The position numbers were made by a program, and so were the translations under genes. A stretch of 64,000 bases of DNA, from assembly GCF_004122035.1 (NCBI RefSeq), contig NZ_SAXA01000006.1:1-64000 (forward strand), read 5' to 3'. Positions within the stretch are counted from its first letter, which is position 1. The number at the start of each line of letters is the position of its first letter. Under the pieces are notes generated by a model that worked only from the letters and a program-made list of their open reading frames with translations, ran no database searches and was not told where the DNA came from. This DNA comes from Ancylomarina salipaludis. GTDB taxonomy: Bacteria > Bacteroidota > Bacteroidia > Bacteroidales > Marinifilaceae. Positions 1 through 64,000 of this stretch are shown piece after piece.

Positions 1-174
1 AAAATTAAAGATTTCAGGAGATCTTTAAGAGGTGTCGTAGATATTGACTTCTTCTTATTTCGGTTAACAAAAATATTCGCCTAATTAGAATCATTATAGA
101 ATTAGACCCAACTTTTACCAGTGATCCATAATACTGACGCTTTTTTTTGAATATCAAATTGAGAAAATGGGGTA

Positions 175-205
175 TAAAAAAAGCTCCGATTAAAAATCGA
201 AGCTT
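175..205 (-). terminator. Rho-independent terminator of the first tRNA-Gln
   Basis: On the minus strand a 10-bp stem (AAGCTTCGAT pairing with ATCGGAGCTT, one G-U) is followed by a run of T. It lies directly 3' of the tRNA gene. The stem resembles the terminator of the second tRNA-Gln at 10304-10335. Confidence 0.8.
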
Positions 206-211
206 AAATAG

Positions 212-285
212 TGGTTGTCCCATAAGGACTCGAACCTTAAACGTCTGGACCAAAACCAGATGTGTTACCATTACACCATGGGACA
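212..285 (-). tRNA. trnQ: tRNA-Gln (anticodon UUG)
   Basis: Read on the minus strand this folds as a cloverleaf: a 7-bp acceptor stem (TGTCCCA with TGGGACA), D-arm, anticodon stem TCTGG/CCAGA around loop TTTTGGT (anticodon TTG), T-arm with the GGTTCGAGTCC segment, discriminator A and an encoded CCA end. It is transcribed alone, from the promoter at 316-345 to the terminator at 175-205. A second tRNA-Gln with the same anticodon lies at 10342-10415 and differs by compensating changes in two stems. Confidence 0.96.
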
Positions 286-315
286 ATTCCGTCGCTCATT
301 TTCCTTAGAGCACTG

Positions 316-345
316 CAAATGTAAACATTTTTTTCATTGTGCAAA
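316..345 (-). promoter_or_regulatory. Promoter for the first tRNA-Gln
   Basis: On the minus strand TTTG (345-342) is followed after 18 nt by TACATTTG (323-316), matching the Bacteroidota TTTG / TAnnTTTG promoter form. It lies about 30 nt upstream of the tRNA 5' end. Confidence 0.65.
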
Positions 346-553
346 TAAAAAAAATATTTTTTTCAAAGCTTAAGGATCTAGGTGCCTAAAAATGACTATT
401 TTCAGACCTTAAATATTTTTACAAACAAAGTATCCTATTGGCTTAACTATTCGAAGATGAGAAATTTCAATAGAAAATATGCCATCTTTGTTTGTTCTAA
501 ATTCAGAAAAACAATAAAAAGAACTCATCGTTCCAATAAATTTTTAATAAAAT

Positions 554-3500
554 ATGTCGGGAAACAATAAACTATCGAATACAGATTATCGTCGGTATAA
601 CATTATTCTGGGCTGGTTAGCTTTTGCTATTGCTGCCATTACCTACGCTTTAACCATAGAGCCTTCTGCCAGTTTATGGGATTGTGGTGAATTTATCACA
701 ACGGCATATGGCCTGGAAGTTGGTCACCCACCAGGAGCACCACTCTTCATGATTATAGCTCGTTTCTTCGCACTATTTGCTCCCGAACCATCACAGGCAG
801 CACTTATGGTCAATCTGATGTCTGCTTTGGCTTCTGCCTTCACCATCATGTTCTTATTTTGGACCATCACCCACCTTGCCAAAAAACTTTTTGTGAAAGA
901 TGGCGAAATCAGTTTATCAAACGCTGTAGCCGTTTTAGGAGCAGGAATGGTTGGTGCTTTGGCCTACACTTTTTCTGACACCTTCTGGTTTTCAGCTGTT
1001 GAAGGTGAAGTTTATGCCCTATCCTCTTTGTTCACAGCCGTTGTCTTCTGGGCTATCCTAAAATGGGAAAATGTTGCTGATGAAAAATATGCCAATCGCT
1101 GGATTATTCTGATTGCCTATTTGATGGGCCTTTCAATCGGGGTTCACCTACTAAACCTTCTAGCCATCCCGGCTATCGTCTTTGTTTATTACTTCAAAAA
1201 ATATAAAACAACCCGAAATGGCGTGCTTGCAGCGCTAGGAATCTCACTTATCCTCTTAGGTTCGATCATGTATGGAGTGATTCCTGGTGTGATAAAAATT
1301 GCATCCTGGTTCGAATTAGCTTTTGTCAATGGAATGGGAGCACCTTTCAATACCGGGGTTATGATTTATGGCATTGCCATGATCGCTCTTGTGGTTTGGG
1401 CTATTAACTACTCAATCAAACACAATAAGGTTATCCTGAACACCATTGTCACTTCCTTTGTTGTGATCATGATTGGATATTCTTCATTTGCCATGATTGT
1501 TATTCGCTCATCAGCTAATCCGCCAATGGACGAGAATAATCCGGATAATGTTTTTGCTCTTCTATCTTACCTAAACCGTGAGCAATATGGCGACAGACCT
1601 CTGGTTTTTGGTGAATATTACAATGCCCCTGTAAAAGATGTTAAATACACAGACCCTGTGTATATCCAAAAGGGAGATAAATATGTTATCGCTTCACGCA
1701 AGCCCTCATATGAATTCGACTCTCGATTCAACACCATTTTCCCACGAATGTACAGTTCGAATGCAGGACACGTTCGTGATTATGAATATTGGGGAGGCAT
1801 TTCAAAGAATAACCCAATTACAGTTGATAATGGAAATGGTCCTGAAACAATTTACAAACCAAGCTTCGGCAATAATCTGGCCTTCTTCTTCAGCTATCAA
1901 TTCAACCACATGTATTGGCGTTATTTTATGTGGAACTTTGCCGGGCGTCAAAATGATATTCAAGGTCATGGTGATTTCCGATATGGAAATTGGATCTCAG
2001 GCATCAAGTTTTTAGATGAAATACGACTTGGCAATCAGGACAAATTGTATTCTGAACTGAAAAATAAGAAATCGAGAAATGCCTACTACTTCCTGCCTTT
2101 CATTCTGGGATTAATCGGTATTTTCTTTCAATTAAATGCCGGAGAAAAAGGCAAAAAAGATTTTTGGGTTGTCATGTTGCTTTTCTTACTTACCGGTCTG
2201 GCAATTGTGGTTTATCTGAATCAATACCCACATCAACCTCGTGAACGTGATTATGCCTACGCAGGTTCGTTCTATGCTTTTGCTATTTGGATTGGATTTG
2301 GCGTATTAGGACTCTACAATTTCTTACAAAAGAAAATGCCAAAGCTTGCTTCTTCAGGATTGGTGAGCTTAATTTGTCTTGTTGCAGTTCCTGGCCTTAT
2401 GGCTCAACAAAACTGGGATGATCACGACAGAGGCGGCCGATATGCGACACTAGCCTACGCCAAAGATTATCTGAACTCATGTGCTCCTAATGCAATTCTG
2501 TTCACATACGGCGATAACGACACTTTCCCTCTTTGGTATGCTCAGGAAGTTGAAGGCATCCGTCGCGATATTCGTATTGTCAACATCAGCTTATTGGCTG
2601 GCGATTGGTATATCAATCAGATGCGTAGAAAAGCCTATGATTCCGATCCTGTACCAATGAGCTTATCAGCTGAAAAGGTTGAACCTGGTATACGTGACCA
2701 GATTCCTGTAATGGATCGCCTGTCAAAAGCGGAAAATCTGGCTGACATGATTAAGTTTGTAGGAAGTGACAATAAAGCAACCCGACTTGAAACCCAATCA
2801 GGAAAAATGCTCGACTACTTCCCTGGCAAAAATATCTACTTACCTGTTGATTCTACTAAGGTGATTAATAATGGAACCGTTCAAAAAGAAGACGCTGATC
2901 TTATTCTTAATCGTTTAGAGTGGAAATTAAACAACAACTACCTGTACAAGAACAGCATGATGATTTTAGACATCATCGCCTCCAACAATTGGGACCGTCC
3001 TATCTATTTCTCAATAGGAATGGGACCTGAAAACTATTTAGGTTTGGAAAAATTCTTCCAATTAGAAGGTGCTGCATATCGTTTGGTTCCAATAGAGGCT
3101 GATAATTCATATAATGAATATGGACGAATCAACACGGATCTTCTATATGACAACCTGATGAATAAATTTGAATATGGACGCATTAAAGAACCGGATGTTT
3201 ATATGGATCAGTTCCACATCATCACCTGTGGTATTATGTCGTTCCGTTCAAATCATGTTCGTTTGGCTGCCCAATTGAATGATGAGAATAAACCAGAAAA
3301 AGCAATTAAAGTTCTTGATAGATGCATGGAAGAATTGCCAATTGAAAAATTGCCTATCGAATATTCTTTAGTTGGTTTTATTCAGGAATATTACCGTGCA
3401 GGCGCAACTGAAAAAGCCAATAATTTGCTTGAACGTATTGCAAAGAACTCATACGAAAAAATTGAGTATTTCCTTTCGCTGGAACCGATGTACTTCGCTA

Positions 3501-3655
3501 GTATTGAATCGGAACAACAACGTGAAATCCGAATTGTTCAGATGCTGTTAGGACTTGCTGATTCAGGGGGGCAAAAAGATCTCAAAGAAAAAATCCAAAA
3601 AGATTTTGAAACCCTATTTGAGTCCTTTAAACAAAACAGTGGGAAAAACAGATAA
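554..3655 (+). CDS. DUF2723 / GT117 family membrane protein, probable protein O-mannosyltransferase
   Basis: This is a 1033-residue polytopic membrane protein of the DUF2723 (GT117) family. The family includes human TMEM260, a protein O-mannosyltransferase, so transfer of sugar from a lipid donor to exported proteins is the likely role; the donor and acceptor here are inferred. The N-terminus carries the family's acidic loop motif (SLWDCGEF, about residues 41-48) and the GHPPGAP segment. About ten hydrophobic segments follow to about residue 630, including the QYPHQPRERDYAY loop. The C-terminal 400 residues are soluble, with a YGDNDTFPLWY motif and a helical, TPR-like end. The ATG at 554 has an AT-rich leader. 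The gene stands alone and ends at a strong terminator (3659-3690). Confidence 0.88.
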   Translation: MSGNNKLSNTDYRRYNIILGWLAFAIAAITYALTIEPSASLWDCGEFITTAYGLEVGHPPGAPLFMIIARFFALFAPEPSQAALMVNLMSALASAFTIMFLFWTITHLAKKLFVKDGEISLSNAVAVLGAGMVGALAYTFSDTFWFSAVEGEVYALSSLFTAVVFWAILKWENVADEKYANRWIILIAYLMGLSIGVHLLNLLAIPAIVFVYYFKKYKTTRNGVLAALGISLILLGSIMYGVIPGVIKIASWFELAFVNGMGAPFNTGVMIYGIAMIALVVWAINYSIKHNKVILNTIVTSFVVIMIGYSSFAMIVIRSSANPPMDENNPDNVFALLSYLNREQYGDRPLVFGEYYNAPVKDVKYTDPVYIQKGDKYVIASRKPSYEFDSRFNTIFPRMYSSNAGHVRDYEYWGGISKNNPITVDNGNGPETIYKPSFGNNLAFFFSYQFNHMYWRYFMWNFAGRQNDIQGHGDFRYGNWISGIKFLDEIRLGNQDKLYSELKNKKSRNAYYFLPFILGLIGIFFQLNAGEKGKKDFWVVMLLFLLTGLAIVVYLNQYPHQPRERDYAYAGSFYAFAIWIGFGVLGLYNFLQKKMPKLASSGLVSLICLVAVPGLMAQQNWDDHDRGGRYATLAYAKDYLNSCAPNAILFTYGDNDTFPLWYAQEVEGIRRDIRIVNISLLAGDWYINQMRRKAYDSDPVPMSLSAEKVEPGIRDQIPVMDRLSKAENLADMIKFVGSDNKATRLETQSGKMLDYFPGKNIYLPVDSTKVINNGTVQKEDADLILNRLEWKLNNNYLYKNSMMILDIIASNNWDRPIYFSIGMGPENYLGLEKFFQLEGAAYRLVPIEADNSYNEYGRINTDLLYDNLMNKFEYGRIKEPDVYMDQFHIITCGIMSFRSNHVRLAAQLNDENKPEKAIKVLDRCMEELPIEKLPIEYSLVGFIQEYYRAGATEKANNLLERIAKNSYEKIEYFLSLEPMYFASIESEQQREIRIVQMLLGLADSGGQKDLKEKIQKDFETLFESFKQNSGKNR

Positions 3656-3658
3656 GAC

Positions 3659-3690
3659 AAAGGCTGCGAAATTCGCAGCCTTTTCTTTTC
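3659..3690 (+). terminator. Rho-independent terminator after the DUF2723 gene
   Basis: A perfect stem AAGGCTGCGAA/TTCGCAGCCTT with a minimal loop is followed by TTTTCTTTT, 4 nt past the stop codon region. Confidence 0.85.
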
Positions 3691-3748
3691 AGGACACATT
3701 CAAAAATGGAGTATAAACTTAATTCAAATTATTCCTTATTTTTAGTCT

Positions 3749-5059
3749 ATGAAAACATTCAAACGAATTCTACTAGCCATAGTTGTTGTTGGCTTAACCT
3801 ACTTTATTTACGACGCAAGCCTGAAACTCCCTGTTGTCACATCATATGCAGCCAAAGATGTTTGCTCTGGCCTCTTTGTCGCAAACAGAAGTTTGGAATC
3901 CTTAATCAACAACGATATCAATTACTCCTTTATGAGTAAAACCTCTGTTGAAATTAACGAAGATGAAAAATCAGTAACAGCACGTATTTTCGGACTCTTC
4001 CCCAGAAAAGCAATTTATCGGGGTGCATTGGGGTGTTGTGTGGCTGATGGCTACAATGAGAATGAATTAAAAAAACAAGCTTTTGATAAACCAGAAATTG
4101 ACAATATTCCTTTGGATACAAGCATAAACGACATCAGAAATGAAATCAATTTTAAGCTTCTAAATACAGCTCTTGATTCCATTTTCGAACATGAAGAAAG
4201 AACCCGAGGTGTTGTTGTTCTTTACAAGAATAAACTGATTGCCGAACGATATGGTGAGGGTTTTAATCAGTCAACACCCCTATTGGGTTGGTCGATGAAC
4301 AAGAGCATTATCAATGCGATGGTTGGCATCATGAAACAACAAAATCGCCTTGATCTTTCAGATAAAAGCCTATTTAAAGAATGGCAACAGGACGAAAGAA
4401 AAAACATCAGCCTAAACGATTTGATGCACATGAGCAGTGGTTTGGAATGGAACGAAGGCTATGGTGATTTATCTGATGTAACCAAGATGCTTTACAAAAC
4501 AGGTAGCGCTTCAAATTATGCCATAGCAAAACAATTTTCAGTAAAACCAGATTCCATCTGGCTCTATTCGTCTGGAACTTCGAACATCATCAGTAAATAT
4601 ATTCGCAACAAAATAAACAACGATGAGGAATACCACAATTTCCCTTATATGGAGCTGTTTAAGAAAATTGGAGCTAGCTCTTTTTGTTATGAAACCGACG
4701 CAGAAGGAACATTTGTGGGTTCTTCATTTGGATACGCAAACACCCGCGACTGGGCTAAGTTTGGTTTATTGTATTTAAATGATGGTATGGCAAACGGAGA
4801 ACGTATTTTACCCGAAGGCTGGGTCAAATATTCATACACCCCTGCAAAGGCTTCAAATGGCGAGTATGGGGCTCAATTTTGGCTCGATCCTGATTCTGAT
4901 ATTAATGAATTTATATGCATTGGTCATCACGGCCAGATGATAGCCATTATTCCATCCAAAAATCTCGTGATTGTTCGCTTAGGCTTATCGATAGACAAAC
5001 ATTTCAACACCAATAAATTTATTCAGAATGTTGTGAATGCTATAAAAAACCAGAACTAA
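3749..5059 (+). CDS. Serine hydrolase, class C beta-lactamase-like fold
   Basis: This 436-residue protein belongs to the penicillin-binding-protein-like serine hydrolases. An N-terminal membrane segment (about residues 5-24) suggests it is anchored in, or exported across, the inner membrane. The catalytic SxxK motif is SMNK in GWSMNKSI (about residue 185). The second motif reads YSS (WLYSSGTSN) in place of the usual YxN. A C-terminal GHHGQ supplies the HxG triad. The arrangement resembles 6-aminohexanoate-dimer hydrolases and esterases more than true beta-lactamases. The substrate cannot be told. Its 3' end overlaps the convergent gene at 5040-5471 by 20 bp. Confidence 0.85.
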   Translation: MKTFKRILLAIVVVGLTYFIYDASLKLPVVTSYAAKDVCSGLFVANRSLESLINNDINYSFMSKTSVEINEDEKSVTARIFGLFPRKAIYRGALGCCVADGYNENELKKQAFDKPEIDNIPLDTSINDIRNEINFKLLNTALDSIFEHEERTRGVVVLYKNKLIAERYGEGFNQSTPLLGWSMNKSIINAMVGIMKQQNRLDLSDKSLFKEWQQDERKNISLNDLMHMSSGLEWNEGYGDLSDVTKMLYKTGSASNYAIAKQFSVKPDSIWLYSSGTSNIISKYIRNKINNDEEYHNFPYMELFKKIGASSFCYETDAEGTFVGSSFGYANTRDWAKFGLLYLNDGMANGERILPEGWVKYSYTPAKASNGEYGAQFWLDPDSDINEFICIGHHGQMIAIIPSKNLVIVRLGLSIDKHFNTNKFIQNVVNAIKNQN

Positions 5060-5471
5060 TCACCTCCCGAATTGTTTGAAGCGTAAAAAGTATCAATGGA
5101 TAAAATGCAAGTAAAAATAAGAACGGAGATAACAGAACATCAATTCGAATCCAAAGCTTTCTGCTGACAAAAGCCATACGATCAATATTTAGCGATACCA
5201 ATCGATAAAGAAACTGAAAAGTAAAGAATAAATAGATATTCAGAGCATATGGATTAAATTGTTCAGCTAAACTAATTTGTCCTCTCACAAGTGCTGAGAA
5301 TGCTCTTGACAGGCCTAAAGAGGGACTTGATTGGTGCGTTATATCTGTATAGAAAGATGGGATGAGATGATTGCCATTCTCAGGCAAAAAAAGGCAGGAG
5401 TAAATGAACACCAGTCCAATTACTCCTGCAAATATGATATTGATGATTCTATAGGAATCAAAAGCCTTCAT
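5040..5471 (-). CDS. DUF2752-like small membrane protein with a degenerate signature
   Basis: This 143-residue membrane protein has hydrophobic stretches at about residues 10-30, 75-95 and 112-135. Its central segment SPSLGLSRAFSAL followed by FNPYALN has the layout of the DUF2752 signature (CPxCGLTRAF ... NP), but both cysteines are replaced by Ser and Leu. It lies 5 nt downstream of the DUF4190-like gene on the same strand, a pairing often seen in Bacteroidota. Function is unknown. The assignment rests on motif layout only. Confidence 0.6.
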   Translation of the reverse strand: MKAFDSYRIINIIFAGVIGLVFIYSCLFLPENGNHLIPSFYTDITHQSSPSLGLSRAFSALVRGQISLAEQFNPYALNIYLFFTFQFLYRLVSLNIDRMAFVSRKLWIRIDVLLSPFLFLLAFYPLILFTLQTIREVISSGFL

Positions 5472-5476
5472 AAAAA

Positions 5477-5941
5477 CTATTTTCTCTCAATATGAACTTC
5501 AATTTTCGTTGAATCAGTTTCAATATGTATGGTTTTATCAACTTTAATACTATCCAGTTGTTTCTCAAGCTGATTCAATTCATCCTGCAAATCGGAATTA
5601 CATGAATTTGACTCACGCACAACCTCTTCAATCACATCTTTAACCACTCCTTCAATCTGTTCGTCGTCAAGGGAAGCGATGCCCACAAAAACAAATAACC
5701 ATACACAGGCAATTAAAGTACCCAAAGCCGATACAACCAAAGCAGCAATATTGATACCTCTGGCACCATTGTTATTATTGGCTTGAACAAGTCCCACTAT
5801 TGATAAAACAATGGCAATAACACCTGGTCCAATTGCAATTACCCCTATACAAGGTATGAAAGCCATAAACAAACATAAAATACCAAGAATTAGCCCTGCC
5901 ACGCCAAAACCTTGTCCTGCATTCGTTTTAATCATTTCCAT
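5477..5941 (-). CDS. DUF4190-like small membrane protein with an acidic C-terminal tail
   Basis: This 154-residue protein starts with a glycine-rich hydrophobic pair of segments (FGVAGLILGILCLF..., about residues 12-55), followed by a third segment (about 66-90). That is the DUF4190-type layout. The C-terminal 65 residues are acidic and probably coiled-coil (LQDELNQLEKQLDSI). It heads a two-gene unit with the DUF2752-like gene 5 nt downstream. No enzymatic motif is visible and function is unknown. Confidence 0.65.
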   Translation of the reverse strand: MEMIKTNAGQGFGVAGLILGILCLFMAFIPCIGVIAIGPGVIAIVLSIVGLVQANNNNGARGINIAALVVSALGTLIACVWLFVFVGIASLDDEQIEGVVKDVIEEVVRESNSCNSDLQDELNQLEKQLDSIKVDKTIHIETDSTKIEVHIERK

Positions 5942-6025
5942 TTTAACTGTATTTATTCGAACATGTTAGAATCCTGATAAAGATAATAAGATTTTCTGTA
6001 CCTAAAACGCATGGTATTTCAAACC

Positions 6026-6061
6026 ATAAAAAAAGACCCTCAGTTAATTGAGGGTCCTTTT
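6026..6061 (-). terminator. Rho-independent terminator of sppA
   Basis: On the minus strand an AGGACCCTCA / TGAGGGTCT stem is followed by seven T. It begins about 26 nt past the sppA stop codon. Confidence 0.85.
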
Positions 6062-6086
6062 ACCGTTTCGCTAATTTATTTGAAAA

Positions 6087-7883
6087 TTAATATAAATCAA
6101 TCTGGTATGGAATTCTAGCCTGAATACCACCCAAATTCATAATTTCTTTTGTTTTTTCGTAATACTGGTAATTCACACCCAACTCATTCTTAAGAATTCT
6201 AACCTTAACATTTCCGGTTAAATCATCAATTATAGCTTGGAATGGGTCTTTTTCTTTAGGCAGTGAACTGATTCTATAATCTTCGATACCAGCTTTTTCT
6301 TTTGCAATGGCAATGGCCGTTTCCAGACCTCCCAAAACATCAACCAAGCCATTCTTTTGAGCATCTATTGCATTCCATACACGACCTTGTGCCACTTTAT
6401 GAATCTCTTCAACAGTCTTATGACGGCCATTCGCTACACGGCTTAAAAACGTATCATAACCATCATTCAAGTACTCCTGAAGAATCAGACGCTCTTGCTT
6501 GTTAAACTTGCGAGATGAGAATGGCATAAATGGAATTGGATACCCACCACCAAAAGAAGAATATTTATGTGTTCCAATAGGATCTGTTGTTATCCCTAAC
6601 TTATCCTTAATTAACTCTTCGCCTGAGAAAAACAAGCCATAAATACCAATAGAACCAGTGATTGTGTTCGGATCAGCAACAATAGTATCAGCAGCACAAG
6701 CAATATAATAACCTCCCGAAGCAGCAACATTACCCATTGAAGCAACAACTGGTTTTTCTTGTCTTGCCAAATCTACTTCTCTCCAAATGATATCAGAAAT
6801 TAATGCACTTCCTCCTGGCGAATTAATTCGCAACACAATCGCTTTAATTGTAGAATCTTGTCTTGCTGTACGAATCGTTTCTGCCAATTCTGGACCAATA
6901 GATGTAGATGATTGTTCAAAACCAATCCCTCCCGTTGCATAAATAACCGCAATCTTATTTTTAGAAAAAGTTCTATCCAATTTTGGAGCCTTGATATATT
7001 TCTCAATACCAATCTTATTTAGTTTTTTCTTCGATCTTGTACCTGTTAGATCTTTAAGCTTGGCCAGCATCTGATCTTCGTAAATAATCCCATCAATAAG
7101 TTTATAATCCAAAGCATGCTGAGGTTTACGAACCGCTAATTCATTGGTCAAATTATTAAAGGCATCAACAGTTATATCACGCTCCTGAGCAATTCCTTCG
7201 GCCATCTGATTCCACATTGCTGAAGTGTATGCTAAATTCTGCTCGCGAGAAGCCTCACTCATTTTCTCCAAAAAGTAAGGTTCAGTTGCTGACTTGTATT
7301 TACCAACTCTTACAACCTGAGCCTCAACGCCAATCTTCTTCAAAAAGTTTTTGTAAAAGGTCATTTCACCTCCCATACCTGTAAACCAGATATTAGCTTG
7401 TGGGTTAAGAAAAATACTATCCGACACAGAAGCTAAATAGTATGCCTTTTGCGAAAATCCCATATTGTTATAAGCAACAATAAACTTACCGCTTGTTTTA
7501 AACTCTTTAAGCTTATTACGAATTTCCTGAGCCACCGCATAACCTCCAAAACTTGAAGCAATATCACTGATGTTCAAATAAATTCCTTTGATTTTATCGT
7601 CTGTCTTTGCTTTTTCTATACAATCCAATATATCGTTTAGTCCCAATTTAGGTTTAGATTTCAAACTCATAAAATTAAAACCATCCAATGGGTTATCCGA
7701 ACCTCGATCCATAATCTCTTTATTCAAAGTGATTTCGAGAACAGTATTATTCTTTACAGTAACGGGCTGATCCCCACTGGCTACAATAGCTCCAAATATC
7801 CCGATCCCAATAAACAAAAGCAAAACACTGCCAATGATAAAAGCCAAGAGAGAGGCTAGAGTAATTTTAAAAAAATTCTTCAT
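6087..7883 (-). CDS. sppA: Signal peptide peptidase SppA, 67-kDa type
   Basis: This is a membrane-anchored Ser/Lys protease that degrades cleaved signal peptides. At 598 residues it has the long, duplicated form typical of the E. coli-type enzyme. One membrane segment lies at about residues 8-35. The N-terminal repeat supplies the lysine of VGKYKSATEP (K197), and the C-terminal repeat supplies the nucleophile in GNVAASGGYY (S389). The RINSPGGSA segment (about 352-360) is the usual substrate-groove element. It is a single-gene unit ending at the 6026-6061 terminator. Confidence 0.95.
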   Translation of the reverse strand: MKNFFKITLASLLAFIIGSVLLLFIGIGIFGAIVASGDQPVTVKNNTVLEITLNKEIMDRGSDNPLDGFNFMSLKSKPKLGLNDILDCIEKAKTDDKIKGIYLNISDIASSFGGYAVAQEIRNKLKEFKTSGKFIVAYNNMGFSQKAYYLASVSDSIFLNPQANIWFTGMGGEMTFYKNFLKKIGVEAQVVRVGKYKSATEPYFLEKMSEASREQNLAYTSAMWNQMAEGIAQERDITVDAFNNLTNELAVRKPQHALDYKLIDGIIYEDQMLAKLKDLTGTRSKKKLNKIGIEKYIKAPKLDRTFSKNKIAVIYATGGIGFEQSSTSIGPELAETIRTARQDSTIKAIVLRINSPGGSALISDIIWREVDLARQEKPVVASMGNVAASGGYYIACAADTIVADPNTITGSIGIYGLFFSGEELIKDKLGITTDPIGTHKYSSFGGGYPIPFMPFSSRKFNKQERLILQEYLNDGYDTFLSRVANGRHKTVEEIHKVAQGRVWNAIDAQKNGLVDVLGGLETAIAIAKEKAGIEDYRISSLPKEKDPFQAIIDDLTGNVKVRILKNELGVNYQYYEKTKEIMNLGGIQARIPYQIDLY

Positions 7884-8085
7884 AAATAATTAATTTGATC
7901 GTTAGTTTTCTTTTCGGTCAGTTTCAATGTATAAAAGACTAAATTCTCACTTTAAAATAAAGATTTTAGACTCCTAACAAATATATCCATTTTGTAAAAG
8001 AAGCTGACTCATAACACTTATTTTTCGACGTATATTTTGCTGAGTAAGATTTCTTTAGTTTTTTTACCGTTTAAATGGATAAATT

Positions 8086-8571
8086 ATGACTAGAGTATAT
8101 TTTTTATTGGGGGGGAATATTGGAAATCGTGAAGAATTATTGGCTGAAGCGATCAGGAAAATGACAAATCATGTAGGCAAATTTATCAAAGCTTCATCGC
8201 TTTACGAAACTGAACCCTGGGGCTTTTCACATGAACAAAATTTTCTGAATCAGGTTGTTGTTTTTGATTCTGAATTTTCTGCCCTTGATATTCTTGACAA
8301 AACTCAGGCTATAGAAAAAGAACTGGGGCGCGTTCGCAAAAAAACACAATATTGCGAACGAACCATTGATATTGACATTCTATTTTTCGGCAACGAACAG
8401 ATTGAGAACGAGAGGCTATCTATTCCTCATCCCAAAATTCAGGAACGTTCTTTTGCACTTCACCCTCTGGCAGAACTTATCCCAAACTTTAAGCACCCTG
8501 TATTAAAAACGAGTATTCAAATGCTTAAAGATGAGTGCCCTGATAAACTAAAAGTCATCAAATTCAGTTAA
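8086..8571 (+). CDS. folK: 2-amino-4-hydroxy-6-hydroxymethyldihydropteridine pyrophosphokinase
   Basis: HPPK transfers pyrophosphate from ATP to the pterin in folate synthesis. At 161 residues it matches the usual length. Visible signatures are the N-terminal LLGGNIGNRE loop, YETEPWG (pterin-binding loop), the magnesium-binding RTIDIDILFFG motif and PHPKIQERSFALHPLAEL near the C-terminus. The gene has an ATG start, stands alone on the plus strand, and its stop overlaps the stop of the convergent SulP gene by 4 bp. Confidence 0.95.
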   Translation: MTRVYFLLGGNIGNREELLAEAIRKMTNHVGKFIKASSLYETEPWGFSHEQNFLNQVVVFDSEFSALDILDKTQAIEKELGRVRKKTQYCERTIDIDILFFGNEQIENERLSIPHPKIQERSFALHPLAELIPNFKHPVLKTSIQMLKDECPDKLKVIKFS

Positions 8572-10202
8572 TTCTGGCAGACTTTGGCATACTCCAAGGC
8601 ATGATTGAATGAATCAAAGATTTGATCCTCTCCAATCTTTGAAATCAGGTCATATCTCTTCATATCCTGTAGTACTGACTCATTGACGCCTGACAGAATA
8701 ATAGTTACATCAGAATTCTGAAGAGTTTGAATCACCGATTTAAAGTTGTGGAAACCCGTTGCATCAATAAAAGGCACATGACGCATTCGAATCACTATCG
8801 TTTTGCTCTTTAAACCAATTTGCTGAATCAGCTGTGCGTATTCCTTAGCCGAAGCAAAAAAGAAGGGGCCGCTAATTTCATAAACAGAAATATCTTTGGG
8901 CAAGTCGCTGTAATCTTCTATCAGATCGATATTAACATCCTTTTGAATTTGTTCTCCCTTGTCAGCCATCCTTTTCATGAAAAGTACAGCTGATAAAACA
9001 ACGCCCACCTCAATTGCGATGGTCAAATCAACCAAAACAGTGAGGAAGAAAGTGGATAAAAGAACCAAAATATCAAAACCTGAGCTTTTTAGAATAGATC
9101 GGAAAACACGCCACTCACTCATATTGTAAGACACCACAATCAATACTCCTGCCAAACACGACATCGGAATCAATTTTGCCCACTTACCAAAGAAAAGCAT
9201 AATCAACAGAAGAGTTGCAGCATGAACAATACCTGCTATTGGACTTCTACCTCCATTTTTAATATTGGTTGCAGTTCGGGCAATTGCGCCTGTAGCAGGA
9301 ATTCCACCAAAGAAAGGGGTTACAATATTAGCAATTCCCTGAGCAATCAATTCAGTATTCGAACGGTGATTTCCCCCAATCATCCCATCAGCTACCACTG
9401 CCGACAAAAGCGATTCAATTGCACCAAGCAAAGCAATCGTAACTGCCGGAGCAATATATTGTGGCAAATTGGCCCATTCAATGGCCGGAAAACTAATACT
9501 TATACTTGTTGGAATCTCACCAAAGAATGATTCAATTGTGGTAACTGGTAAATCGAACAACTGAACAGACAGCGTAACAACAATAATGGCAATAAATGAG
9601 CCTGGAATTTTACTGGTAATTTTCTTTGAATAAATAGTAATTAATATGGTTGCAACAGTTAATATCAACGCGGTTAGATTTAAACTATCAATATGGGTAA
9701 AATACATCTCCCATTTTGCCAGAAAATCAGAAGGCACCTTATCTATATCCAAACCCAAAGCATCTTTTATCTGTGTTGAAAAGATAACTAAAGCAATTCC
9801 GGAAGTAAACCCAACGATTAGCGGATGAGGAAAATATTTCAGAAGTGTACCCAATTTTAAGCAGCCAAATATGACCAAAAGAATACCGGCCATGATGGTC
9901 GAAATAATTAAGCCACCTATACCATGCGTCTCAACAATCCCATAAACAATAACAATAAATGCACCCGTTGGTCCACCAATCTGCACACGACTACCTCCCA
10001 AAAATGAAATAATCAAACCCGCAACAATTGCCGTTATCAAACCCTTATCCGGCGATACCCCGGATGCAACAGCAAAAGCAATTGCAAGAGGAAGTGCTAC
10101 AATACCAACAACAATTCCAGCCATTACATCATTGGAAAGTTGTTTTCTATCTAGACCTGCTTTTAAAAGGCTAAACAGTTTAGGATTAAATAATTTTGAC
10201 AT
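8568..10202 (-). CDS. SulP family inorganic anion transporter with STAS domain
   Basis: This 544-residue secondary transporter of the SLC26/SulP family moves sulfate, bicarbonate or related anions. The membrane part (about residues 15-420) begins with the family's AGIVVGIVALPLAIAFA segment and contains GPTGAFIVIVYGI. A cytoplasmic STAS domain (about 440-540) carries the VIRMRHVPFIDATG motif. No carbonic anhydrase gene lies beside it, so a bicarbonate role cannot be argued from context. It starts 140 nt from the second tRNA-Gln unit. Confidence 0.92.
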   Translation of the reverse strand: MSKLFNPKLFSLLKAGLDRKQLSNDVMAGIVVGIVALPLAIAFAVASGVSPDKGLITAIVAGLIISFLGGSRVQIGGPTGAFIVIVYGIVETHGIGGLIISTIMAGILLVIFGCLKLGTLLKYFPHPLIVGFTSGIALVIFSTQIKDALGLDIDKVPSDFLAKWEMYFTHIDSLNLTALILTVATILITIYSKKITSKIPGSFIAIIVVTLSVQLFDLPVTTIESFFGEIPTSISISFPAIEWANLPQYIAPAVTIALLGAIESLLSAVVADGMIGGNHRSNTELIAQGIANIVTPFFGGIPATGAIARTATNIKNGGRSPIAGIVHAATLLLIMLFFGKWAKLIPMSCLAGVLIVVSYNMSEWRVFRSILKSSGFDILVLLSTFFLTVLVDLTIAIEVGVVLSAVLFMKRMADKGEQIQKDVNIDLIEDYSDLPKDISVYEISGPFFFASAKEYAQLIQQIGLKSKTIVIRMRHVPFIDATGFHNFKSVIQTLQNSDVTIILSGVNESVLQDMKRYDLISKIGEDQIFDSFNHALEYAKVCQN

Positions 10203-10303
10203 TGTGTGTTAATTTGATTTTAGACCGCAAAATTAGTTATAATCAAAACAGATTATTCTACAAACAATATGTTTTATGACTTCAATTCTGAAAAATAGAG
10301 GAA

Positions 10304-10335
10304 TAAAAAAAGCTTCGAATATAAATTCGAAGCTT
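10304..10335 (-). terminator. Rho-independent terminator of the second tRNA-Gln
   Basis: A perfect stem AAGCTTCGAAT/ATTCGAAGCTT on the minus strand is followed by a run of T. Confidence 0.85.
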
Positions 10336-10341
10336 TAATAT

Positions 10342-10415
10342 TGGTTGTCCCGTAAGGACTCGAACCTTAAATGCCTGGACCAAAACCAGGTGTGTTACCA
10401 TTACACCACGGGACA
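10342..10415 (-). tRNA. trnQ: tRNA-Gln (anticodon UUG), second copy
   Basis: The cloverleaf on the minus strand has acceptor TGTCCCG/CGGGACA, anticodon stem CCTGG/CCAGG around TTTTGGT (TTG), a T-arm identical to the first copy, and an encoded CCA. Compared with the tRNA at 212-285, the differences include paired, compensating changes at the base of the acceptor stem and at the first anticodon-stem pair, so both copies should fold and be functional. It has its own promoter and terminator. Confidence 0.96.
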
Positions 10416-10449
10416 ATCACTTTGTCTGTCATTTCTGACTAAGACGCTG

Positions 10450-10480
10450 CAAATATATGAGATTTTTCTTTCACAGCAAA
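10450..10480 (-). promoter_or_regulatory. Promoter for the second tRNA-Gln
   Basis: On the minus strand TTTG (10480-10477), 19 nt, then TATATTTG (10457-10450): an exact Bacteroidota consensus match about 35 nt upstream of the tRNA. Confidence 0.75.
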
Positions 10481-10577
10481 GACTCTTACTGGAAAATCAT
10501 CGTTTTTTTTCATCATTGTTTTGTATCTTACTGAGACAAAATATTTTCGTGTCTGCAAAAAAAATTAAGCTTCTGTT

Positions 10578-10928
10578 ATGGATAACCTCAGTGGGAAATG
10601 GCTCTATGAAGAGGATTATAGCTATGGGAAAGCTAAAGGGGAGCTCTTTCTCAAGCAGATAGGGAAACGACTTATTGGAAAAATTATTTTCTTAGAAAAT
10701 ATTGATTCTTCCGATTCGATTATGGTGCAGGAATTTCTCGAAGGTGAAATTAATGGGAGTCATATTATCTTACAGGCGACTGAATACGATATCATTCATT
10801 CTGACCAAACCGTCTCCTATGAATTAGACTGTTGGAAAGGAATTCTCTTAAACGAATATACAATTGAAGGTGAAAGTCTGGATAGTCAAGGAACATATGG
10901 TAGTTTTGTTTTTCAAAAAATCAAATAA
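10578..10928 (+). CDS. Hypothetical protein, 116 residues
   Basis: This is a small soluble protein without signal peptide or membrane segment. It begins MDNLSGKWLYEEDYSYG and alternates short hydrophobic and charged stretches (GELFLKQIGKRLIGKIIF, HIILQATEYDIIH), suggesting a small beta barrel or sandwich with paired strands. No catalytic motif is recognisable. It lies between the tRNA promoter and rsgA on the plus strand, 153 nt upstream of rsgA, so co-transcription is possible but not shown. Confidence 0.65.
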   Translation: MDNLSGKWLYEEDYSYGKAKGELFLKQIGKRLIGKIIFLENIDSSDSIMVQEFLEGEINGSHIILQATEYDIIHSDQTVSYELDCWKGILLNEYTIEGESLDSQGTYGSFVFQKIK

Positions 10929-11081
10929 AAGAGAGCCTTGTTTCTAAAAAACTAATCCACAAAAAAATACTATTTTTGTTGCATTATTAAGCTTAAAATT
11001 TTTCTGTATTCAAAACACAGATCTTAAATAAACAAAGCCAGGGAAAAAGCGATTCAGCCTTTTCCGCAAAAACAATAAACT

Positions 11082-12005
11082 GTGAAAGAAGGATTAGTCA
11101 TAAAATCAACAGGTAGCTGGTACACCGTTAAAACCAATGATGGTGAGGTTCATAATTGCAGAATCAAAGGTCGCTTTCGTATGGATGATATACGTACGAC
11201 TAACCCAATTTCTGTTGGCGATATTGTTGAGTTTAATCAAGAAAAAGATGCCAATGTCATTGTAAAAATCAACGACAGAAAAAATTACATCATCCGAAAA
11301 TCGACCAATCTCTCAAAAAGCAGTCAGATTATTGCTGCCAATATCGATCACGCTTTTTTAATTGTGACTGTTAACTACCCGCTCACCACCAGCACCTTTA
11401 TCGACCGTTTCCTCGCTGCAGCTGAAGCCTATGGTATTCCTGTCAATCTGGTTTTCAACAAAATTGATCGTTACAAAAACGGAGACCTGACACAACTGAA
11501 TGAACTTAAAGACATCTACCAAAAAATTGGGTATAAGTGTTTCGAAGTTTCAGCACGAACAGGATTGAATATAGATCTTCTTAAAGAAGAAATGAAAGAT
11601 AAGATCAATCTTCTCTCAGGACATTCCGGAGTTGGTAAATCAACACTAATCAATCTCATTCAGCCTGGCTTGGAACTCAAAACGGGTGAAATCTCAGAAT
11701 CACACGCTTCCGGTAAGCACACCACAACATTCTCAGAAATGTTCGAGCTTGATTTCGGTGGCTATATCATTGATACACCAGGAATTCGTGGCTTTGGAAC
11801 TTACAATATGGAAAAAGAGGAAATGTTCCACTTCTTCCCTGAAATTTTTAAAATTTCTGAAAAATGCCAATTTCATAATTGCACGCATATGCACGAACCT
11901 AAATGTGCTGTTAAAAAAGCTGTCGAAACAGGTGAAATTGCCGAAAGCCGTTATGACAGTTATTGGGGTATGATGTCAGAAGATGAAGAGTTGAAATACA
12001 GATAG
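11082..12005 (+). CDS. rsgA: Ribosome small-subunit-dependent GTPase A
   Basis: RsgA (YjeQ) is a late 30S assembly factor. The GTPase motifs appear in the circularly permuted order unique to this family: G4 (NKID) near residue 127, then the P-loop GHSGVGKST near 183, then DTPG near 230. An N-terminal OB-fold precedes them. The C-terminal zinc motif is intact ([14 protein letters not shown], four Cys/His ligands). At 307 residues it is normal length. The start is a GTG at 11082 giving the usual N-terminus (VIKSTGSWY); no upstream ATG is in frame. Confidence 0.95.
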
Positions 12006-12126
12006 ACTTTAAACCCAAGAAAAGCTATTAAACGTTAAAAATTGAAGTCCTCACTTTAATCCTTTTGACTTTTAGCTAAATCCTTATATATTGAACCTTT
12101 ATTTCTTTAATCTTAATTTTAAAAAT

Positions 12127-12894
12127 ATGCGTTCACACGAAATAGATTATAAAATATATGGCAATGATATTCAATTGGTCGAAATTGAATTGGATCCAAA
12201 CGAAACGGTAATTGCAGAAGCCGGAGCCATGGCTTATATGGAAGAAGGCATTCAATTTGAAGCCAAGATGGGTGATGGTTCAGAACCCGAAGCAGGTTTG
12301 TTTGGCAAATTATTATCTGCAGGCTCCCGAATGATAACCGGCGAATCACTTTTCTTAACGCATTTTACGCATAGAGGTTACGGAAAATCTAAAGTTGCTT
12401 TTTCGGCACCTTATCCTGGAACAATTATGCCTATTGATTTAAAACAAGCAGGAGGAACCCTAATTGTTCAAAAGGATGGATTCTTATGTGCGGCTCTTGG
12501 AACCAAGGTTAGCATTGCATTTAATAAAAGACTGGGAGCAACATTCTTTGGAGGTGAAGGTTTCATTTTACAAAAACTACAAGGTGATGGGATGGCCTTT
12601 GTTCATGCCGGAGGTACCGTTATCGAAAAACAACTCAATAACGAAACCTTAAGAGTAGATACCGGTTGTGTGGTTGCTTTTGAAGAGGGAATAGATTTCT
12701 CAATAGAAAAAGCAGGGGGATTAAAATCGATGGTTTTCGGTGGCGAAGGTTTATTTTTGGCGACACTTCGTGGCACAGGGAAAGTCTATTTACAATCGAT
12801 GCCAATCCGAAAACTGATTCAAGCCATTTCGCCAATGGGAAGCAACACTAGCAAAGGTGGACGATCAATATTAGGTGAATTTCTTGAGGGATAA
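12127..12894 (+). CDS. AIM24 / TIGR00266 family protein
   Basis: This soluble protein of 255 residues belongs to the TIGR00266 (AIM24-like) family, predicted to form a compact beta-rich fold; its biochemical role is not established. Typical family segments are [14 protein letters not shown] near the N-terminus, [10 protein letters not shown], and the repeated FGGEGF / FGGEGLF turns in the second half. The ATG at 12127 is preferred over an in-frame TTG at 12091, because the 12 extra residues ([12 protein letters not shown]) are AT-rich leader and the family starts at about this methionine. Confidence 0.88.
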
Positions 12895-12950
12895 ATCAGA
12901 CTAGCTCAAGAAAAATATGATTGTCAATCCCGAATATTATTATCTCATAA

Positions 12951-12989
12951 TCCCGCTCTTCAATTAAATGAAGACGGGACAATTTTTAT
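12951..12989 (+). terminator. Terminator of the AIM24-like gene, just upstream of mnmH
   Basis: A stem TCCCG(C)TCTTC / GAAGACGGGA with one bulged base is followed by CAATTTTTAT. The ATG at 12968, a possible longer start for mnmH, sits inside the hairpin loop, which argues for the ATG at 12998 instead. Confidence 0.65.
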
Positions 12990-12997
12990 CTAAAAAC

Positions 12998-14023
12998 ATG
13001 GTCACTAAATTATCAGCACAAGACTTTCTTGAAAAAGGAAAAACAATTCCAATAATAGATGTCAGAACACCTGCTGAGTTTGAACAAGGGCACATTCCTG
13101 GTGCCATAAACATCCCAATTTTCACCAACGAAGAACGTGCTCAAGTCGGCACAAAATATAAACGTTCAAGTAAAGATGCCGCAGTACTTTTGGGCTTGGA
13201 ACTCGTTGGACCCAAGCTGGCTGTGTTTGTCCGTAGAGCAAAGAAAATTGCTGTAGAGGGTGAAATCCTAATCCATTGCTGGCGTGGTGGCATGCGAAGT
13301 GGCAGTATGGCCTGGTTATTCGAAACAGCCGGTCTGAAACCTTCTTTATTGGTTGGCGGCTACAAAGCTTACCGCCACCACATCCGTGAATCCTTTGAAA
13401 AACCGACGCATTTAGTGGTAATTGGTGGCTATACAGGCAGTGGCAAAACAGAGGTTTTGCATCAACTAAGCAATTTAGGCCAACAAGTTCTCGATCTGGA
13501 AGGTGTTGCAAATCATAAAGGATCTGCCTTTGGCGCTTTGGGACAAGCCGATCAGCCTACGACTGAACAATTTGAAAATGATTTGGCTAAAATCTGGTCT
13601 GAATTTGATCATACTAAACCTATCTGGACTGAAGATGAAAGTCATTCGGTTGGTTCCGTTTGGATCAACGATGCACTTTTCAATCAGATGAGAAAAGCGC
13701 CCCTCTTGGCCATTATTATCCCTAAATCGGAACGGATCAAACGCCTTGTTAAGGAATACGCTTGTTTTGATATCGATTTATTAAAACAGATGGTTAAAAA
13801 AATTGAAAAGCGATTGGGAGGCCTGAGAGTCAAACGTGCCTTAGAAAGCTTAGACCTGGAAGATTTTGCAACAGTAGCTGACATCACGCTTGATTACTAC
13901 GATAAAGCCTACGGACATGGTCTTGATACCCGTAAAACACAAAAAGTTTATCGACTGGAAATTGAAAAAGATGAACCCGAAGCAAACGCAAAATTCCTAA
14001 TCGACTATTTGAAAACAATCTAA
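12998..14023 (+). CDS. mnmH: tRNA 2-selenouridine synthase
   Basis: MnmH (SelU/YbbB) replaces sulfur by selenium at the wobble 2-thiouridine of tRNAs for Lys, Glu and Gln. An N-terminal rhodanese domain shows IIDVRTPAEFEQGHIPGAINIP and the catalytic cysteine in IHCWRGGMRSG. A C-terminal P-loop domain begins at GGYTGSGKTEVL. The enzyme uses selenophosphate, so a selD gene is expected elsewhere in the genome; none is in this window. Start chosen at 12998 because the in-frame ATG at 12968 falls in a terminator hairpin. Length about 341 residues, near the family norm. Confidence 0.93.
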   Translation: MVTKLSAQDFLEKGKTIPIIDVRTPAEFEQGHIPGAINIPIFTNEERAQVGTKYKRSSKDAAVLLGLELVGPKLAVFVRRAKKIAVEGEILIHCWRGGMRSGSMAWLFETAGLKPSLLVGGYKAYRHHIRESFEKPTHLVVIGGYTGSGKTEVLHQLSNLGQQVLDLEGVANHKGSAFGALGQADQPTTEQFENDLAKIWSEFDHTKPIWTEDESHSVGSVWINDALFNQMRKAPLLAIIIPKSERIKRLVKEYACFDIDLLKQMVKKIEKRLGGLRVKRALESLDLEDFATVADITLDYYDKAYGHGLDTRKTQKVYRLEIEKDEPEANAKFLIDYLKTI

Positions 14024-14043
14024 TAATAAACATGAGGCTATAC

Positions 14044-14099
14044 GACAGGTACAATAATTAAGGCTAATTCCGGTTTTATATTGTGCCTGTCATTTTTTA
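14044..14099 (+). terminator. Probable terminator of mnmH
   Basis: A 13-bp stem, GACAGGTACAATA with TATTGTGCCTGTC (one mismatch), with a loop of about 22 nt, is followed by ATTTTTT. Confidence 0.7.
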
Positions 14100-14192
14100 C
14101 AACGAGCTATAAGAAAGATGCAATTTGGAAAATAATGCTCATCTTTAAATGACATTTATACCACGATTTCAAAATGAACTAATTGCTATCAG

Positions 14193-15338
14193 ATGAAAAT
14201 TTTTCTCAAAAAACGACAATGGAATATCGGTTTTCTGCTTTTTGCAGGATTCATTGTTTTGGGGTCTATTTTCTATACCAGTCGCTTAGTTAAAAAACTT
14301 GCTAAGGAAGAAGAAAAAAAGGTTAAGCTATGGGCCGATGCTCTCAACAGTCTCAATTCAGACCTAAATCAGGACATTACTCTTCTCACTGAAATCTTAC
14401 AACAAAACGAAACCACCCCTATCATCTTAATCAATGAAAAAGGTGAAATCATCGAACATCGCAATCTTAAACTTGCCGATCAAAAATCAAAAAAAGACTT
14501 AAAAAAGGCACTGGAAAAAATGAAAAATGGAGGGCTGTTTTTCGAAATTAAGAATGAACATTTTAAGCAAACACTTTATTACGATGATTCGCTACTTTTA
14601 AAACAACTTGCTCTCTACCCCTTTATTCAGCTCGGATTAATCACTTTTCTAGCCTTACTGGCATATCTCGTTTTTTCCATCACAAAGAAAGCTGAACAAA
14701 ATCAGGTTTGGGTAGGCATGTCGAAAGAAACGGCTCATCAACTGGGCACCCCTATTAGTTCCCTTTTGGCATGGATGGAACTTCTCAAAGAATCAGATAT
14801 AGATAAAAGTCTGACACAAGAAATGGGCAAAGATGTGGAACGACTGGAAGTCATTGCCGAACGATTTTCAAAAATAGGTTCAAAACCGATTCTTCTTTCT
14901 CATGATATCAAACAAATATTAGAGGATAGCATTGCCTATCTTAAAAAGAGATTATCCAACAAAATTGAATTCTCGGTGAATATTGATGAGAATATTAAAA
15001 GCAAACCAAACCTAAATAAGGAACTGTTTTCGTGGGTAATTGAGAACACCACTAAAAATGCAATTGATGCTATGAGTGGTGAAGGGCGTTTGAGTTTTAA
15101 TCTTAAACAATTACCTCCCAACTTATGCTTAGATATATGTGATACAGGGAAAGGTATCCCCAAAAAACAATTTCAAACCATCTTCGAACCCGGTTACACA
15201 ACTAAGAAACGTGGCTGGGGTTTAGGGCTCTCACTTGCCAAGCGTATTATTGAAGAATATCATGGTGGAAAAATATTTGTTTATCGTTCTGAACCGGGCA
15301 AAGGCAGCTGTATTCGGATACTATTGCCTACAAATTAG
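14193..15338 (+). CDS. Membrane sensor histidine kinase (orphan)
   Basis: This 381-residue kinase has two membrane segments (about residues 10-30 and 145-165) flanking a short extracytoplasmic sensor of about 115 residues. The phosphoacceptor is in AHQLGTPISSLLAW (H182), and the ATPase domain shows the N box (ENTTKNAIDAM), G1 (DTGKGIP), F box (FEPGYTTKKRG) and G2 (GWGLGLSLAKRI). No response regulator gene lies on either side, so its partner must be encoded elsewhere. No HAMP domain is evident. Confidence 0.9.
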   Translation: MKIFLKKRQWNIGFLLFAGFIVLGSIFYTSRLVKKLAKEEEKKVKLWADALNSLNSDLNQDITLLTEILQQNETTPIILINEKGEIIEHRNLKLADQKSKKDLKKALEKMKNGGLFFEIKNEHFKQTLYYDDSLLLKQLALYPFIQLGLITFLALLAYLVFSITKKAEQNQVWVGMSKETAHQLGTPISSLLAWMELLKESDIDKSLTQEMGKDVERLEVIAERFSKIGSKPILLSHDIKQILEDSIAYLKKRLSNKIEFSVNIDENIKSKPNLNKELFSWVIENTTKNAIDAMSGEGRLSFNLKQLPPNLCLDICDTGKGIPKKQFQTIFEPGYTTKKRGWGLGLSLAKRIIEEYHGGKIFVYRSEPGKGSCIRILLPTN

Positions 15339-15548
15339 AGCTTTTGCATATTAAAACTTCTCAAAAAGTTTTTGTATCAGTATTTTCTGCCTATTTTTGC
15401 ACCCCGTTTGAACGAAAAGAAACCTCTTTTTATGGCTTTTTATAGCGTTCAAATAACTAAAATAAATCCATTAAACTGAACACTAAGCCATTTCGGCTTA
15501 ATCTCTTTGGTCAAAAAACCATTTTTTTTAAGAAAAAAGATGAGCGAG

Positions 15549-15582
15549 TTTGAGGATAGATATTAGAAATTATATACTTTTG
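15549..15582 (+). promoter_or_regulatory. Promoter of the DUF177-rpmF unit
   Basis: TTTG at 15549-15552 and TACTTTTG at 15575-15582 (22 nt apart) fit the Bacteroidota promoter form. Transcription would start near 15589, leaving only a few nucleotides before the TTG start at 15594. Confidence 0.55.
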
Positions 15583-15593
15583 CAAAGTTTTAT

Positions 15594-16124
15594 TTGAGCA
15601 TTTTGGATTATTTAGCAAAATACACGATTCCTTACAAAGGATTAAAAGACGGCAGTCATGAATTTGAATTCACTGCTGACGGGAAATTCTTTGAGCATTT
15701 TCAGTTTGAGAATGATTTTCAGGGTGATATTTCAGTAAAAGCAACGCTTTTAAAGAAAACCCTTGTTATGACACTCGCCCTTGAGGTTGCCGGAGAGATT
15801 CAAGTGATTTGCGATCGTTGTTTAGATCGTTTCCCATATCAGGTTGAGGGTGCTTCCACTCTTTACATTAAATTTGGTGAAACATATGAGGAATTGGATG
15901 ATGACGTTGTTGTTGTTCCGGAATCAGAAAACGAAATTAAAATTGCTCAATACATTTACGAGTTAATCCTGTTGAGTTTCCCTATCAACTTTATCCATCC
16001 GGATGACGAAGATGGTTTCAGCACTTGCAACGAAGAAATGATGCAAAAACTAGAAGAACACTCGGAAAAAGAAGAAATTGATCCGAGATGGAATGATTTA
16101 AAAAAATTGATTGATAATAAATAG
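15594..16124 (+). CDS. DUF177 (YceD) family protein
   Basis: YceD/DUF177 proteins are conserved partners of ribosomal protein L32 genes and are linked in other organisms to 23S rRNA accumulation. This 176-residue copy has the family pattern IPYKGLKDGSHEFEF at the N-terminus and the paired-cysteine segment ICDRCLDRF near residue 80. The acidic C-terminus ends in a helical DPRWNDLKKL motif. It begins with a TTG codon. rpmF follows 16 nt downstream, so the two are co-transcribed. Confidence 0.9.
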   Translation: MSILDYLAKYTIPYKGLKDGSHEFEFTADGKFFEHFQFENDFQGDISVKATLLKKTLVMTLALEVAGEIQVICDRCLDRFPYQVEGASTLYIKFGETYEELDDDVVVVPESENEIKIAQYIYELILLSFPINFIHPDDEDGFSTCNEEMMQKLEEHSEKEEIDPRWNDLKKLIDNK

Positions 16125-16140
16125 TTTAATAGGTTGAAAA

Positions 16141-16326
16141 ATGGCACATCCAAAACACAGAACATCGAAGCAGAGAAGAAATAAGAGAAGAACTCATATT
16201 AAAGCGACTCCTGCTACTTTAGCGTCTTGCTCAAATTGTGGAGCTACAGCTAAATACCACACTGTTTGCCCTGAGTGCGGATACTATAGAGGCAAATTAG
16301 CGATTGAAAAAGAAGTTACAGCATAA
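16141..16326 (+). CDS. rpmF: 50S ribosomal protein L32
   Basis: This 61-residue protein has the basic L32 N-terminus (MAHPKHRTSKQRRNKRRTH) and the zinc-binding four-cysteine form (CSNC ... CPEC). It lies 16 nt after the DUF177 gene, the widely conserved neighbour, and 192 nt before fabH. Confidence 0.97.
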   Translation: MAHPKHRTSKQRRNKRRTHIKATPATLASCSNCGATAKYHTVCPECGYYRGKLAIEKEVTA

Positions 16327-16518
16327 CCTAATTCTTTCGGATAAGGTTTAACGCAATAGTAAATTTGCTCCTTAGACTATTCTTTGGGGCAATTTTGCTT
16401 AGTAGTATTTTTGTGTTTAATTCTTTTATCCCCTATGATTATGGGCTTTGCAATTGATAGTCATTTTGATTATTATTGTGGGCTAATTTGATCAAAAGAA
16501 TAATAAGTAAGCATAGTA

Positions 16519-17517
16519 ATGACAAAAATAAACGCAGTAATTACGGGAGTTGGGGCTTATCTTCCTGACTATATCCTTACCAATGAAGAACTGAGCACCA
16601 TGGTTGATACAACCGATGAGTGGATCATGACCCGAATTGGTATTAAAGAACGAAGAATTTTAAAAGGTGAAGGCCTGGGTTCTTCTGATTTGGGAGCAAA
16701 AGCAGTTGCAGAATTGCTTAAGAAAACCAATACGTCTCCTGAAGAAGTTGACTTGGTGATTTGCGCTACCGTAACACCAGATATGCAATTCCCTGCTACA
16801 GCAAACATTATTAGCGACAAATTAGACATAAACAATGCTTTCAGTTTCGACTTGAATGCAGGTTGTTCTGGTTTTCTTTTTGCTTTAGCTACAGGTTCTA
16901 AATACATCCAATCCGGCATGTATAAGAAAGTGGTTATTGTTGGATCTGAGAAGATGTCCTCAATAGTTGATTATACTGATCGTCAAACCTGTCCTATTTT
17001 TGGTGACGGAGCAGCTGCGGTTCTTCTTGAACCAACAACTGAAAACGTAGGTATCATCGATGAGATTTTGCATACTCAGGGATTTGGTCGCAAACACTTG
17101 CACCAAAAAGCCGGAGGCTCTTGCAAACCAGCTAGTCACGAGACCGTTGATAATCGTGAACATTTCATCTACCAGGAAGGTAACCACGTTTTCAAACACG
17201 CGGTATCGAACATGGCTGATGTTTCTGTTGAAATGATGGAAAAACACAACATGACTGCCGATGATTTGGCATGGTTGGTTCCACATCAGGCAAACAATCG
17301 TATTATCGAAGCCACTGCCAAGCGTATGGGCTTAGCTAAGGAGAAAGTGATGATTAATATTGAAAAATATGGCAACACGACTTCAGCAACAATTCCATTG
17401 TGTTTATGGGAATGGGAAAACCAACTGAAAAAAGGCGACAACATTATCCTATCAGGATTTGGTGCCGGTTTTACCTGGGGTTCAATCTTCATCAAGTGGG
17501 GATACGATCCTAAATAA
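16519..17517 (+). CDS. fabH: 3-oxoacyl-ACP synthase III (FabH)
   Basis: KAS III condenses acetyl-CoA (or a branched primer) with malonyl-ACP to start fatty-acid synthesis. The catalytic triad is visible: Cys in DLNAGCSGF (about residue 114), His in VPHQANNRI (about 256) and Asn in YGNTTSAT (about 287). At 332 residues it is full length. It follows DUF177 and rpmF, but the plsX gene found between rpmF and fabH in many bacteria is absent here. A strong terminator follows. Confidence 0.96.
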
Positions 17518-17538
17518 ACCCAATCTATACCATATAAC

Positions 17539-17573
17539 AAAAAGGGCTTCCAAGCAGGAAGTCCTTTTTTTAT
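17539..17573 (+). terminator. Terminator of fabH
   Basis: AAGGGCTTCC / GGAAGTCCTT stem around AAGCA is followed by seven T. The A run on the other side may also serve the convergent gene at 17593. Confidence 0.85.
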
Positions 17574-17592
17574 ACATCAAATCTCTATCATA

Positions 17593-18351
17593 TTACGAAA
17601 CGGTTTCTTCAGCAACAGCTTCCTCTTTCACATCTTCAATCACAGGTACAGGCTTCGTTTTAATAACAACTGGAGCCTTGGGCTTACGAACTAGCTTTAT
17701 AATATGAGTAAACATGTAATCTTCACTTTTCTGCTTATCAGCCTTCATTAGCAACTTACCCGTTTTCGATAGATCTGATAATAAGTTCCAAAGCTTATCA
17801 AACTCAATATGATTATTCAAAACCAACTCCTTTTTCTCTCTGATTTTCTCTTCCTGAAGCAGATTCAAATCATAAGCTTGTTGGCTCATATCGGCCAGTT
17901 TTGTTCCCAAACTTTCCTTATAACCTTTTGCTTTTAAAGCCTCTAAATTATTGGCAATATTCTGCTCAACAACTTTTACTTTCAAGCAATAGCCCTCAAT
18001 ATTTCTTCTTTTGATTTCTTTTTTAGCTTGTTTTACGCCTATGTCAGAAGCTTTTATATTTAAAGCCTTATTGGCGCGTTGCGCATAGGCAGCTATCAAA
18101 TCGAGTTTGGGAATTATACCATCAACACACTCGTACAGATCTGCTGTGATTCTCTTAATTTCGGCACTTAAGCTTGGGGCTTGAGTCAAATCATTCACTT
18201 TTTTAATTTGATTGCCTACTTCACTTAGGAATTCATCGTTGTACTCAGCTGAAAAATCTTCGAAGGCACTACGATCTCTTGTAAACATTTGCAGTAGAAT
18301 CTCTCCCACTACCGGAAGTTCTTCCTGTCTAAATTTAAAAAAAGTACTCAT
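17593..18351 (-). CDS. Hypothetical helical, coiled-coil protein downstream of a 21-nt repeat array
   Basis: This 252-residue protein is almost entirely helical and charged. It has no signal peptide, membrane segment or catalytic motif. Residues from about 105 to 200 (KQAKKEIKRRN..., EEKIREKKELVL) look like long amphipathic helices. The last 25 residues are a low-complexity Pro/Val/Glu tail (KPVPVIEDVKEEAVAEE). Its 5' region is unusual: 147 nt upstream of the ATG on the same strand lies an array of seven units with exact 21-nt spacing (18498-18644). I do not recognise the family; it could be structural or RNA-binding. Confidence 0.75.
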   Translation of the reverse strand: MSTFFKFRQEELPVVGEILLQMFTRDRSAFEDFSAEYNDEFLSEVGNQIKKVNDLTQAPSLSAEIKRITADLYECVDGIIPKLDLIAAYAQRANKALNIKASDIGVKQAKKEIKRRNIEGYCLKVKVVEQNIANNLEALKAKGYKESLGTKLADMSQQAYDLNLLQEEKIREKKELVLNNHIEFDKLWNLLSDLSKTGKLLMKADKQKSEDYMFTHIIKLVRKPKAPVVIKTKPVPVIEDVKEEAVAEETVS

Positions 18352-18497
18352 CTTTTAATGATTAGTTTGATTTATACTATGATGATGAAAATAATTCCAA
18401 TCGAAATCCTAGTCTCCAATCTCCCCTACCAACATGTTACTTTATCGTTCTTTTCCTTAAAAACGTGCTATATATCAATAATTTTAAAACTTATTTA

Positions 18498-18644
18498 CAT
18501 TCCCTTTGCCTGGTTCAACATTCCCCCGGAGGTTTACGGCATTCCCCTAATCGTTTTCTGCATTCCCTTTTTGCTTTATTGCTTTCCCCCGATGGTTTTC
18601 AGGATTCCCTTAAACAATTTCAGCTTTCCCCCTTTCAACTTCTC
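18498..18644. repeat. Seven-unit 21-nt phased repeat array
   Basis: The heptamer (C/G)(A/T)TTCCC begins at 18498, 18519, 18540, 18561, 18582, 18603 and 18624: seven units spaced exactly 21 nt. Between them each unit has a looser GTTTTC(N)GC-like half. On the minus strand the consensus is roughly GGGAATGCNGAAAAC plus six variable bases, G/A-rich. The unit equals seven codons and two DNA helix turns. On the plus strand one frame stays open and reads as heptads starting Ile/Phe-Pro; on the minus strand a Gly-Asn-Ala-Glu-Asn-type heptad is interrupted by stops. The array lies upstream of the 17593-18351 gene. Confidence 0.85.
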
Positions 18645-18683
18645 TCCTGTTTTAGCCAACTTCCAGAAGTTTAAAGTAAAAAC

Positions 18684-18720
18684 AAAGAAACGAAAGCGAA
18701 ATAAAAACCCTCGTTTCTTT
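18684..18720 (-). terminator. Hairpin beside the 21-nt array, terminator-like on the minus strand
   Basis: A perfect 10-bp inverted repeat AAAGAAACGA / TCGTTTCTTT with a 17-nt loop; on the minus strand it is followed by GTTTTT. It could end transcription of the nuclease-like gene at 18968-20050, or form part of the leader of the 17593-18351 gene. No clearer terminator lies between these genes. Confidence 0.5.
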
Positions 18721-18967
18721 ATAAGCAACTAACATGTTTAACTAAAATCACTCTCTAATTTAGAAAAATATAATTTAATATGTCAACTTTTATTTGTTTT
18801 TTTTCAATCGGTTTGTAAAAACACAACTCAATACCATAAACTTATATTACAACCAGGCCTTTATGCCAGGCAAAAGATGTTTCTAAATAAGCTTCAGGAA
18901 AAGGGAATACGCTCAGGAAGGAAAAAACATCCTCCTTATAAAAATAAGATGAAAAAAAAGGACTGGT

Positions 18968-20050
18968 CTAGTTCTCTTTTGGAGTAAAAACGAAGCTCGC
19001 ACAGATAGGATAATGATCAGAATAACGCTTGCGAATACGATTATATTTCGTGCAAGTAATTCCTTCAGTATGGAGAAGGTAGTCGATGCGGAACGAAGGG
19101 AAATCACCCGAATAGGTTGTGCTTATCCCTACCCCTTGTTCCACAAAAGCATCTCTCATACCCTTTGACAATTGATGATAGGTATACGAATTGGGCGTAT
19201 CGTTAAAATCACCACAAACCAAAGTTTCGTAAGGCGACTGTTTAACCTGCTTTTTAATTTGAAGAGCTTGTTCGGCTCTGCGAGCAAAAGCCTGACTCAA
19301 ACGTAATGAAATATCTTTAATATCAGCCAGATCTTCTTCATTCCCCTGATATTCTTCTTTTGTAATAAACTTGTAATTTTTCCCAATAAAACGGTTCGAT
19401 TCCAAATGCAAGTTATAAACTCTAATCGGTTTCCCTTGCACAAGAATATCTGCATATATAGCCTTACACAGATGTCCTTTTCCAAAAGTCAAGCTTTCCT
19501 TTTTAATTATTTTATATTTCGAGAAAATAACGACCCCAGTTTTTTTATTGCTGTAATGCACGTATGGCATCCCCAATTCCTTAATTAAACTCTGAAGAGA
19601 TAAAAAACCAGCGGGGGTACTTCGGTATTCCTGCAAACAAACCACATCGGGCTCCTGCGAATTAATCAATTTAATGATGTTGTTGGGTGTATTGGGGTCT
19701 TTTGTCCACTTATACCGATCAAACGAACGTACATTATAGGACAAGACTTTTATGGGCTTTAAATCGGCTGAGAGACTCTTGTCTCCACGACTCAATTGAA
19801 AAAAATCGCCCATACTATCATAACCAATCAGAATAATAGCAAGAGGAAGTAAAAAACTCCATTTTCGGCGAAACATCCAATAAAAAACAAAAAGAAGATT
19901 GGCAAACAGAAGATAGGGATAAGCCAAACCAAAAAAAGCCGGGAACCCAAGTGTTGCCGGATTGATATGAGCGGCAGAATAGGAAATAAGTAAAGCTCCT
20001 GAAAAAATCAGGCTAAACACAACCAATCCTTTATGAAGCAGCTTCTTCAA
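18968..20050 (-). CDS. Membrane-anchored endonuclease/exonuclease/phosphatase (EEP) family protein
   Basis: Three N-terminal membrane segments (about residues 8-28, 40-58 and 65-82) precede an EEP-fold domain (about 100-355). The catalytic metal-dependent hydrolase motifs are present: LSYNVRSF, the glutamate in CLQEYRS, CGDFNDTP, RIDYLLHT and the terminal SDHYPI. Members cleave phosphodiester or phosphoester bonds in DNA, RNA or lipids; the substrate here is unknown, but the membrane anchor suggests an extracytoplasmic or membrane-surface role. It is downstream of the two rhomboid genes and mutL on the same strand. Confidence 0.88.
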   Translation of the reverse strand: MKKLLHKGLVVFSLIFSGALLISYSAAHINPATLGFPAFFGLAYPYLLFANLLFVFYWMFRRKWSFLLPLAIILIGYDSMGDFFQLSRGDKSLSADLKPIKVLSYNVRSFDRYKWTKDPNTPNNIIKLINSQEPDVVCLQEYRSTPAGFLSLQSLIKELGMPYVHYSNKKTGVVIFSKYKIIKKESLTFGKGHLCKAIYADILVQGKPIRVYNLHLESNRFIGKNYKFITKEEYQGNEEDLADIKDISLRLSQAFARRAEQALQIKKQVKQSPYETLVCGDFNDTPNSYTYHQLSKGMRDAFVEQGVGISTTYSGDFPSFRIDYLLHTEGITCTKYNRIRKRYSDHYPICASFVFTPKEN

Positions 20051-20167
20051 ATTTTGTCTTTTGTATATATTCGGTATAAATACTTAATGTGCCTTGAGTT
20101 AAAAGAGCCAAAAGTAATTTCCAACTTATAAATACGCGTAAATACTTTTATACTTCAAGTCCTGGTC

Positions 20168-21094
20168 CTAATCCTTACTCGACTTGAACAAAATTTCTTT
20201 TTCCTCTTTCGATAAACTATCGTAACCCGACTTGGAAATTTTTTCAAGAATCTTATTTAAATTCTCTTGATTTTCTTTCTTAGCTTTATTGTAAGCCCTA
20301 TCATCCATCGTACGGGCACGCTTATGTGTCACCTTCATCTTTTTTCTCGATTTAAACCAAGAAAAAACGGTATCCATCATTTGGTTAAAACCTGAAGATA
20401 TATCCTTTCCCTTACGCAGTTGAGTAATAAACAACCAACCATAAAAAGCACCGCCTAAATGTGCCAAATGCCCGCCAGCATTGCCGTTAGGCAATTGAAT
20501 GATATCTGTTAACACAAAGAAAAGAGCAATATACTTGATCTTAACTGGACCAATGAATACTAAATTTACAATATAATTTGGGGAATAACTAACTGTTGCA
20601 AACACGATGGCCATAACTGATGCTGAGGCGCCCAAAGCCACTGCAAAAGGCAATGCATTTTCGAAAACCGGAAAGATATTATATGCAAAAACAAAAATAG
20701 CGGCACCAGTTAAACCTCCTATTAAATAAACACTTAATAGTTTTTTCTGATCCAAAAAACTCAGGAAAATTCGTCCAAACCAATATAACCAAAGCATATT
20801 GAACAGGATATGAAGAAAGCCCTCGTGCAAAAACATATAAGAGAACACCGACCAGGGTCGATAAAGTAGTTCTGAAGTATCGGCAGGCAGGGTCAACCAA
20901 TTCAAGACAAAATTTCCCTCAGTAGGAGCCAAACCAAAAAGAAAAGCAAGAACAGCAGCAATCTTCACCAATAAAAACACAGCCAAGTTAATATAAATCA
21001 ACTTACTAAGATTACTGCCTTCTTTAAATGAATTCTTGATGCCTTCCCAAATACTTTGATGAGAATAGGATTGATATGGATTGTTAAAATTCAT
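20168..21094 (-). CDS. Rhomboid family intramembrane serine protease
   Basis: Rhomboids cut substrate proteins inside the membrane with a Ser-His dyad. Here the serine is in ALGASASVMA (GxSx motif) and the histidine in GGHLAHLGGAFYG. The family's structural HxxxN motif is in HILFNMLWLYW. At least six membrane segments lie between about residues 30 and 235; the C-terminal 70 residues are basic and charged. The in-frame ATG at 21094 (MNFNNPYQSY) is preferred to one 30 nt upstream. It is the second of two tandem rhomboid genes. Confidence 0.9.
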   Translation of the reverse strand: MNFNNPYQSYSHQSIWEGIKNSFKEGSNLSKLIYINLAVFLLVKIAAVLAFLFGLAPTEGNFVLNWLTLPADTSELLYRPWSVFSYMFLHEGFLHILFNMLWLYWFGRIFLSFLDQKKLLSVYLIGGLTGAAIFVFAYNIFPVFENALPFAVALGASASVMAIVFATVSYSPNYIVNLVFIGPVKIKYIALFFVLTDIIQLPNGNAGGHLAHLGGAFYGWLFITQLRKGKDISSGFNQMMDTVFSWFKSRKKMKVTHKRARTMDDRAYNKAKKENQENLNKILEKISKSGYDSLSKEEKEILFKSSKD

Positions 21095-21193
21095 GATTTT
21101 TTCGGATATCAAATGAGACTGCAAAAAACAAATAAAGCAATTTACAGGCCTTTTAAATGAACGTTAGTTATCGTTTATTAGTATCACTCTCAA

Positions 21194-22012
21194 CTAATAA
21201 AATCGATTGGAATGTTTATTCCAGTATTTTATCAGGATAAAACCAAAGAGCATACCGCCCAGGTGAGCAAAGTGAGCCACATTGTCGCCAGCACTCTGTT
21301 GGAATCCCAGATAAAGTTCAATGGCACCATAACCAATCACGAAATATTTCGCTTTGATTGGAATAGGAGGAAACAACAACATCAACTCGGTATTGGGGAA
21401 TAGCATCCCAAAAGCCAGAAGAATACCAAAAACAGCTCCCGAAGCTCCAACTGTTGTTACATTAATACTCTCGGTTATCGCACGACGCGCAATCTCAATT
21501 CCTTGATTGGCATAAGCAATACTATCCGGATTGTCAGCCCATTTATCTGCGAATTCGTAGACCCAGGCAGATGGTCTTCCCAATGCATCTTTAATAATAG
21601 ATGAGAACAATTCAGGCGTAGGTGTGTTTGAGAAAGCTGTGAAAGCCTTCATCATTGAAGCATAATCCAACCACAACACGAAGGTGTGCAAGGCTGCTGC
21701 GCCCAGACCCGTTAGCATATAATAGATTAAAAATCGCTTAGGTCCCCAAACTGACTCCAATACCCGCCCAAACATGAAAAGGGCAAACATATTAAAAAAC
21801 AAGTGGGTAATATCTGCATGCATAAACATATGCGTGACAAACTGAAAGGGCATAAAATACTCCGACTTAAAAAAGTGCAGGCCCAATATCTTGGATAAAT
21901 CAACCCCTGTTTGGCCTAAAACCCATGTACCCAAAAGCATGAGTGCATTTATTATCAGCAGGTTTTTAACCACTGGTGGCAGATTTAACATTGATGATCT
22001 AAAATTACTCAT
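21194..22012 (-). CDS. Rhomboid family intramembrane serine protease
   Basis: The catalytic dyad is visible in VGASGAVFGIL (Ser) and NVAHFAHLGGMLFG (His), with HLFFNMFALFMFG as the loop-1 HxxxN motif. The protein is about 272 residues from the ATG at 22012 (MSNFRSSMLNLPP); an in-frame ATG at 22075 would add 21 residues with no rhomboid similarity. A long insertion of about 60 residues sits between membrane segments 3 and 4 (FSNTPTPELFSSI...). It is 99 nt upstream of the second rhomboid gene and 147 nt downstream of mutL. Confidence 0.9.
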   Translation of the reverse strand: MSNFRSSMLNLPPVVKNLLIINALMLLGTWVLGQTGVDLSKILGLHFFKSEYFMPFQFVTHMFMHADITHLFFNMFALFMFGRVLESVWGPKRFLIYYMLTGLGAAALHTFVLWLDYASMMKAFTAFSNTPTPELFSSIIKDALGRPSAWVYEFADKWADNPDSIAYANQGIEIARRAITESINVTTVGASGAVFGILLAFGMLFPNTELMLLFPPIPIKAKYFVIGYGAIELYLGFQQSAGDNVAHFAHLGGMLFGFILIKYWNKHSNRFY

Positions 22013-22159
22013 ATCTACTATGTTTTTTAATGAAGCTTCAATTCCTCTTATCAAATTGAGACAATCTGAAGCCAAAACTTATTTCTGAAACAGATTATTA
22101 GTCTTACAAGAGCCATACCAAGAAATAAACAAGCCGAATTGAAGCCAAGTTGTCAGTAT

Positions 22160-24151
22160 TTATCTGAACCGTTTGTCAAGTTCCTGAGTTTCCAAAACGG
22201 AAACAATGGTTTTACCATCAGGCGTGTAATTGGGTGTTTCACAAGCAAAAAGCTGATCGATGATAGCACTCATCTCAGCTGATGTCAACGATTTGCCATA
22301 ATTGACAGCTGAAGCCTTAGCCAAGGCTTTAGCCAAATTCTCACGAACCTTCACCTTCACATCCAATTGGTTCACCTTGTAGTTCTCCAATAGGTTCTCC
22401 AACAGTTCTTTCGGATCGCCATTCTGAATATCAGCAGGTGTTCCATTTATCACAAAAGTTTTCTTACCAAACTCCCTGATATCAAACCCCAGAGCTTTTA
22501 CATCCTCTAAAATCACTTGTAAAAGCGTGTAATCAGAGGCATTCAATTCCACGGTTTGCGGAAAAAGAGTTTGCTGTGCCACCCCCTGATTATTTTCAAC
22601 TGAACTTCTGAACTTTTCGAAAAGAATACGTTCGTGTGCCTTTCGTTGATCAATAATCATTAAACCTGAACGAACAGGAGTTAAAATATATTTGTTCTTT
22701 AACTGAAAGAAATCTTGTGCCTTAACACTATCCTCGCGCTGAAAAATCTTTTGCTGCATTTGATTTTGAGGGGATTCCTGTGGCTGAAAATAATCAGGTA
22801 CAGGTGGTCGCTTCACCTCAGTTTGTCCACCAATGGGATAATCAGGAATCAAATCGGGTTCTCTATCCTGATAAAGTTTATCCCAATCCTTTGGCACCAC
22901 TTTCTTCTGACTTGCCCCGCTTGAAGAACCTGGTTTCGATTTAAATTCCTGATAAAACTGATTATTCTCAATGGAATTCTGCTCATGTTCAAAGGGATTA
23001 AAGGTCTTTTCGGCCTCAAAAGGATTGTATGAAGTATCAGCCTCAAAAGGATTAAATTCATGATTCACCTTAATCATTGGCATTTCAACTTCTGTTGAAT
23101 CCTGATTAGCTACCGGAATTTCAAGACTCCTGTCTTCATCAAAATCGATAGAAGGTACAATGTTGAATTTTCCCAAAGCCTCACGGATTGAAGCCTGAAT
23201 AATCTGAAAGATTGCCTGTTCATCCTCAAACTTAATTTCAGTTTTGGTTGGATGAATATTGATATCAATAATCTTGGGATCAACTTCGAAAAAAATAAAA
23301 TATGGTGGTACCGTATCGGGTGGCAGAATTTTATCGTAAGCCAGCAAAACCGCCTTATGAAAATAAGGATGGCGCATATAACGATTATTCACAAAGAAGA
23401 ACTGCTCATCCGTCTTTCTCTTGGCATTTTTGGGTTTACCAATAAAACCGGAAAGTTTCACAATACTCGTATTGGTATCGATCCCAATCAATCTGGTATT
23501 GATACTCCGACCAAACACATTAACAATCCGCTGACGGGTGTTACTCGGGACCAAATTATAAATCTCAGTATCGTTATGAATCAACTTAAACTCAATATCC
23601 GGATTGGCCAAAGTGATTCGATGAAATTCAGTGATAATATTTCGTAATTCAGTCGAATTTGCTTTCAGGAATTTTCGTCGGGCGGGTACATTAAAAAAGA
23701 GGTTCTTCACTATAAAATTACTCCCCGATGGACAAGCAATCGAATCCTGCGAAACCAACTCCGACCCATCAATAACGATATGGGTCCCCAATTCATCTTC
23801 AACACGTTTGGTTTTAAGCTCAACATTGGCAATCGCTGCAATTGATGCTAAAGCCTCACCACGGAAGCCCATAGTGCGGATAGCAAAAAGGTCGTTGGCT
23901 GCCTTTATCTTTGATGTAGCATGACGCTCGAAAGCCAATCGGGCATCTGTAGCAGACATTCCGCAACCATTATCAATGATTTGGATTAGCGTTTTACCCG
24001 CATCCTTAAGATTAATCTTTATGGAAGTACTCCCCGCATCAATAGCATTCTCCACCAATTCCTTAACAACAGAAGCTGGTCGTTGAACCACCTCGCCTGC
24101 AGCAATTTGGTTAGCTACTGAATCCGGAAGTATTTGTATAATATCGGACAT
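22160..24151 (-). CDS. mutL: DNA mismatch repair protein MutL
   Basis: MutL couples MutS mismatch recognition to strand removal. The N-terminal GHKL ATPase is intact: ENAIDAGST, DNGCGM and GFRGEALASI. A Ser/Pro/Asn-rich linker (about residues 350-470, with three NPFEA-like repeats) leads to the C-terminal dimerisation domain. The nicking-endonuclease motif is altered: DQRKAHERILFE in place of DQHA(x)2E(x)4E, and the C-terminal CPHGRP-like zinc motif reads YTPDGK. It therefore probably lacks MutL endonuclease activity. 663 residues, normal length. Confidence 0.96.
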   Translation of the reverse strand: MSDIIQILPDSVANQIAAGEVVQRPASVVKELVENAIDAGSTSIKINLKDAGKTLIQIIDNGCGMSATDARLAFERHATSKIKAANDLFAIRTMGFRGEALASIAAIANVELKTKRVEDELGTHIVIDGSELVSQDSIACPSGSNFIVKNLFFNVPARRKFLKANSTELRNIITEFHRITLANPDIEFKLIHNDTEIYNLVPSNTRQRIVNVFGRSINTRLIGIDTNTSIVKLSGFIGKPKNAKRKTDEQFFFVNNRYMRHPYFHKAVLLAYDKILPPDTVPPYFIFFEVDPKIIDINIHPTKTEIKFEDEQAIFQIIQASIREALGKFNIVPSIDFDEDRSLEIPVANQDSTEVEMPMIKVNHEFNPFEADTSYNPFEAEKTFNPFEHEQNSIENNQFYQEFKSKPGSSSGASQKKVVPKDWDKLYQDREPDLIPDYPIGGQTEVKRPPVPDYFQPQESPQNQMQQKIFQREDSVKAQDFFQLKNKYILTPVRSGLMIIDQRKAHERILFEKFRSSVENNQGVAQQTLFPQTVELNASDYTLLQVILEDVKALGFDIREFGKKTFVINGTPADIQNGDPKELLENLLENYKVNQLDVKVKVRENLAKALAKASAVNYGKSLTSAEMSAIIDQLFACETPNYTPDGKTIVSVLETQELDKRFR

Positions 24152-24249
24152 ATAAAGTTAAATGTGAGATAAATATTCCTTATTCCTACACTTATAAAGG
24201 AAAAAACAAAACGAAGCTTTAAGATAAAGTTTCGTTTCAAAATAGTTCG

Positions 24250-24564
24250 CTAAAATTTTATTGGCAAACTATCCCAACCAAATAAATAAACATAAGCAAT
24301 AAACAAGAGAATAGCTAAGATTACAACGAGACGAATATTCGACTTTTTGTTCGACCTTCTCACATCAGTATGTTTGTGGCGTAATGATCGTTTCAACTGC
24401 CCCTTGATATTGGGAGTGTACTGACCGTTCTCATCTGTTATTCCCAACTCAGCCTTAATGCGATTTTCTCTCTCCTCACGCTCCTCTTTTGCTGGATCCC
24501 AATAACGAGGTTGAATATTGAACCTCTTATGCTCTGGCTTTTTAAAAAAACCTGGTAACGCCAT
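24250..24564 (-). CDS. Hypothetical single-pass membrane protein
   Basis: This 104-residue protein has a basic, charged N-terminal 75 residues (KKPEHKRFNIQPRYWDP and a KEEREERENRIK helix) and one hydrophobic segment near the C-terminus (about residues 80-97), suggesting tail-anchoring. It lies 98 nt upstream of mutL on the same strand, so the two may share a transcript. I recognise no named family. Confidence 0.7.
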   Translation of the reverse strand: MALPGFFKKPEHKRFNIQPRYWDPAKEEREERENRIKAELGITDENGQYTPNIKGQLKRSLRHKHTDVRRSNKKSNIRLVVILAILLFIAYVYLFGWDSLPIKF

Positions 24565-24753
24565 AATTCCTTGTGTTAATGCTTTTTATATTTTCTTCGA
24601 TTGTTAGGCAAATATAAAGATAAATACTGAATTTTGCTCTAGAAATACAATTCAGACATGAAGGTATTTATGATATATTAACACAGTTATTACCAATCAA
24701 TTCAGTATTCCTTTACAGTTTAAATCAAGCTTTTACAATCAGTATTTTCAGGC

Positions 24754-25566
24754 TTACTGCAACTTTGCTCCGCAGTATCTGCAATATTGATCATCTATAT
24801 CATGACCTTCAGACAAACAGTTTTCACAAACCTGACCTGAAGGTTTCCCCCTTGAAGACCTGGATAATTCTGCTGTAACAATCCCGGTAGGTACAGCAAT
24901 AATGGCATAACCAATGATCATAACAAAAGAGGCTATAAACTGGCCTAAAGCAGTGCCCGGAGAGATATCACCATAACCAACAGTAGTAAGCGTTACTATG
25001 GCCCAATAAATTCCTCGTGGTATACTGGTAAAGCCATTCTCAGCCCCCTCAATCAAGTACATTAAAGTTCCAATGATTATAACCATTGTCAATACTGCGA
25101 AAAGAAAAACCGAAATTTTTATCCGACTTCGTTTCAATGCTTTGATAATAATAGTGCCTTCGTTCATATAACGGTTCAACTTCAGTATTCGGAAGATCCG
25201 TAATAACCGAAGAGCTCTAATGACTATAAAGCCATGTGTTCCCACGAAAAATAAACCCAAATAACTGGGCAGAATCGATAAAAAATCAATAATCCCATAG
25301 AAACTAAAAATATACCTCTTTGGTTTTGATACAATCCATATTCTCAAACAATATTCCAAGCTGAAAATCAGTGTAATACTCCACTCCATCAATTGCAATG
25401 AAAATCGATATTGTTTCTCAATTGAGGGAACACTCTCAAGCATAACCAGAAGAATGCTGAGCACAATCACAATCAACAAGAGCACATCGAACAATTTTCC
25501 TGCTTTTGTATCCGATTCAAATATAATTTCGTAAAGTTTTGATTTAATTCCCATAAGGTTTGGCAC
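24754..25566 (-). CDS. Voltage-gated-type potassium channel with C-terminal zinc ribbon
   Basis: Six-segment channel subunit of 270 residues. The S4 sensor has regularly spaced arginines (RALRLLRIFRILKLNRY), and the pore has the K+ selectivity filter TTVGYGD. After S6 a short cytoplasmic tail ends in two cysteine pairs (CENC ... CRYC, about residues 247-267), a zinc-ribbon layout not part of the core channel. The tail may be a regulatory or assembly module. A second in-frame ATG 12 nt downstream (MGIKSKLYE) is an equally possible start. Confidence 0.9.
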   Translation of the reverse strand: MPNLMGIKSKLYEIIFESDTKAGKLFDVLLLIVIVLSILLVMLESVPSIEKQYRFSLQLMEWSITLIFSLEYCLRIWIVSKPKRYIFSFYGIIDFLSILPSYLGLFFVGTHGFIVIRALRLLRIFRILKLNRYMNEGTIIIKALKRSRIKISVFLFAVLTMVIIIGTLMYLIEGAENGFTSIPRGIYWAIVTLTTVGYGDISPGTALGQFIASFVMIIGYAIIAVPTGIVTAELSRSSRGKPSGQVCENCLSEGHDIDDQYCRYCGAKLQ

Positions 25567-25674
25567 TATTGTAAAGTAGAATATTGAAACTGATTCGAAG
25601 TTAATTAATTCCTGTGATCTTCGCTAAGTCATTATCTAAAATGCCGTTTACAAAATACGATTTTACTTTTCTTA

Positions 25675-25705
25675 TTGTAAGTTGGCAATTGTTATTGTAG
25701 TTTTG
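25675..25705 (+). promoter_or_regulatory. Promoter of gmhA
   Basis: TTG (25675-25677), 20 nt, TAGTTTTG (25698-25705). Transcription would start near 25711, which favours the ATG at 25722 over the TTG at 25713. Confidence 0.65.
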
Positions 25706-25721
25706 AGAAAAATTGAAGCTT

Positions 25722-26294
25722 ATGATTCTTGAAGATATAAAAAATAGTTTTAATGATGCTCACCGGGTTTTGGAAGCATTTATCAACAAAGAGGAAAATT
25801 TCATAGCCATTGAAAAAGCCGGTACGGCTATGTCTGAAGCGATTAAGAATGGTGGGAAAATTATTTCATGTGGCAACGGTGGGTCCATGTGCGATGCCAT
25901 GCATTTTGCAGAAGAACTTACCGGACGTTTTAGAAACGATCGTATTTCGATGCCTGCTGTAGCAATTTCAGATCCCAGCCACATCACCTGCGTGGGGAAC
26001 GATTATGGTTTCGATTACATCTTCTCCCGCTATGTTGAAGGTATGGGCCAAAAAGGCGATGTTTTTTTAGGAATTAGCACGTCCGGTAATTCGAAAAACA
26101 TTATTAATGCTATCAAAGCTGCTAAAGAAAAAGGAATGACAGTTGTTGGTCTGACTGGAAAAACCGGAGGCGAAATGGCAAAGCTTTGTGATGTTGAGAT
26201 CAGAGTACCCTGGACAGGTTATTCAGATCGGGTTCAGGAAATTCACATCAAAATTATTCACTGCTTGATTCAATATATTGAGTCTCAATTTTAG
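25722..26294 (+). CDS. gmhA: Sedoheptulose-7-phosphate isomerase
   Basis: GmhA isomerises sedoheptulose 7-phosphate in the first step of heptose synthesis for LPS or S-layer glycans. The SIS domain shows the [18 protein letters not shown] phosphate/metal segment and the second sugar-phosphate loop [10 protein letters not shown]. The C-terminal QEIHIKIIH supplies the expected Gln and His metal ligands. From the ATG at 25722 it is 190 residues, normal for the family. No other heptose gene is adjacent; a bidirectional terminator follows. Confidence 0.93.
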
Positions 26295-26304
26295 ATTCAG
26301 GGAA

Positions 26305-26345
26305 ACTGCAAAAAAAATCCAAACTCTCTAAGTTTGGATTTTTTT
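26305..26345. terminator. Bidirectional terminator between gmhA and the zinc-ribbon gene
   Basis: AATCCAAACT / AAGTTTGGATT stem with A run before and T run after, so it can act for both convergent genes. Confidence 0.85.
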
Positions 26346-26356
26346 CATTCTATACC

Positions 26357-26644
26357 TTAGGTATTTCTGATCGCTTTTACCCGATCGGCAAAACCAGCAT
26401 CTTCTTCGAGCAACATCAACCTTGTGACACCACTGCCACATTTAGCACATTTCCCTTTAATCAAGACCTCATCAGCATCAGTCAGAACCGGAATAACATT
26501 CACAACACCATCGGGGCAAATATTACTACAACTTGGGCAAAATACAGTGTGATTTAATAAATAGCTAAAAGCTTCTTTTTGTTCTTCGTTCAATAAATCT
26601 TCGAATTGCTGACTCGCTAATTCGATTTCGTCGTCTTGAGGCAT
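26357..26644 (-). CDS. Small zinc-ribbon protein
   Basis: This 95-residue soluble protein has an acidic helical N-terminus (about residues 1-30) and two cysteine pairs, CPSCSNIC and CAKCGSG, spaced about 30 residues apart, the layout of a zinc ribbon. There is no signal peptide. Role unknown; similar small proteins can be nucleic-acid- or protein-binding. It lies 46 nt downstream of the nucleotidase gene on the same strand's far side, so it follows that gene in the same direction. Confidence 0.7.
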   Translation of the reverse strand: MPQDDEIELASQQFEDLLNEEQKEAFSYLLNHTVFCPSCSNICPDGVVNVIPVLTDADEVLIKGKCAKCGSGVTRLMLLEEDAGFADRVKAIRNT

Positions 26645-26690
26645 TCTTTCTTTTTATTCTTAATACAGGTTTACTTATCTCTAACGTGGT

Positions 26691-28424
26691 TTAATTTTCG
26701 CCATATAACAACTCATACTCTCGATATTTAGCCTGCTGCCACCATTCTTCAGGGCTCACATTCCAATTGTTATTGCAGCTCACTTCCACCACCTTTTTTT
26801 CTTCAATCCACTTCATTAAATAGAAGCGTAAATCTTTTGTTGTCGAATTGACTAATCGCTTAGACAATTCTTCTTTTGATAGACCGGCCCCTTCAGTTAA
26901 ATGACCGCCGCCGCCATTCCCACGATAGGAATTCAAAGCGACCTTATACATCTTTTTCAAATCAAATGGCTGTCCATTCGTCATTTCATTAATCGTGATT
27001 CGATTTCCTTTATCTGCCTTCAAATTCAGAGTATAATCAATTCCTTCAGCCGAATCGTAATTAAAAAACATCGTGCTTAATCGATTTCTATTTTCTGAAG
27101 ATTCAATAAATAGCATTGGATCATCCTTCTTTTCCATCTGACGAAACCACTTATCGTAACTAAATTCCAGAAAATCTTTGATTTCCTGCCCGGTCAGATT
27201 CATGGTATAAAGCAAGTTTTCGAATCTGTACAATTTAAATAAATCCCGAACCTGAAGCATACCCGAATCGATTTGTGCATTAAAGGATAAGGGGGCAGTA
27301 AATGATACATCTGCTCCAGTTAAATCGAGTTGAATGTTGTGAATCAGATCCGCAAAAGGAGAATCGCCGAACATGGCATCACTGGTTTTAATACTTCTTG
27401 TAAAACGTCCTACCGGGCGTGAAACGTAATTGTTAACCTCGTCAAAATCTGACTGAAAATGTGATTCAAAAGCTTTCGACACAGGTAATGTTTTAACATC
27501 TTGTAATTTGGCATCAAGCTTTTTAGTGTAAGTTTTTTTATCCGCGTTTAATTGAAAATGAACCGTCACATCAGCTAAAAACTGAGCTTTTGATTTTGAA
27601 TTGATGATCAAAACTTTTTGTTTATCAACATTATCAACCCACTTGATTGCTTCCTGGTGATCGTGACCACAAACCATCACATCAAATCCAGGAATCGTTT
27701 TTGCAACCTGCCAAACCGCATTTTCTCTTATATCTGATTTTACCTCACCCAGCTCTCCCATACCCGAATGAAACAATCCAATAACAAAATCCGGATGTTC
27801 CTTTTCTTTGATGATTGCCATCCATTTTTTAGCAGAGATTTCTAAATCCTCAAACCGGATACCTGACCAAATTTTCTCTGGCAACCAATTTGGTATAGCC
27901 GGCGTTATAAAACCAATAACCGCTATCTTAACCCCTTCTTTTTCAAGTATTGTATAAGGCTGAAAATAGGGTTTCCCGTCTGTGACCCGAGTCGCATTAG
28001 CTGCCATCCAGGGAAAAGCAAACTCCTTTACCAAACGATCGTAAACCTCATGCCCGGGTTCAATATCATGATTCCCTACAACTCCGGCATCATATCCCAT
28101 ATAATTCATCACCTCAGCACAAATATGCTTCTGTTTGGTTTTCTCAAAATTTGAATAATAGACCATCGGATCTCCCTGAAGAATATCGCCATTATCCAAT
28201 AACAAAACATGTTGATCTGTCTTGATGCGTTCCTGAGTAATATAAGAATAAGCCTGAGCCAACGAACTTTTAGCTTCTCTGTCATTTACCAAATCGTAAG
28301 GAAACAAGGCGCCATGCACATCTGTTGTAGCTAATATTTTAAGAGTCAGATTTTCTTTTCGATCTGTCTGACAAGCAGAAAAGAACAGTAAAATAAGTAG
28401 TATATAAAAAGGAGTTGACTTCAT
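26691..28424 (-). CDS. 5'-nucleotidase / cyclic phosphodiesterase family lipoprotein
   Basis: A signal peptide with lipobox FFSAC (about residue 18) predicts a lipoprotein of 577 residues. The metallophosphatase domain shows TTDVHGALFPYD, DNGDILQGDP, GNHDIEPG and GHDHQEA. The C-terminal 5'-nucleotidase domain (about 330-540) carries NSYRGNGGGGHLT, the substrate-binding region. Members hydrolyse nucleotides, UDP-sugars or 2',3'-cyclic nucleotides outside the cytoplasm, releasing nucleoside and phosphate. The exact substrate cannot be fixed from sequence. Confidence 0.9.
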   Translation of the reverse strand: MKSTPFYILLILLFFSACQTDRKENLTLKILATTDVHGALFPYDLVNDREAKSSLAQAYSYITQERIKTDQHVLLLDNGDILQGDPMVYYSNFEKTKQKHICAEVMNYMGYDAGVVGNHDIEPGHEVYDRLVKEFAFPWMAANATRVTDGKPYFQPYTILEKEGVKIAVIGFITPAIPNWLPEKIWSGIRFEDLEISAKKWMAIIKEKEHPDFVIGLFHSGMGELGEVKSDIRENAVWQVAKTIPGFDVMVCGHDHQEAIKWVDNVDKQKVLIINSKSKAQFLADVTVHFQLNADKKTYTKKLDAKLQDVKTLPVSKAFESHFQSDFDEVNNYVSRPVGRFTRSIKTSDAMFGDSPFADLIHNIQLDLTGADVSFTAPLSFNAQIDSGMLQVRDLFKLYRFENLLYTMNLTGQEIKDFLEFSYDKWFRQMEKKDDPMLFIESSENRNRLSTMFFNYDSAEGIDYTLNLKADKGNRITINEMTNGQPFDLKKMYKVALNSYRGNGGGGHLTEGAGLSKEELSKRLVNSTTKDLRFYLMKWIEEKKVVEVSCNNNWNVSPEEWWQQAKYREYELLYGEN

Positions 28425-28510
28425 ATCTTTAATTTAGAATCATAATATTAACATCTGATTTCAGACTAAGCTTTATAAATCAGAATGTCAGAATTTTAAA
28501 ATGAATCTTC

Positions 28511-28547
28511 AAAAATAGAAAAAGGTTTCGGAATACCGAAACCTTTT
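28511..28547 (-). terminator. Terminator of the LTxxQ-motif gene
   Basis: AAAGGTTTCGG / CCGAAACCTTT stem; on the minus strand it is followed by TTTCTATTTTT. Confidence 0.75.
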
Positions 28548-28568
28548 AACAACAGAGAAATTAAGTTC

Positions 28569-29378
28569 TTATTTAAAACATCTTTGCATTCTTGCCTTAC
28601 CGTTTTTATGCATATTATATGGTCTCGACAAAAACAAAACCAACTGATCCTTATCTAAAATATCCCGAATCTCTTTCTGATTTTTAACCCGTTCTTTAGC
28701 CAATTGATTTTGAATGGCTGAAATTCGATTAAGATTGGATAATATCGCATTCTTATTAGGCTGCTCATCATTTAATAAATGTTTTTGCTTCAAACGAAGT
28801 TCCTGCATTTCTTCCCTTAGGTTTTGAGTTGCATTTTGATGTGCCATCCTCAAATCCTTCATTTGGTCCTGCTGTTTTTCTGTCAAACCTAAAGCATTGC
28901 AAAAACCTTTTCCTTTTCGGGACATTTGAGGAGCTCCTTCTCCTCTGTGCATTTGACCTCTTCCAGACCTCATGTGCTGATCTTTCATCATTGGGCAGTC
29001 TCCTCCCCAATTATTGATATTACACTGCTCATCACTCCAAAGGCCCTTAGTTGCTAATTTCATATTGATTTGCTCTTCCATCAACTGCTTTTTCAAAGCT
29101 GTTATTTTATCAATATTTTCAAGAATCTTGCTTTCGTCCAGATTCTCTGCAGACATCAGTGTTCTTTGATAAGCTTTAAGTTCATTCAATTCATTCTTTA
29201 CATCAATAGTAGCCTTGGCGAACTCAATCCTGGCGGCTTTGAGCTCCTGTTTCTGCTCATCCGTCAATTGAAGACACGCTCTCTGTGGTCTATCCGCTCT
29301 ATTTCTTCTTTGTGCCTGACTCATGCCGCTAAAAAGCATCAGGGCCACAACAATACAAGTTGTTATTTTAGTTTTCAT
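28569..29378 (-). CDS. Secreted LTxxQ-motif protein, Spy/CpxP-like
   Basis: A signal peptide ending at MSQA (about residue 22) precedes two helical repeats, each opening with the LTxxQ motif: LTDEQKQELKAAR (about residue 37) and LTEKQQDQMKDLR (about 164). The repeats are rich in Lys, Gln, Met and Asn, as in Spy and CpxP, periplasmic chaperones that respond to envelope stress. At 269 residues it is about twice the length of single-domain Spy, so it is best read as a tandem version. Met/Gly/Arg-rich linker in between. Confidence 0.82.
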   Translation of the reverse strand: MKTKITTCIVVALMLFSGMSQAQRRNRADRPQRACLQLTDEQKQELKAARIEFAKATIDVKNELNELKAYQRTLMSAENLDESKILENIDKITALKKQLMEEQINMKLATKGLWSDEQCNINNWGGDCPMMKDQHMRSGRGQMHRGEGAPQMSRKGKGFCNALGLTEKQQDQMKDLRMAHQNATQNLREEMQELRLKQKHLLNDEQPNKNAILSNLNRISAIQNQLAKERVKNQKEIRDILDKDQLVLFLSRPYNMHKNGKARMQRCFK

Positions 29379-29550
29379 ATCACTATAATTTTACACAGTT
29401 GTTCTTCTTAAAAACAAAAGAGCCAACTATCATGAAACATGGATTATATTCTTCGTGATCCTTGGAGATTTAATTATAATGGATCCACTCCCCGTGTATC
29501 ACACATTTGGAATTTAGACTTTAAGCCTTTCAGAAGGTTTAATTTCTAAT

Positions 29551-29584
29551 CAAAAAAAAAGATCTACCCGTTGGGCAGATCTTA
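29551..29584 (-). terminator. Terminator of the ctpA-like gene
   Basis: AGATCTGCCC / GGGTAGATCT stem on the minus strand, then nine T. Confidence 0.85.
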
Positions 29585-29609
29585 AACTATTAGATTTATT
29601 TGAATACGA

Positions 29610-31205
29610 TTAGTCTTTCATATTAATCACATAATCAATGGTATTATCTAATTTTCTGATAATAGGATAAAAACCTTCATCATCAATTAAATCGCGGGCA
29701 ATGTAAGCCTTGGTCTGAGTTTCAATAATCTCTAATGAACTATTTAAACCTTTTTTATCCGTTTTAACCCCTGCCTCCTGACAATATTTTGTCAATTCTT
29801 TTATCAAAGGTTTATTTTTTAGATAGGCTAAAATCTCTTCAAGTTTAGTAAAGTTTTTCATTTCTGATCGATGCACGTCCACATAATGGAATGCAAATCG
29901 ATAAATCAGACCTTTACGATTTAACTCACGGAAATAGTTGGAATATCCATTGGTGTCAACCGGAATAAAAACATCCGGCATAATACCACCCCCACCATAT
30001 ACAATATGACCAGCTGGGGTTTTAAATTTCAAGGAGTCTGCAAAATGAATGGAGTCTTTCTTTTCGAACTCTCCGTGAACAAATCGTTTTGTTATATCAT
30101 TATCGTAAGCCTCTTTTCCTTTTGAATAAGACTTTTGAATACAACGACCTGTTGGTGTGTAATATCTGGCGACAGTTAATCTCATGGCTGAACCATCGGG
30201 CAACATGCGCTGTTCCTGAACCAAACCTTTTCCAAAAGATCGACGTCCAATAATTTTTCCTCGATCGTTATCCTGTATCGCACCGGCAAAAATCTCACTG
30301 GCTGAGGCTGAAAATTCATCGATGAGAATAACAATCGGTAAATCCTGGCAATGTCCTCTTCCCGTTGACACATAGTCGGTTTTGGCTTGAGATTTCCCTT
30401 CGGTATACACAATCATTTTACCTTCAGGCAAAAATTCATTAATCATATTGGTTGCGGCAGACAGGTAACCACCTGTATTCCCTCTAAGATCAACAACTAA
30501 TTTCTTTACGCCTTGACTTTTCAGTTTCTCTAATCCTTTTGAAAATTCATGAAAAGTTGTTGCCCCAAAACGACTCACTTTGATATAACCCAATTCATCA
30601 TTAATCATATAGGCCACATCCACACTGGCAACAGGAATTGAACCCCGAATAATATCCAGTTCTATTAAATCTTTAACACCACGACGAACAATACTAACTT
30701 TCACCCCTGTACCTTTGGGTCCTTTTAGCTTGTCCATTATAAAATCATCATTTATATCCGGCCCAACTATTGAAATACTGTCAACCTTCACAATTCTGTC
30801 ACCAGCTAAAATCCCACCATACTCAGAAGGTCCGCCTTCCACAACTCTGACAACGGCAACCGTATCACGGTAACGAATAAATTGAACGCCAATCCCTCCA
30901 AAATTTCCTTTCAAATCTTCATTGAAACGCTGCAGGTCTTCAGCAGGTATGTATACCGTATGCGGATCTAAATCTTTTAATATAGCAGGTATAGCTTGTT
31001 CTACCAATCGCTTGGCAGAAACAGTATCTACATAATCTTCGACAATCATATTCAAAACAGCATCCAATTTATGGCTAGCAGTTGAAGCCGGCGATTTAAA
31101 AACACCTGATGTTGAATGAGGCTGAAGAAAAGAATTAATAAACATCCCTAAGATAATAGCCATTGCCAGTAAAATAGGGAGAAACATCTTCATTTTATTA
31201 TTCAT
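29610..31205 (-). CDS. S41 family C-terminal processing peptidase
   Basis: A CtpA/Prc-type periplasmic protease of 531 residues. One N-terminal membrane segment (about 8-27) is followed by a PDZ domain (about 95-185) and the S41 core. The catalytic dyad is Ser301 in DEFSASASEIF and Lys326 in RRSFGKGLVQ, exactly 25 residues apart as in Prc. The C-terminal 150 residues are helical. The dCMP deaminase gene ends 11 nt upstream of its start, so the two form an operon. Confidence 0.93.
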   Translation of the reverse strand: MNNKMKMFLPILLAMAIILGMFINSFLQPHSTSGVFKSPASTASHKLDAVLNMIVEDYVDTVSAKRLVEQAIPAILKDLDPHTVYIPAEDLQRFNEDLKGNFGGIGVQFIRYRDTVAVVRVVEGGPSEYGGILAGDRIVKVDSISIVGPDINDDFIMDKLKGPKGTGVKVSIVRRGVKDLIELDIIRGSIPVASVDVAYMINDELGYIKVSRFGATTFHEFSKGLEKLKSQGVKKLVVDLRGNTGGYLSAATNMINEFLPEGKMIVYTEGKSQAKTDYVSTGRGHCQDLPIVILIDEFSASASEIFAGAIQDNDRGKIIGRRSFGKGLVQEQRMLPDGSAMRLTVARYYTPTGRCIQKSYSKGKEAYDNDITKRFVHGEFEKKDSIHFADSLKFKTPAGHIVYGGGGIMPDVFIPVDTNGYSNYFRELNRKGLIYRFAFHYVDVHRSEMKNFTKLEEILAYLKNKPLIKELTKYCQEAGVKTDKKGLNSSLEIIETQTKAYIARDLIDDEGFYPIIRKLDNTIDYVINMKD

Positions 31206-31216
31206 CCTTTATGGTT

Positions 31217-31669
31217 TTATAAGTTCTTACTATCTATAAATTTAACCTCAATCCCTGCTCTTATCAACAAATCTTTACCATCATTACAATGGTAAGCTTC
31301 AGAATAAACAACCCGATTGATACCTGCTTGAATAATCAACTTAGCACACTCAATACAGGGAGTTGCCGTAACATACAAAGTTGCCCCTTCACTACTATTA
31401 CTTGATTTAGCAACCTTGGTTATAGCATTTGCCTCGGCATGAAGCACATAAGGCTTTGTTTTATTCATATCGTCTTCGCAGATATTTTCAAATCCGGAAG
31501 GCGTTCCATTATAACCATCAGAGATAATCATCTTATCCTTCACAATTAAAGCGCCTACTTGCCGACGTTTACAATAAGAATTTTCAGCCCATACAATAGC
31601 CATTCTCAGATATCTACAATCAAGCTTCTCTTGCTTTTCTAAAAGTTCCGTACTCAAAGTTTCCTGCAT
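31217..31669 (-). CDS. Deoxycytidylate deaminase family protein
   Basis: This zinc-dependent deaminase of 150 residues converts dCMP to dUMP for thymidylate synthesis. The zinc site is HAEANAI (His and catalytic Glu) and TPCIECAKL (two Cys). The QVGALIVKDKMIISDGYNGTP segment is typical of the dCMP deaminase/ComEB group. First gene of a two-gene operon with the S41 peptidase. Confidence 0.93.
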   Translation of the reverse strand: MQETLSTELLEKQEKLDCRYLRMAIVWAENSYCKRRQVGALIVKDKMIISDGYNGTPSGFENICEDDMNKTKPYVLHAEANAITKVAKSSNSSEGATLYVTATPCIECAKLIIQAGINRVVYSEAYHCNDGKDLLIRAGIEVKFIDSKNL

Positions 31670-32044
31670 GTTATGGTTTTTATTTAGTAGGTATTAAACA
31701 AAAATAGAAAAAATTTAAGCTTGCTGAATTTATTAAGCTCCAAGTTTCCTTATTTATTTTTATCTGCTTAACGAAGTATTGTTTACAAAGACTAAAAGAT
31801 AAAATAAAAGTCTATTAATCATTACAAAATCATAAGTAAAATCTAAAATCAAGTCTCTTCAAAAAAGAGTCTTCGACAAATTTAATTCTAACGATTTTAA
31901 TTATATTAGCCAACCAAATATCCGGAAAAAATACGCTTTTTAGAATGGAAATAGTCCCCAAACATTCTTTTAAAAGTAAATTAAATCAATAAAATATGAA
32001 CCCCAAACACCCAATGATAAGAATCATAACAAACAGCTAAATAT
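31670..32044. other. Intergenic region between divergent genes, 375 nt
   Basis: Strongly AT-rich, with no convincing open frame or RNA structure. A TATTTTTG box lies on the minus strand at 31706-31699 and may serve the deaminase operon, but no TTG is at the expected distance. Nothing clear was found for the plus-strand type IX secretion pair. Confidence 0.5.
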
Positions 32045-34036
32045 ATGCCCCTAAATATACGCCTATCCTATACTTTTAAATTTTGCATTTTTCTATTTTA
32101 TCTAATCTTCCCAGACGCTGAAATCTTCGCTTCACAAACCAAACCCCTGACCTCAATAAGCGTGTCTACAACTGATTCAAAATTATGCCTTGGAGAAACG
32201 TGTACTATTCTACTAAACACGACCGAGACAGGTGTGCAATATCAATTGAAAAATATAAATACAGGTAGTTTTGTTTCAAACACAATTACAGGAAACGGTT
32301 CAGAAGCAAATTTCAATCCTATTACACCATCTGAAACAACAACTTACACTGTAATAGCAACCCATATTGCCAGTTCTGAGTCTGTAAACTTAAATGCAAA
32401 CATCAATATTCAAGTTGTACCCTTGCCTATCACGAGCTTAGATGTAATACCCACACACAATTCTTTGTGCGTTGGAGAAAGTACCAGCATTCGAATTGCT
32501 GATAGCGAAACTGATGTCTTATATCAGATTGTAGGTGGAGCCAACACCAATGAAAATACACTTTTAGGAAATGGATCAACCCTTTTGATCGAAAATTTTG
32601 AACCCTTTCGAAGTGCTACTTACCATGTTAGTGCCATAAAAGAAGGCTGTGAAACAAAGGTTGCATTGACAAAAAATTTCTTATTGGATGTTCGACTTCC
32701 ACCTGAAACGCAACTACATATCTATTCTGACAAAAGAGCAATTTGTGAAGGTGAAGAAGTTCAACTCTCTCTTTCTCCATCTGACCCGGAGGCTGATTAC
32801 CAACTGCTTGATAACGCAACACGTATCGGAAAAGCAATAACGGGAAATGGTGGTTATATCGATTTTAATTTAATTAAACCTTCAGCAACCACCACCTACA
32901 GTGTGAATGCTAAGGGACATTTTTGTATCGATCCGATTAAAGTAGATTTTACATTTAAGGTAGATGTTCATCTACCTGCTAATCCAAACAAAAATCTGGT
33001 TAGTAACAAAACCGAAGTTTGCCAGGGAGAATCTTTAATTATAGGTGTTGAAGATAGTCAGGAAGAGGTCATTTACCAACTTCACGATGGAACTAAATTT
33101 CTTGATGCTCAAATTATTGGAAATGGTGAAGAAGCCAATTTCCCGGAAATCTATCCTGAAAAAGACGCTTATTATTTTGTTTACGCAAGAGATATGGTTT
33201 GTCCGGATAAATTAAGATTAAATGATCAAATTCATCCAAGATTAATTAAAACCAGAGAGTTTCCGATCGATAACTTTGCCACCCCCGGAGAGATTTGTCT
33301 TGGGGAAATGGTTGATATTGAATTACCACTAACCGAAAATCAAGTCACTTATCACCTATACGATAAAAATATCAGTGTAGACCATATTACAAGTAATGGA
33401 GGGCCTATTGTTTTTGAAAACCTCTTGGCTGATATTGATTCCAGATACAAAATCTTAATTGACAATTGTGTTGATGAAGTGATTGCGGCAGAGCCAAAAT
33501 TAGAAATCCATTCTACCCCACATGTTCATATCACCACAAATGATGAAGTCAATGGCTCTGACGGAAAAGTAGATATCCTTGTAAATGGCGGAGTTGCTCC
33601 CTATACGTATATCTTTGAAAATTATAAAACAATTGTAAGCGACGAAAACCTTATCGAGCTTAATGAAATGAAAGCGGGCAACTACAAATTAGCTGTTGTT
33701 GATGCTAATTCTTGCAAATCAACAGATGTCGGAGACGACTTTACAATTGAATTTAACAACCCGAAAAATTACGAAGTCAATGGTGTGCTTACTCCCAATG
33801 GGGATGGTCGGAATGATACCTGGTCAATCAGTTACAATCCTGAATGGGATGCTCCTGAAGTTAGAGTATTCAACATTTACGGACAAAAGGTCTTTCATGC
33901 TCATGGCTACCAAAATGATTGGAAAGGAACCTTTAATGGTTCGAAACTCCCCAATGGCTCCTATTTTTATCTCATCAAATTTAACAGAAAAAATGTCGCT
34001 CCCATAAAGGGAATACTATCCATTCTTGGAGATTAA
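32045..34036 (+). CDS. Type IX secreted surface protein with Ig-like and SprB-like repeats
   Basis: 663 residues. A signal peptide (about 1-29) is followed by five divergent repeats of about 90 residues, each opening with a C-x-GE turn (LCLGETCT, LCVGESTS, ICEGEEVQ, VCQGESLI, ICLGEMVD) and containing a Yxl...GNG...Y pattern, as in Ig-like or PKD-like bacterial modules. Next is an SprB-like repeat (about 495-560: NGSDGKVDILVNGGVAPYTY, DANSC). The end (about 575-663) is a gliding-motility-associated, type B sorting domain (GVLTPNGDGRNDTW ... PNGSYFYLI). It is probably exported through the type IX system. The PorP/SprF-OmpA gene follows 45 nt later. Confidence 0.9.
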   Translation: MPLNIRLSYTFKFCIFLFYLIFPDAEIFASQTKPLTSISVSTTDSKLCLGETCTILLNTTETGVQYQLKNINTGSFVSNTITGNGSEANFNPITPSETTTYTVIATHIASSESVNLNANINIQVVPLPITSLDVIPTHNSLCVGESTSIRIADSETDVLYQIVGGANTNENTLLGNGSTLLIENFEPFRSATYHVSAIKEGCETKVALTKNFLLDVRLPPETQLHIYSDKRAICEGEEVQLSLSPSDPEADYQLLDNATRIGKAITGNGGYIDFNLIKPSATTTYSVNAKGHFCIDPIKVDFTFKVDVHLPANPNKNLVSNKTEVCQGESLIIGVEDSQEEVIYQLHDGTKFLDAQIIGNGEEANFPEIYPEKDAYYFVYARDMVCPDKLRLNDQIHPRLIKTREFPIDNFATPGEICLGEMVDIELPLTENQVTYHLYDKNISVDHITSNGGPIVFENLLADIDSRYKILIDNCVDEVIAAEPKLEIHSTPHVHITTNDEVNGSDGKVDILVNGGVAPYTYIFENYKTIVSDENLIELNEMKAGNYKLAVVDANSCKSTDVGDDFTIEFNNPKNYEVNGVLTPNGDGRNDTWSISYNPEWDAPEVRVFNIYGQKVFHAHGYQNDWKGTFNGSKLPNGSYFYLIKFNRKNVAPIKGILSILGD

Positions 34037-34081
34037 CACGTATAAAGCTTAATGAATTTGATTTAAACACAAGCCTCATCC

Positions 34082-35662
34082 ATGAGAAAACGCTATACCA
34101 CAACCCCTCTCTACCGATTTTTATCAACTAGCTTTGTACTGGCATTCTGTTTTTTATTTCAGGTTGATGCCCAGCAGGTTACTCTGGTTGATCAGTATTA
34201 TATCAATCCTGGTATTTATAATCCTGCTGCTATTGGCTTCAATAATCAATTTCAGGCTTACTTATTAAGAAACGAGAAATTTAGAGATTTTGATGGCGGG
34301 CAAACCTTTCATTCCTTTACCCTTGATGCAGGATTGAAAGATGGTAAATACGGTGTTGGCATTAACCTTTTCAACAATAATATTGACATCTTTAATACAA
34401 CTCAAGCCGAATTTGCATATGCATACCAAATCAAGATAGATGATAATCAATTCCTGCGTTTGGGACTTTCAGTCGGACTTTCAGATTTTCGTCTGAATTT
34501 AAGCAAAACCAACGCTGACATGAATGATGTTTTTTTGCAAGCAGGGCATTACAACAATACCGAATTTGTTGCCAACATAGGTGCCTTTTACACCAATAAA
34601 CAACTCACACTGGGTTTTGCCATACCGCAACTGATCAATCAATCCAATCTTTCGAAATATGATGCCAACGATCTCTACAGACAATCTCGTCATTTTCTTC
34701 TGTCAGGAAGCTATGAAATTCCGATATCCCAAATCAAAAATCTCTCATTTGTGCCCAATTTTATGATGCGCTACATCAAAAACAGCCCCTTGCAATTCGA
34801 TGTTAATACCTTGCTCAAACTTAAAAACAAAGGCTGGTTTGCTGTCAATTACAGGAATAAGTATGCCATCGGTCTGAACCTTGGGGTCAATGTTTTGGAA
34901 AACTTCAAAGTTGGCTACTCATACAATGTAAATACCCAGAATACCGCACACATTTCAACAACCAATCATGAATTCCTTATCGGATATTCTTTTAGTAAAA
35001 CGTCTCATCAAAAAGAAAAAAAAGAAGTGGAATATTTAAGGGATATTCTCAAAGAAAAATATCAGCGAATCAATCGCTTAGAGGAAGAATTAAAGAAGTA
35101 TGCTGAAGATAGTCGATTTAATGATCAGGACAGAGATGGCGTATTAGACGAAAATGACGATTGCCCCAATACGCCTCCCTTTTATAAAGTTGATGACAGG
35201 GGCTGCTCTTTAGACACCGATATGGATGGTATTGCTGACAGTGAAGATATGTGCCCTGACAAACCTGGAAGCTACACCAACAATGGTTGCCCGGAACAAA
35301 CAGAAATACGTATTCCTCTTGACAAAAATTTAGAAAATTTATTCTTTGAATTTGGGAAAGCCACATTGACTGAACTTTCAAAAGAAAAAGCTGATGCTGT
35401 TATTTCCATCATGAAGGAACATAATGACTATGTCTTAAAACTGCATGGGCACACCGACGATATTGGCTCAGAAAAACTCAATAGAGAGTTAGCCTACAAA
35501 CGCTTGATTACCCTTCACGATTATCTGATTAAACACATTGTCACTGAAAATCGAATTATCATTATGCCACATGGAGAAGGTTCTCCATTAGTTGAAAATA
35601 CAAATGAAAAAAGTCGTGCGTACAACCGAAGAGTTTACCTGGAAATGTATTCGTATGAATAA
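34082..35662 (+). CDS. PorP/SprF family outer-membrane protein fused to an OmpA domain
   Basis: 526 residues in four parts. A signal peptide (about 1-30, ending VDA) leads to a PorP/SprF-type barrel (about 31-310; QYYINPGIYNPAAIGF near the start). A coiled coil follows (about 318-350, EEELKKYAED), then two calcium-binding thrombospondin type 3-like units (DQDRDGVLDENDDCP, DTDMDGIADSEDMCP). The end is an OmpA-like peptidoglycan-binding domain (about 400-526; LHGHTDDIGSEKLNRELA, NRRVYLEM). SprF proteins attach secreted partners with type B sorting domains to the surface. Here such a partner is encoded immediately upstream. Confidence 0.92.
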   Translation: MRKRYTTTPLYRFLSTSFVLAFCFLFQVDAQQVTLVDQYYINPGIYNPAAIGFNNQFQAYLLRNEKFRDFDGGQTFHSFTLDAGLKDGKYGVGINLFNNNIDIFNTTQAEFAYAYQIKIDDNQFLRLGLSVGLSDFRLNLSKTNADMNDVFLQAGHYNNTEFVANIGAFYTNKQLTLGFAIPQLINQSNLSKYDANDLYRQSRHFLLSGSYEIPISQIKNLSFVPNFMMRYIKNSPLQFDVNTLLKLKNKGWFAVNYRNKYAIGLNLGVNVLENFKVGYSYNVNTQNTAHISTTNHEFLIGYSFSKTSHQKEKKEVEYLRDILKEKYQRINRLEEELKKYAEDSRFNDQDRDGVLDENDDCPNTPPFYKVDDRGCSLDTDMDGIADSEDMCPDKPGSYTNNGCPEQTEIRIPLDKNLENLFFEFGKATLTELSKEKADAVISIMKEHNDYVLKLHGHTDDIGSEKLNRELAYKRLITLHDYLIKHIVTENRIIIMPHGEGSPLVENTNEKSRAYNRRVYLEMYSYE

Positions 35663-35682
35663 AGTTTTTTAGACTAAAAAAT

Positions 35683-36192
35683 CTATTGCAGAATTTCAAG
35701 TAAATCAGCCTCTAAGCTTACTTTGGGACTCTCAACAATTCGCCCTATTTCTTTTGTCCCCTTGTAAACAATTAGAGTTGGAACCAATTTCACATCGATA
35801 GATTTGAGATCAATCCCCAGAGCTTCCTTGTAGGTGTCCATGGCAAACATTTCCAATTTTGACATTGGAAATTTCATGGTCTCTAACAACTTTATCAAAC
35901 GTGGTACTTGTTGATGACTATCGTGGCACCATGTTCCCAAAACAAGGGTCATTTTAAGACCGGAGAAGTTCTTTTTCTTTAAATCTGACAACAAGTTGGT
36001 ATCTATCTTATAAGCCTCAAATTCCGGCTTAAACCAATCCGCACAAAGCGAGTCTTTCAAACCATCTAAGTTGATCTGTCCACAAAGAATTTCACCTTCA
36101 ACACGATCATCAATTTTAATCTGATTCAGATTTTGTGCCATTCCGGCTAAAGAAAAAAAGCTTAATACAAAAAATATAATTTGAGTTTTCAT
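35683..36192 (-). CDS. Secreted thioredoxin-like protein with single active-site cysteine
   Basis: This 169-residue protein has a signal peptide (about 1-19, ending GMAQ) and a thioredoxin fold. The active-site region reads LGTWCHDSHQQVPR: one Cys followed by HDS rather than CxxC. The cis-proline loop VPTLIVYKG is intact. Two other cysteines (about residues 37 and 49) lie near the mature N-terminus and could pair with it. A role in periplasmic thiol chemistry or in binding rather than disulfide exchange is possible. It is convergent with the PorP gene, 20 nt apart. Confidence 0.8.
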   Translation of the reverse strand: MKTQIIFFVLSFFSLAGMAQNLNQIKIDDRVEGEILCGQINLDGLKDSLCADWFKPEFEAYKIDTNLLSDLKKKNFSGLKMTLVLGTWCHDSHQQVPRLIKLLETMKFPMSKLEMFAMDTYKEALGIDLKSIDVKLVPTLIVYKGTKEIGRIVESPKVSLEADLLEILQ

Positions 36193-36240
36193 TAATTATA
36201 AATTTGAGTTGTTAGTCAGGTAGCAAGATAATTAAATCCA

Positions 36241-36274
36241 TAAAAAAACCTGCCAGAGAACTGACAGGTTTTTA
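36241..36274 (-). terminator. Terminator of the methylmalonyl-CoA mutase operon
   Basis: AACCTGTCAG / CTGGCAGGTT stem on the minus strand, followed by TTTTTTA. Confidence 0.8.
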
Positions 36275-36295
36275 ATATAGTGAATCGGGAGTTGC

Positions 36296-38452
36296 TTACT
36301 CCTGATTGTTTTCGATAAGAAGTTCCAACATTTGGATGGCACAACGTGATACTTTGGTACCAGGACCAAATACACCAACAACACCAGCTTCATATAGGAA
36401 ATCGTAATCCTGAGCTGGAATCACACCACCTGCAGTCACCATGATATCCTCGCGTCCAAGTTTCTTCAATTCCTCGATAATAGCAGGAACCAAAGTCTTG
36501 TGACCGGCAGCCAATGAAGAAACACCAACAATGTGAACATCATTTTCTACAGCTTGCTTAGCAGACTCTTCAGGAGTTTGGAACAATGGTCCCATATCCA
36601 CGTCGAATCCTATATCGGCAAAACCAGTCGCAACAACTTTACCACCACGGTCGTGACCGTCCTGACCCATTTTTGCAACCATGATACGAGGACGACGTCC
36701 TGACATTTCTGCAAATTTATCAGCCAACTCTTTCGCTTTAGCGAAGTCAGCATCTTGTTTTGATTCTGATGAATACACGCCTGATACAGTTCTAATTACA
36801 GCTTTATATCTTCCACATACTTCTTCACATGCATCTGAAATCTCACCTAATGAAGCACGTAATTGTGCAGCCTTAACAGCAAGATCCAATAGGTTACCTT
36901 CGCCACCATTTGCACATGCAGTAATCGCTTTAAGAGCAGCTTGAACAGCAGCCTCATCTCGATTCGCACGAAGTTTCTTCAATCTTTCGATTTGAGCAAT
37001 ACGTACAGCAGTATTATCTACTTCAAGAATATCCAATGGATCTTCTTTCTCAAGACGATACTTGTTAGTTCCTACAATAGTTTGAGTATTAGCATCAATC
37101 TTAGCTTGGGTACGAGCAGCCGCCTCTTCGATACGAAGTTTTGGAATACCAGACTCAATCGCCTTAGCCATACCACCTAATTTCTCAACCTCTTCGATAT
37201 GAGCCCAAGCTTTATCTACCAACTCCTGAGTCAATGACTCAACGTAATATGAACCAGCCCAAGGATCTACCGCCTTACAGATAGTTGTCTCATCCTGAAT
37301 ATAGATCTGAGTATTACGAGCAATACGTGCAGAGAAGTCAGTTGGCAATGCAATTGCCTCATCCAATGCATTGGTATGCAATGACTGAGTGTGACCCAAT
37401 GCAGCAGCCATCGCCTCGATACAAGTACGTCCAACGTTGTTGAAAGGATCCTGCTCTGTTAATGACCAACCTGAAGTCTGAGAGTGAGTACGCAATGCCA
37501 TTGACTTAGGATTCTTAGGATTGAATTGTTTTACAATCTTAGACCATAATAAACGACCCGCACGCATCTTAGCAATCTCCATGAAGTGATTCATTCCAAT
37601 CGCCCAGAAGAAAGACAAACGAGGTGCAAAAGCATCAATATCCATACCTGCGGCTACACCTTTTTTCAAGTACTCAAGACCATCAGCAAGAGTATAAGCC
37701 AACTCGATATCTGCTGTAGCACCTGCTTCCTGCATGTGGTAACCCGAGATCGAAATAGAGTTGAACTTAGGCATCTTCTGTGAAGTAAATTCGAAGATGT
37801 CAGCAATAATTTTCATTGAGAACTCTGGTGGGTAAATATATGTGTTACGCACCATGAATTCCTTAAGGATATCATTCTGAATAGTTCCGGAAAGTTGATC
37901 CAATCGAGCACCTTGCTCTAAACCTGCAACAATGTAGAAAGCCAATACAGGAAGTACAGCACCATTCATTGTCATAGATACTGACATTTGATCCAATGGA
38001 ATTTGATCGAAAAGGATCTCCATATCAAGAATAGAGTCGATAGCAACCCCTGCCTTACCCACATCACCAATTACACGAGGATGATCTGAATCGTATCCAC
38101 GGTGAGTTGCCAAGTCAAATGCTACAGAAAGACCTTTCTGACCAGCAGCAAGGTTACGACGGTAGAATGCATTTGATTCTTCAGCAGTAGAGAAACCTGC
38201 GTACTGACGTACAGTCCAAGGACGCAATGGGTACATCGCTGAATAAGGTCCACGTAGGAATGGTGGCAAACCTGAAACATAGTTCAAGTGCTCCATACCT
38301 TCTAAATCTTCCTTGTTAAAAGCTGTTTTAACCGGAATTTGCTCTGGTGTCATCCAAGATTTTTCGATGCCGTTTTCCTTTTCCCATTCCTGAGAAGTCG
38401 CAGCAGCTCTTTGAGATGACTTGATATTTATATCTTTAAAATTTGGTTTCAT
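36296..38452 (-). CDS. scpA: Methylmalonyl-CoA mutase, large subunit
   Basis: The B12-dependent enzyme interconverts succinyl-CoA and methylmalonyl-CoA, here probably in propionate formation or use. At 718 residues it has the TIM-barrel substrate domain ([18 protein letters not shown] near residue 75) and a C-terminal cobalamin-binding domain with the base-on motif [10 protein letters not shown] (His ligand) near residue 600. It follows the small subunit gene by 48 nt and ends at a terminator. No meaB/argK chaperone or epimerase gene is adjacent. Confidence 0.96.
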
Positions 38453-38500
38453 TTTCTTCTTTTTTGCAATTAGTGTTTCCTAATAATTAAAATTCACTAA

Positions 38501-40363
38501 TTAAATTCCTAACTCAGCTTGATATGCTTTCAAAGTTTCAAGAACGTTAGATTTCACGTTAACGAAATTCTCAATACCCTTAGCTTTTAACTCGTCAGCA
38601 CATGCAGGAGCTCCTGCAACAACAAGAATTGCTTTTCCTTCAAGTGCTTCGAAAAGCTCAGGAGCAATAGTTGCGTACTCATCATCCGATGAACAAATCA
38701 CAACAATCTTAGCATTCTTTTCTGTTACGAATTTCACACCTTCTTCTACTGAAGTAAAACCATTATGGTCTTCAACATCAAATCCGGCACAAGCAAAGAA
38801 GTTACACGCAAACTGTGCACGAGCCTTACGCATATTCAAGTTACCGATAGGGAACATCATCACTTTAGGACGACCATTTTCTTTAGCGTAAATATCAGTC
38901 TTGTTACGAAGAATTTCAAAAGCCTGAGCACCACGGTATGGCTTCAAAGTTTCGCATACTGCATTCTCAGCAGTTTTATCTTCTGGTGTCAATACTGATT
39001 CAGGAATTGTTTCCAAAACTTCACCGAAGTTAGGGAATTGGTTTGTTCCTAAGAAGTTTTCTTTACGAGTCGCAATAGCTAAATCTCTTTTCTGAGCTGT
39101 CGCTTTAATCGTTTCCTGAATAAATCCAGCTTTGAAAGCAGCAAGGTATCCACCTTTATCTTCAACAGCTAAGAATAATTTCCATGCCTCATCAGCAATT
39201 GATTCAGTTAATGACTCAATATAATATGAACCAGCAGCAGGGTCAGCAATCTTACCCAAGTGCGATTCTTCTTTCAATAATAATTGTTGGTTGCGAGCAA
39301 TTCTTTCTGAAAATTCAGTTGGTTGTTCGTAAACTGAGTTGAAAGGATTTACGGTGTATGAATCTAAACCACCCAATACTGCAGACATAGCCTCAGTTTG
39401 AGTACGCAACATGTTTACATATGGATCGTAAACCGACTTGTTCCAGTTTGAAGTCTCACCGTGTACAAACATTTTGCAAACAGCTTCGTTTGAAGCACCA
39501 AATGCTTTTACAATGTTTGCCCAAAGCATACGACCAGCTCTTAGCTTCGCAATCTCCATGAAATACTTAGAGCTTGTTGCAAAGTTAAAACGGATTTTAG
39601 GAGCAACCTCATCAACTGAAAGACCAGCTTCGATCATTCGTCCAAGGTATTCAGCACCTGCTGCTAAAGAGAAACCTAATTCTTCAACAATTGAAGATCC
39701 TGAGTTGTTGAATAAACTTCCACCAACTGCAATAACCTTATAGTTAGGAAGGTCTTTCGCTGCTTCAATAGCTTCTTTAAGATAGTTGAAAGAGCTTTCT
39801 TCAGACTGGCAAAAGTTACCAACTGTACTGAATCCAGAAAGAATGTCAATAGAAACACCACCTTTAACTTTATCCAAAGCGATTCCTTTTTCAGTAGCCA
39901 AAGCTTGTAAGTTTTGAATCAACTCAACTGAAGAATGAGATTTTGTGAAGTTAATTTCAACACAATCCATATAGATACCATCCAACAAAGTCGCTAATTC
40001 TTCTTTGCTAATTGATTTCCAGTTAAGAACGAATCCTACTGAATCGATACCTTTGTTCAAGATATCAAGTGCCTTTGCATTGGCTACTTTTACATCTTCA
40101 ACACTAATATCCTGGCGAACTAACCAATCATTGTTATCCTTCTTATTACCACGAACATATGGAAAGTCTCCCGGATAAGTATTCATGAAGGCTTTGTCAT
40201 CCATGTTCTCCAGTCTGTAGAAAGGCTGCACATTGAATCCTTCATTCGTTCTCCAAACTAACTTTTTATCAAAGTCAGCCCCTTTAAGGTCTTTAGTGAT
40301 TTTGTCAATCCACTCTTGAGTTGATTGAGGAGCAAAGTCACTAAAAAGTTTATTATCTGCCAT
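38501..40363 (-). CDS. mutA: Methylmalonyl-CoA mutase, small subunit
   Basis: The 620-residue non-catalytic partner of the mutase heterodimer. It has the same two-domain layout as the large subunit, but the C-terminal domain lacks the cobalamin-ligand DxHxxG motif: the corresponding stretch reads FPIGNLNMRKARAQF. Hence it does not bind B12, as is normal for this subunit. First gene of the two-gene operon. No cobalamin riboswitch was recognised in the 200 nt upstream. Confidence 0.95.
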   Translation of the reverse strand: MADNKLFSDFAPQSTQEWIDKITKDLKGADFDKKLVWRTNEGFNVQPFYRLENMDDKAFMNTYPGDFPYVRGNKKDNNDWLVRQDISVEDVKVANAKALDILNKGIDSVGFVLNWKSISKEELATLLDGIYMDCVEINFTKSHSSVELIQNLQALATEKGIALDKVKGGVSIDILSGFSTVGNFCQSEESSFNYLKEAIEAAKDLPNYKVIAVGGSLFNNSGSSIVEELGFSLAAGAEYLGRMIEAGLSVDEVAPKIRFNFATSSKYFMEIAKLRAGRMLWANIVKAFGASNEAVCKMFVHGETSNWNKSVYDPYVNMLRTQTEAMSAVLGGLDSYTVNPFNSVYEQPTEFSERIARNQQLLLKEESHLGKIADPAAGSYYIESLTESIADEAWKLFLAVEDKGGYLAAFKAGFIQETIKATAQKRDLAIATRKENFLGTNQFPNFGEVLETIPESVLTPEDKTAENAVCETLKPYRGAQAFEILRNKTDIYAKENGRPKVMMFPIGNLNMRKARAQFACNFFACAGFDVEDHNGFTSVEEGVKFVTEKNAKIVVICSSDDEYATIAPELFEALEGKAILVVAGAPACADELKAKGIENFVNVKSNVLETLKAYQAELGI

Positions 40364-40566
40364 AACTGTAACTGTTAATGTAACTGTTTTAAAATTAGAG
40401 CCTAAAAATAAGGCCTTTTTATCATTTAGGGATTGAAAAATTTAATGTTTTGTATCATGTTTATCAAACAGCTTATTGATTCCGAATTTTTAATTACGAA
40501 TAACAAAATAAATTCAACCAAATACAGATCTATTTCACTGACATTGAAATTCTTTTGAAACGCACA

Positions 40567-41625
40567 TTAATTACCTGGCAATTCATAATTAACTGTGATA
40601 GGTGCATGATCCGAAGCTTCCATCCAATCCTGAATCGTTGTTCCGGAACCCGAAACAAAATTCCTATTTGTGAAAATATAATCCGTTTTGCGATTCCAAA
40701 AGCCGTTTTTATCAGTTGTATGTGTAAAGTGTCTGGCATTATCATTGGAATATTCACCCAAACAAATTGCCGACTCGTAAACTTCATAATAGGGCGTCAT
40801 CCAATCAGTTTCAGCACTGTAATCATCCGCTTCGTAATCAGCATCCTCACAAACTGAATCATCAAAATTCCGGGTTTGCTTTGTATTTGGAGGTAAAGCA
40901 TTAAAATCACCTGCCAATATAAAAGGCAATCCCTTAGAGTTTAAAGAATCGGCATAATGCTTAATTATTTCAAGCTGCTGCTTCTTTGTGTTGTCCTTTG
41001 CGTAAGCTGATGCATGTGTATTGAGTAAATTCAATTCCCCGCCTGAATATTTCAATTTTGCATGCAAAAGATTCCGCTTCAAATAAAAATAACGAACAAT
41101 AAAATTCTGTTCGTCAATAAGAGGTAGGGCTATTCTTTTAGCATCTGAAAGTTCCCACTTAGTCAAAATTGCATTACCCGAATTCATCTTACCAATCCCA
41201 TCGCTGGGAATATACTTCGCCTTCCATTGCGAGGCATAAACGCCATAATTCAGAGCTGTATGATCCAATAAATACTGAACCTGATTGATAAAATCCGACC
41301 GTTTGGCATCAATATCTACTTCCTGCAAAAAAAGAATATCAGGATTTACCTCCCGAATCTTTTCAGCCAAAATAGTCAGATTCTGCTCAACCTCCCCCTT
41401 TTCCATAATTACCCTATCTCCATGGCAATCGAAAAAGAAATCAATTCTCCCACCACCAAACTTTACATTCCAGGTCATCACTTTAAGTGTATCCGGAAGT
41501 GAAACATTTTCAGATTCAGAAGCCTCAAAATAACTGACCTCACGACCTATCCTTGTTCCAAAAGGATCACAAGCAGCCGACAGCATGGATAGAACAACTA
41601 AATACATTTTTCCTAAAGTCCTCAT
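40567..41625 (-). CDS. EEP-family hydrolase, probable lipoprotein
   Basis: From the ATG at 41625 (MRTLGKMYLVVL) the protein has a lipoprotein signal with lipobox LSAAC near residue 18, and is about 352 residues. An in-frame ATG at 41652 would bury the signal. The EEP catalytic motifs are MTWNVKFGGG, FLQEVDID, NLLNTHASA, LAGDFNALPP, KTDYIFTN and SDHAPITV. The fold cleaves phosphodiesters; the surface or periplasmic location suggests nucleic-acid or phospholipid turnover. Alone on the minus strand, between fumC and mutA. Confidence 0.87.
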   Translation of the reverse strand: MRTLGKMYLVVLSMLSAACDPFGTRIGREVSYFEASESENVSLPDTLKVMTWNVKFGGGRIDFFFDCHGDRVIMEKGEVEQNLTILAEKIREVNPDILFLQEVDIDAKRSDFINQVQYLLDHTALNYGVYASQWKAKYIPSDGIGKMNSGNAILTKWELSDAKRIALPLIDEQNFIVRYFYLKRNLLHAKLKYSGGELNLLNTHASAYAKDNTKKQQLEIIKHYADSLNSKGLPFILAGDFNALPPNTKQTRNFDDSVCEDADYEADDYSAETDWMTPYYEVYESAICLGEYSNDNARHFTHTTDKNGFWNRKTDYIFTNRNFVSGSGTTIQDWMEASDHAPITVNYELPGN

Positions 41626-41691
41626 CTTATTACTGATCTTTAATTTTAGCATGAATTTTAAAGCTTGATATGGTACCTACCCTCTCACGGG

Positions 41692-43077
41692 TTAAATCAT
41701 TTTTTTAGGATCAACCCATTTGTCAAATTCTTCCTGACTGACATAGCCCAATTCAAGAGCTGATTCTCTAAGGCTTTTATTCTCAGCATAAGCTTTTTTA
41801 GCTATTTCTGCTGATTTTTCATAACCAATATGCGTGTTTAAAGCCGTTATCAACATCAAGGAATTATCCAGATATCCCTTTATTCTTGCTTTATCAGGAC
41901 GAAGCCCCTCTACGCAATTCTTAGTAAAGGAAACACAGGCATCACCAAGCAATTGAGCCGATTGTAAGAAATTGTAAATGATAAGGGGTTTAAAAACATT
42001 CAACTCAAATTGCCCACTTGATCCGGCTATAGTAATTGTTGTATCATTCCCCATAACCTGAGCACAAACCATACTTAAAGCTTCAACCTGTGTGGGGTTT
42101 ACTTTTCCGGGCATAATAGACGACCCGGGTTCATTTGATGGAATAATAAGTTCCCCAATACCTGCTCGCGGCCCCGAGGCCATCAATCGAATATCGTTTG
42201 CAATTTTCAAAAGTGATACAGCAGTTTGTTTTAGAGCTCCGTGAGCCTCAACTAAAGCATCGTGAGATGCTATGGCTTCAAATTTATTTTCAGCCGACCT
42301 AAAAGACAATCCTGTAAATTTTGAAATATAATCAGTAACAATCTCTCCATAATTCGCTGGAGCATTCAATCCTGTACCAACCGCTGTCCCCCCAAGAGCT
42401 ATTTCACGTAAATGAGACAAACTGTTATGAATCGCCTGTATAGCATGATCCAATTGAGAAACATATCCCGTGAACTCTTGTCCCATAGTCAATGGGGTAG
42501 CATCCATCAAATGAGTCCGCCCAACTTTAATAACATCACTCAGTGCTTTTGCCTTATCATCAAGAGCATTTCTTAAAGACTTTATGGATGGAATCGTGAG
42601 ATTAACCAATTTAATATGGGCTGCAATATGCATTGCAGTTGGAAAAGTGTCATTTGATGATTGAGATTTGTTAACATCATCATTGGAATGTAGAAATGGA
42701 ACACCCTTCCCCAATTCATTCCCCTTTAATACATGAGCCCGATTCGAAATTACCTCATTAACATTCATATTGGTTTGAGTGCCCGAACCCGTTTGCCAGA
42801 TAACCAAAGGGAAATGTTCATCAAGATATCCCTGAATTATTTCATCACAAACAGCCGAAATTAAATCTCTTTTATCTAAACTTAAGATTCCTAACTGGTG
42901 ATTGGTATACGCTGCCGCTTTTTTTACATAGCCATACGCTCTGATCAAATCGATAGGCATTGATGCTTCGGGTCCTATTCGAAAATTTTCAAGGGACCTT
43001 TGAGTTTGAGCTCCCCAATATTTATCTATAGGAACCTTAACCTCTCCAAGCGTATCATACTCTACCCTATATTTCAT
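41692..43077 (-). CDS. fumC: Class II fumarate hydratase
   Basis: FumC interconverts fumarate and malate. The signature of the fumarase/aspartase superfamily, [13 protein letters not shown], is present, along with [22 protein letters not shown] and [17 protein letters not shown]. Full length at 461 residues. The EEP lipoprotein gene starts 66 nt after its stop on the same strand. Confidence 0.96.
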
Positions 43078-43131
43078 CTTTTATGAGTTTCGGTTAATAA
43101 CTATAATCGAAAATTAAGCAGCAACAGAATA

Positions 43132-43473
43132 TTATAAAATCGAATCCATCTCTTCAGCTGGTACTGCAAAAATGGCTTTGTGATTGCTCACCACAATTGG
43201 GCGTTGGATCAATTCAGGCGACTCCAATAAAATCTTAATCCACTCATCGTGATTAAAAATCTTATCCTTATAATCAGTTTTATACAATTTTTCATGAGTT
43301 CGAACAATTTCCTGAGGCTCCTTATTCATACGTTTTAAAACATCCTCCATTTCCTCAACAGTATAAGGCTCTTTTAAATACAAGCGAATCTCTGGTTTCA
43401 GTCCTTTTTCTTCTAAATAGGCAAGTGCTGCTCGTGATTTTGAACAGCGTGGATTGTGGTAAATCTTTAACAT
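43132..43473 (-). CDS. arsC: ArsC family reductase
   Basis: This 113-residue protein has the glutaredoxin-coupled ArsC fold: the catalytic cysteine in HNPRCSKSR at residue 10, and the conserved arginine of IQRPIVV near residue 90. It may reduce arsenate, but related proteins of this size serve other functions, and no ars operon (arsR, arsB) is adjacent. It lies 54 nt upstream of fumC on the same strand. Confidence 0.85.
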   Translation of the reverse strand: MLKIYHNPRCSKSRAALAYLEEKGLKPEIRLYLKEPYTVEEMEDVLKRMNKEPQEIVRTHEKLYKTDYKDKIFNHDEWIKILLESPELIQRPIVVSNHKAIFAVPAEEMDSIL

Positions 43474-43590
43474 ACTTTGTTTTTAAGGTTTGAATAACAA
43501 AGTTAGGCATAAAGTTTTGCTTGAGAAATAAATACTTTAAGGTCTTAAAGAAGAAAAACAATGATAAATTTACCTTCAAATTAATTTTAG

Positions 43591-43791
43591 ATGAAGAAGC
43601 TGATCAAAAATAGAAAATTCGAAATCATTGGAGGAATCGTTGGTATCATTGGTGGTTACCTTTACTGGAAATATGTAGGCTGTATTAGTGGCACCTGCCC
43701 TATTCAGGCAAATTGGTATTCAATGGTACCATATGGACTGATCATGGGAGTACTCCTTGGCTCCATGTTTAAACCCAAAAAAGAGAAATAA
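43591..43791 (+). CDS. DUF6132 family small membrane protein
   Basis: This 66-residue protein has two hydrophobic segments (about residues 12-30 and 43-60) and the cysteine-containing hairpin YWKYVGCISGTCPI between them, the mark of the DUF6132 family. The two cysteines may be redox-active or metal-binding. A basic tail (KPKKEK) ends the protein. Role unknown. Confidence 0.82.
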   Translation: MKKLIKNRKFEIIGGIVGIIGGYLYWKYVGCISGTCPIQANWYSMVPYGLIMGVLLGSMFKPKKEK

Positions 43792-43835
43792 ATACTTTCA
43801 TGTCTGAATTACAAGCATCTTTCGTGAATAATTTC

Positions 43836-43843
43836 TAATTTTG
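43836..43843 (+). promoter_or_regulatory. Probable -7 box of the thioesterase gene
   Basis: TAATTTTG matches TAnnTTTG 18 nt upstream of the ATG at 43862. No clear TTG lies at the -33 position. It would rule out the TTG at 43841, which lies inside it, as a start. Confidence 0.45.
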
Positions 43844-43861
43844 CTTTCTCAAAACAAAATT

Positions 43862-44281
43862 ATGGACTTCAATCACAAAAAGAAAATACAGATTCGCTTT
43901 GGCGATATCGATATCATGGGACACGTAAACAATGGTGTTCAGCTCAGTTATCTTGACCTGGGTCGTTTAGATTATTTCGAGCAGATATATGGGCAAACCA
44001 TCAATTGGAATGATGCGGCATTAATCGTTGCACACCTCGAAATTGACTACTTATCTCCTATCCTATTAAAAGACCATATTGAAGTACACACTTGTATTCA
44101 TAAGATTGGAAACAAAAGCGTAGGCATGACTCAAAATATTGTCGATGCCATTACAGGTGAGATCAAAACAAAAACCAGTCAGGTGATGGTTGCCTATAGT
44201 CAAAAGCTTGGTGAAAGCATTTCAGTTCCTGAAACATTAAAAATTAGAATCAGAGAGTTTGAAGAAACTACAGTTGGCTAA
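43862..44281 (+). CDS. Acyl-CoA thioesterase, 4HBT/hotdog family
   Basis: The 139-residue hotdog-fold protein shows the 4-hydroxybenzoyl-CoA thioesterase pattern RFGDIDIMGHVNNGVQLSYLDLGRLDYF, with the catalytic Asp. The ATG at 43862 (MDFNHKKKIQIR) is preferred; an upstream TTG lies in the promoter box. Substrate length cannot be told. It stands alone and ends at a bidirectional terminator. Confidence 0.88.
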   Translation: MDFNHKKKIQIRFGDIDIMGHVNNGVQLSYLDLGRLDYFEQIYGQTINWNDAALIVAHLEIDYLSPILLKDHIEVHTCIHKIGNKSVGMTQNIVDAITGEIKTKTSQVMVAYSQKLGESISVPETLKIRIREFEETTVG

Positions 44282-44303
44282 AATCCATTGTATTCAAGAT
44301 ACT

Positions 44304-44345
44304 GAAAAAAATGCGCTAACCTTTTTAGATTAGCGCATTTTTTCA
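44304..44345. terminator. Bidirectional terminator between the thioesterase and PPi-PFK genes
   Basis: AAATGCGCTAA / TTAGCGCATTT stem flanked by A run and T run; serves both convergent genes. Confidence 0.85.
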
Positions 44346-44349
44346 AGAA

Positions 44350-46011
44350 CTATACCATCACAAGTTCTTCTTGCTGAATCGTTTCTTGTTCGAGAAAAAG
44401 TGTTTCAGATGGGGCATCACAAACCTCACTTGGCCCAAAGTATTGAATCGGTCCAGGATAGATGTATGAGGTATTGGTTGCCCATTCTTTTCGCATTGAT
44501 CGGAACCTTAAAAATGGTTTACCTTTTAAATCAACCAAAGCTTTTTGGATAACGGGTTTCACATCACCATTTCGTCTTTCCAAATTCATCATCATGGTAA
44601 TGGGTACGCCACCAGCGATCCAATTCTCCGGACTTTGAGCCGTATTTTTAATAAAGGCCATATAGCCTGTTTTGCCCGCATTAATCAATAATGCTGCCGT
44701 ATAGCCCAGTGAATAACAATAATCTGCATCAAAATTAGACGGAGCAGCACAACGCCCTTCATAGCCGAAGAAATGGTTCTGCGCATTGAATTTACCGTGA
44801 AACGACTGATCCTTATCCAAACGATCAGCAACCATATCAATCAGTAATTTTTCTGTTTCAATTTTAGAAACCTGAACGTTTCCATGCGGATCTCTATCAA
44901 GGCTTAATTGTTTTGCAAAAGAAGCGGGTAGGCTTGAATACACCTTGGCCGATTCTTCACTCAAAGCTTCCGTGATTAAAGTTCTTTTTTCCTGACTTGT
45001 TTTGAGAAGATAATATTCTGGTTGTGAAGCCAAAATATCATTCAATTCGGCAATCAATTTTTTAATTGAAGGCATAAACTCAACCAATCCTTCAGGAATT
45101 AAAACGGTTCCAAAATTCTCCCCTTTATTGGCTCTCTTTTTAACAATCTCAGCAATTTGGCCAACGATTTTATTAAGTGTTAACTTATATTTCTCTATTT
45201 CTTCAGAAATAATCGCAATATTAGGCTGGGTTTTAAGAGCACATTCCAAACTGATATGTGAAGCCGAACGCCCCATCAACTTAATAAAATGCCAATATTT
45301 CTTTGCCGAGTTAGCATCTCTCTGAATATTGCCAATCAACTCACTATAAACCTTACAAGCTGTATCGAAACCAAAGGAGGTTTCGATAAAGTCGTTTTTT
45401 AAATCGCCATCAATGGTTTTCGGGCAACCGATAACCTGAATCCCAACATTTCTCTCTTTAAAATATTCCGCAAGCACACAAGCATTGGTATTCGAATCAT
45501 CACCTCCAACAATTACAAGTGCGTTAATATTATTTTTTAAACAATTGGCAATTACCCGGTCATAAGAAGCTTCATCCTCAATCTTGGTTCTGCCGGAACC
45601 AATAATATCAAAACCACCCGTATTTCGGTAATCATCAACAATATCTTCATCGAGTTCGATAAACGAGTTATTTAGTAAGCCATCGGGACCACCAATAAAA
45701 CCGAATAGCTGATTTTTTTTATTTAGTTTTTTGAGCGCATCAAAAAGTCCCGAAATGACATTATGCCCGCCCGGAGCTTGCCCGCCTGAAAGCACAACAC
45801 CCACATTCATAATTTGATTTTCAGTAATATCACTGGGCGAAAAAGTCACCAACGGCAATCCGTAAGTATGAGGAAACATTGCTTTTATAGCTTTCTGATC
45901 AGCTATCGATTCGCTCACTTCACCTGTAACCAGGCTTACACTTTTTTCTAATGATTTGGGTAATTTGGGAATGTATCTGGATCTTGCCTTTTGGAGTGGA
46001 CTCTTAATCAT
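44350..46011 (-). CDS. pfp: Diphosphate--fructose-6-phosphate 1-phosphotransferase
   Basis: PPi-dependent phosphofructokinase, reversible in glycolysis. At 553 residues it is the long plant/Bacteroidota type. The substrate motif GGDDSNTNACVLAEYF with Asp after GGD and the PPi-type segment PKTIDGDLKN distinguish it from ATP-PFK. VVLSGGQAPGGHNVI is the phosphate-binding loop. Single gene; the 283 nt between it and rimM hold no gene. Confidence 0.95.
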   Translation of the reverse strand: MIKSPLQKARSRYIPKLPKSLEKSVSLVTGEVSESIADQKAIKAMFPHTYGLPLVTFSPSDITENQIMNVGVVLSGGQAPGGHNVISGLFDALKKLNKKNQLFGFIGGPDGLLNNSFIELDEDIVDDYRNTGGFDIIGSGRTKIEDEASYDRVIANCLKNNINALVIVGGDDSNTNACVLAEYFKERNVGIQVIGCPKTIDGDLKNDFIETSFGFDTACKVYSELIGNIQRDANSAKKYWHFIKLMGRSASHISLECALKTQPNIAIISEEIEKYKLTLNKIVGQIAEIVKKRANKGENFGTVLIPEGLVEFMPSIKKLIAELNDILASQPEYYLLKTSQEKRTLITEALSEESAKVYSSLPASFAKQLSLDRDPHGNVQVSKIETEKLLIDMVADRLDKDQSFHGKFNAQNHFFGYEGRCAAPSNFDADYCYSLGYTAALLINAGKTGYMAFIKNTAQSPENWIAGGVPITMMMNLERRNGDVKPVIQKALVDLKGKPFLRFRSMRKEWATNTSYIYPGPIQYFGPSEVCDAPSETLFLEQETIQQEELVMV

Positions 46012-46294
46012 TTCTCAGAAATTAATCTTAAATCAAAAATGGTTGCAAACATTAAAAACACTCAGACTAATCTCCCAAGTGCCTATTTCAAACGTTTGCG
46101 ACAAATGTCGGTAAAATAAATAGATCTGACAAGATAAAACTAAACAGTTTAGTTACAAATCATAATAATTTCAGGGAAATCTTAATAAAGGGCTTTAGAA
46201 AGAATTTAAGCCATCAAAAAATAAGCTTGGAGAAAGTAATTAGAACTCAAATTTAGAGTCGGATAATCAAAATAGGGATAAAAAGAAAGGTTTT
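46012..46294. other. Intergenic region between rimM and pfp, 283 nt
   Basis: AT-rich and without an open frame of note. No hairpin followed by T was seen for the end of the rpsP-rimM operon. It should hold the pfp promoter, but I see no exact TAnnTTTG box with a TTG at the right distance. Confidence 0.45.
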
Positions 46295-46837
46295 TTAATC
46301 TTCAAGATAAAGGTCGATCAATCCTTCAGGGGTAGTCATTGTAATGGATTTATCATCCTCATCAATCTCGACGAAGTTTTCATCAGCAAAAGGAATCATC
46401 ACTTCCTGACCATTTAACTCAAGTACCAAAACTATATTACCCGAAAAGTCTTGAATATCATCAATAATTCCAATTTCTCCTCTTTCTTCATCGATATAAG
46501 TAAACCCGATTAAAGCACTAGCTTCAATCTCATCCTTATCTTCGAAATAATTGGGAGCATCCTTGAAAGGGACATAAATATCACAACCAATAAAACGGGT
46601 TGCTTTTGCCTCGTTCTCCATATCCTCGAGAAGAATACGAACGGTGGCATGGTTTCTTGGAGTTAAACCATGTGGGGTAATGAAAAAAGGAACCAGTCCT
46701 CCGTCTATATCGACAAGGACTGATTCCAATTTATATTTTTCGAGAAGATCGCCAGATTTTTTTGCTACAAGTTCACCTTTTACTCCATGAGTTTTGATAA
46801 AACTCCCCACAAAAAAACAATCTTCCTTCTTAAACAT
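46295..46837 (-). CDS. rimM: Ribosome maturation factor RimM
   Basis: RimM assists 30S head maturation and binds S19. At about 180 residues, it has the N-terminal barrel (FFVGSFIKTHGVKGELV) and the C-terminal PRC-barrel (IDDIQDFSGNIVLVL, VMIPFADENFVEID). The ATG at 46837 (MFKKEDCFFVG) is preferred: an ATG at 46900 would add residues encoded inside rpsP. The gene starts 10 nt after the rpsP stop, the usual rpsP-rimM order. Confidence 0.95.
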   Translation of the reverse strand: MFKKEDCFFVGSFIKTHGVKGELVAKKSGDLLEKYKLESVLVDIDGGLVPFFITPHGLTPRNHATVRILLEDMENEAKATRFIGCDIYVPFKDAPNYFEDKDEIEASALIGFTYIDEERGEIGIIDDIQDFSGNIVLVLELNGQEVMIPFADENFVEIDEDDKSITMTTPEGLIDLYLED

Positions 46838-46847
46838 GCAAAATAAA

Positions 46848-47396
46848 TTAAGCTTCAGTAGATTCTGTTCCTTCTTCATTTGCAGCTTCTTCCGGAGCAT
46901 TCTTAGCAGCTTCAGCAGCAGCTAATTCAGCAGCAGCATCTGCAGCTTTTTTTGCAATAGCTTCAGCTCTGTCAGCAGAAACTTTCATCTCAGCTTCTAA
47001 ACGAGCTTTAGCCGAATCAACAGCAGCTGTAGAAAGACCTTCTTTCTTAGCGTTGATTTTAGCTTCTTTCTCTTTTTTCCAAGCTTCGAATTTTACTTCA
47101 GCAGCAGCTTCGTCAAAAGCTCCTTTTTTAACACCACCTAATAAGTGCTTTTTCATCATTACACCTTCGTAAGATAAAATTGCTTTTGCAGTGTCAGTTG
47201 GCAATGCACCATTATTTAACCAAGTCAATGCTTTATCAAAGTCAAGGTTAATGGTAGCCGGGTTTGTATTAGGATTGTAAGATCCAATACGCTCAATGTA
47301 CTTACCATCACGTGGCGCTCTGCTATCTGCTACCACAATGTGGTAAAATGGTCTACCTTTGCGACCATGTCGGGCTAATCTAATCTTTGTTGCCAT
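46848..47396 (-). CDS. rpsP: 30S ribosomal protein S16 with long C-terminal extension
   Basis: The S16 core (about residues 1-80) is standard: [34 protein letters not shown]. About 100 further residues follow, Ala/Glu/Lys-rich and helical ([38 protein letters not shown], given here only as composition), ending in an acidic tail. Extensions of this kind are known in Bacteroidota S16 proteins. A TATCTTTG box on the minus strand (47452-47445) is a plausible promoter element. Confidence 0.96.
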
Positions 47397-47641
47397 AGCT
47401 TCTTTTAATATAAATAGTTATAAACTTGCTTTTATTAAGCGCGACAAAGATACATGTTTATTTTTGATATAAAATAGCTTTCCCGAATATTTTCAACCCA
47501 TTAGAAGAGAGACTGATTGCCCAGCCTTTAGTTTCAAAAATACCAACTAAATACTTTCAAGTTTAAATATTCATAAATACTCCAGGTACTTTAAACTTCA
47601 CAGAATTCACTATTTTTGCTTAATATCAAAAAAACATCAGC

Positions 47642-48568
47642 ATGCTAAAAGGAAAATTCTCACAATTATCGAATTTTAATCAAGTTCTATTAAGCCTATG
47701 TGTAGTCGTTGGAACAAGCTTTATTATCCTTTTTGTGGGCTCATTGCTTAGTTACGTATTCTTTGGTATCAATATTATGACAGATGCCAGTGCCCTTGAC
47801 ATACATGGAGAAAACCCCAATATCTCAGCTCTAAAATTCTATCAAGCCATTTATTCAACGGGAATGTTTATTATTCCTCCTTTCATTATTGCTTACCTCT
47901 TCTCATCAAACGTAAGAAAGTATCTTCAAATTAACCAACTACCTGAATTTTCAACCTTTCTTCAGGCATTTTTACTAATTGTAGTTTCACTTCCGCTAAT
48001 CAATATGATGGCCGAATTAAACTCTCATATCCACTTCCCGGATTTTTTAAAAGAACTTGAACAATGGATGCGCCATTCTGAAGAACAAGCAGCTTTGGTC
48101 ACAGAAAAATTCTTATGCATGAATAATATTGGCGATTTACTTCTCAATCTTGTTTTGATAGCTGTGATTCCAGCATTAGGTGAAGAATTACTTTTTAGAG
48201 GGGTTTTACAAAAACAACTTTCAAAATGGACCGGAAGTGTTCATTGGGGAATTTTTATTTCTGCCGCCTGTTTTTCGGCCCTTCATATGCAGTTTTTCGG
48301 ATTCTTTCCAAGACTTTTTCTGGGCATGCTCTTCGGTTACCTATTGGTTTGGACAGGCTCGTTATGGGTTCCCATTCTTGCCCATTTAGTCAACAACGGC
48401 TTGGCTGTTTCTGCCAGCTACTTTATCGATAAAGGGCAATTGCCGGAAAAAGCCGATAGTATTGGTTCTTCTGATCTTATGTGGGGAACAAGTATTATTT
48501 CCCTCATCCTGTTCTCAATTTTAACCTATCAATTATTCAAAACTAGAAAAAGGCAAATTGAGAGTTGA
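47642..48568 (+). CDS. CPBP family intramembrane metalloprotease-like protein
   Basis: This 308-residue polytopic membrane protein belongs to the CPBP (Rce1-like) glutamic peptidases. The three catalytic motifs are GEELLFRGVL (Glu-Glu and Arg), ALHMQFFGFFPRLFLGMLFG (His) and HLVNNGLAV (His/Asn). About seven membrane segments are visible. Its last 36 nt overlap the 3' end of the convergent gene at 48533-49288. Confidence 0.9.
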   Translation: MLKGKFSQLSNFNQVLLSLCVVVGTSFIILFVGSLLSYVFFGINIMTDASALDIHGENPNISALKFYQAIYSTGMFIIPPFIIAYLFSSNVRKYLQINQLPEFSTFLQAFLLIVVSLPLINMMAELNSHIHFPDFLKELEQWMRHSEEQAALVTEKFLCMNNIGDLLLNLVLIAVIPALGEELLFRGVLQKQLSKWTGSVHWGIFISAACFSALHMQFFGFFPRLFLGMLFGYLLVWTGSLWVPILAHLVNNGLAVSASYFIDKGQLPEKADSIGSSDLMWGTSIISLILFSILTYQLFKTRKRQIES

Positions 48569-49288
48569 ACTTTCTACCGATTCTAATTGTTTCTGACGTT
48601 CCAATTCTGATTTTCGCCACACATACACCAAGCCATAACGGGTGCATATGTCGCGACGTTCATCTTCCGGCTTGTCTTTATAATACGATTCCACCTCATT
48701 CCAAATATCCAAAATAAGCTGATCTGCCTCATGTCGTCTCTGAGCGACTTGTTCGGAAAATCGTTGTGTATTATTTTGCAAAGTCTTTTGGTGCGTATAA
48801 GCATCCTTAAACCGATCGCAGTTCACTCTTACCAGTGCAATAGAGGGGCTATAAATGGGATTGCCACCCGCTCCAACACGTAGGCGTTCCCCTTCGATCA
48901 ACTTCTCTCCCCATTCAATCAATTTCAAATCCTTAACCAAGGACGGGATATTTTGAGAATTTACCTTTAAACCATAAAATTCTCTCACCTCCGGCTTTAA
49001 TTCCTCGCGTGCAATCGTGAAATTAAGCACCTGAATAAAATGAGAGACATAAAGTCTCGCTTTCTTTTGCCTTTCGTTGTACTCCTTGCTTTTTGCTGAT
49101 TGCTCAGCTATTGCCTGATGATGATTCCGAATAGCCAATTCAAAATGAGGTAAGAAATCATGGAGCTTTCTAAGGAGATTAAACGAAAACCCCAACTCAG
49201 AAGAAGATAAAATCTCTCCCATATCCTGGGCAGAACGCAAAGCTCTTATTCGAGCTAGATCGGTATTTGGTAGTCGACGATAAGGCAT
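48533..49288 (-). CDS. Hypothetical cytoplasmic protein, 251 residues
   Basis: A soluble, mostly helical protein. It opens MPYRRLPNTDLARIRAL and has a central basic helix (about residues 60-80) and a motif region IYSPSIALVRVNCDRFKDAY near residue 150. The C-terminal part is charged (YYKDKPEDERRDICTRYGLVYVW). No signal peptide, transmembrane segment or catalytic motif is recognised. It overlaps the CPBP gene by 36 nt at the 3' end, so both reading frames fix the sequence there. Confidence 0.72.
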   Translation of the reverse strand: MPYRRLPNTDLARIRALRSAQDMGEILSSSELGFSFNLLRKLHDFLPHFELAIRNHHQAIAEQSAKSKEYNERQKKARLYVSHFIQVLNFTIAREELKPEVREFYGLKVNSQNIPSLVKDLKLIEWGEKLIEGERLRVGAGGNPIYSPSIALVRVNCDRFKDAYTHQKTLQNNTQRFSEQVAQRRHEADQLILDIWNEVESYYKDKPEDERRDICTRYGLVYVWRKSELERQKQLESVESSTLNLPFSSFE

Positions 49289-49420
49289 ATTAGGTATTCT
49301 TTAGAGTTGATCTATACGAAGGTATGAAATTTTACTCAAGAGATTAGGGTCTTCGCAATTTAGCAGCATGCCTTTTTATGAACAGCATCTATTTGCTTAT
49401 CAAAATAACGTCCTATTAAA

Positions 49421-49450
49421 CAAAAAAAGCTGCCCGAGTGGGCAGCTTTT
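49421..49450 (-). terminator. Terminator of the TonB receptor / lipoprotein operon
   Basis: AAAGCTGCCC / GGGCAGCTTT stem around a 4-nt loop, then seven T on the minus strand. Confidence 0.85.
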
Positions 49451-49471
49451 AAATAATTTTATCTGAAATTA

Positions 49472-51361
49472 TTATCTTTCAGGTAATCCTTCAATATAAG
49501 TAAACTCTGGAGATGGTCCTGATTTAGTACATTGGAATTTAAGAGTATATTCTCCATCTACATATCCGCTATCGCCTTCTTCAAAAGTGATTACAGTTAT
49601 ATTATAAAAAACATCAATTCCGTTAACTTGAGTTGTTGCATCAGGAAATTTCTTCTCTAACATGATTGCAACTCCTTCTACCATTCTTTCATCCATCAAT
49701 GCAATGGTTTCTTCATCAGATAACCCATCATATCCAGCAATTTTATAATCCGGATTTCTTCTATTCTTAATTCTCAAGTCAAAATTATCGTAATTTGAAC
49801 TAGAGCCATAATAATACTCAGATGTGCTATATTTCGAAGTTGCGCCATGCTCAGCGATTGAGTAAACAACAATCAAATGATAATCTTCCTTTGACATTTT
49901 AAAACTCACTGTAGGATCAAATACCCATCCTAATTCACCAGCTGCATAAACGTACTGTTCAGTCTTTTCAGGCATTGTTGACCAAACCCCTTCCTTATAG
50001 GTATATTCAGATGCAATAGTCTTAGTTCCTCCTGAATAATACTTATAAACCATTACCATCATATCGCCTTCTTGAGCATATGGGTATTTATTCATTAAGA
50101 ATATTGGTAAATAATCTTCAGGAGCTACACTGCTAGAAAAGTTTCCATACTCACCAGGTTTTCCCATCGAATCATAATCACTTCTTTGTAGATTATAAAC
50201 ACCTTCTGGTGTGCCCCAATTACTTCCATCAAAAGTATAAAATACTTTTGATGTTTCACCTTCTGGGCGACCATAACCTTTAACGCTTAACTGAGAAATT
50301 TGCCATGTTGACGCATCATCCGGAGCTTTTGATTTATAAACAAAAGCAATATGTATTTTTTTACCGTTGTATGCAGATAAAGAAATATCCCCAGATTCAA
50401 CATAGGTGTAACTATTACCGGCTGGTTTGTTTTCATCAGCTAAAACAATTTCATCCCAATCAGCTACATCTAAAGCATCCCCAGCAGTATATCCTTCTCT
50501 TACATAAATAAAAGTCTGTTGCCAATCACCTGACAAAAAGTTTTGTGCTTGCGAAAAATTAAGAATTGCATCAGGGGTTTCAGTTAAATCAATTTCGGCT
50601 GTAATTAACCAATCTTCATTATCATGTCGAGCCCCACTACTGTATCCACTCATCTTAGCATATCCAGCTCCATTATATGAAGATTGATACCATTCTTGAT
50701 CTCCAACAATTGAACGGGTTTCAAATTGATTTAGGTTATCAGAAAAATCAGCTTCAAATACGGTTACCACATCTACTTCAGATGGGTCGTAATTTGTGTC
50801 TCTTGAATCATAACTTACTAGCACAACATCACCATCTACTGCCTCTGTGTACTCAGCTTTCAAGATATCATTCAAATAATCCTTAGCAGGAAACTTTGGA
50901 GTGAAAAAACCAGCTTCTCCAGTAGTAACATCTACTGAAGCATATTCATCATTTCCTAATTTGAAATATGGTGCATCTGTATAAGACATCAAATATTCAG
51001 CGTCTCTTGTATCATAACTAAATGTTATATTAGCTGAAGATGTTTTATCAAAATTCTTATACGTATCATTTAAAAAAGCAGGAATGTAATTTGCTGCTGG
51101 TCTGTCATCACTAAAACTTAACAATGAAGCAATAGCCTTAGCCTTTGTAGAATCTGCTTCATTTTTAGCGCTCTTCAAAGCCAATTTGCTAATCGCTGAA
51201 TAATCTTCTACAGATAAGGTACGCTCTAATGCTTGAGCGTTCTCGGTTCCCGTTTTAGCGGCGTCCAATTCATCGTAGAACTCATCATTTACATCACATG
51301 ATGAAAAAACACCAAGTCCGAAGAAAATGAAGGCTCCTAATAGTATTTTTGAGTATTTCAT
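49472..51361 (-). CDS. Surface lipoprotein with choice-of-anchor J-like domain, partner of the TonB receptor
   Basis: 629 residues. A lipoprotein signal ends at SSC (about residue 22). A segment near residues 230-365 (VTVFEADFSDNLNQFE, DNEDWLITAEIDL) resembles choice-of-anchor J domains. A repeated short module with a DYLP-F-x-Y-x-A-GD pattern appears about three times (around residues 95, 158 and 410). It lacks the TPR-like helices of SusD. It lies 57 nt after the TonB-dependent receptor gene and ends at a terminator, so the two form an operon. Ligand unknown. Confidence 0.8.
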   Translation of the reverse strand: MKYSKILLGAFIFFGLGVFSSCDVNDEFYDELDAAKTGTENAQALERTLSVEDYSAISKLALKSAKNEADSTKAKAIASLLSFSDDRPAANYIPAFLNDTYKNFDKTSSANITFSYDTRDAEYLMSYTDAPYFKLGNDEYASVDVTTGEAGFFTPKFPAKDYLNDILKAEYTEAVDGDVVLVSYDSRDTNYDPSEVDVVTVFEADFSDNLNQFETRSIVGDQEWYQSSYNGAGYAKMSGYSSGARHDNEDWLITAEIDLTETPDAILNFSQAQNFLSGDWQQTFIYVREGYTAGDALDVADWDEIVLADENKPAGNSYTYVESGDISLSAYNGKKIHIAFVYKSKAPDDASTWQISQLSVKGYGRPEGETSKVFYTFDGSNWGTPEGVYNLQRSDYDSMGKPGEYGNFSSSVAPEDYLPIFLMNKYPYAQEGDMMVMVYKYYSGGTKTIASEYTYKEGVWSTMPEKTEQYVYAAGELGWVFDPTVSFKMSKEDYHLIVVYSIAEHGATSKYSTSEYYYGSSSNYDNFDLRIKNRRNPDYKIAGYDGLSDEETIALMDERMVEGVAIMLEKKFPDATTQVNGIDVFYNITVITFEEGDSGYVDGEYTLKFQCTKSGPSPEFTYIEGLPER

Positions 51362-51418
51362 ATTTTCAATTTTATATTTTACTTATTTCGCTTTCAATAA
51401 TTCTGAAATCCGAAATTC

Positions 51419-54004
51419 CTAAAATTTGAATTTTAAACTAGCTGTCCAAGTTCTTCCGAAGCCATAAAATACAGTTGCATCCTGCCATTTGTTAGTAGTA
51501 GCATAAGAGTCTGCAATATATTCTGCATCGAATAAGTTCATAACCTTAGCTGAAGCAATAGCTGTAAATGGACCTACTGCAAATGTATATTTTACATTAG
51601 CGTCAACCACTCCATAATCAGGCACTTCCCAAGTATTTGTCCCAGCTAAGTCAGTCACATTTGTTGGGTTAGAAAATAGACGAGCAAAGTAGTTATAATC
51701 AACTCCGATTTTAAGATCCTTTGTCAACTTATAGTTTGCTCCAATAGCGGCTGTTGTTTGAGCAGCATCACCAACACTTACATTAGCGATATTTGCACTC
51801 ACCTTATTTTGCTTATCTGAACCTGCCTCAACGACATTACCATTTTCATCAACAGGTTTACCATCACGGTCAAAAATCAAAGCTTCTGTATCATCTTGCC
51901 ACTTCCAATCACCAATCGATAACATTGCATAAATTGATAATCCGTCTGCTGGTTTTGCCTTAATATCAATTTCAATACCTTTGTGTAAAGCATTAACACC
52001 TGTCATGTTATAACTACCTGCATCTGGATCTGTTCTGTCAACCAAACCAGTTACAGCCTTATCATTCCACATAGTATAATAAGCATTTACATTTGCTGAA
52101 ATGATTGAAGATTTATATCCATAACCCAATTCAACAGAATAAATTTTCTCATTTACAGCATCTTCATTGGCTACATTACTAAAATCTTTTGCTGTGAAAA
52201 CATTACTGAAATATGGTGCTCTTGAAATTGCTCCGATATTAGCAAACACATTATGATACTCATTAATATTATAATTAGCCCCTCCTTTTAAAGTCCCACC
52301 AATATAATTGTACGCTTTAGAAGTTTTATCATCATAGTAGAAACGATCTCTACGCTTGTAATTAGTATTGGAAATAGCACCTGAAACAAACGAACTTAAA
52401 TTTCCAGTTGTATACTCTATTTGAGCAAATCCTCCTGTAGAAAGAACAATTCCATCATAATCTCTACCGATTACATCACCTTCTTTAAGCTTTTCGTCGT
52501 TAGCTAAAACATCTGAATCTTCTCTATTGGGATCAATAAAAAATGCCCCTCCTAATAAATCCCCAACAGTTCTAGTATGTTCTCCAATGTAGTAGCGCAT
52601 GTCAATACCACCAGAAAAATTTAATTCATCAGTTAAATCTTTATTAATAGTAGACAACAAGCCATACCATTGGTGATTGTTATTCGATACTCCAATTATT
52701 GCTTGAGATCCATTTGGATCTATTGAATTCTCTTGTTGAATTCGTGCGTAATCTTTATATCCCTCTATAGTTCGATATTCGGTATCAGATCCATATAAAC
52801 GACTTCTTTCATTTCCTTGTGCACTCCATCCGCCACCTGTAGAAATTGAAGCATACACAGCTGTTGACACTGAAGTTTTTTCATCAATTGTCCAAAAATG
52901 ATTTAAAGATATTTGAGGTTTGTGATAGAAGTTATGAGACACATTCATATATTCACCATTAACATCAAATCCATAAGTCGCATTAAACTTATAGCCATCC
53001 TTAAAATCTCTCCATTCTTCAATTTTACGAGCATCATAACGGGATCTCTGATCATGCCACTGAGGCGCTCCAAATGCTGTAAAAGATAATTGGTGCTTTT
53101 CATTGATCTGCTTAGACACATTCAAGAAATAAGAATAACCTTCAAAAGGAGTGCCCATAATATAACCATCTCCTTCGGTTTTAGAACCTGAGAAAGTAAT
53201 TGCATATCCATTATCCATTAAACCAGTAGATAAGGTAACTGCCGTTTTTTTGTAACCATCATTACCGATTCCTGAGAAAACAGAACCACCTTTTTTCATA
53301 TCGGTAGTCTTTGTCAAAATATTGATTGATCCTCCAACTGAAGGAGCTGCAATTTTAGCTGCACCTAAACCACGTTGTGTTTGCATAGAACGAGTCACAT
53401 CGGATAGTCCTGCCCAATTTGACCAATAAACACCTCCCCATTCCATATCATTAACAGGAATACCATTAATCATTACGGCTATGTTTTCTGAAGCAAAACC
53501 ACGCATATTAATACGAGAGTCACCAAATCCACCACCTTGTTTAGTTGCATATACACCAGGAGTCGATTTTAAAACCTCTGGAAACTCTTGAGTTCCTAAT
53601 TTTTCCTGAATTATTTCAGGACTAATTGTAGAAACAGCTACAGGAGTTTTGCGCTGAATAGCCACAGAAGCCATTACACTAACTTCGTTCAAACCAACGG
53701 CATCTGATTCAAGTTTAATTGTACCAAAATCTTGTGTCCCATTCAATGTCAGTTCCTTATCAAGGAAACCCACAAAACTTACTAAAATTGTTTTGGTTCC
53801 ATTAGGCACCTCCAAAACAAAGGCTCCATCAAAACCAGTAACAGTTCCTGTTGCTGTACCAGGAATAACAACAGAAGCACCAGGCAAAGTTTCATTGGTA
53901 CTTCCGTCAACAACCACCCCTTTCACAGTGGTTTGAGCAATAGCTGCAACAGACAGCATCATAAGTGCTGCCATTGACAAAATACTTCTCATCGCTTTTT
54001 TCAT
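51419..54004 (-). CDS. TonB-dependent outer-membrane receptor
   Basis: 861 residues. The signal peptide (about 1-23, ending AIAQ) is followed by a carboxypeptidase-regulatory-like domain (about 25-105, GVVVDGSTNETLPGASV), a plug domain (about 120-230, with KSTPGVYATKQGGGFGDSRI and the GIPVNDMEWGG loop) and a barrel ending in aromatic-rich strands with a terminal Phe. No SusD gene is adjacent; instead a different surface lipoprotein follows. Substrate cannot be deduced. Confidence 0.92.
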   Translation of the reverse strand: MKKAMRSILSMAALMMLSVAAIAQTTVKGVVVDGSTNETLPGASVVIPGTATGTVTGFDGAFVLEVPNGTKTILVSFVGFLDKELTLNGTQDFGTIKLESDAVGLNEVSVMASVAIQRKTPVAVSTISPEIIQEKLGTQEFPEVLKSTPGVYATKQGGGFGDSRINMRGFASENIAVMINGIPVNDMEWGGVYWSNWAGLSDVTRSMQTQRGLGAAKIAAPSVGGSINILTKTTDMKKGGSVFSGIGNDGYKKTAVTLSTGLMDNGYAITFSGSKTEGDGYIMGTPFEGYSYFLNVSKQINEKHQLSFTAFGAPQWHDQRSRYDARKIEEWRDFKDGYKFNATYGFDVNGEYMNVSHNFYHKPQISLNHFWTIDEKTSVSTAVYASISTGGGWSAQGNERSRLYGSDTEYRTIEGYKDYARIQQENSIDPNGSQAIIGVSNNNHQWYGLLSTINKDLTDELNFSGGIDMRYYIGEHTRTVGDLLGGAFFIDPNREDSDVLANDEKLKEGDVIGRDYDGIVLSTGGFAQIEYTTGNLSSFVSGAISNTNYKRRDRFYYDDKTSKAYNYIGGTLKGGANYNINEYHNVFANIGAISRAPYFSNVFTAKDFSNVANEDAVNEKIYSVELGYGYKSSIISANVNAYYTMWNDKAVTGLVDRTDPDAGSYNMTGVNALHKGIEIDIKAKPADGLSIYAMLSIGDWKWQDDTEALIFDRDGKPVDENGNVVEAGSDKQNKVSANIANVSVGDAAQTTAAIGANYKLTKDLKIGVDYNYFARLFSNPTNVTDLAGTNTWEVPDYGVVDANVKYTFAVGPFTAIASAKVMNLFDAEYIADSYATTNKWQDATVFYGFGRTWTASLKFKF

Positions 54005-54081
54005 AAAATGAATTGTTAGATTAGTGATTTTGTAGCCCTCAGGCCACAGAAAAACATTTCACCCTCACTGAGAGATCCGGA

Positions 54082-54143
54082 TCACAAAAATGGTTGTTGA
54101 ATTCAAACGTTCTCACGCTCTGAATTCGTTCACAAAAATGGTT
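54082..54143 (-). repeat. Direct repeat of a 14-mer upstream of the TonB receptor
   Basis: TCACAAAAATGGTT occurs at 54082-54095 and again at 54130-54143, 48 nt apart. On the minus strand the upper copy has CATTTTTG 20 nt after a TTG, resembling a promoter; the lower copy does not. GAATTC also occurs once near each copy. They may be duplicated promoter or operator sequences. Confidence 0.55.
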
Positions 54144-54651
54144 AGTTAAAAAGAATTTAACAAAAGTTAAGAATCCTATTTTCCAGTATTCATCGCTTTT
54201 TTTCAATTGTTTATCGAAAAAAATGTGATTCAGTCATCTATTACAGACTTTTTCCTCCGATTTACCAATTCCAACTAAGAATAAACACGAATTAAAACAA
54301 GAATCTTAAAAGGGTGACTGAATATAGTATTTTTTCAGCAAACACAAACGTATCATTTTGATTTAAAGATTTTAAACTTATCAATCATTATTATTAATAC
54401 ATGCTGAAAGGCCTAAATAAATTGATGTTCAAGACCTTTTTTTAAAGCATCTAAATATGTATTACCTGTACGAATTTAACTTCATCCCTCATAAAATTAT
54501 ATTCGTCAATAGTTTATCCTTGAATTTTACTTTTCACTCATTTTTTTAGAACTTCTACAGCACAAAACAATCAAATTAATCGAGCTTTCATGTTAATTCA
54601 ATCTTAAGATATTAAACAGAAAACGTTTCCTTAAAATTAAATTCATCAAAA

Positions 54652-54684
54652 TTGATATTTTCAAAAAAATAAACTGTACTTTTG
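54652..54684 (+). promoter_or_regulatory. Promoter upstream of typA
   Basis: TTG (54652-54654), 22 nt, TACTTTTG (54677-54684). The predicted leader to the typA ATG at 54895 is about 200 nt. Confidence 0.55.
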
Positions 54685-54831
54685 CAGCCGCATTTGAAGT
54701 AAGACAATCAACTCTAAAACAATGATTTTAATTAAGTTATTGATTGCTAAAAATGTCCAATATTGATTGCAAATTTATTCTGAAAGCTTTTAGGTCATTC
54801 AGTTTTTGCATTTGGTATTAAACATCATCAT

Positions 54832-54874
54832 GGAGATAAGTTGTGATAAAGATCTGAAATTTGTGATTATCTCC
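54832..54874 (+). promoter_or_regulatory. Hairpin in the typA leader
   Basis: GGAGATAA (54832-54839) and TTATCTCC (54867-54874) form a perfect 8-bp stem closing a 27-nt loop, 20 nt before the ATG. It is not followed by a T run, so it is not a terminator. Confidence 0.5.
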
Positions 54875-54894
54875 TTAGTTAAGCCAATAAGAAC

Positions 54895-56694
54895 ATGAGA
54901 AAACTAAGAAACATTGCCATTATCGCCCACGTAGACCATGGGAAAACAACATTGGTTGATAAAATGATAATGCACAGCGACATTTTCAGAAAGAATGAAA
55001 CTCCGGGTGAGTTGATTCTAGACAACAACGATTTGGAGCGTGAACGAGGCATTACTATTCTATCGAAAAACGTTTCCTTAGAATATAAAGGTGTTAAAAT
55101 TAATATTATTGACACTCCAGGTCACTCCGACTTTGGTGGTGAGGTTGAACGTGTATTGAACATGGCTGATGGGGTTTTACTTTTGGTAGATGCCTTTGAA
55201 GGAACCATGCCTCAAACCCGTTTTGTATTGCAAAAAGCATTGAACTTAGGTTTGAAGCCAGTTGTTGTTGTCAATAAGGTAGACAAGCCAAACTGTCGCC
55301 CTGAAGAAGTTCAGGAGCAAGTATTCGACTTGATGTTCAACCTTGAAGCAAATGAAGAGCAACTTGACTTTCCAACCATTTATGGTTCGGCAAAACAAGG
55401 CTGGATGTCTACCGACTGGCAAAAGCCAACTACTGACATTACGGCTATTCTTGATGCTGTTATCGAATTTATTCCTGAGCCTAAAACTATCGAAGGTACA
55501 CCACAGATGTTGATTACATCTCTTGACTACTCTGCTTATGTTGGTCGTATTGCTGTAGGTCGTCTTCACCGCGGTGAACTTCGCGAAGGTATGGATGTAA
55601 CTTTGGTTAAACCTGATGGTAGCATTAAAAAACAACGAATTAAAGAACTACACGTCTTTACCGGTCTTGGAAAAGAAAGAGTGCAATCAGTTGCTTCAGG
55701 CGAGCTGTGTGCTTTGGTTGGTATCGATGGGTTTGATATTGGAGATTCAATTTGTGATGTAGAGAACCCAGAACCTTTGGAACCAATTGCTATTGATGAG
55801 CCAACAATGAGTATGTTATTTACCATTAACAATTCTCCTTTTTACGGACAAGATGGTAAATTCGTTACTTCTCGTCACTTAATTGATCGATTGAATAAAG
55901 AGTTGGAAAAAAATCTTGCTCTTAGAGTTGAAGCAACTGATTCTGCTGATTCATACATCGTATTCGGACGTGGTGTCCTTCATTTGTCAGTCTTGATTGA
56001 AACCATGCGTCGTGAAGGATATGAATTACAAGTTGGTCAACCACAGGTTATCATCAAAAATATTGGTGGTGAAAAATGTGAACCAATCGAAATTTTATAT
56101 ATCGACCTTCCTGAGGAGGTTTCAGGAAAAGCAATCGAGATTGTGACTCAGCGTAAAGGTGAAATGTTAACCATGGAACGTAAAGCTGATCGTATTCACC
56201 TTGAATTCCAGATTCCATCACGTGGTATTATTGGTTTAAGAAACCAAATGTTGACTGCTACAGCAGGTGAAGCAGTTATTTCACACCGTTTTCTTGAATA
56301 TCAACCTCACAAAGGTGTTATTCCAGGACGAATTAACGGTTCTTTAATCGCTATGGAAACCGGACTTACTTTTGCTTATGCTTTAAATAAACTTCAGGAC
56401 AGAGGAACTTTCTTTGTTGCTCCAACAACTGAGATTTATGAAGGCCAGGTTATTGGTGAAAACAATCGTGCGGGTGACTTGGTAATAAATGTTACCAAGA
56501 CTAAAAAGCTAACCAACATGCGTACTTCAGGTACTGACGATAAGGTGAGATTAGCTCCTCCAATCATTCACTCTCTTGAAGAGGCTTTGGAATATATCCA
56601 AGGTGATGAGTATGTAGAGGTAACCCCTAACAATATCCGATTGAGAAAAATCATGCTTAAAGAAACAGATCGTAAAAGAGCTGGAAAAGCCTAA
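54895..56694 (+). CDS. typA: Translational GTPase TypA/BipA
   Basis: A ribosome-binding GTPase of the EF-G group, tied in other bacteria to growth at low temperature and to ribosome assembly. At 599 residues, the motifs are HVDHGKTTLVDKM (P-loop), RERGITI, DTPGHSDFGGEVE and NKVDKPNC. The C-terminal TypA-specific domain (about 480-599) is intact. A long leader with a hairpin precedes it. A bidirectional terminator follows. Confidence 0.97.
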   Translation: MRKLRNIAIIAHVDHGKTTLVDKMIMHSDIFRKNETPGELILDNNDLERERGITILSKNVSLEYKGVKINIIDTPGHSDFGGEVERVLNMADGVLLLVDAFEGTMPQTRFVLQKALNLGLKPVVVVNKVDKPNCRPEEVQEQVFDLMFNLEANEEQLDFPTIYGSAKQGWMSTDWQKPTTDITAILDAVIEFIPEPKTIEGTPQMLITSLDYSAYVGRIAVGRLHRGELREGMDVTLVKPDGSIKKQRIKELHVFTGLGKERVQSVASGELCALVGIDGFDIGDSICDVENPEPLEPIAIDEPTMSMLFTINNSPFYGQDGKFVTSRHLIDRLNKELEKNLALRVEATDSADSYIVFGRGVLHLSVLIETMRREGYELQVGQPQVIIKNIGGEKCEPIEILYIDLPEEVSGKAIEIVTQRKGEMLTMERKADRIHLEFQIPSRGIIGLRNQMLTATAGEAVISHRFLEYQPHKGVIPGRINGSLIAMETGLTFAYALNKLQDRGTFFVAPTTEIYEGQVIGENNRAGDLVINVTKTKKLTNMRTSGTDDKVRLAPPIIHSLEEALEYIQGDEYVEVTPNNIRLRKIMLKETDRKRAGKA

Positions 56695-56715
56695 TAAGAT
56701 CTTTAGTATACATAC

Positions 56716-56752
56716 AGAAAGAGCCTTTGATTTCTCAAAGGCTCTTTTTATT
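56716..56752. terminator. Bidirectional terminator between typA and the small sorting-domain gene
   Basis: Perfect 11-bp stem AGAGCCTTTGA / TCAAAGGCTCT around a 4-nt loop, then TTTTATTT. Confidence 0.85.
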
Positions 56753-56779
56753 TGTTAGAGATCGACTAAAAGTCAACAA

Positions 56780-57181
56780 CTACTTTTTAATAATCTTTTT
56801 TGCGATTCTCTTGCCATCTTTCATGTCAAAATTAATCAGATACATACCTTTTGAAAGTTTAGACAAATTTATAGTCTCTTCCTTGGTTTTGATATCGATA
56901 AGGGTTTTACCGGTGAGACTGAAAATTCGCACTCTAAGAACATCTTCCTGATCTGTGAGATTGACAATATCTTGAACAGGATTTGGGTAAAATCCCGGCT
57001 CTTTCTTTACAAAATCATCCAATTGATCTGCAGACTTATTTAAAGAATAAAAGCCATTTACATTTGTGATATCGTAAAAACAGGAATGCACAGCTAACTC
57101 TGCTTTTGCAAAGGAAACCGAAGTCAAAAGCAGAACAAGCAATAAGAAGAGATGTTTTTTTACGAGTAAAAGTCTCAGCAT
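56780..57181 (-). CDS. Very small protein consisting of signal peptide and type IX sorting domain
   Basis: 133 residues: a signal peptide (about 1-28, ending FAKA), a middle of only about 35 residues with one cysteine, and then a complete type A sorting domain (about 63-133). The sorting domain shows FYPNPVQDIVNL, the VRIFSLTGKTLI strand, LSKLSKGMYLINF and the basic KKIIKK end. Type A domains normally sit at the end of large secreted proteins; here almost no cargo remains. It may be a cell-surface peptide or a remnant of a larger gene. Confidence 0.8.
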   Translation of the reverse strand: MLRLLLVKKHLFLLLVLLLTSVSFAKAELAVHSCFYDITNVNGFYSLNKSADQLDDFVKKEPGFYPNPVQDIVNLTDQEDVLRVRIFSLTGKTLIDIKTKEETINLSKLSKGMYLINFDMKDGKRIAKKIIKK

Positions 57182-57399
57182 ATGTTTTTTTTTGAATACA
57201 ATTCAAACTATCCAACAAAATTGCCAGTGTATAGATATCTTTTGCAAGATAATAATTTATAGTTGAGCATCTCTAACATTCAGAAAATTTCACATTTTTT
57301 ATTATTCAATTCTTATATATTGGTAAATAGTATTATTTAATTTAAAATATTAAATTTAGTAAGCATATTTCTGACCTAAGACATAAACTCTATCGGGTA

Positions 57400-58095
57400 A
57401 TGAGCGAATATAAAAACCTCAGCATAAAAAATTGGGCATTGGAAGATCGTCCACGCGAAAAGATGATGTACAATGGCACAAAGAGCCTCTCTACTGCCGA
57501 ATTATTAGCCATTATAATTGGGAGTGGTAACAGAAACCAATCTGCTGTAGAAGTTGCTAAAATGCTCCTGTCCGATAATCAGAATGACTTAAACGAACTG
57601 GCTAAAAAATCGATTCGAGACTTAATGAAAACGCCAGGTATTGGTTCAGCAAAAGCAATTAGTATTATAGCTGCTTTAGAGTTAGGCTGCCGTCAAAAAT
57701 CACACCCATCCAAACAAAAGTTGAAAATAACCAGCAGCATGGATGCCTACGAAAGACTGCAAGCCTATGTGGAAAATTTAAATCACGAAGAGTTTTGGGT
57801 CGTTTATCTTAACCGGGGCAATAAAATACTGGAGATAAAAAATGTCTCATCTGGCGGAATCACAGGAACAGTTTTCGATATGCGCTTGGTTTTTAAAGAT
57901 GCCATTCTACTGGAATCAACCAATATCATCCTATGCCACAATCACCCATCAGGTAACCTGACGCCTTCAGAATCAGACAAGGACCTAACTTTTAAAACAC
58001 GTGAAGCAGGTAAACTGATGAACATTGAGGTACTCGATCATCTGATTATTGCCGATCAGGGATACTACAGCTTTGCAGATGAGGGACTACTTTAA
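57400..58095 (+). CDS. radC: RadC family JAB-domain protein
   Basis: This 231-residue protein has an N-terminal helix-hairpin-helix region (LMKTPGIGSAKAISI, about residues 75-90) and a C-terminal JAB/MPN metalloprotease-like domain with CHNHPSGNLTPSESD (the HxHP...D zinc motif) near residue 178. Named for DNA repair, but the biochemical role is unsettled. The chromosomal-copy length and context (not an island) fit the housekeeping version. Confidence 0.94.
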   Translation: MSEYKNLSIKNWALEDRPREKMMYNGTKSLSTAELLAIIIGSGNRNQSAVEVAKMLLSDNQNDLNELAKKSIRDLMKTPGIGSAKAISIIAALELGCRQKSHPSKQKLKITSSMDAYERLQAYVENLNHEEFWVVYLNRGNKILEIKNVSSGGITGTVFDMRLVFKDAILLESTNIILCHNHPSGNLTPSESDKDLTFKTREAGKLMNIEVLDHLIIADQGYYSFADEGLL

Positions 58096-58119
58096 TTATA
58101 AATTGATAATTATTAATTG

Positions 58120-58812
58120 CTAGAATCGATAGTACAAGCCTACTGTGAGTGAAGCGGAGGAAATTTTATCAAATCCCAGGTATCTGTATTTTTGAAGATC
58201 TGTTAACACGATATTCTCATCAAAACCAGGTTTCAGTTTCTTCTTTTCGAGTTTCTCTTCAAAATTGGGAATATAAGTATACTTCAAATTGACATCCACA
58301 GCCAATGTCTTACTTATATTGTACATAAATCCAACATTAGGCATTAAGCCAAACTTATGTGTTGATACTGTATATTCAGATTTTACAGGAGTATATGTGT
58401 TGGTTGGAGTTGATTCAACCTGATTTCGATAGAAAAAATATCCAAACCCAATTGATGCATAGGGTCTTAAATCCAAATCGTAGGCCTGAAAGAAATATGT
58501 ACCCGTAAAGACAATAGGAATTATTTGGTACTTAACATCATTTTTCACACGTGAATCTCCTGCCCAAAGGCCGTCATTCTGTGCAAAGGTCATAAAACCT
58601 AATGAGAGTCCGACTGCGATCCTGGGATTTAGGAGAATCTTGGTATTTAAGCTCAAATCTGTTCCTAATTTGCTTTCTTCAGCAAAATCACCCAAGGGTT
58701 TTACCAGTCCTCCATTCAAACCAATAATTAGTCGCTCCTCTTTATTGTAATATTGGGCAGAAAGCGGCTGAAGAAAAAATAAAACCAGAAATGTCAGAAA
58801 TAGAATTCTCAT
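58120..58812 (-). CDS. Outer-membrane beta-barrel protein
   Basis: 230 residues with a signal peptide (about 1-19, ending LSAQ) and alternating amphipathic strands. The last residue is Phe in the pattern LTVGLYYRF, the usual OMP C-terminus. Size fits an 8- to 10-stranded barrel of the OmpW or 'outer membrane beta-barrel' group. Ligand or role unknown. It is preceded by the kbl gene's terminator. Confidence 0.82.
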   Translation of the reverse strand: MRILFLTFLVLFFLQPLSAQYYNKEERLIIGLNGGLVKPLGDFAEESKLGTDLSLNTKILLNPRIAVGLSLGFMTFAQNDGLWAGDSRVKNDVKYQIIPIVFTGTYFFQAYDLDLRPYASIGFGYFFYRNQVESTPTNTYTPVKSEYTVSTHKFGLMPNVGFMYNISKTLAVDVNLKYTYIPNFEEKLEKKKLKPGFDENIVLTDLQKYRYLGFDKISSASLTVGLYYRF

Positions 58813-58813
58813 G

Positions 58814-58863
58814 CCATAAAAAAAAGAAACCTGACAGGTTAAAATATGACCTGTCAGGTTTTA
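58814..58863 (-). terminator. Terminator of kbl
   Basis: Perfect stem AACCTGACAGGT / ACCTGTCAGGTT with a 9-nt loop; minus strand continues with a T-rich run (CTTTTTTTT). Confidence 0.85.
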
Positions 58864-58873
58864 TAATAAGGGA

Positions 58874-60064
58874 TTATTCAATCACTTTTAGTTCTTTACC
58901 TACTTTGATAAAAGCAGCTAAAGCTTTGTCAAGATGCTCTTTAGTATGAGCCGCTGACAATTGGATTCTAATACGAGCCTGCTCCTTAGGAACAACAGGG
59001 AAATAGAATCCGATTACATAAATACCTTCTTCAAGCAGTTTAGCAGCAAATTGCTGAGACAAAACGGCATCGTAAAGCATTAAGGCATTAATTGCCGACT
59101 CAGAAGGCTTCACATCGAAACCAGCCTCACGCAATTGTGTACTGAAATATTTTGCATTCCACATCACCTTATCTCTCAATTCAGTTGATTCGCTTAGCAT
59201 ATCGAAAACTGCGATAGAAGCACCAACAATAGCTGGAGATAATGAGTTAGAGAACAAATATGGACGAGAGCGCTGACGCAACATGTCAATCACTTCTTTC
59301 TTACCTGTTGTGAATCCACCCAATCCACCACCAAGCGCTTTACCCAAAGTACTTGTGATAATATCAACACGATCCATACAATTGTGATACTCGTGAGTTC
59401 CACGACCTGTTTCCCCAATAAATCCTGAAGAGTGACTATCGTCAACCATAACCAGGGCATTGTACTTATCGGCCAAATCGCAAATTTCGTTAAGTTTTGC
59501 AATATCACCGTCCATAGAGAAAACACCATCGGTAACGATAATTCTGTAACGCTGAGCTTGAGACACTTTCAGTTGTGCTTCCAAATCAGCCATATCAGCA
59601 TGTTTGTAACGGTAACGAGCCGATTTAGCCAAACGAACACCATCAATAATTGATGCATGGTTTAGTTCATCAGAGATAATCGCATCATCTTTAGAAAAAA
59701 GTGGTTCAAAAACCCCACCATTCGCATCGAAAGCTGCAGCATAAAGAATGGTATCTTCAGTACCAAAAAACTTAGCAATCTTCGCTTCCAATTCTTTGTG
59801 AATGTCAGTTGTTCCGCAAATGAAACGAACTGAAGACATACCATAACCATGTGTATCTAAAGCTTTTTTAGCTCCTTCGATTACCTTTGGATGAGATGAT
59901 AAGCCTAAATAATTATTGGCACAAAAATTTAATACTTCAGCACCCGTTGATACTTTAATTTCAGCACCCTGAGGAGAAGTAATAATTCTCTCGTTTTTAT
60001 ACAAGCCCGATTCTTTAATAGATTCGATCTCACCAGCCAAATAGTCTTTGAATTTTCCGTACAT
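58874..60064 (-). CDS. kbl: Glycine C-acetyltransferase (2-amino-3-ketobutyrate CoA ligase)
   Basis: Kbl is a PLP enzyme of the alpha-oxoamine synthase family that joins glycine and acetyl-CoA or runs the reverse step in threonine breakdown. The PLP lysine is in TSTLGKALGGGLGG (about residue 240), with DDSHSSGFIGETGRG ahead of it. From the ATG at 60064 (MYGKFKDYLAGEI) it is 396 residues, the normal length. No threonine dehydrogenase gene is adjacent. The leader holds two hairpins (60096-60147). Confidence 0.93.
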   Translation of the reverse strand: MYGKFKDYLAGEIESIKESGLYKNERIITSPQGAEIKVSTGAEVLNFCANNYLGLSSHPKVIEGAKKALDTHGYGMSSVRFICGTTDIHKELEAKIAKFFGTEDTILYAAAFDANGGVFEPLFSKDDAIISDELNHASIIDGVRLAKSARYRYKHADMADLEAQLKVSQAQRYRIIVTDGVFSMDGDIAKLNEICDLADKYNALVMVDDSHSSGFIGETGRGTHEYHNCMDRVDIITSTLGKALGGGLGGFTTGKKEVIDMLRQRSRPYLFSNSLSPAIVGASIAVFDMLSESTELRDKVMWNAKYFSTQLREAGFDVKPSESAINALMLYDAVLSQQFAAKLLEEGIYVIGFYFPVVPKEQARIRIQLSAAHTKEHLDKALAAFIKVGKELKVIE

Positions 60065-60095
60065 AAGTATTTGTTGTATAGATTGAAATAACAAA

Positions 60096-60147
60096 CCCGA
60101 AGCTTATCGGGCACGGATTGAAATTTAGTCTAAGGATTTTCAATCCG
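60096..60147 (-). promoter_or_regulatory. Two consecutive hairpins in the kbl leader
   Basis: On the minus strand the first is a perfect 10-bp stem (CGGATTGAAA / TTTCAATCCG, 60147-60114). The second (CCCGA / TCGGG, 60111-60096) is followed by TTTGTTATTT. They lie between a TAATTTTG box (60158-60151) and the start codon at 60064. They could be an attenuator or protein-binding structures. Confidence 0.5.
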
Positions 60148-60241
60148 GATCAAAATTACAATAAAAATTCTTCAGGTTTATAAATCAAGAACTGATTTTA
60201 AACATTTTGTGAAAATCAGATTTTCTTCGATATAGGATGAA

Positions 60242-60278
60242 CAAAAAAACAGCCCTGATACCTTAACGATATCAGGGC
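60242..60278 (-). terminator. Terminator of the nuclease lipoprotein operon
   Basis: GGCCCTGATATCG / ...GGTATCAGGGC stem on the minus strand followed by TGTTTTTTT. Confidence 0.8.
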
Positions 60279-60284
60279 CATATT

Positions 60285-61118
60285 TTACCAGATATAATCT
60301 ACAAATTCGGGATGATCGATAAAAGGATTTCGATTCCCCTGAATCTCAAAAATTGTTTGATTTCGTTTCTTTTCAAAATCATCAACTGGATCTTGCTTAT
60401 TCCATTCAATTAGAGTCGAAAGTTTACCAATGTATGGACCACTACTTGAAACATTGTCATTCAACTCCAAATCTGGATTACCATTCTCACCTTCATAACG
60501 CACAGCCATATAAAACATCATACGGGCGATATCACCTTTTACGGCATCACGAGGCTCCCATGTTTTGCTTGTATACTTACAACCGGTCGCTTCACTATGT
60601 ATCGTTCCCCCATTATCAAAATATTTTGTCAATCGATCTGAATTGACCGTACGGTCTACGGGACGAATATGATGAATATCAGTAGAGGCGGGTTTGGATG
60701 TATCGGGATACCCCCCAAAACCACGCGACTTGGCCCAAACATGTTCTCTTTCCCATGAATCCGGAGCCATGCTTCCATGATTTTTTTCTGATTTTGACTG
60801 TGATCTTCCAGTATAAATCAAAATTACATTATTGGGATTTTTAGGATCTTCATCGGTCTTGTCTAATGCGTCCCAAACATCAAAACCAGACGAGGTATAA
60901 GGTAAAACCTTATTCCCATCGATTAAATCATGAAGTTCAGCTTTTAAATCTCTAGAATCAATCCCATTAATAGTCTTATAATATGAATTAAAAGCTGATG
61001 GATATTTAAGCTCTATTGTCCCTAATTTACTAGGTTTTGGTTCTCCCGGTGCATCATCAACTTTAGTACATGAAAAAGCAAATATTGTAATTAGGAAAAA
61101 TAATAGTTTTCTGCGCAT
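60285..61118 (-). CDS. Endonuclease I family lipoprotein
   Basis: About 277 residues from the ATG at 61118 (MRRKLLFFLITIFAFSC); the lipobox is FAFSC. An in-frame ATG at 61145 would hide the signal. The beta-beta-alpha metal-finger nuclease motifs of the EndA/NucM/Vvn group are WEREHVWAKS and TDIHHIRPVDRTVNSDR. Such enzymes cut DNA or RNA without strong sequence preference. Second gene of an operon with another family member 63 nt upstream; ends at a terminator. Confidence 0.9.
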   Translation of the reverse strand: MRRKLLFFLITIFAFSCTKVDDAPGEPKPSKLGTIELKYPSAFNSYYKTINGIDSRDLKAELHDLIDGNKVLPYTSSGFDVWDALDKTDEDPKNPNNVILIYTGRSQSKSEKNHGSMAPDSWEREHVWAKSRGFGGYPDTSKPASTDIHHIRPVDRTVNSDRLTKYFDNGGTIHSEATGCKYTSKTWEPRDAVKGDIARMMFYMAVRYEGENGNPDLELNDNVSSSGPYIGKLSTLIEWNKQDPVDDFEKKRNQTIFEIQGNRNPFIDHPEFVDYIW

Positions 61119-61181
61119 AATCTTTGTCTGATTAATATTTATCATCGATCCCTCATTATTTATCGATCATTATTGATTGAA

Positions 61182-62078
61182 TTATTCCTTCCAGATAGCT
61201 GTTTTCTTATCTCCAAAAATGTATTTTACCAATTCAGGATGATCAATAAATGGGTTACGATTATTCTGGAAATCATATATCACATTATTGCGTCTGATTT
61301 CATATGGGTCAACAGGATCCAATTCGTTCCACTCTAACAAATCAGAAAGTTTGGCATTTTTATCAATTGATAAACCATAACGAATAGCCATATAAAAACA
61401 CATTCTTGCCACATCACCCTTCGCACTCAAAGGAGGTTCATAATAACCACCTCCGCTGGTTCTGGGACCGTTAACATCAGCAAAAAGTAAGTTTCCTCTT
61501 TTCCCATTCTCTCCTGCATCAGAAGCTCTCACATGGTGACCATCTGTTCCAGGACCATTACTTGTATTAAAATCACCATTCGATTGAGCCCAAACGTGTT
61601 CACGATTCCATCCATAAGAAACAGAGCTTACTCTATCTTCTTTGGCAATACCGCTTTCTTTATAAATTCGCCACACCTGTGATGCATCAGCAGGATTTTG
61701 ATCCCCATCCTCACACATAGTCCAAACCATAGAGTATGACAAACTTTTAGCATCACTTGAAATAATAGTCTTAATATGATTTCTCAATTCTGTTCCTGAT
61801 AAGGACGAAGCTGATGTGTAATAATTTTCAGGAATACGAACCGACATCATATGCTGTCCCTCTTCTACTTTTTCGACATACTCTTTGGGCGTATATTTCA
61901 CGATAATTTTACCGGAAGCATCCACTTCAGGAGTCAAATAGTTTTCCTGATCGGGATTGGGTGTTATTTCTCCACCATTATCCGGCAATTCAGTTTCATC
62001 AGTTACATTATCGCTTGACGAATCACATGAATACAAAGCAATTGACAAGAAAAATAATAGATAAAGTGCTTTTCTCAT
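61182..62078 (-). CDS. Endonuclease I family lipoprotein
   Basis: About 298 residues from the ATG at 62078 (MRKALYLLFFLSIALYSC); lipobox LYSC. Nuclease motifs are WNREHVWAQSN and TDGHHVRASDAGENGKRGN. A Asp/Pro-rich linker of about 40 residues separates anchor and enzyme. Paralogue of the gene downstream; both share the closing FQNNRNPFIDHPELVKYI-type segment. Preceded by a good promoter (62245-62274). Confidence 0.9.
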   Translation of the reverse strand: MRKALYLLFFLSIALYSCDSSSDNVTDETELPDNGGEITPNPDQENYLTPEVDASGKIIVKYTPKEYVEKVEEGQHMMSVRIPENYYTSASSLSGTELRNHIKTIISSDAKSLSYSMVWTMCEDGDQNPADASQVWRIYKESGIAKEDRVSSVSYGWNREHVWAQSNGDFNTSNGPGTDGHHVRASDAGENGKRGNLLFADVNGPRTSGGGYYEPPLSAKGDVARMCFYMAIRYGLSIDKNAKLSDLLEWNELDPVDPYEIRRNNVIYDFQNNRNPFIDHPELVKYIFGDKKTAIWKE

Positions 62079-62244
62079 TTTATTTGATGTTTTAGTTATA
62101 TTCCTATTGGGCACTAACAATTATCAAAATGACTCGTATCGAAATATTAAATCCGACATATAAAACAATACATAATGATAATTTATTGCGGGATGGGATT
62201 TTTGCCATACAGGATGGTATGACATGGGGCATAAAATGGTAGGG

Positions 62245-62274
62245 CAAAAATAGTGAATATCAACTGATTTTCAA
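62245..62274 (-). promoter_or_regulatory. Promoter of the endonuclease I operon
   Basis: On the minus strand TTG (62274-62272), 19 nt, TATTTTTG (62252-62245). A perfect 9-bp inverted repeat, ATTTTTGCC (62198-62206) and GGCAAAAAT (62243-62251), overlaps the -7 box and may be an operator. Confidence 0.7.
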
Positions 62275-62311
62275 TAAATCTCCCAACTATTTGATTGTTA
62301 AAAAAAACAGT

Positions 62312-62345
62312 ATAAAAAAGAAAAGCATCCCATAAGGGATGCTTT
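62312..62345 (-). terminator. Terminator of the DUF5689-like lipoprotein gene
   Basis: Perfect 10-bp stem AAAGCATCCC / GGGATGCTTT, then TTCTTTTTTA on the minus strand. Confidence 0.85.
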
Positions 62346-62366
62346 AGCTTATTCAATTCAAAAGAT

Positions 62367-63740
62367 TTATTTAATTGTAATATCATCAATTAATAAATCG
62401 TAAGCTACAGTTTTACCAACTTTTAAAGCAAACAAACTGCTTCCAGCCTCAGTAGCAAGAGCAAGATCTGCAATGTTTAATGTCACTTTTAACCATTCAC
62501 CAGCTGTATCAATTGCTCCTGTATATGAATTTGAACCAGCAGGTTCAACGGTTGCTGCTGTTGAATAATCACCTAAGTTAAATGGCTTAAATCCATCAGT
62601 TGTATAAACATTTAAAGACAATGATTTGCCCGAAGTTCCTTTAATGTAAAAAATAATCTTAGTTTTTCCTGTAGCATCAAAGTTTTCAGGTACTGTAGCA
62701 GTAAATACATAATCATTACCAGTTGGAGTTGTGTTGATATACAAAGCCTTAGAACCATCACGACCATTATCACTTTGAACAGCATAATCTTTTAAACCAT
62801 ATTGATTCAAAGCTCCTGTGAATGTTTCCCAAGTTTCAAAATCAGATCCAGGGAAAAGACCCAAACCGTTATCACCGTCATCTACACCAGTATCACCGCC
62901 ATTATTGTCGCTTTCAACTGTAAAACGTTCTCCTGTTAATTCTAGGCCATCAATACCAGTTAAAGCAATTTGAAAATCAGCACCAAATGTATTTAAGATA
63001 CCAGAAATAGATCCACTCCCTTCAGGAACAACTTCTTCGTTAAAATTGGCATAATTACTATTGCTAATTGCAATAGTTTTCTTATCAATAGTAGTAAAAC
63101 CAATAGTTGTATAACCAGAATTATCTTTATCTCCTAACTTTTTACCTTTATCAGTTTCAACAACTTGAACGTTATTTACTTTTACCAAAGTACCCACCAT
63201 ATCGGGAGTTAATGTCGAAAGATCATCAATCTCTTTAGGCGTAATGTTTTTATTTAATTCACCGCCGAAAGCAACAGCTTTTAAATTAACTTCAGGAATA
63301 CGAGACACTTTATATTTATCATCAGTAGCTTGATATCCTAAAGTATAAGTATCGTAATATTTTGCCATAAATAAACCAGCTGCCTTTACAAAAACTTCTT
63401 GACCAGCCACAAAAGTTTGATAAAATTTATCACCTTCTTTTAAACAACTAATTTTTACAGCAACATCACCATCCTGTAAATAAATTGCTTGATAGAAATT
63501 ATTTGATTCCGCTTGGTTAGAAACAACAATTCCTTTAAAAATAAAATCAGCAGGTACTTCAACCGCATCACCTGTTGTAAGGGCACGAAGATCAGCAATT
63601 GTTTTATTTGCTACTGGCAATTCCGGAGTCGGATCAACTGGACTTGGATCGATTGGTGAATCATTATCACTACTACATGATGTAAATGAAACAGCAAGTC
63701 CCATAACCATGACAAACAATAAATAATGTAATTTTTTCAT
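62367..63740 (-). CDS. DUF5689-like OB-fold surface lipoprotein
   Basis: 457 residues; lipoprotein signal with SFTSC (about residue 22). Two OB-like segments follow: IADLRALTTGDAVEVPADFIF...YQAIYLQDG (about 50-130) and a second at about 170-270 (VGTLVKVNNVQVVE, SGSISGILNTFGADFQIALT). This is the DUF5689 layout. The C-terminal 160 residues look like a jelly-roll, carbohydrate-binding-like domain ending in YDLLIDDITI. It follows the truncated gene at 63816 by 75 nt, in the same direction. Nucleic-acid or glycan binding at the surface is plausible but unproven. Confidence 0.8.
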   Translation of the reverse strand: MKKLHYLLFVMVMGLAVSFTSCSSDNDSPIDPSPVDPTPELPVANKTIADLRALTTGDAVEVPADFIFKGIVVSNQAESNNFYQAIYLQDGDVAVKISCLKEGDKFYQTFVAGQEVFVKAAGLFMAKYYDTYTLGYQATDDKYKVSRIPEVNLKAVAFGGELNKNITPKEIDDLSTLTPDMVGTLVKVNNVQVVETDKGKKLGDKDNSGYTTIGFTTIDKKTIAISNSNYANFNEEVVPEGSGSISGILNTFGADFQIALTGIDGLELTGERFTVESDNNGGDTGVDDGDNGLGLFPGSDFETWETFTGALNQYGLKDYAVQSDNGRDGSKALYINTTPTGNDYVFTATVPENFDATGKTKIIFYIKGTSGKSLSLNVYTTDGFKPFNLGDYSTAATVEPAGSNSYTGAIDTAGEWLKVTLNIADLALATEAGSSLFALKVGKTVAYDLLIDDITIK

Positions 63741-63815
63741 TTTACAGTTCTTAGTTAATTAATAATTGGATTTAAATAAAATTAATAGCTAGCTATTGTA
63801 TAATATCATTAACGG

Positions 63816-64000
63816 CTAGTCAAGCATTTCAAGATCATCAAGACTGTTGATGACAAACTGAGCATAACCCTCGTGAACACTCAAAACTCCAGTAATATTA
63901 AACTTCCCAGATGGTGTTAAAAGATGTGCAAACTTGGAATAATTACTATTGAATAATGGTAATTTTTTACCGTTATTATCAATGATTTCAATAGTCGTTT
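63816..64000 (-). CDS. Partial DUF5689-like protein (C-terminal 61 residues; continues beyond the window)
   Basis: The frame open to the window edge ends at the TAG at 63818-63816. The 61 readable residues (TTIEIIDNNGKKLPLFNSN ... FNITGVLSVHEGYAQFVI ... LDDLEMLD) align with residues of the second OB-like segment of the 62367-63740 protein (TTIGFTTIDKKTIAISNSN ... GSISGILNTFGADFQIAL ... IDGLEL). It is therefore the C-terminus of a related protein, upstream in the same operon. The rest lies outside the window. Confidence 0.75.
   Translation of the reverse strand, partial: TTIEIIDNNGKKLPLFNSNYSKFAHLLTPSGKFNITGVLSVHEGYAQFVINSLDDLEMLD

What the first reader, a model, noticed from the sequence alone, without database searches (positions are those of the whole stretch)
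60285..64000. Surface locus combining OB-fold lipoproteins with two endonuclease I lipoproteins
Four consecutive minus-strand genes: a truncated and a complete DUF5689-like (two OB-like segments) protein, then two lipoprotein nucleases with intact HxxxR/HHxRP motifs, in two transcription units divided by a terminator and a promoter. OB folds commonly bind nucleic acid, so a bind-and-cut apparatus for extracellular DNA is a reasonable hypothesis, for nutrient or phosphorus use or for biofilm turnover. A 5'-nucleotidase lipoprotein and an EEP lipoprotein elsewhere in the window could finish the breakdown.
Basis: partly seen in the sequence, partly recalled or inferred. Interest (0 to 1): 0.6.

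Follow-up and report, generated by a model that had tools for sequence, protein, structure and literature searches.

The report
DNA-uptake gene cluster with surface nucleases
The window ends inside a gene cluster whose core matches two genes that a duck bacterium cannot do without when it takes up foreign DNA; here the cluster also carries extra DNA-cutting surface proteins, which points to a largely unstudied, pilus-free DNA-import machine that is widespread in the Bacteroidota.

Summary
Just past the window edge lie the rest of a complete (not truncated) DUF5689 lipoprotein, a TonB-dependent-transporter barrel, and a divergent EEP-family nuclease-like gene. The barrel and DUF5689 genes are orthologous (barrel reciprocal best hits, same order) to Riemerella anatipestifer RA0C_RS04915 and RS04920, both experimentally essential for natural transformation (PMC8459023). 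In 100 non-redundant loci the barrel is followed directly by DUF5689 in 95 of 98, and preceded by the divergent EEP gene in 68 of 95. In R. anatipestifer the EEP gene is RS04910, which that study did not examine as a transformation gene. The window genome has ComEC, DprA, a DUF1343 protein and a multi-HhH protein, but no pilus secretin. The predicted DUF5689 structure contains tandem OB folds whose best solved matches include DNA-binding tandem OBs. The Endonuclease I lipoproteins are a clade-specific add-on: two here, three in four congeners, one in Marinifilum, in their own transcription unit. Best reading: a pilus-free outer-membrane DNA capture-and-import module with added surface DNases. 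Nutrient use alone is not excluded. DNA binding, transport and cutting are inferred.

The parts
60285..61145 (-). Endonuclease I surface lipoprotein 2 (286 aa); conserved EHVWAKS, DIHHIRP, VNSDR, NRNPFID
   Evidence: PF04231 E 2.1e-40; PDB relatives Vibrio nuclease 1oup etc.; 72-81% identical copies in four congeners
61182..62078 (-). Endonuclease I surface lipoprotein 1 (298 aa from the ATG); EHVWAQS, DGHHVRA, ENGKR, NRNPFID
   Evidence: PF04231 E 6.4e-32; PDB relatives; 69-82% identical copies in four congeners, 63-67% in Marinifilum directly after DUF5689
60249..60281 (-). terminator-like hairpin after the EndoI unit
62322..62345 (-). terminator-like hairpin separating the DUF5689 unit from the EndoI unit; also found in two congeners
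62367..63740 (-). DUF5689 lipoprotein B (457 aa): tandem OB-type domain (about 44-272) plus CBM-like jelly roll (about 287-457)
   Evidence: PF18942 E 2.9e-44; AlphaFold2 mean pLDDT 85.8; Foldseek and VIA; 25% full-length identity to R. anatipestifer RS04920
63816..64000 (-). 3' part of DUF5689 lipoprotein A (316 aa), which continues to contig position 64766 past the window end; lacks the C-terminal domain seen in congeners. Upstream of it, outside the window on the same contig numbering: TonB-dependent-transporter-like barrel 64770-67643 (-), orthologue of RA0C_RS04915, and divergent secreted EEP enzyme 68290-69336 (+), orthologue of RA0C_RS04910
   Evidence: PF18942 E 1.3e-53, CarboxypepD_reg, Exo_endo_phos_3 E 1.7e-118; fold of the Marinifilum barrel orthologue

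Best explanation
The locus is an outer-membrane module for capturing and importing extracellular DNA without a type IV pilus, orthologous to the R. anatipestifer natural-transformation pair RS04915-RS04920. Proposed working: surface lipoproteins with tandem OB folds (DUF5689) catch DNA at the cell surface; the TonB-dependent barrel they sit beside passes it into the periplasm on TonB energy; a secreted EEP-family nuclease encoded divergently processes it there; ComEC, DprA and a multi-HhH protein encoded elsewhere in the genome take a strand into the cytoplasm. In this genus an array of two or three Endonuclease I lipoproteins in a separately terminated unit adds surface cutting that makes ends or short pieces. 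SHOWN here: orthology, conserved gene order, predicted folds, motifs, and presence of the other transformation genes without a pilus secretin. SHOWN elsewhere: the R. anatipestifer pair is essential for transformation (PMC8459023). INFERRED: DNA binding by OB domains, transport through the barrel, roles of EEP and EndoI, and that this organism is transformable.
For: Reciprocal best hits of the barrel with RS04915, 31-32% over the whole length, E 1e-123 and 1e-124, the next hit far weaker. RS04915 was identified in genome G198 by gene order RecA=04870 ... ComEC=04895 ... EEP=04910, barrel=04915, DUF5689=04920, which fits the tags in PMC8459023. Both RS04915 and RS04920 deletions abolish transformation. 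tonB mutants lower it (PMC8383284). In 100 loci DUF5689 follows the barrel in 95/98 and a divergent EEP precedes it in 68/95, while no other neighbour recurs widely. The genome has ComEC (41), DUF1343, DprA (51) and a 429-aa multi-HhH protein (52, 56) but no secretin. DUF5689 model pLDDT 85.8 with Teb1/RPA/HIN-200 tandem-OB matches. The barrel model is a TonB-dependent transporter, VIA Z about 30. EndoI array kept in four congeners and Marinifilum; EndoI directly after DUF5689 more often than random placement gives, p 5e-4.
Against: No DNA-binding, uptake or nuclease assay exists for these proteins. The OB domains are acidic (family median net -14). EndoI-type nucleases (Vibrio Dns) are known to lower natural transformation (own knowledge), so their presence argues for nutrition. 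Flavobacterium johnsoniae was not transformable under the tested conditions (PMC7965970), although the genus Flavobacterium has these homologues (PMC8459023 Table 4). ComEC and DprA are common also in bacteria not known to be competent. The tonB effect in R. anatipestifer may be partly through iron. The barrel's sequence match to the Pfam Plug model is below cut-off.
Confidence: 0.66

Rival explanations
1. Nucleic-acid feeding locus: the same parts work like a polysaccharide-utilisation locus for DNA, with surface binders, surface endonucleases, import of oligonucleotides through the barrel and periplasmic breakdown, to gain phosphorus, nitrogen and carbon; transformation is a by-product in some species.
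For: Surface EndoI array added in this genus; extracellular nucleases are prevalent in sediment Bacteroidota that degrade DNA (PMC8289736); DUF5689 lipoproteins with CBM-like domains resemble surface-binding proteins.
Against: The core pair is essential for transformation in R. anatipestifer; no recurrent neighbour other than EEP, barrel and DUF5689 was found, so no linked transporter or nucleotidase is part of the core; the EndoI array is a lineage add-on.
Confidence: 0.22
2. EndoI genes are independent neighbours (biofilm or competitor-DNA clearance, or protection from incoming DNA) that merely sit next to the uptake module in a separate transcription unit.
For: Own terminator-bounded unit in the window and a terminator-like hairpin in the same gap in two congeners; EndoI absent from the great majority of loci with the core.
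Against: Position after DUF5689 kept in all four congeners and in both Marinifilum genomes, and seen in three further loci; an EndoI near another such locus shares the DUF5017 domain with RS04920-type proteins.
Confidence: 0.3
3. The barrel and lipoproteins import some other ligand, and the transformation phenotype in R. anatipestifer is indirect.
For: TonB-dependent transporters classically carry metal chelates, vitamins and glycans (own knowledge); CBM-like C-terminal domain in DUF5689 B; acidic OB domains.
Against: Two separate markerless deletions each abolish transformation; EEP and EndoI partners and tandem-OB folds all point to nucleic acid.
Confidence: 0.12

Closest known systems
Riemerella anatipestifer RA0C_RS04915-RS04920 natural-transformation genes (PMC8459023)
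   Same: Orthologous barrel (reciprocal best hit, 31% over full length) followed by a DUF5689 lipoprotein; divergent EEP gene on the other side (RS04910); ComEC and DUF1343/DprA/HhH-type genes also present in the window genome
   Different: Two DUF5689 genes instead of one; Endonuclease I lipoprotein unit added; different family (with Marinifilum) and no demonstrated competence. The 2021 paper reported RS04915 homologues only in Flavobacteriaceae and did not treat RS04910 as a transformation gene.
ExeM/NucH and YhcR-type extracellular nucleases
   Same: EEP nuclease and OB-type domains act together on extracellular nucleic acid (own knowledge); weak NCBIfam ExeM/NucH match of the EEP gene
   Different: OB and EEP parts are separate genes here, with a transporter between them
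Endonuclease I / Dns family (Vibrio Vvn, E. coli EndA; PDB 1oup)
   Same: PF04231 family and catalytic motifs
   Different: Lipoproteins with surface-export-like acidic signals, in tandem behind a receptor locus; Vvn and EndA are periplasmic or secreted single genes (own knowledge)
Bacteroidota PUL / SusCD-type uptake loci
   Same: Surface binding lipoprotein + surface hydrolase lipoprotein + TonB-dependent barrel with CarboxypepD_reg domain
   Different: No SusD; nuclease instead of glycanase

Membership tests
R. anatipestifer-type transformation module (RS04915-RS04920) | orthologous barrel protein | tested here: met
   reciprocal best hits, 31-32% over the full length
R. anatipestifer-type transformation module (RS04915-RS04920) | DUF5689 lipoprotein directly downstream in the same orientation | tested here: met
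   a few bases apart here; 95 of 98 loci; full-length similarity to RS04920 E 7e-18
R. anatipestifer-type transformation module (RS04915-RS04920) | other essential genes in the genome (ComEC, DprA, DUF1343, HhH protein); no pilus secretin | tested here: met
   (ComF not tested; orthology of the HhH protein to RS02645 not tested)
R. anatipestifer-type transformation module (RS04915-RS04920) | required for natural transformation | not testable with these tools
   no experiment on this organism
TonB-dependent transporter | plug plus outer-membrane barrel of the TonB-dependent type | tested here: met
   AlphaFold2 of the Marinifilum orthologue, pLDDT 85; Foldseek E down to 4e-29, VIA Z about 30 over residues 112-891; strands not counted one by one
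TonB-dependent transporter | Pfam Plug / barrel models over cut-off | tested here: inconclusive
   Plug 15.3 bits against cut-off 23.9; CarboxypepD_reg over cut-off
TonB-dependent transporter | TonB box and TonB-dependent transport | not testable with these tools
   low-confidence N-terminal linker; tonB mutants reduce transformation in R. anatipestifer (PMC8383284)
DUF5689 (PF18942) | profile match over cut-off | tested here: met
   E 2.9e-44 and 1.3e-53
OB-fold nucleic-acid binders | tandem OB fold | tested here: met
   Foldseek Teb1 AB E 7.7e-5, prob 1.00; RPA, IFI16, AIM2, MNDA HIN among the matches. Predicted model, low TM-scores on the whole chain; the OB half was not searched alone
OB-fold nucleic-acid binders | binds nucleic acid | not testable with these tools
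   domain net charge negative is a caution
Endonuclease I (PF04231) | profile over cut-off and catalytic motifs | tested here: met
   139 and 112 bits against cut-off 25; EHV and the VN.DR-type Asn kept
Endonuclease I (PF04231) | nuclease activity | not testable with these tools
   no assay
SusCD / PUL | SusD homologue next to the barrel | tested here: not met
   neighbour lipoproteins match only DUF5689 over cut-off
ExeM/NucH/YhcR-type nuclease | OB and nuclease domains fused in one protein | tested here: not met
   separate genes

The most novel reading that the evidence does not exclude
Most Bacteroidota lineages with this locus import DNA through a dedicated, plugged, TonB-powered outer-membrane transporter instead of a pilus, with tandem-OB surface lipoproteins as DNA receptors and a dedicated EEP nuclease (RS04910 family) as the missing DNA-entry nuclease; some lineages upgrade it with surface-anchored Endonuclease I. 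Passage of DNA through a TonB-dependent transporter would be a new mode of DNA entry.
Probability: 0.4. Interest if true: 0.88.

Novelty: new variant of a known kind. Interest (0 to 1): 0.66.

Why it matters
How Bacteroidota without type IV pili take up DNA is an open question: in R. anatipestifer two essential outer-surface proteins are known but their mechanism, and the nuclease that makes single strands, are not. This work ties that pair to a conserved three-gene module across the class, names the divergent EEP gene as an untested candidate nuclease in the very organism where the assay exists, shows that the module is not confined to Flavobacteriaceae, and offers a natural variant with surface DNases that can separate 'transformation' from 'DNA as food'. 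It bears on gene transfer, including resistance genes, in gut, soil and marine Bacteroidota.

Tried and rejected
L071 ('Chryseobacterium gleum' MAG) was first taken as a proxy for R. anatipestifer, but its barrel lacks the N-terminal domain and resembles Flavobacteriales MAGs, so the name may be wrong; replaced by G198, identified by gene order. PDB sequence searches with DUF5689 (single and profile) found nothing credible; EEP found no PDB relative by sequence; PHROGs none; Rfam none in the locus or in the EEP-barrel intergenic region. Literature: DUF5689 and RS04915 each occur in a single held paper; M949_1556 papers deal with LPS, virulence and vaccines, judged from titles and abstract starts only. 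Promoter prediction at chance level. The VIA second look gives no rows for the OB half because the CBM-like half fills the list, so nothing is concluded from their absence. A clustering link between EndoI and DUF5689 proteins was checked and is not a fusion of the two: only accessory regions are shared, one matched as DUF5017.
Full report
OBSERVATION. The reported genes exist at the reported places on the minus strand. 60285-61145 and 61182-62120 are Endonuclease I (PF04231) and 62367-63740 is DUF5689 (PF18942), all well over Pfam cut-offs. Each has a signal peptide with a lipobox and acidic residues after the Cys (SC-TKVDD, SC-DSSSD, SC-SSDND, SC-DEED), the pattern of surface-exported lipoproteins in Bacteroidota (own knowledge). 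The 'truncated' gene is complete outside the window. HHxRP is intact in one nuclease only; the other reads HHVRA. The terminator between the two units is real, and a terminator-like hairpin sits in the same gap in two congeners, with a somewhat different sequence in one. The promoter claim is at chance level.

THE LOCUS BEYOND THE WINDOW. Reading on past base 64000 of the same contig gives, on the minus strand: a TonB-dependent-transporter-like protein of 957 aa with an N-terminal CarboxypepD_reg domain (64770-67643); DUF5689 A (63816-64766) a few bases behind it; DUF5689 B (62367-63740); the terminator; then the two EndoI genes and a second terminator. Divergent to the barrel is a secreted EEP enzyme (Exo_endo_phos_3, E 1.7e-118) at 68290-69336. 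The genome holds only these two DUF5689 genes and three EndoI genes; the third EndoI is a 975-aa T9SS-type protein on contig C5.

LINK TO NATURAL TRANSFORMATION. One held paper mentions DUF5689: in Riemerella anatipestifer, RA0C_RS04920 (DUF5689 + DUF5017) and RS04915 (CarboxypepD_reg outer-membrane protein) are each essential for natural transformation, shown by markerless deletions below the detection limit. This fits the published tags RecA RS04870, ComEC RS04895, RS04915 and RS04920 in steps of five, so the EEP gene is RS04910; this is an identification by order, not by name. The window's barrel and the R. anatipestifer barrel are reciprocal best hits (31% over the full length). DUF5689 A and B are each about 25% identical to RS04920 and EEP is 35% identical to RS04910. 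R. anatipestifer tonB mutants also lose transformation efficiency, though one acts at least partly through iron (PMC8383284).

HOW CONSERVED. A scan of 84,980 species genomes with a barrel profile returned at least 589 matching stretches, of which the best 80 were kept. They come from records named Bacteroidales, Marinifilum, Saprospiraceae, Chitinophagaceae, Flavobacteriales and Rikenellaceae, against the 2021 statement that RS04915 homologues occur only in Flavobacteriaceae. In the family of genome G095 (probably Weeksellaceae), 112 of 120 genomes have the barrel. In the window's own family it is patchy: all four congeners but only 3 of 30 others.

THE NUCLEASE ADD-ON. EndoI lies near the core in only eight of the 101 loci. 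In the four congeners the order is EEP <-> barrel-DUF-DUF-EndoI-EndoI-EndoI, in the window species one EndoI fewer, and in both Marinifilum-type genomes barrel-DUF-EndoI. EndoI directly after DUF5689 is more frequent than random placement among the neighbours would give (5 of 73 slots, p about 5e-4; the loci are partly related, so this is not a strict probability). Identity to the window species within the genus: barrel 76-87%, EEP 83-85%, EndoI 69-82%, DUF5689 A 47-67%, DUF5689 B 35-77%: the putative surface binders diverge fastest.

STRUCTURE. AlphaFold2 of DUF5689 B with 41 relatives gives mean pLDDT 85.8. The N-terminal half hits tandem-OB DNA-binding proteins (Teb1 AB E 7.7e-5 with probability 1.00; RPA; IFI16, AIM2, MNDA and p204 HIN domains); TM-scores over the whole chain are low and the OB half was not searched alone. 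The C-terminal half is a CBM-like jelly roll (VIA Z 11.5). A related DUF5689 protein reaches the Pfam OB-fold model tRNA_anti-codon weakly (E 0.005, below cut-off). The Marinifilum barrel is modelled as a plugged TonB-dependent transporter (pLDDT 85; VIA Z about 30 to PirA and BtuB). The OB domains are acidic, which tempers the claim of DNA binding; EEP is basic (pI 9.0).

THE REST OF THE MACHINE. The window genome has ComEC, DprA, DUF1343/NamZ and a 429-aa protein with several HhH repeats and an N-terminal hydrophobic segment (resembling, but not shown orthologous to, RS02645), and no secretin. ComF was not tested.

MECHANISM AND JUDGEMENT. The best-supported reading is a pilus-free DNA capture-and-import module; the EEP enzyme is a candidate for the unidentified nuclease noted in PMC8459023, and EndoI a surface accessory. 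Whether the purpose is transformation, feeding or both is open: EndoI of the Dns type is known to reduce transformation in Vibrio (own knowledge), which favours feeding for the add-on, while the orthologous core is tied to transformation by experiment. All steps of DNA binding, passage and cutting are inferred. Parts are known kinds; the combination, the third core gene and the distribution are new to the held literature, hence 'new variant of a known kind'.

Noticed in passing
window 49472-54004 (-): A paralogous TonB-dependent transporter (861 aa, about 31% identical to the locus barrel over its N-terminal part) with a 629-aa lipoprotein downstream that matches no Pfam family: a second receptor-lipoprotein pair about 10 kb from the first; Marinifilum L059 also has a second barrel-DUF5689 pair just upstream.
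   Followed up: partly
window 63816-64000 (gene continues to contig 64766, -): DUF5689 A is 316 aa here but 479-535 aa in four congeners: a probable loss of its C-terminal domain.
   Followed up: partly
L170:17493-20000 (R. anatipestifer genome G198): Genes that look like CRISPR cas2, cas1 and cas9 (judged by eye, no family search) directly downstream of the transformation pair: DNA uptake and DNA immunity side by side.
   Followed up: no
L183-L186 (congeners), EndoI array: Three tandem EndoI genes in four congeners and two in the window species; the middle copy is missing here.
   Followed up: partly
L060:5726-7552:- ; L121:7275-8549:+: DUF5017 domain is shared between an EndoI protein and DUF5689 proteins near the same kind of locus.
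   Followed up: partly
   Followed up: partly
L004 8644-9289 (between EEP and barrel): Long 646-bp divergent intergenic region with no Rfam match; median gap in other loci is 133 bp.
   Followed up: partly
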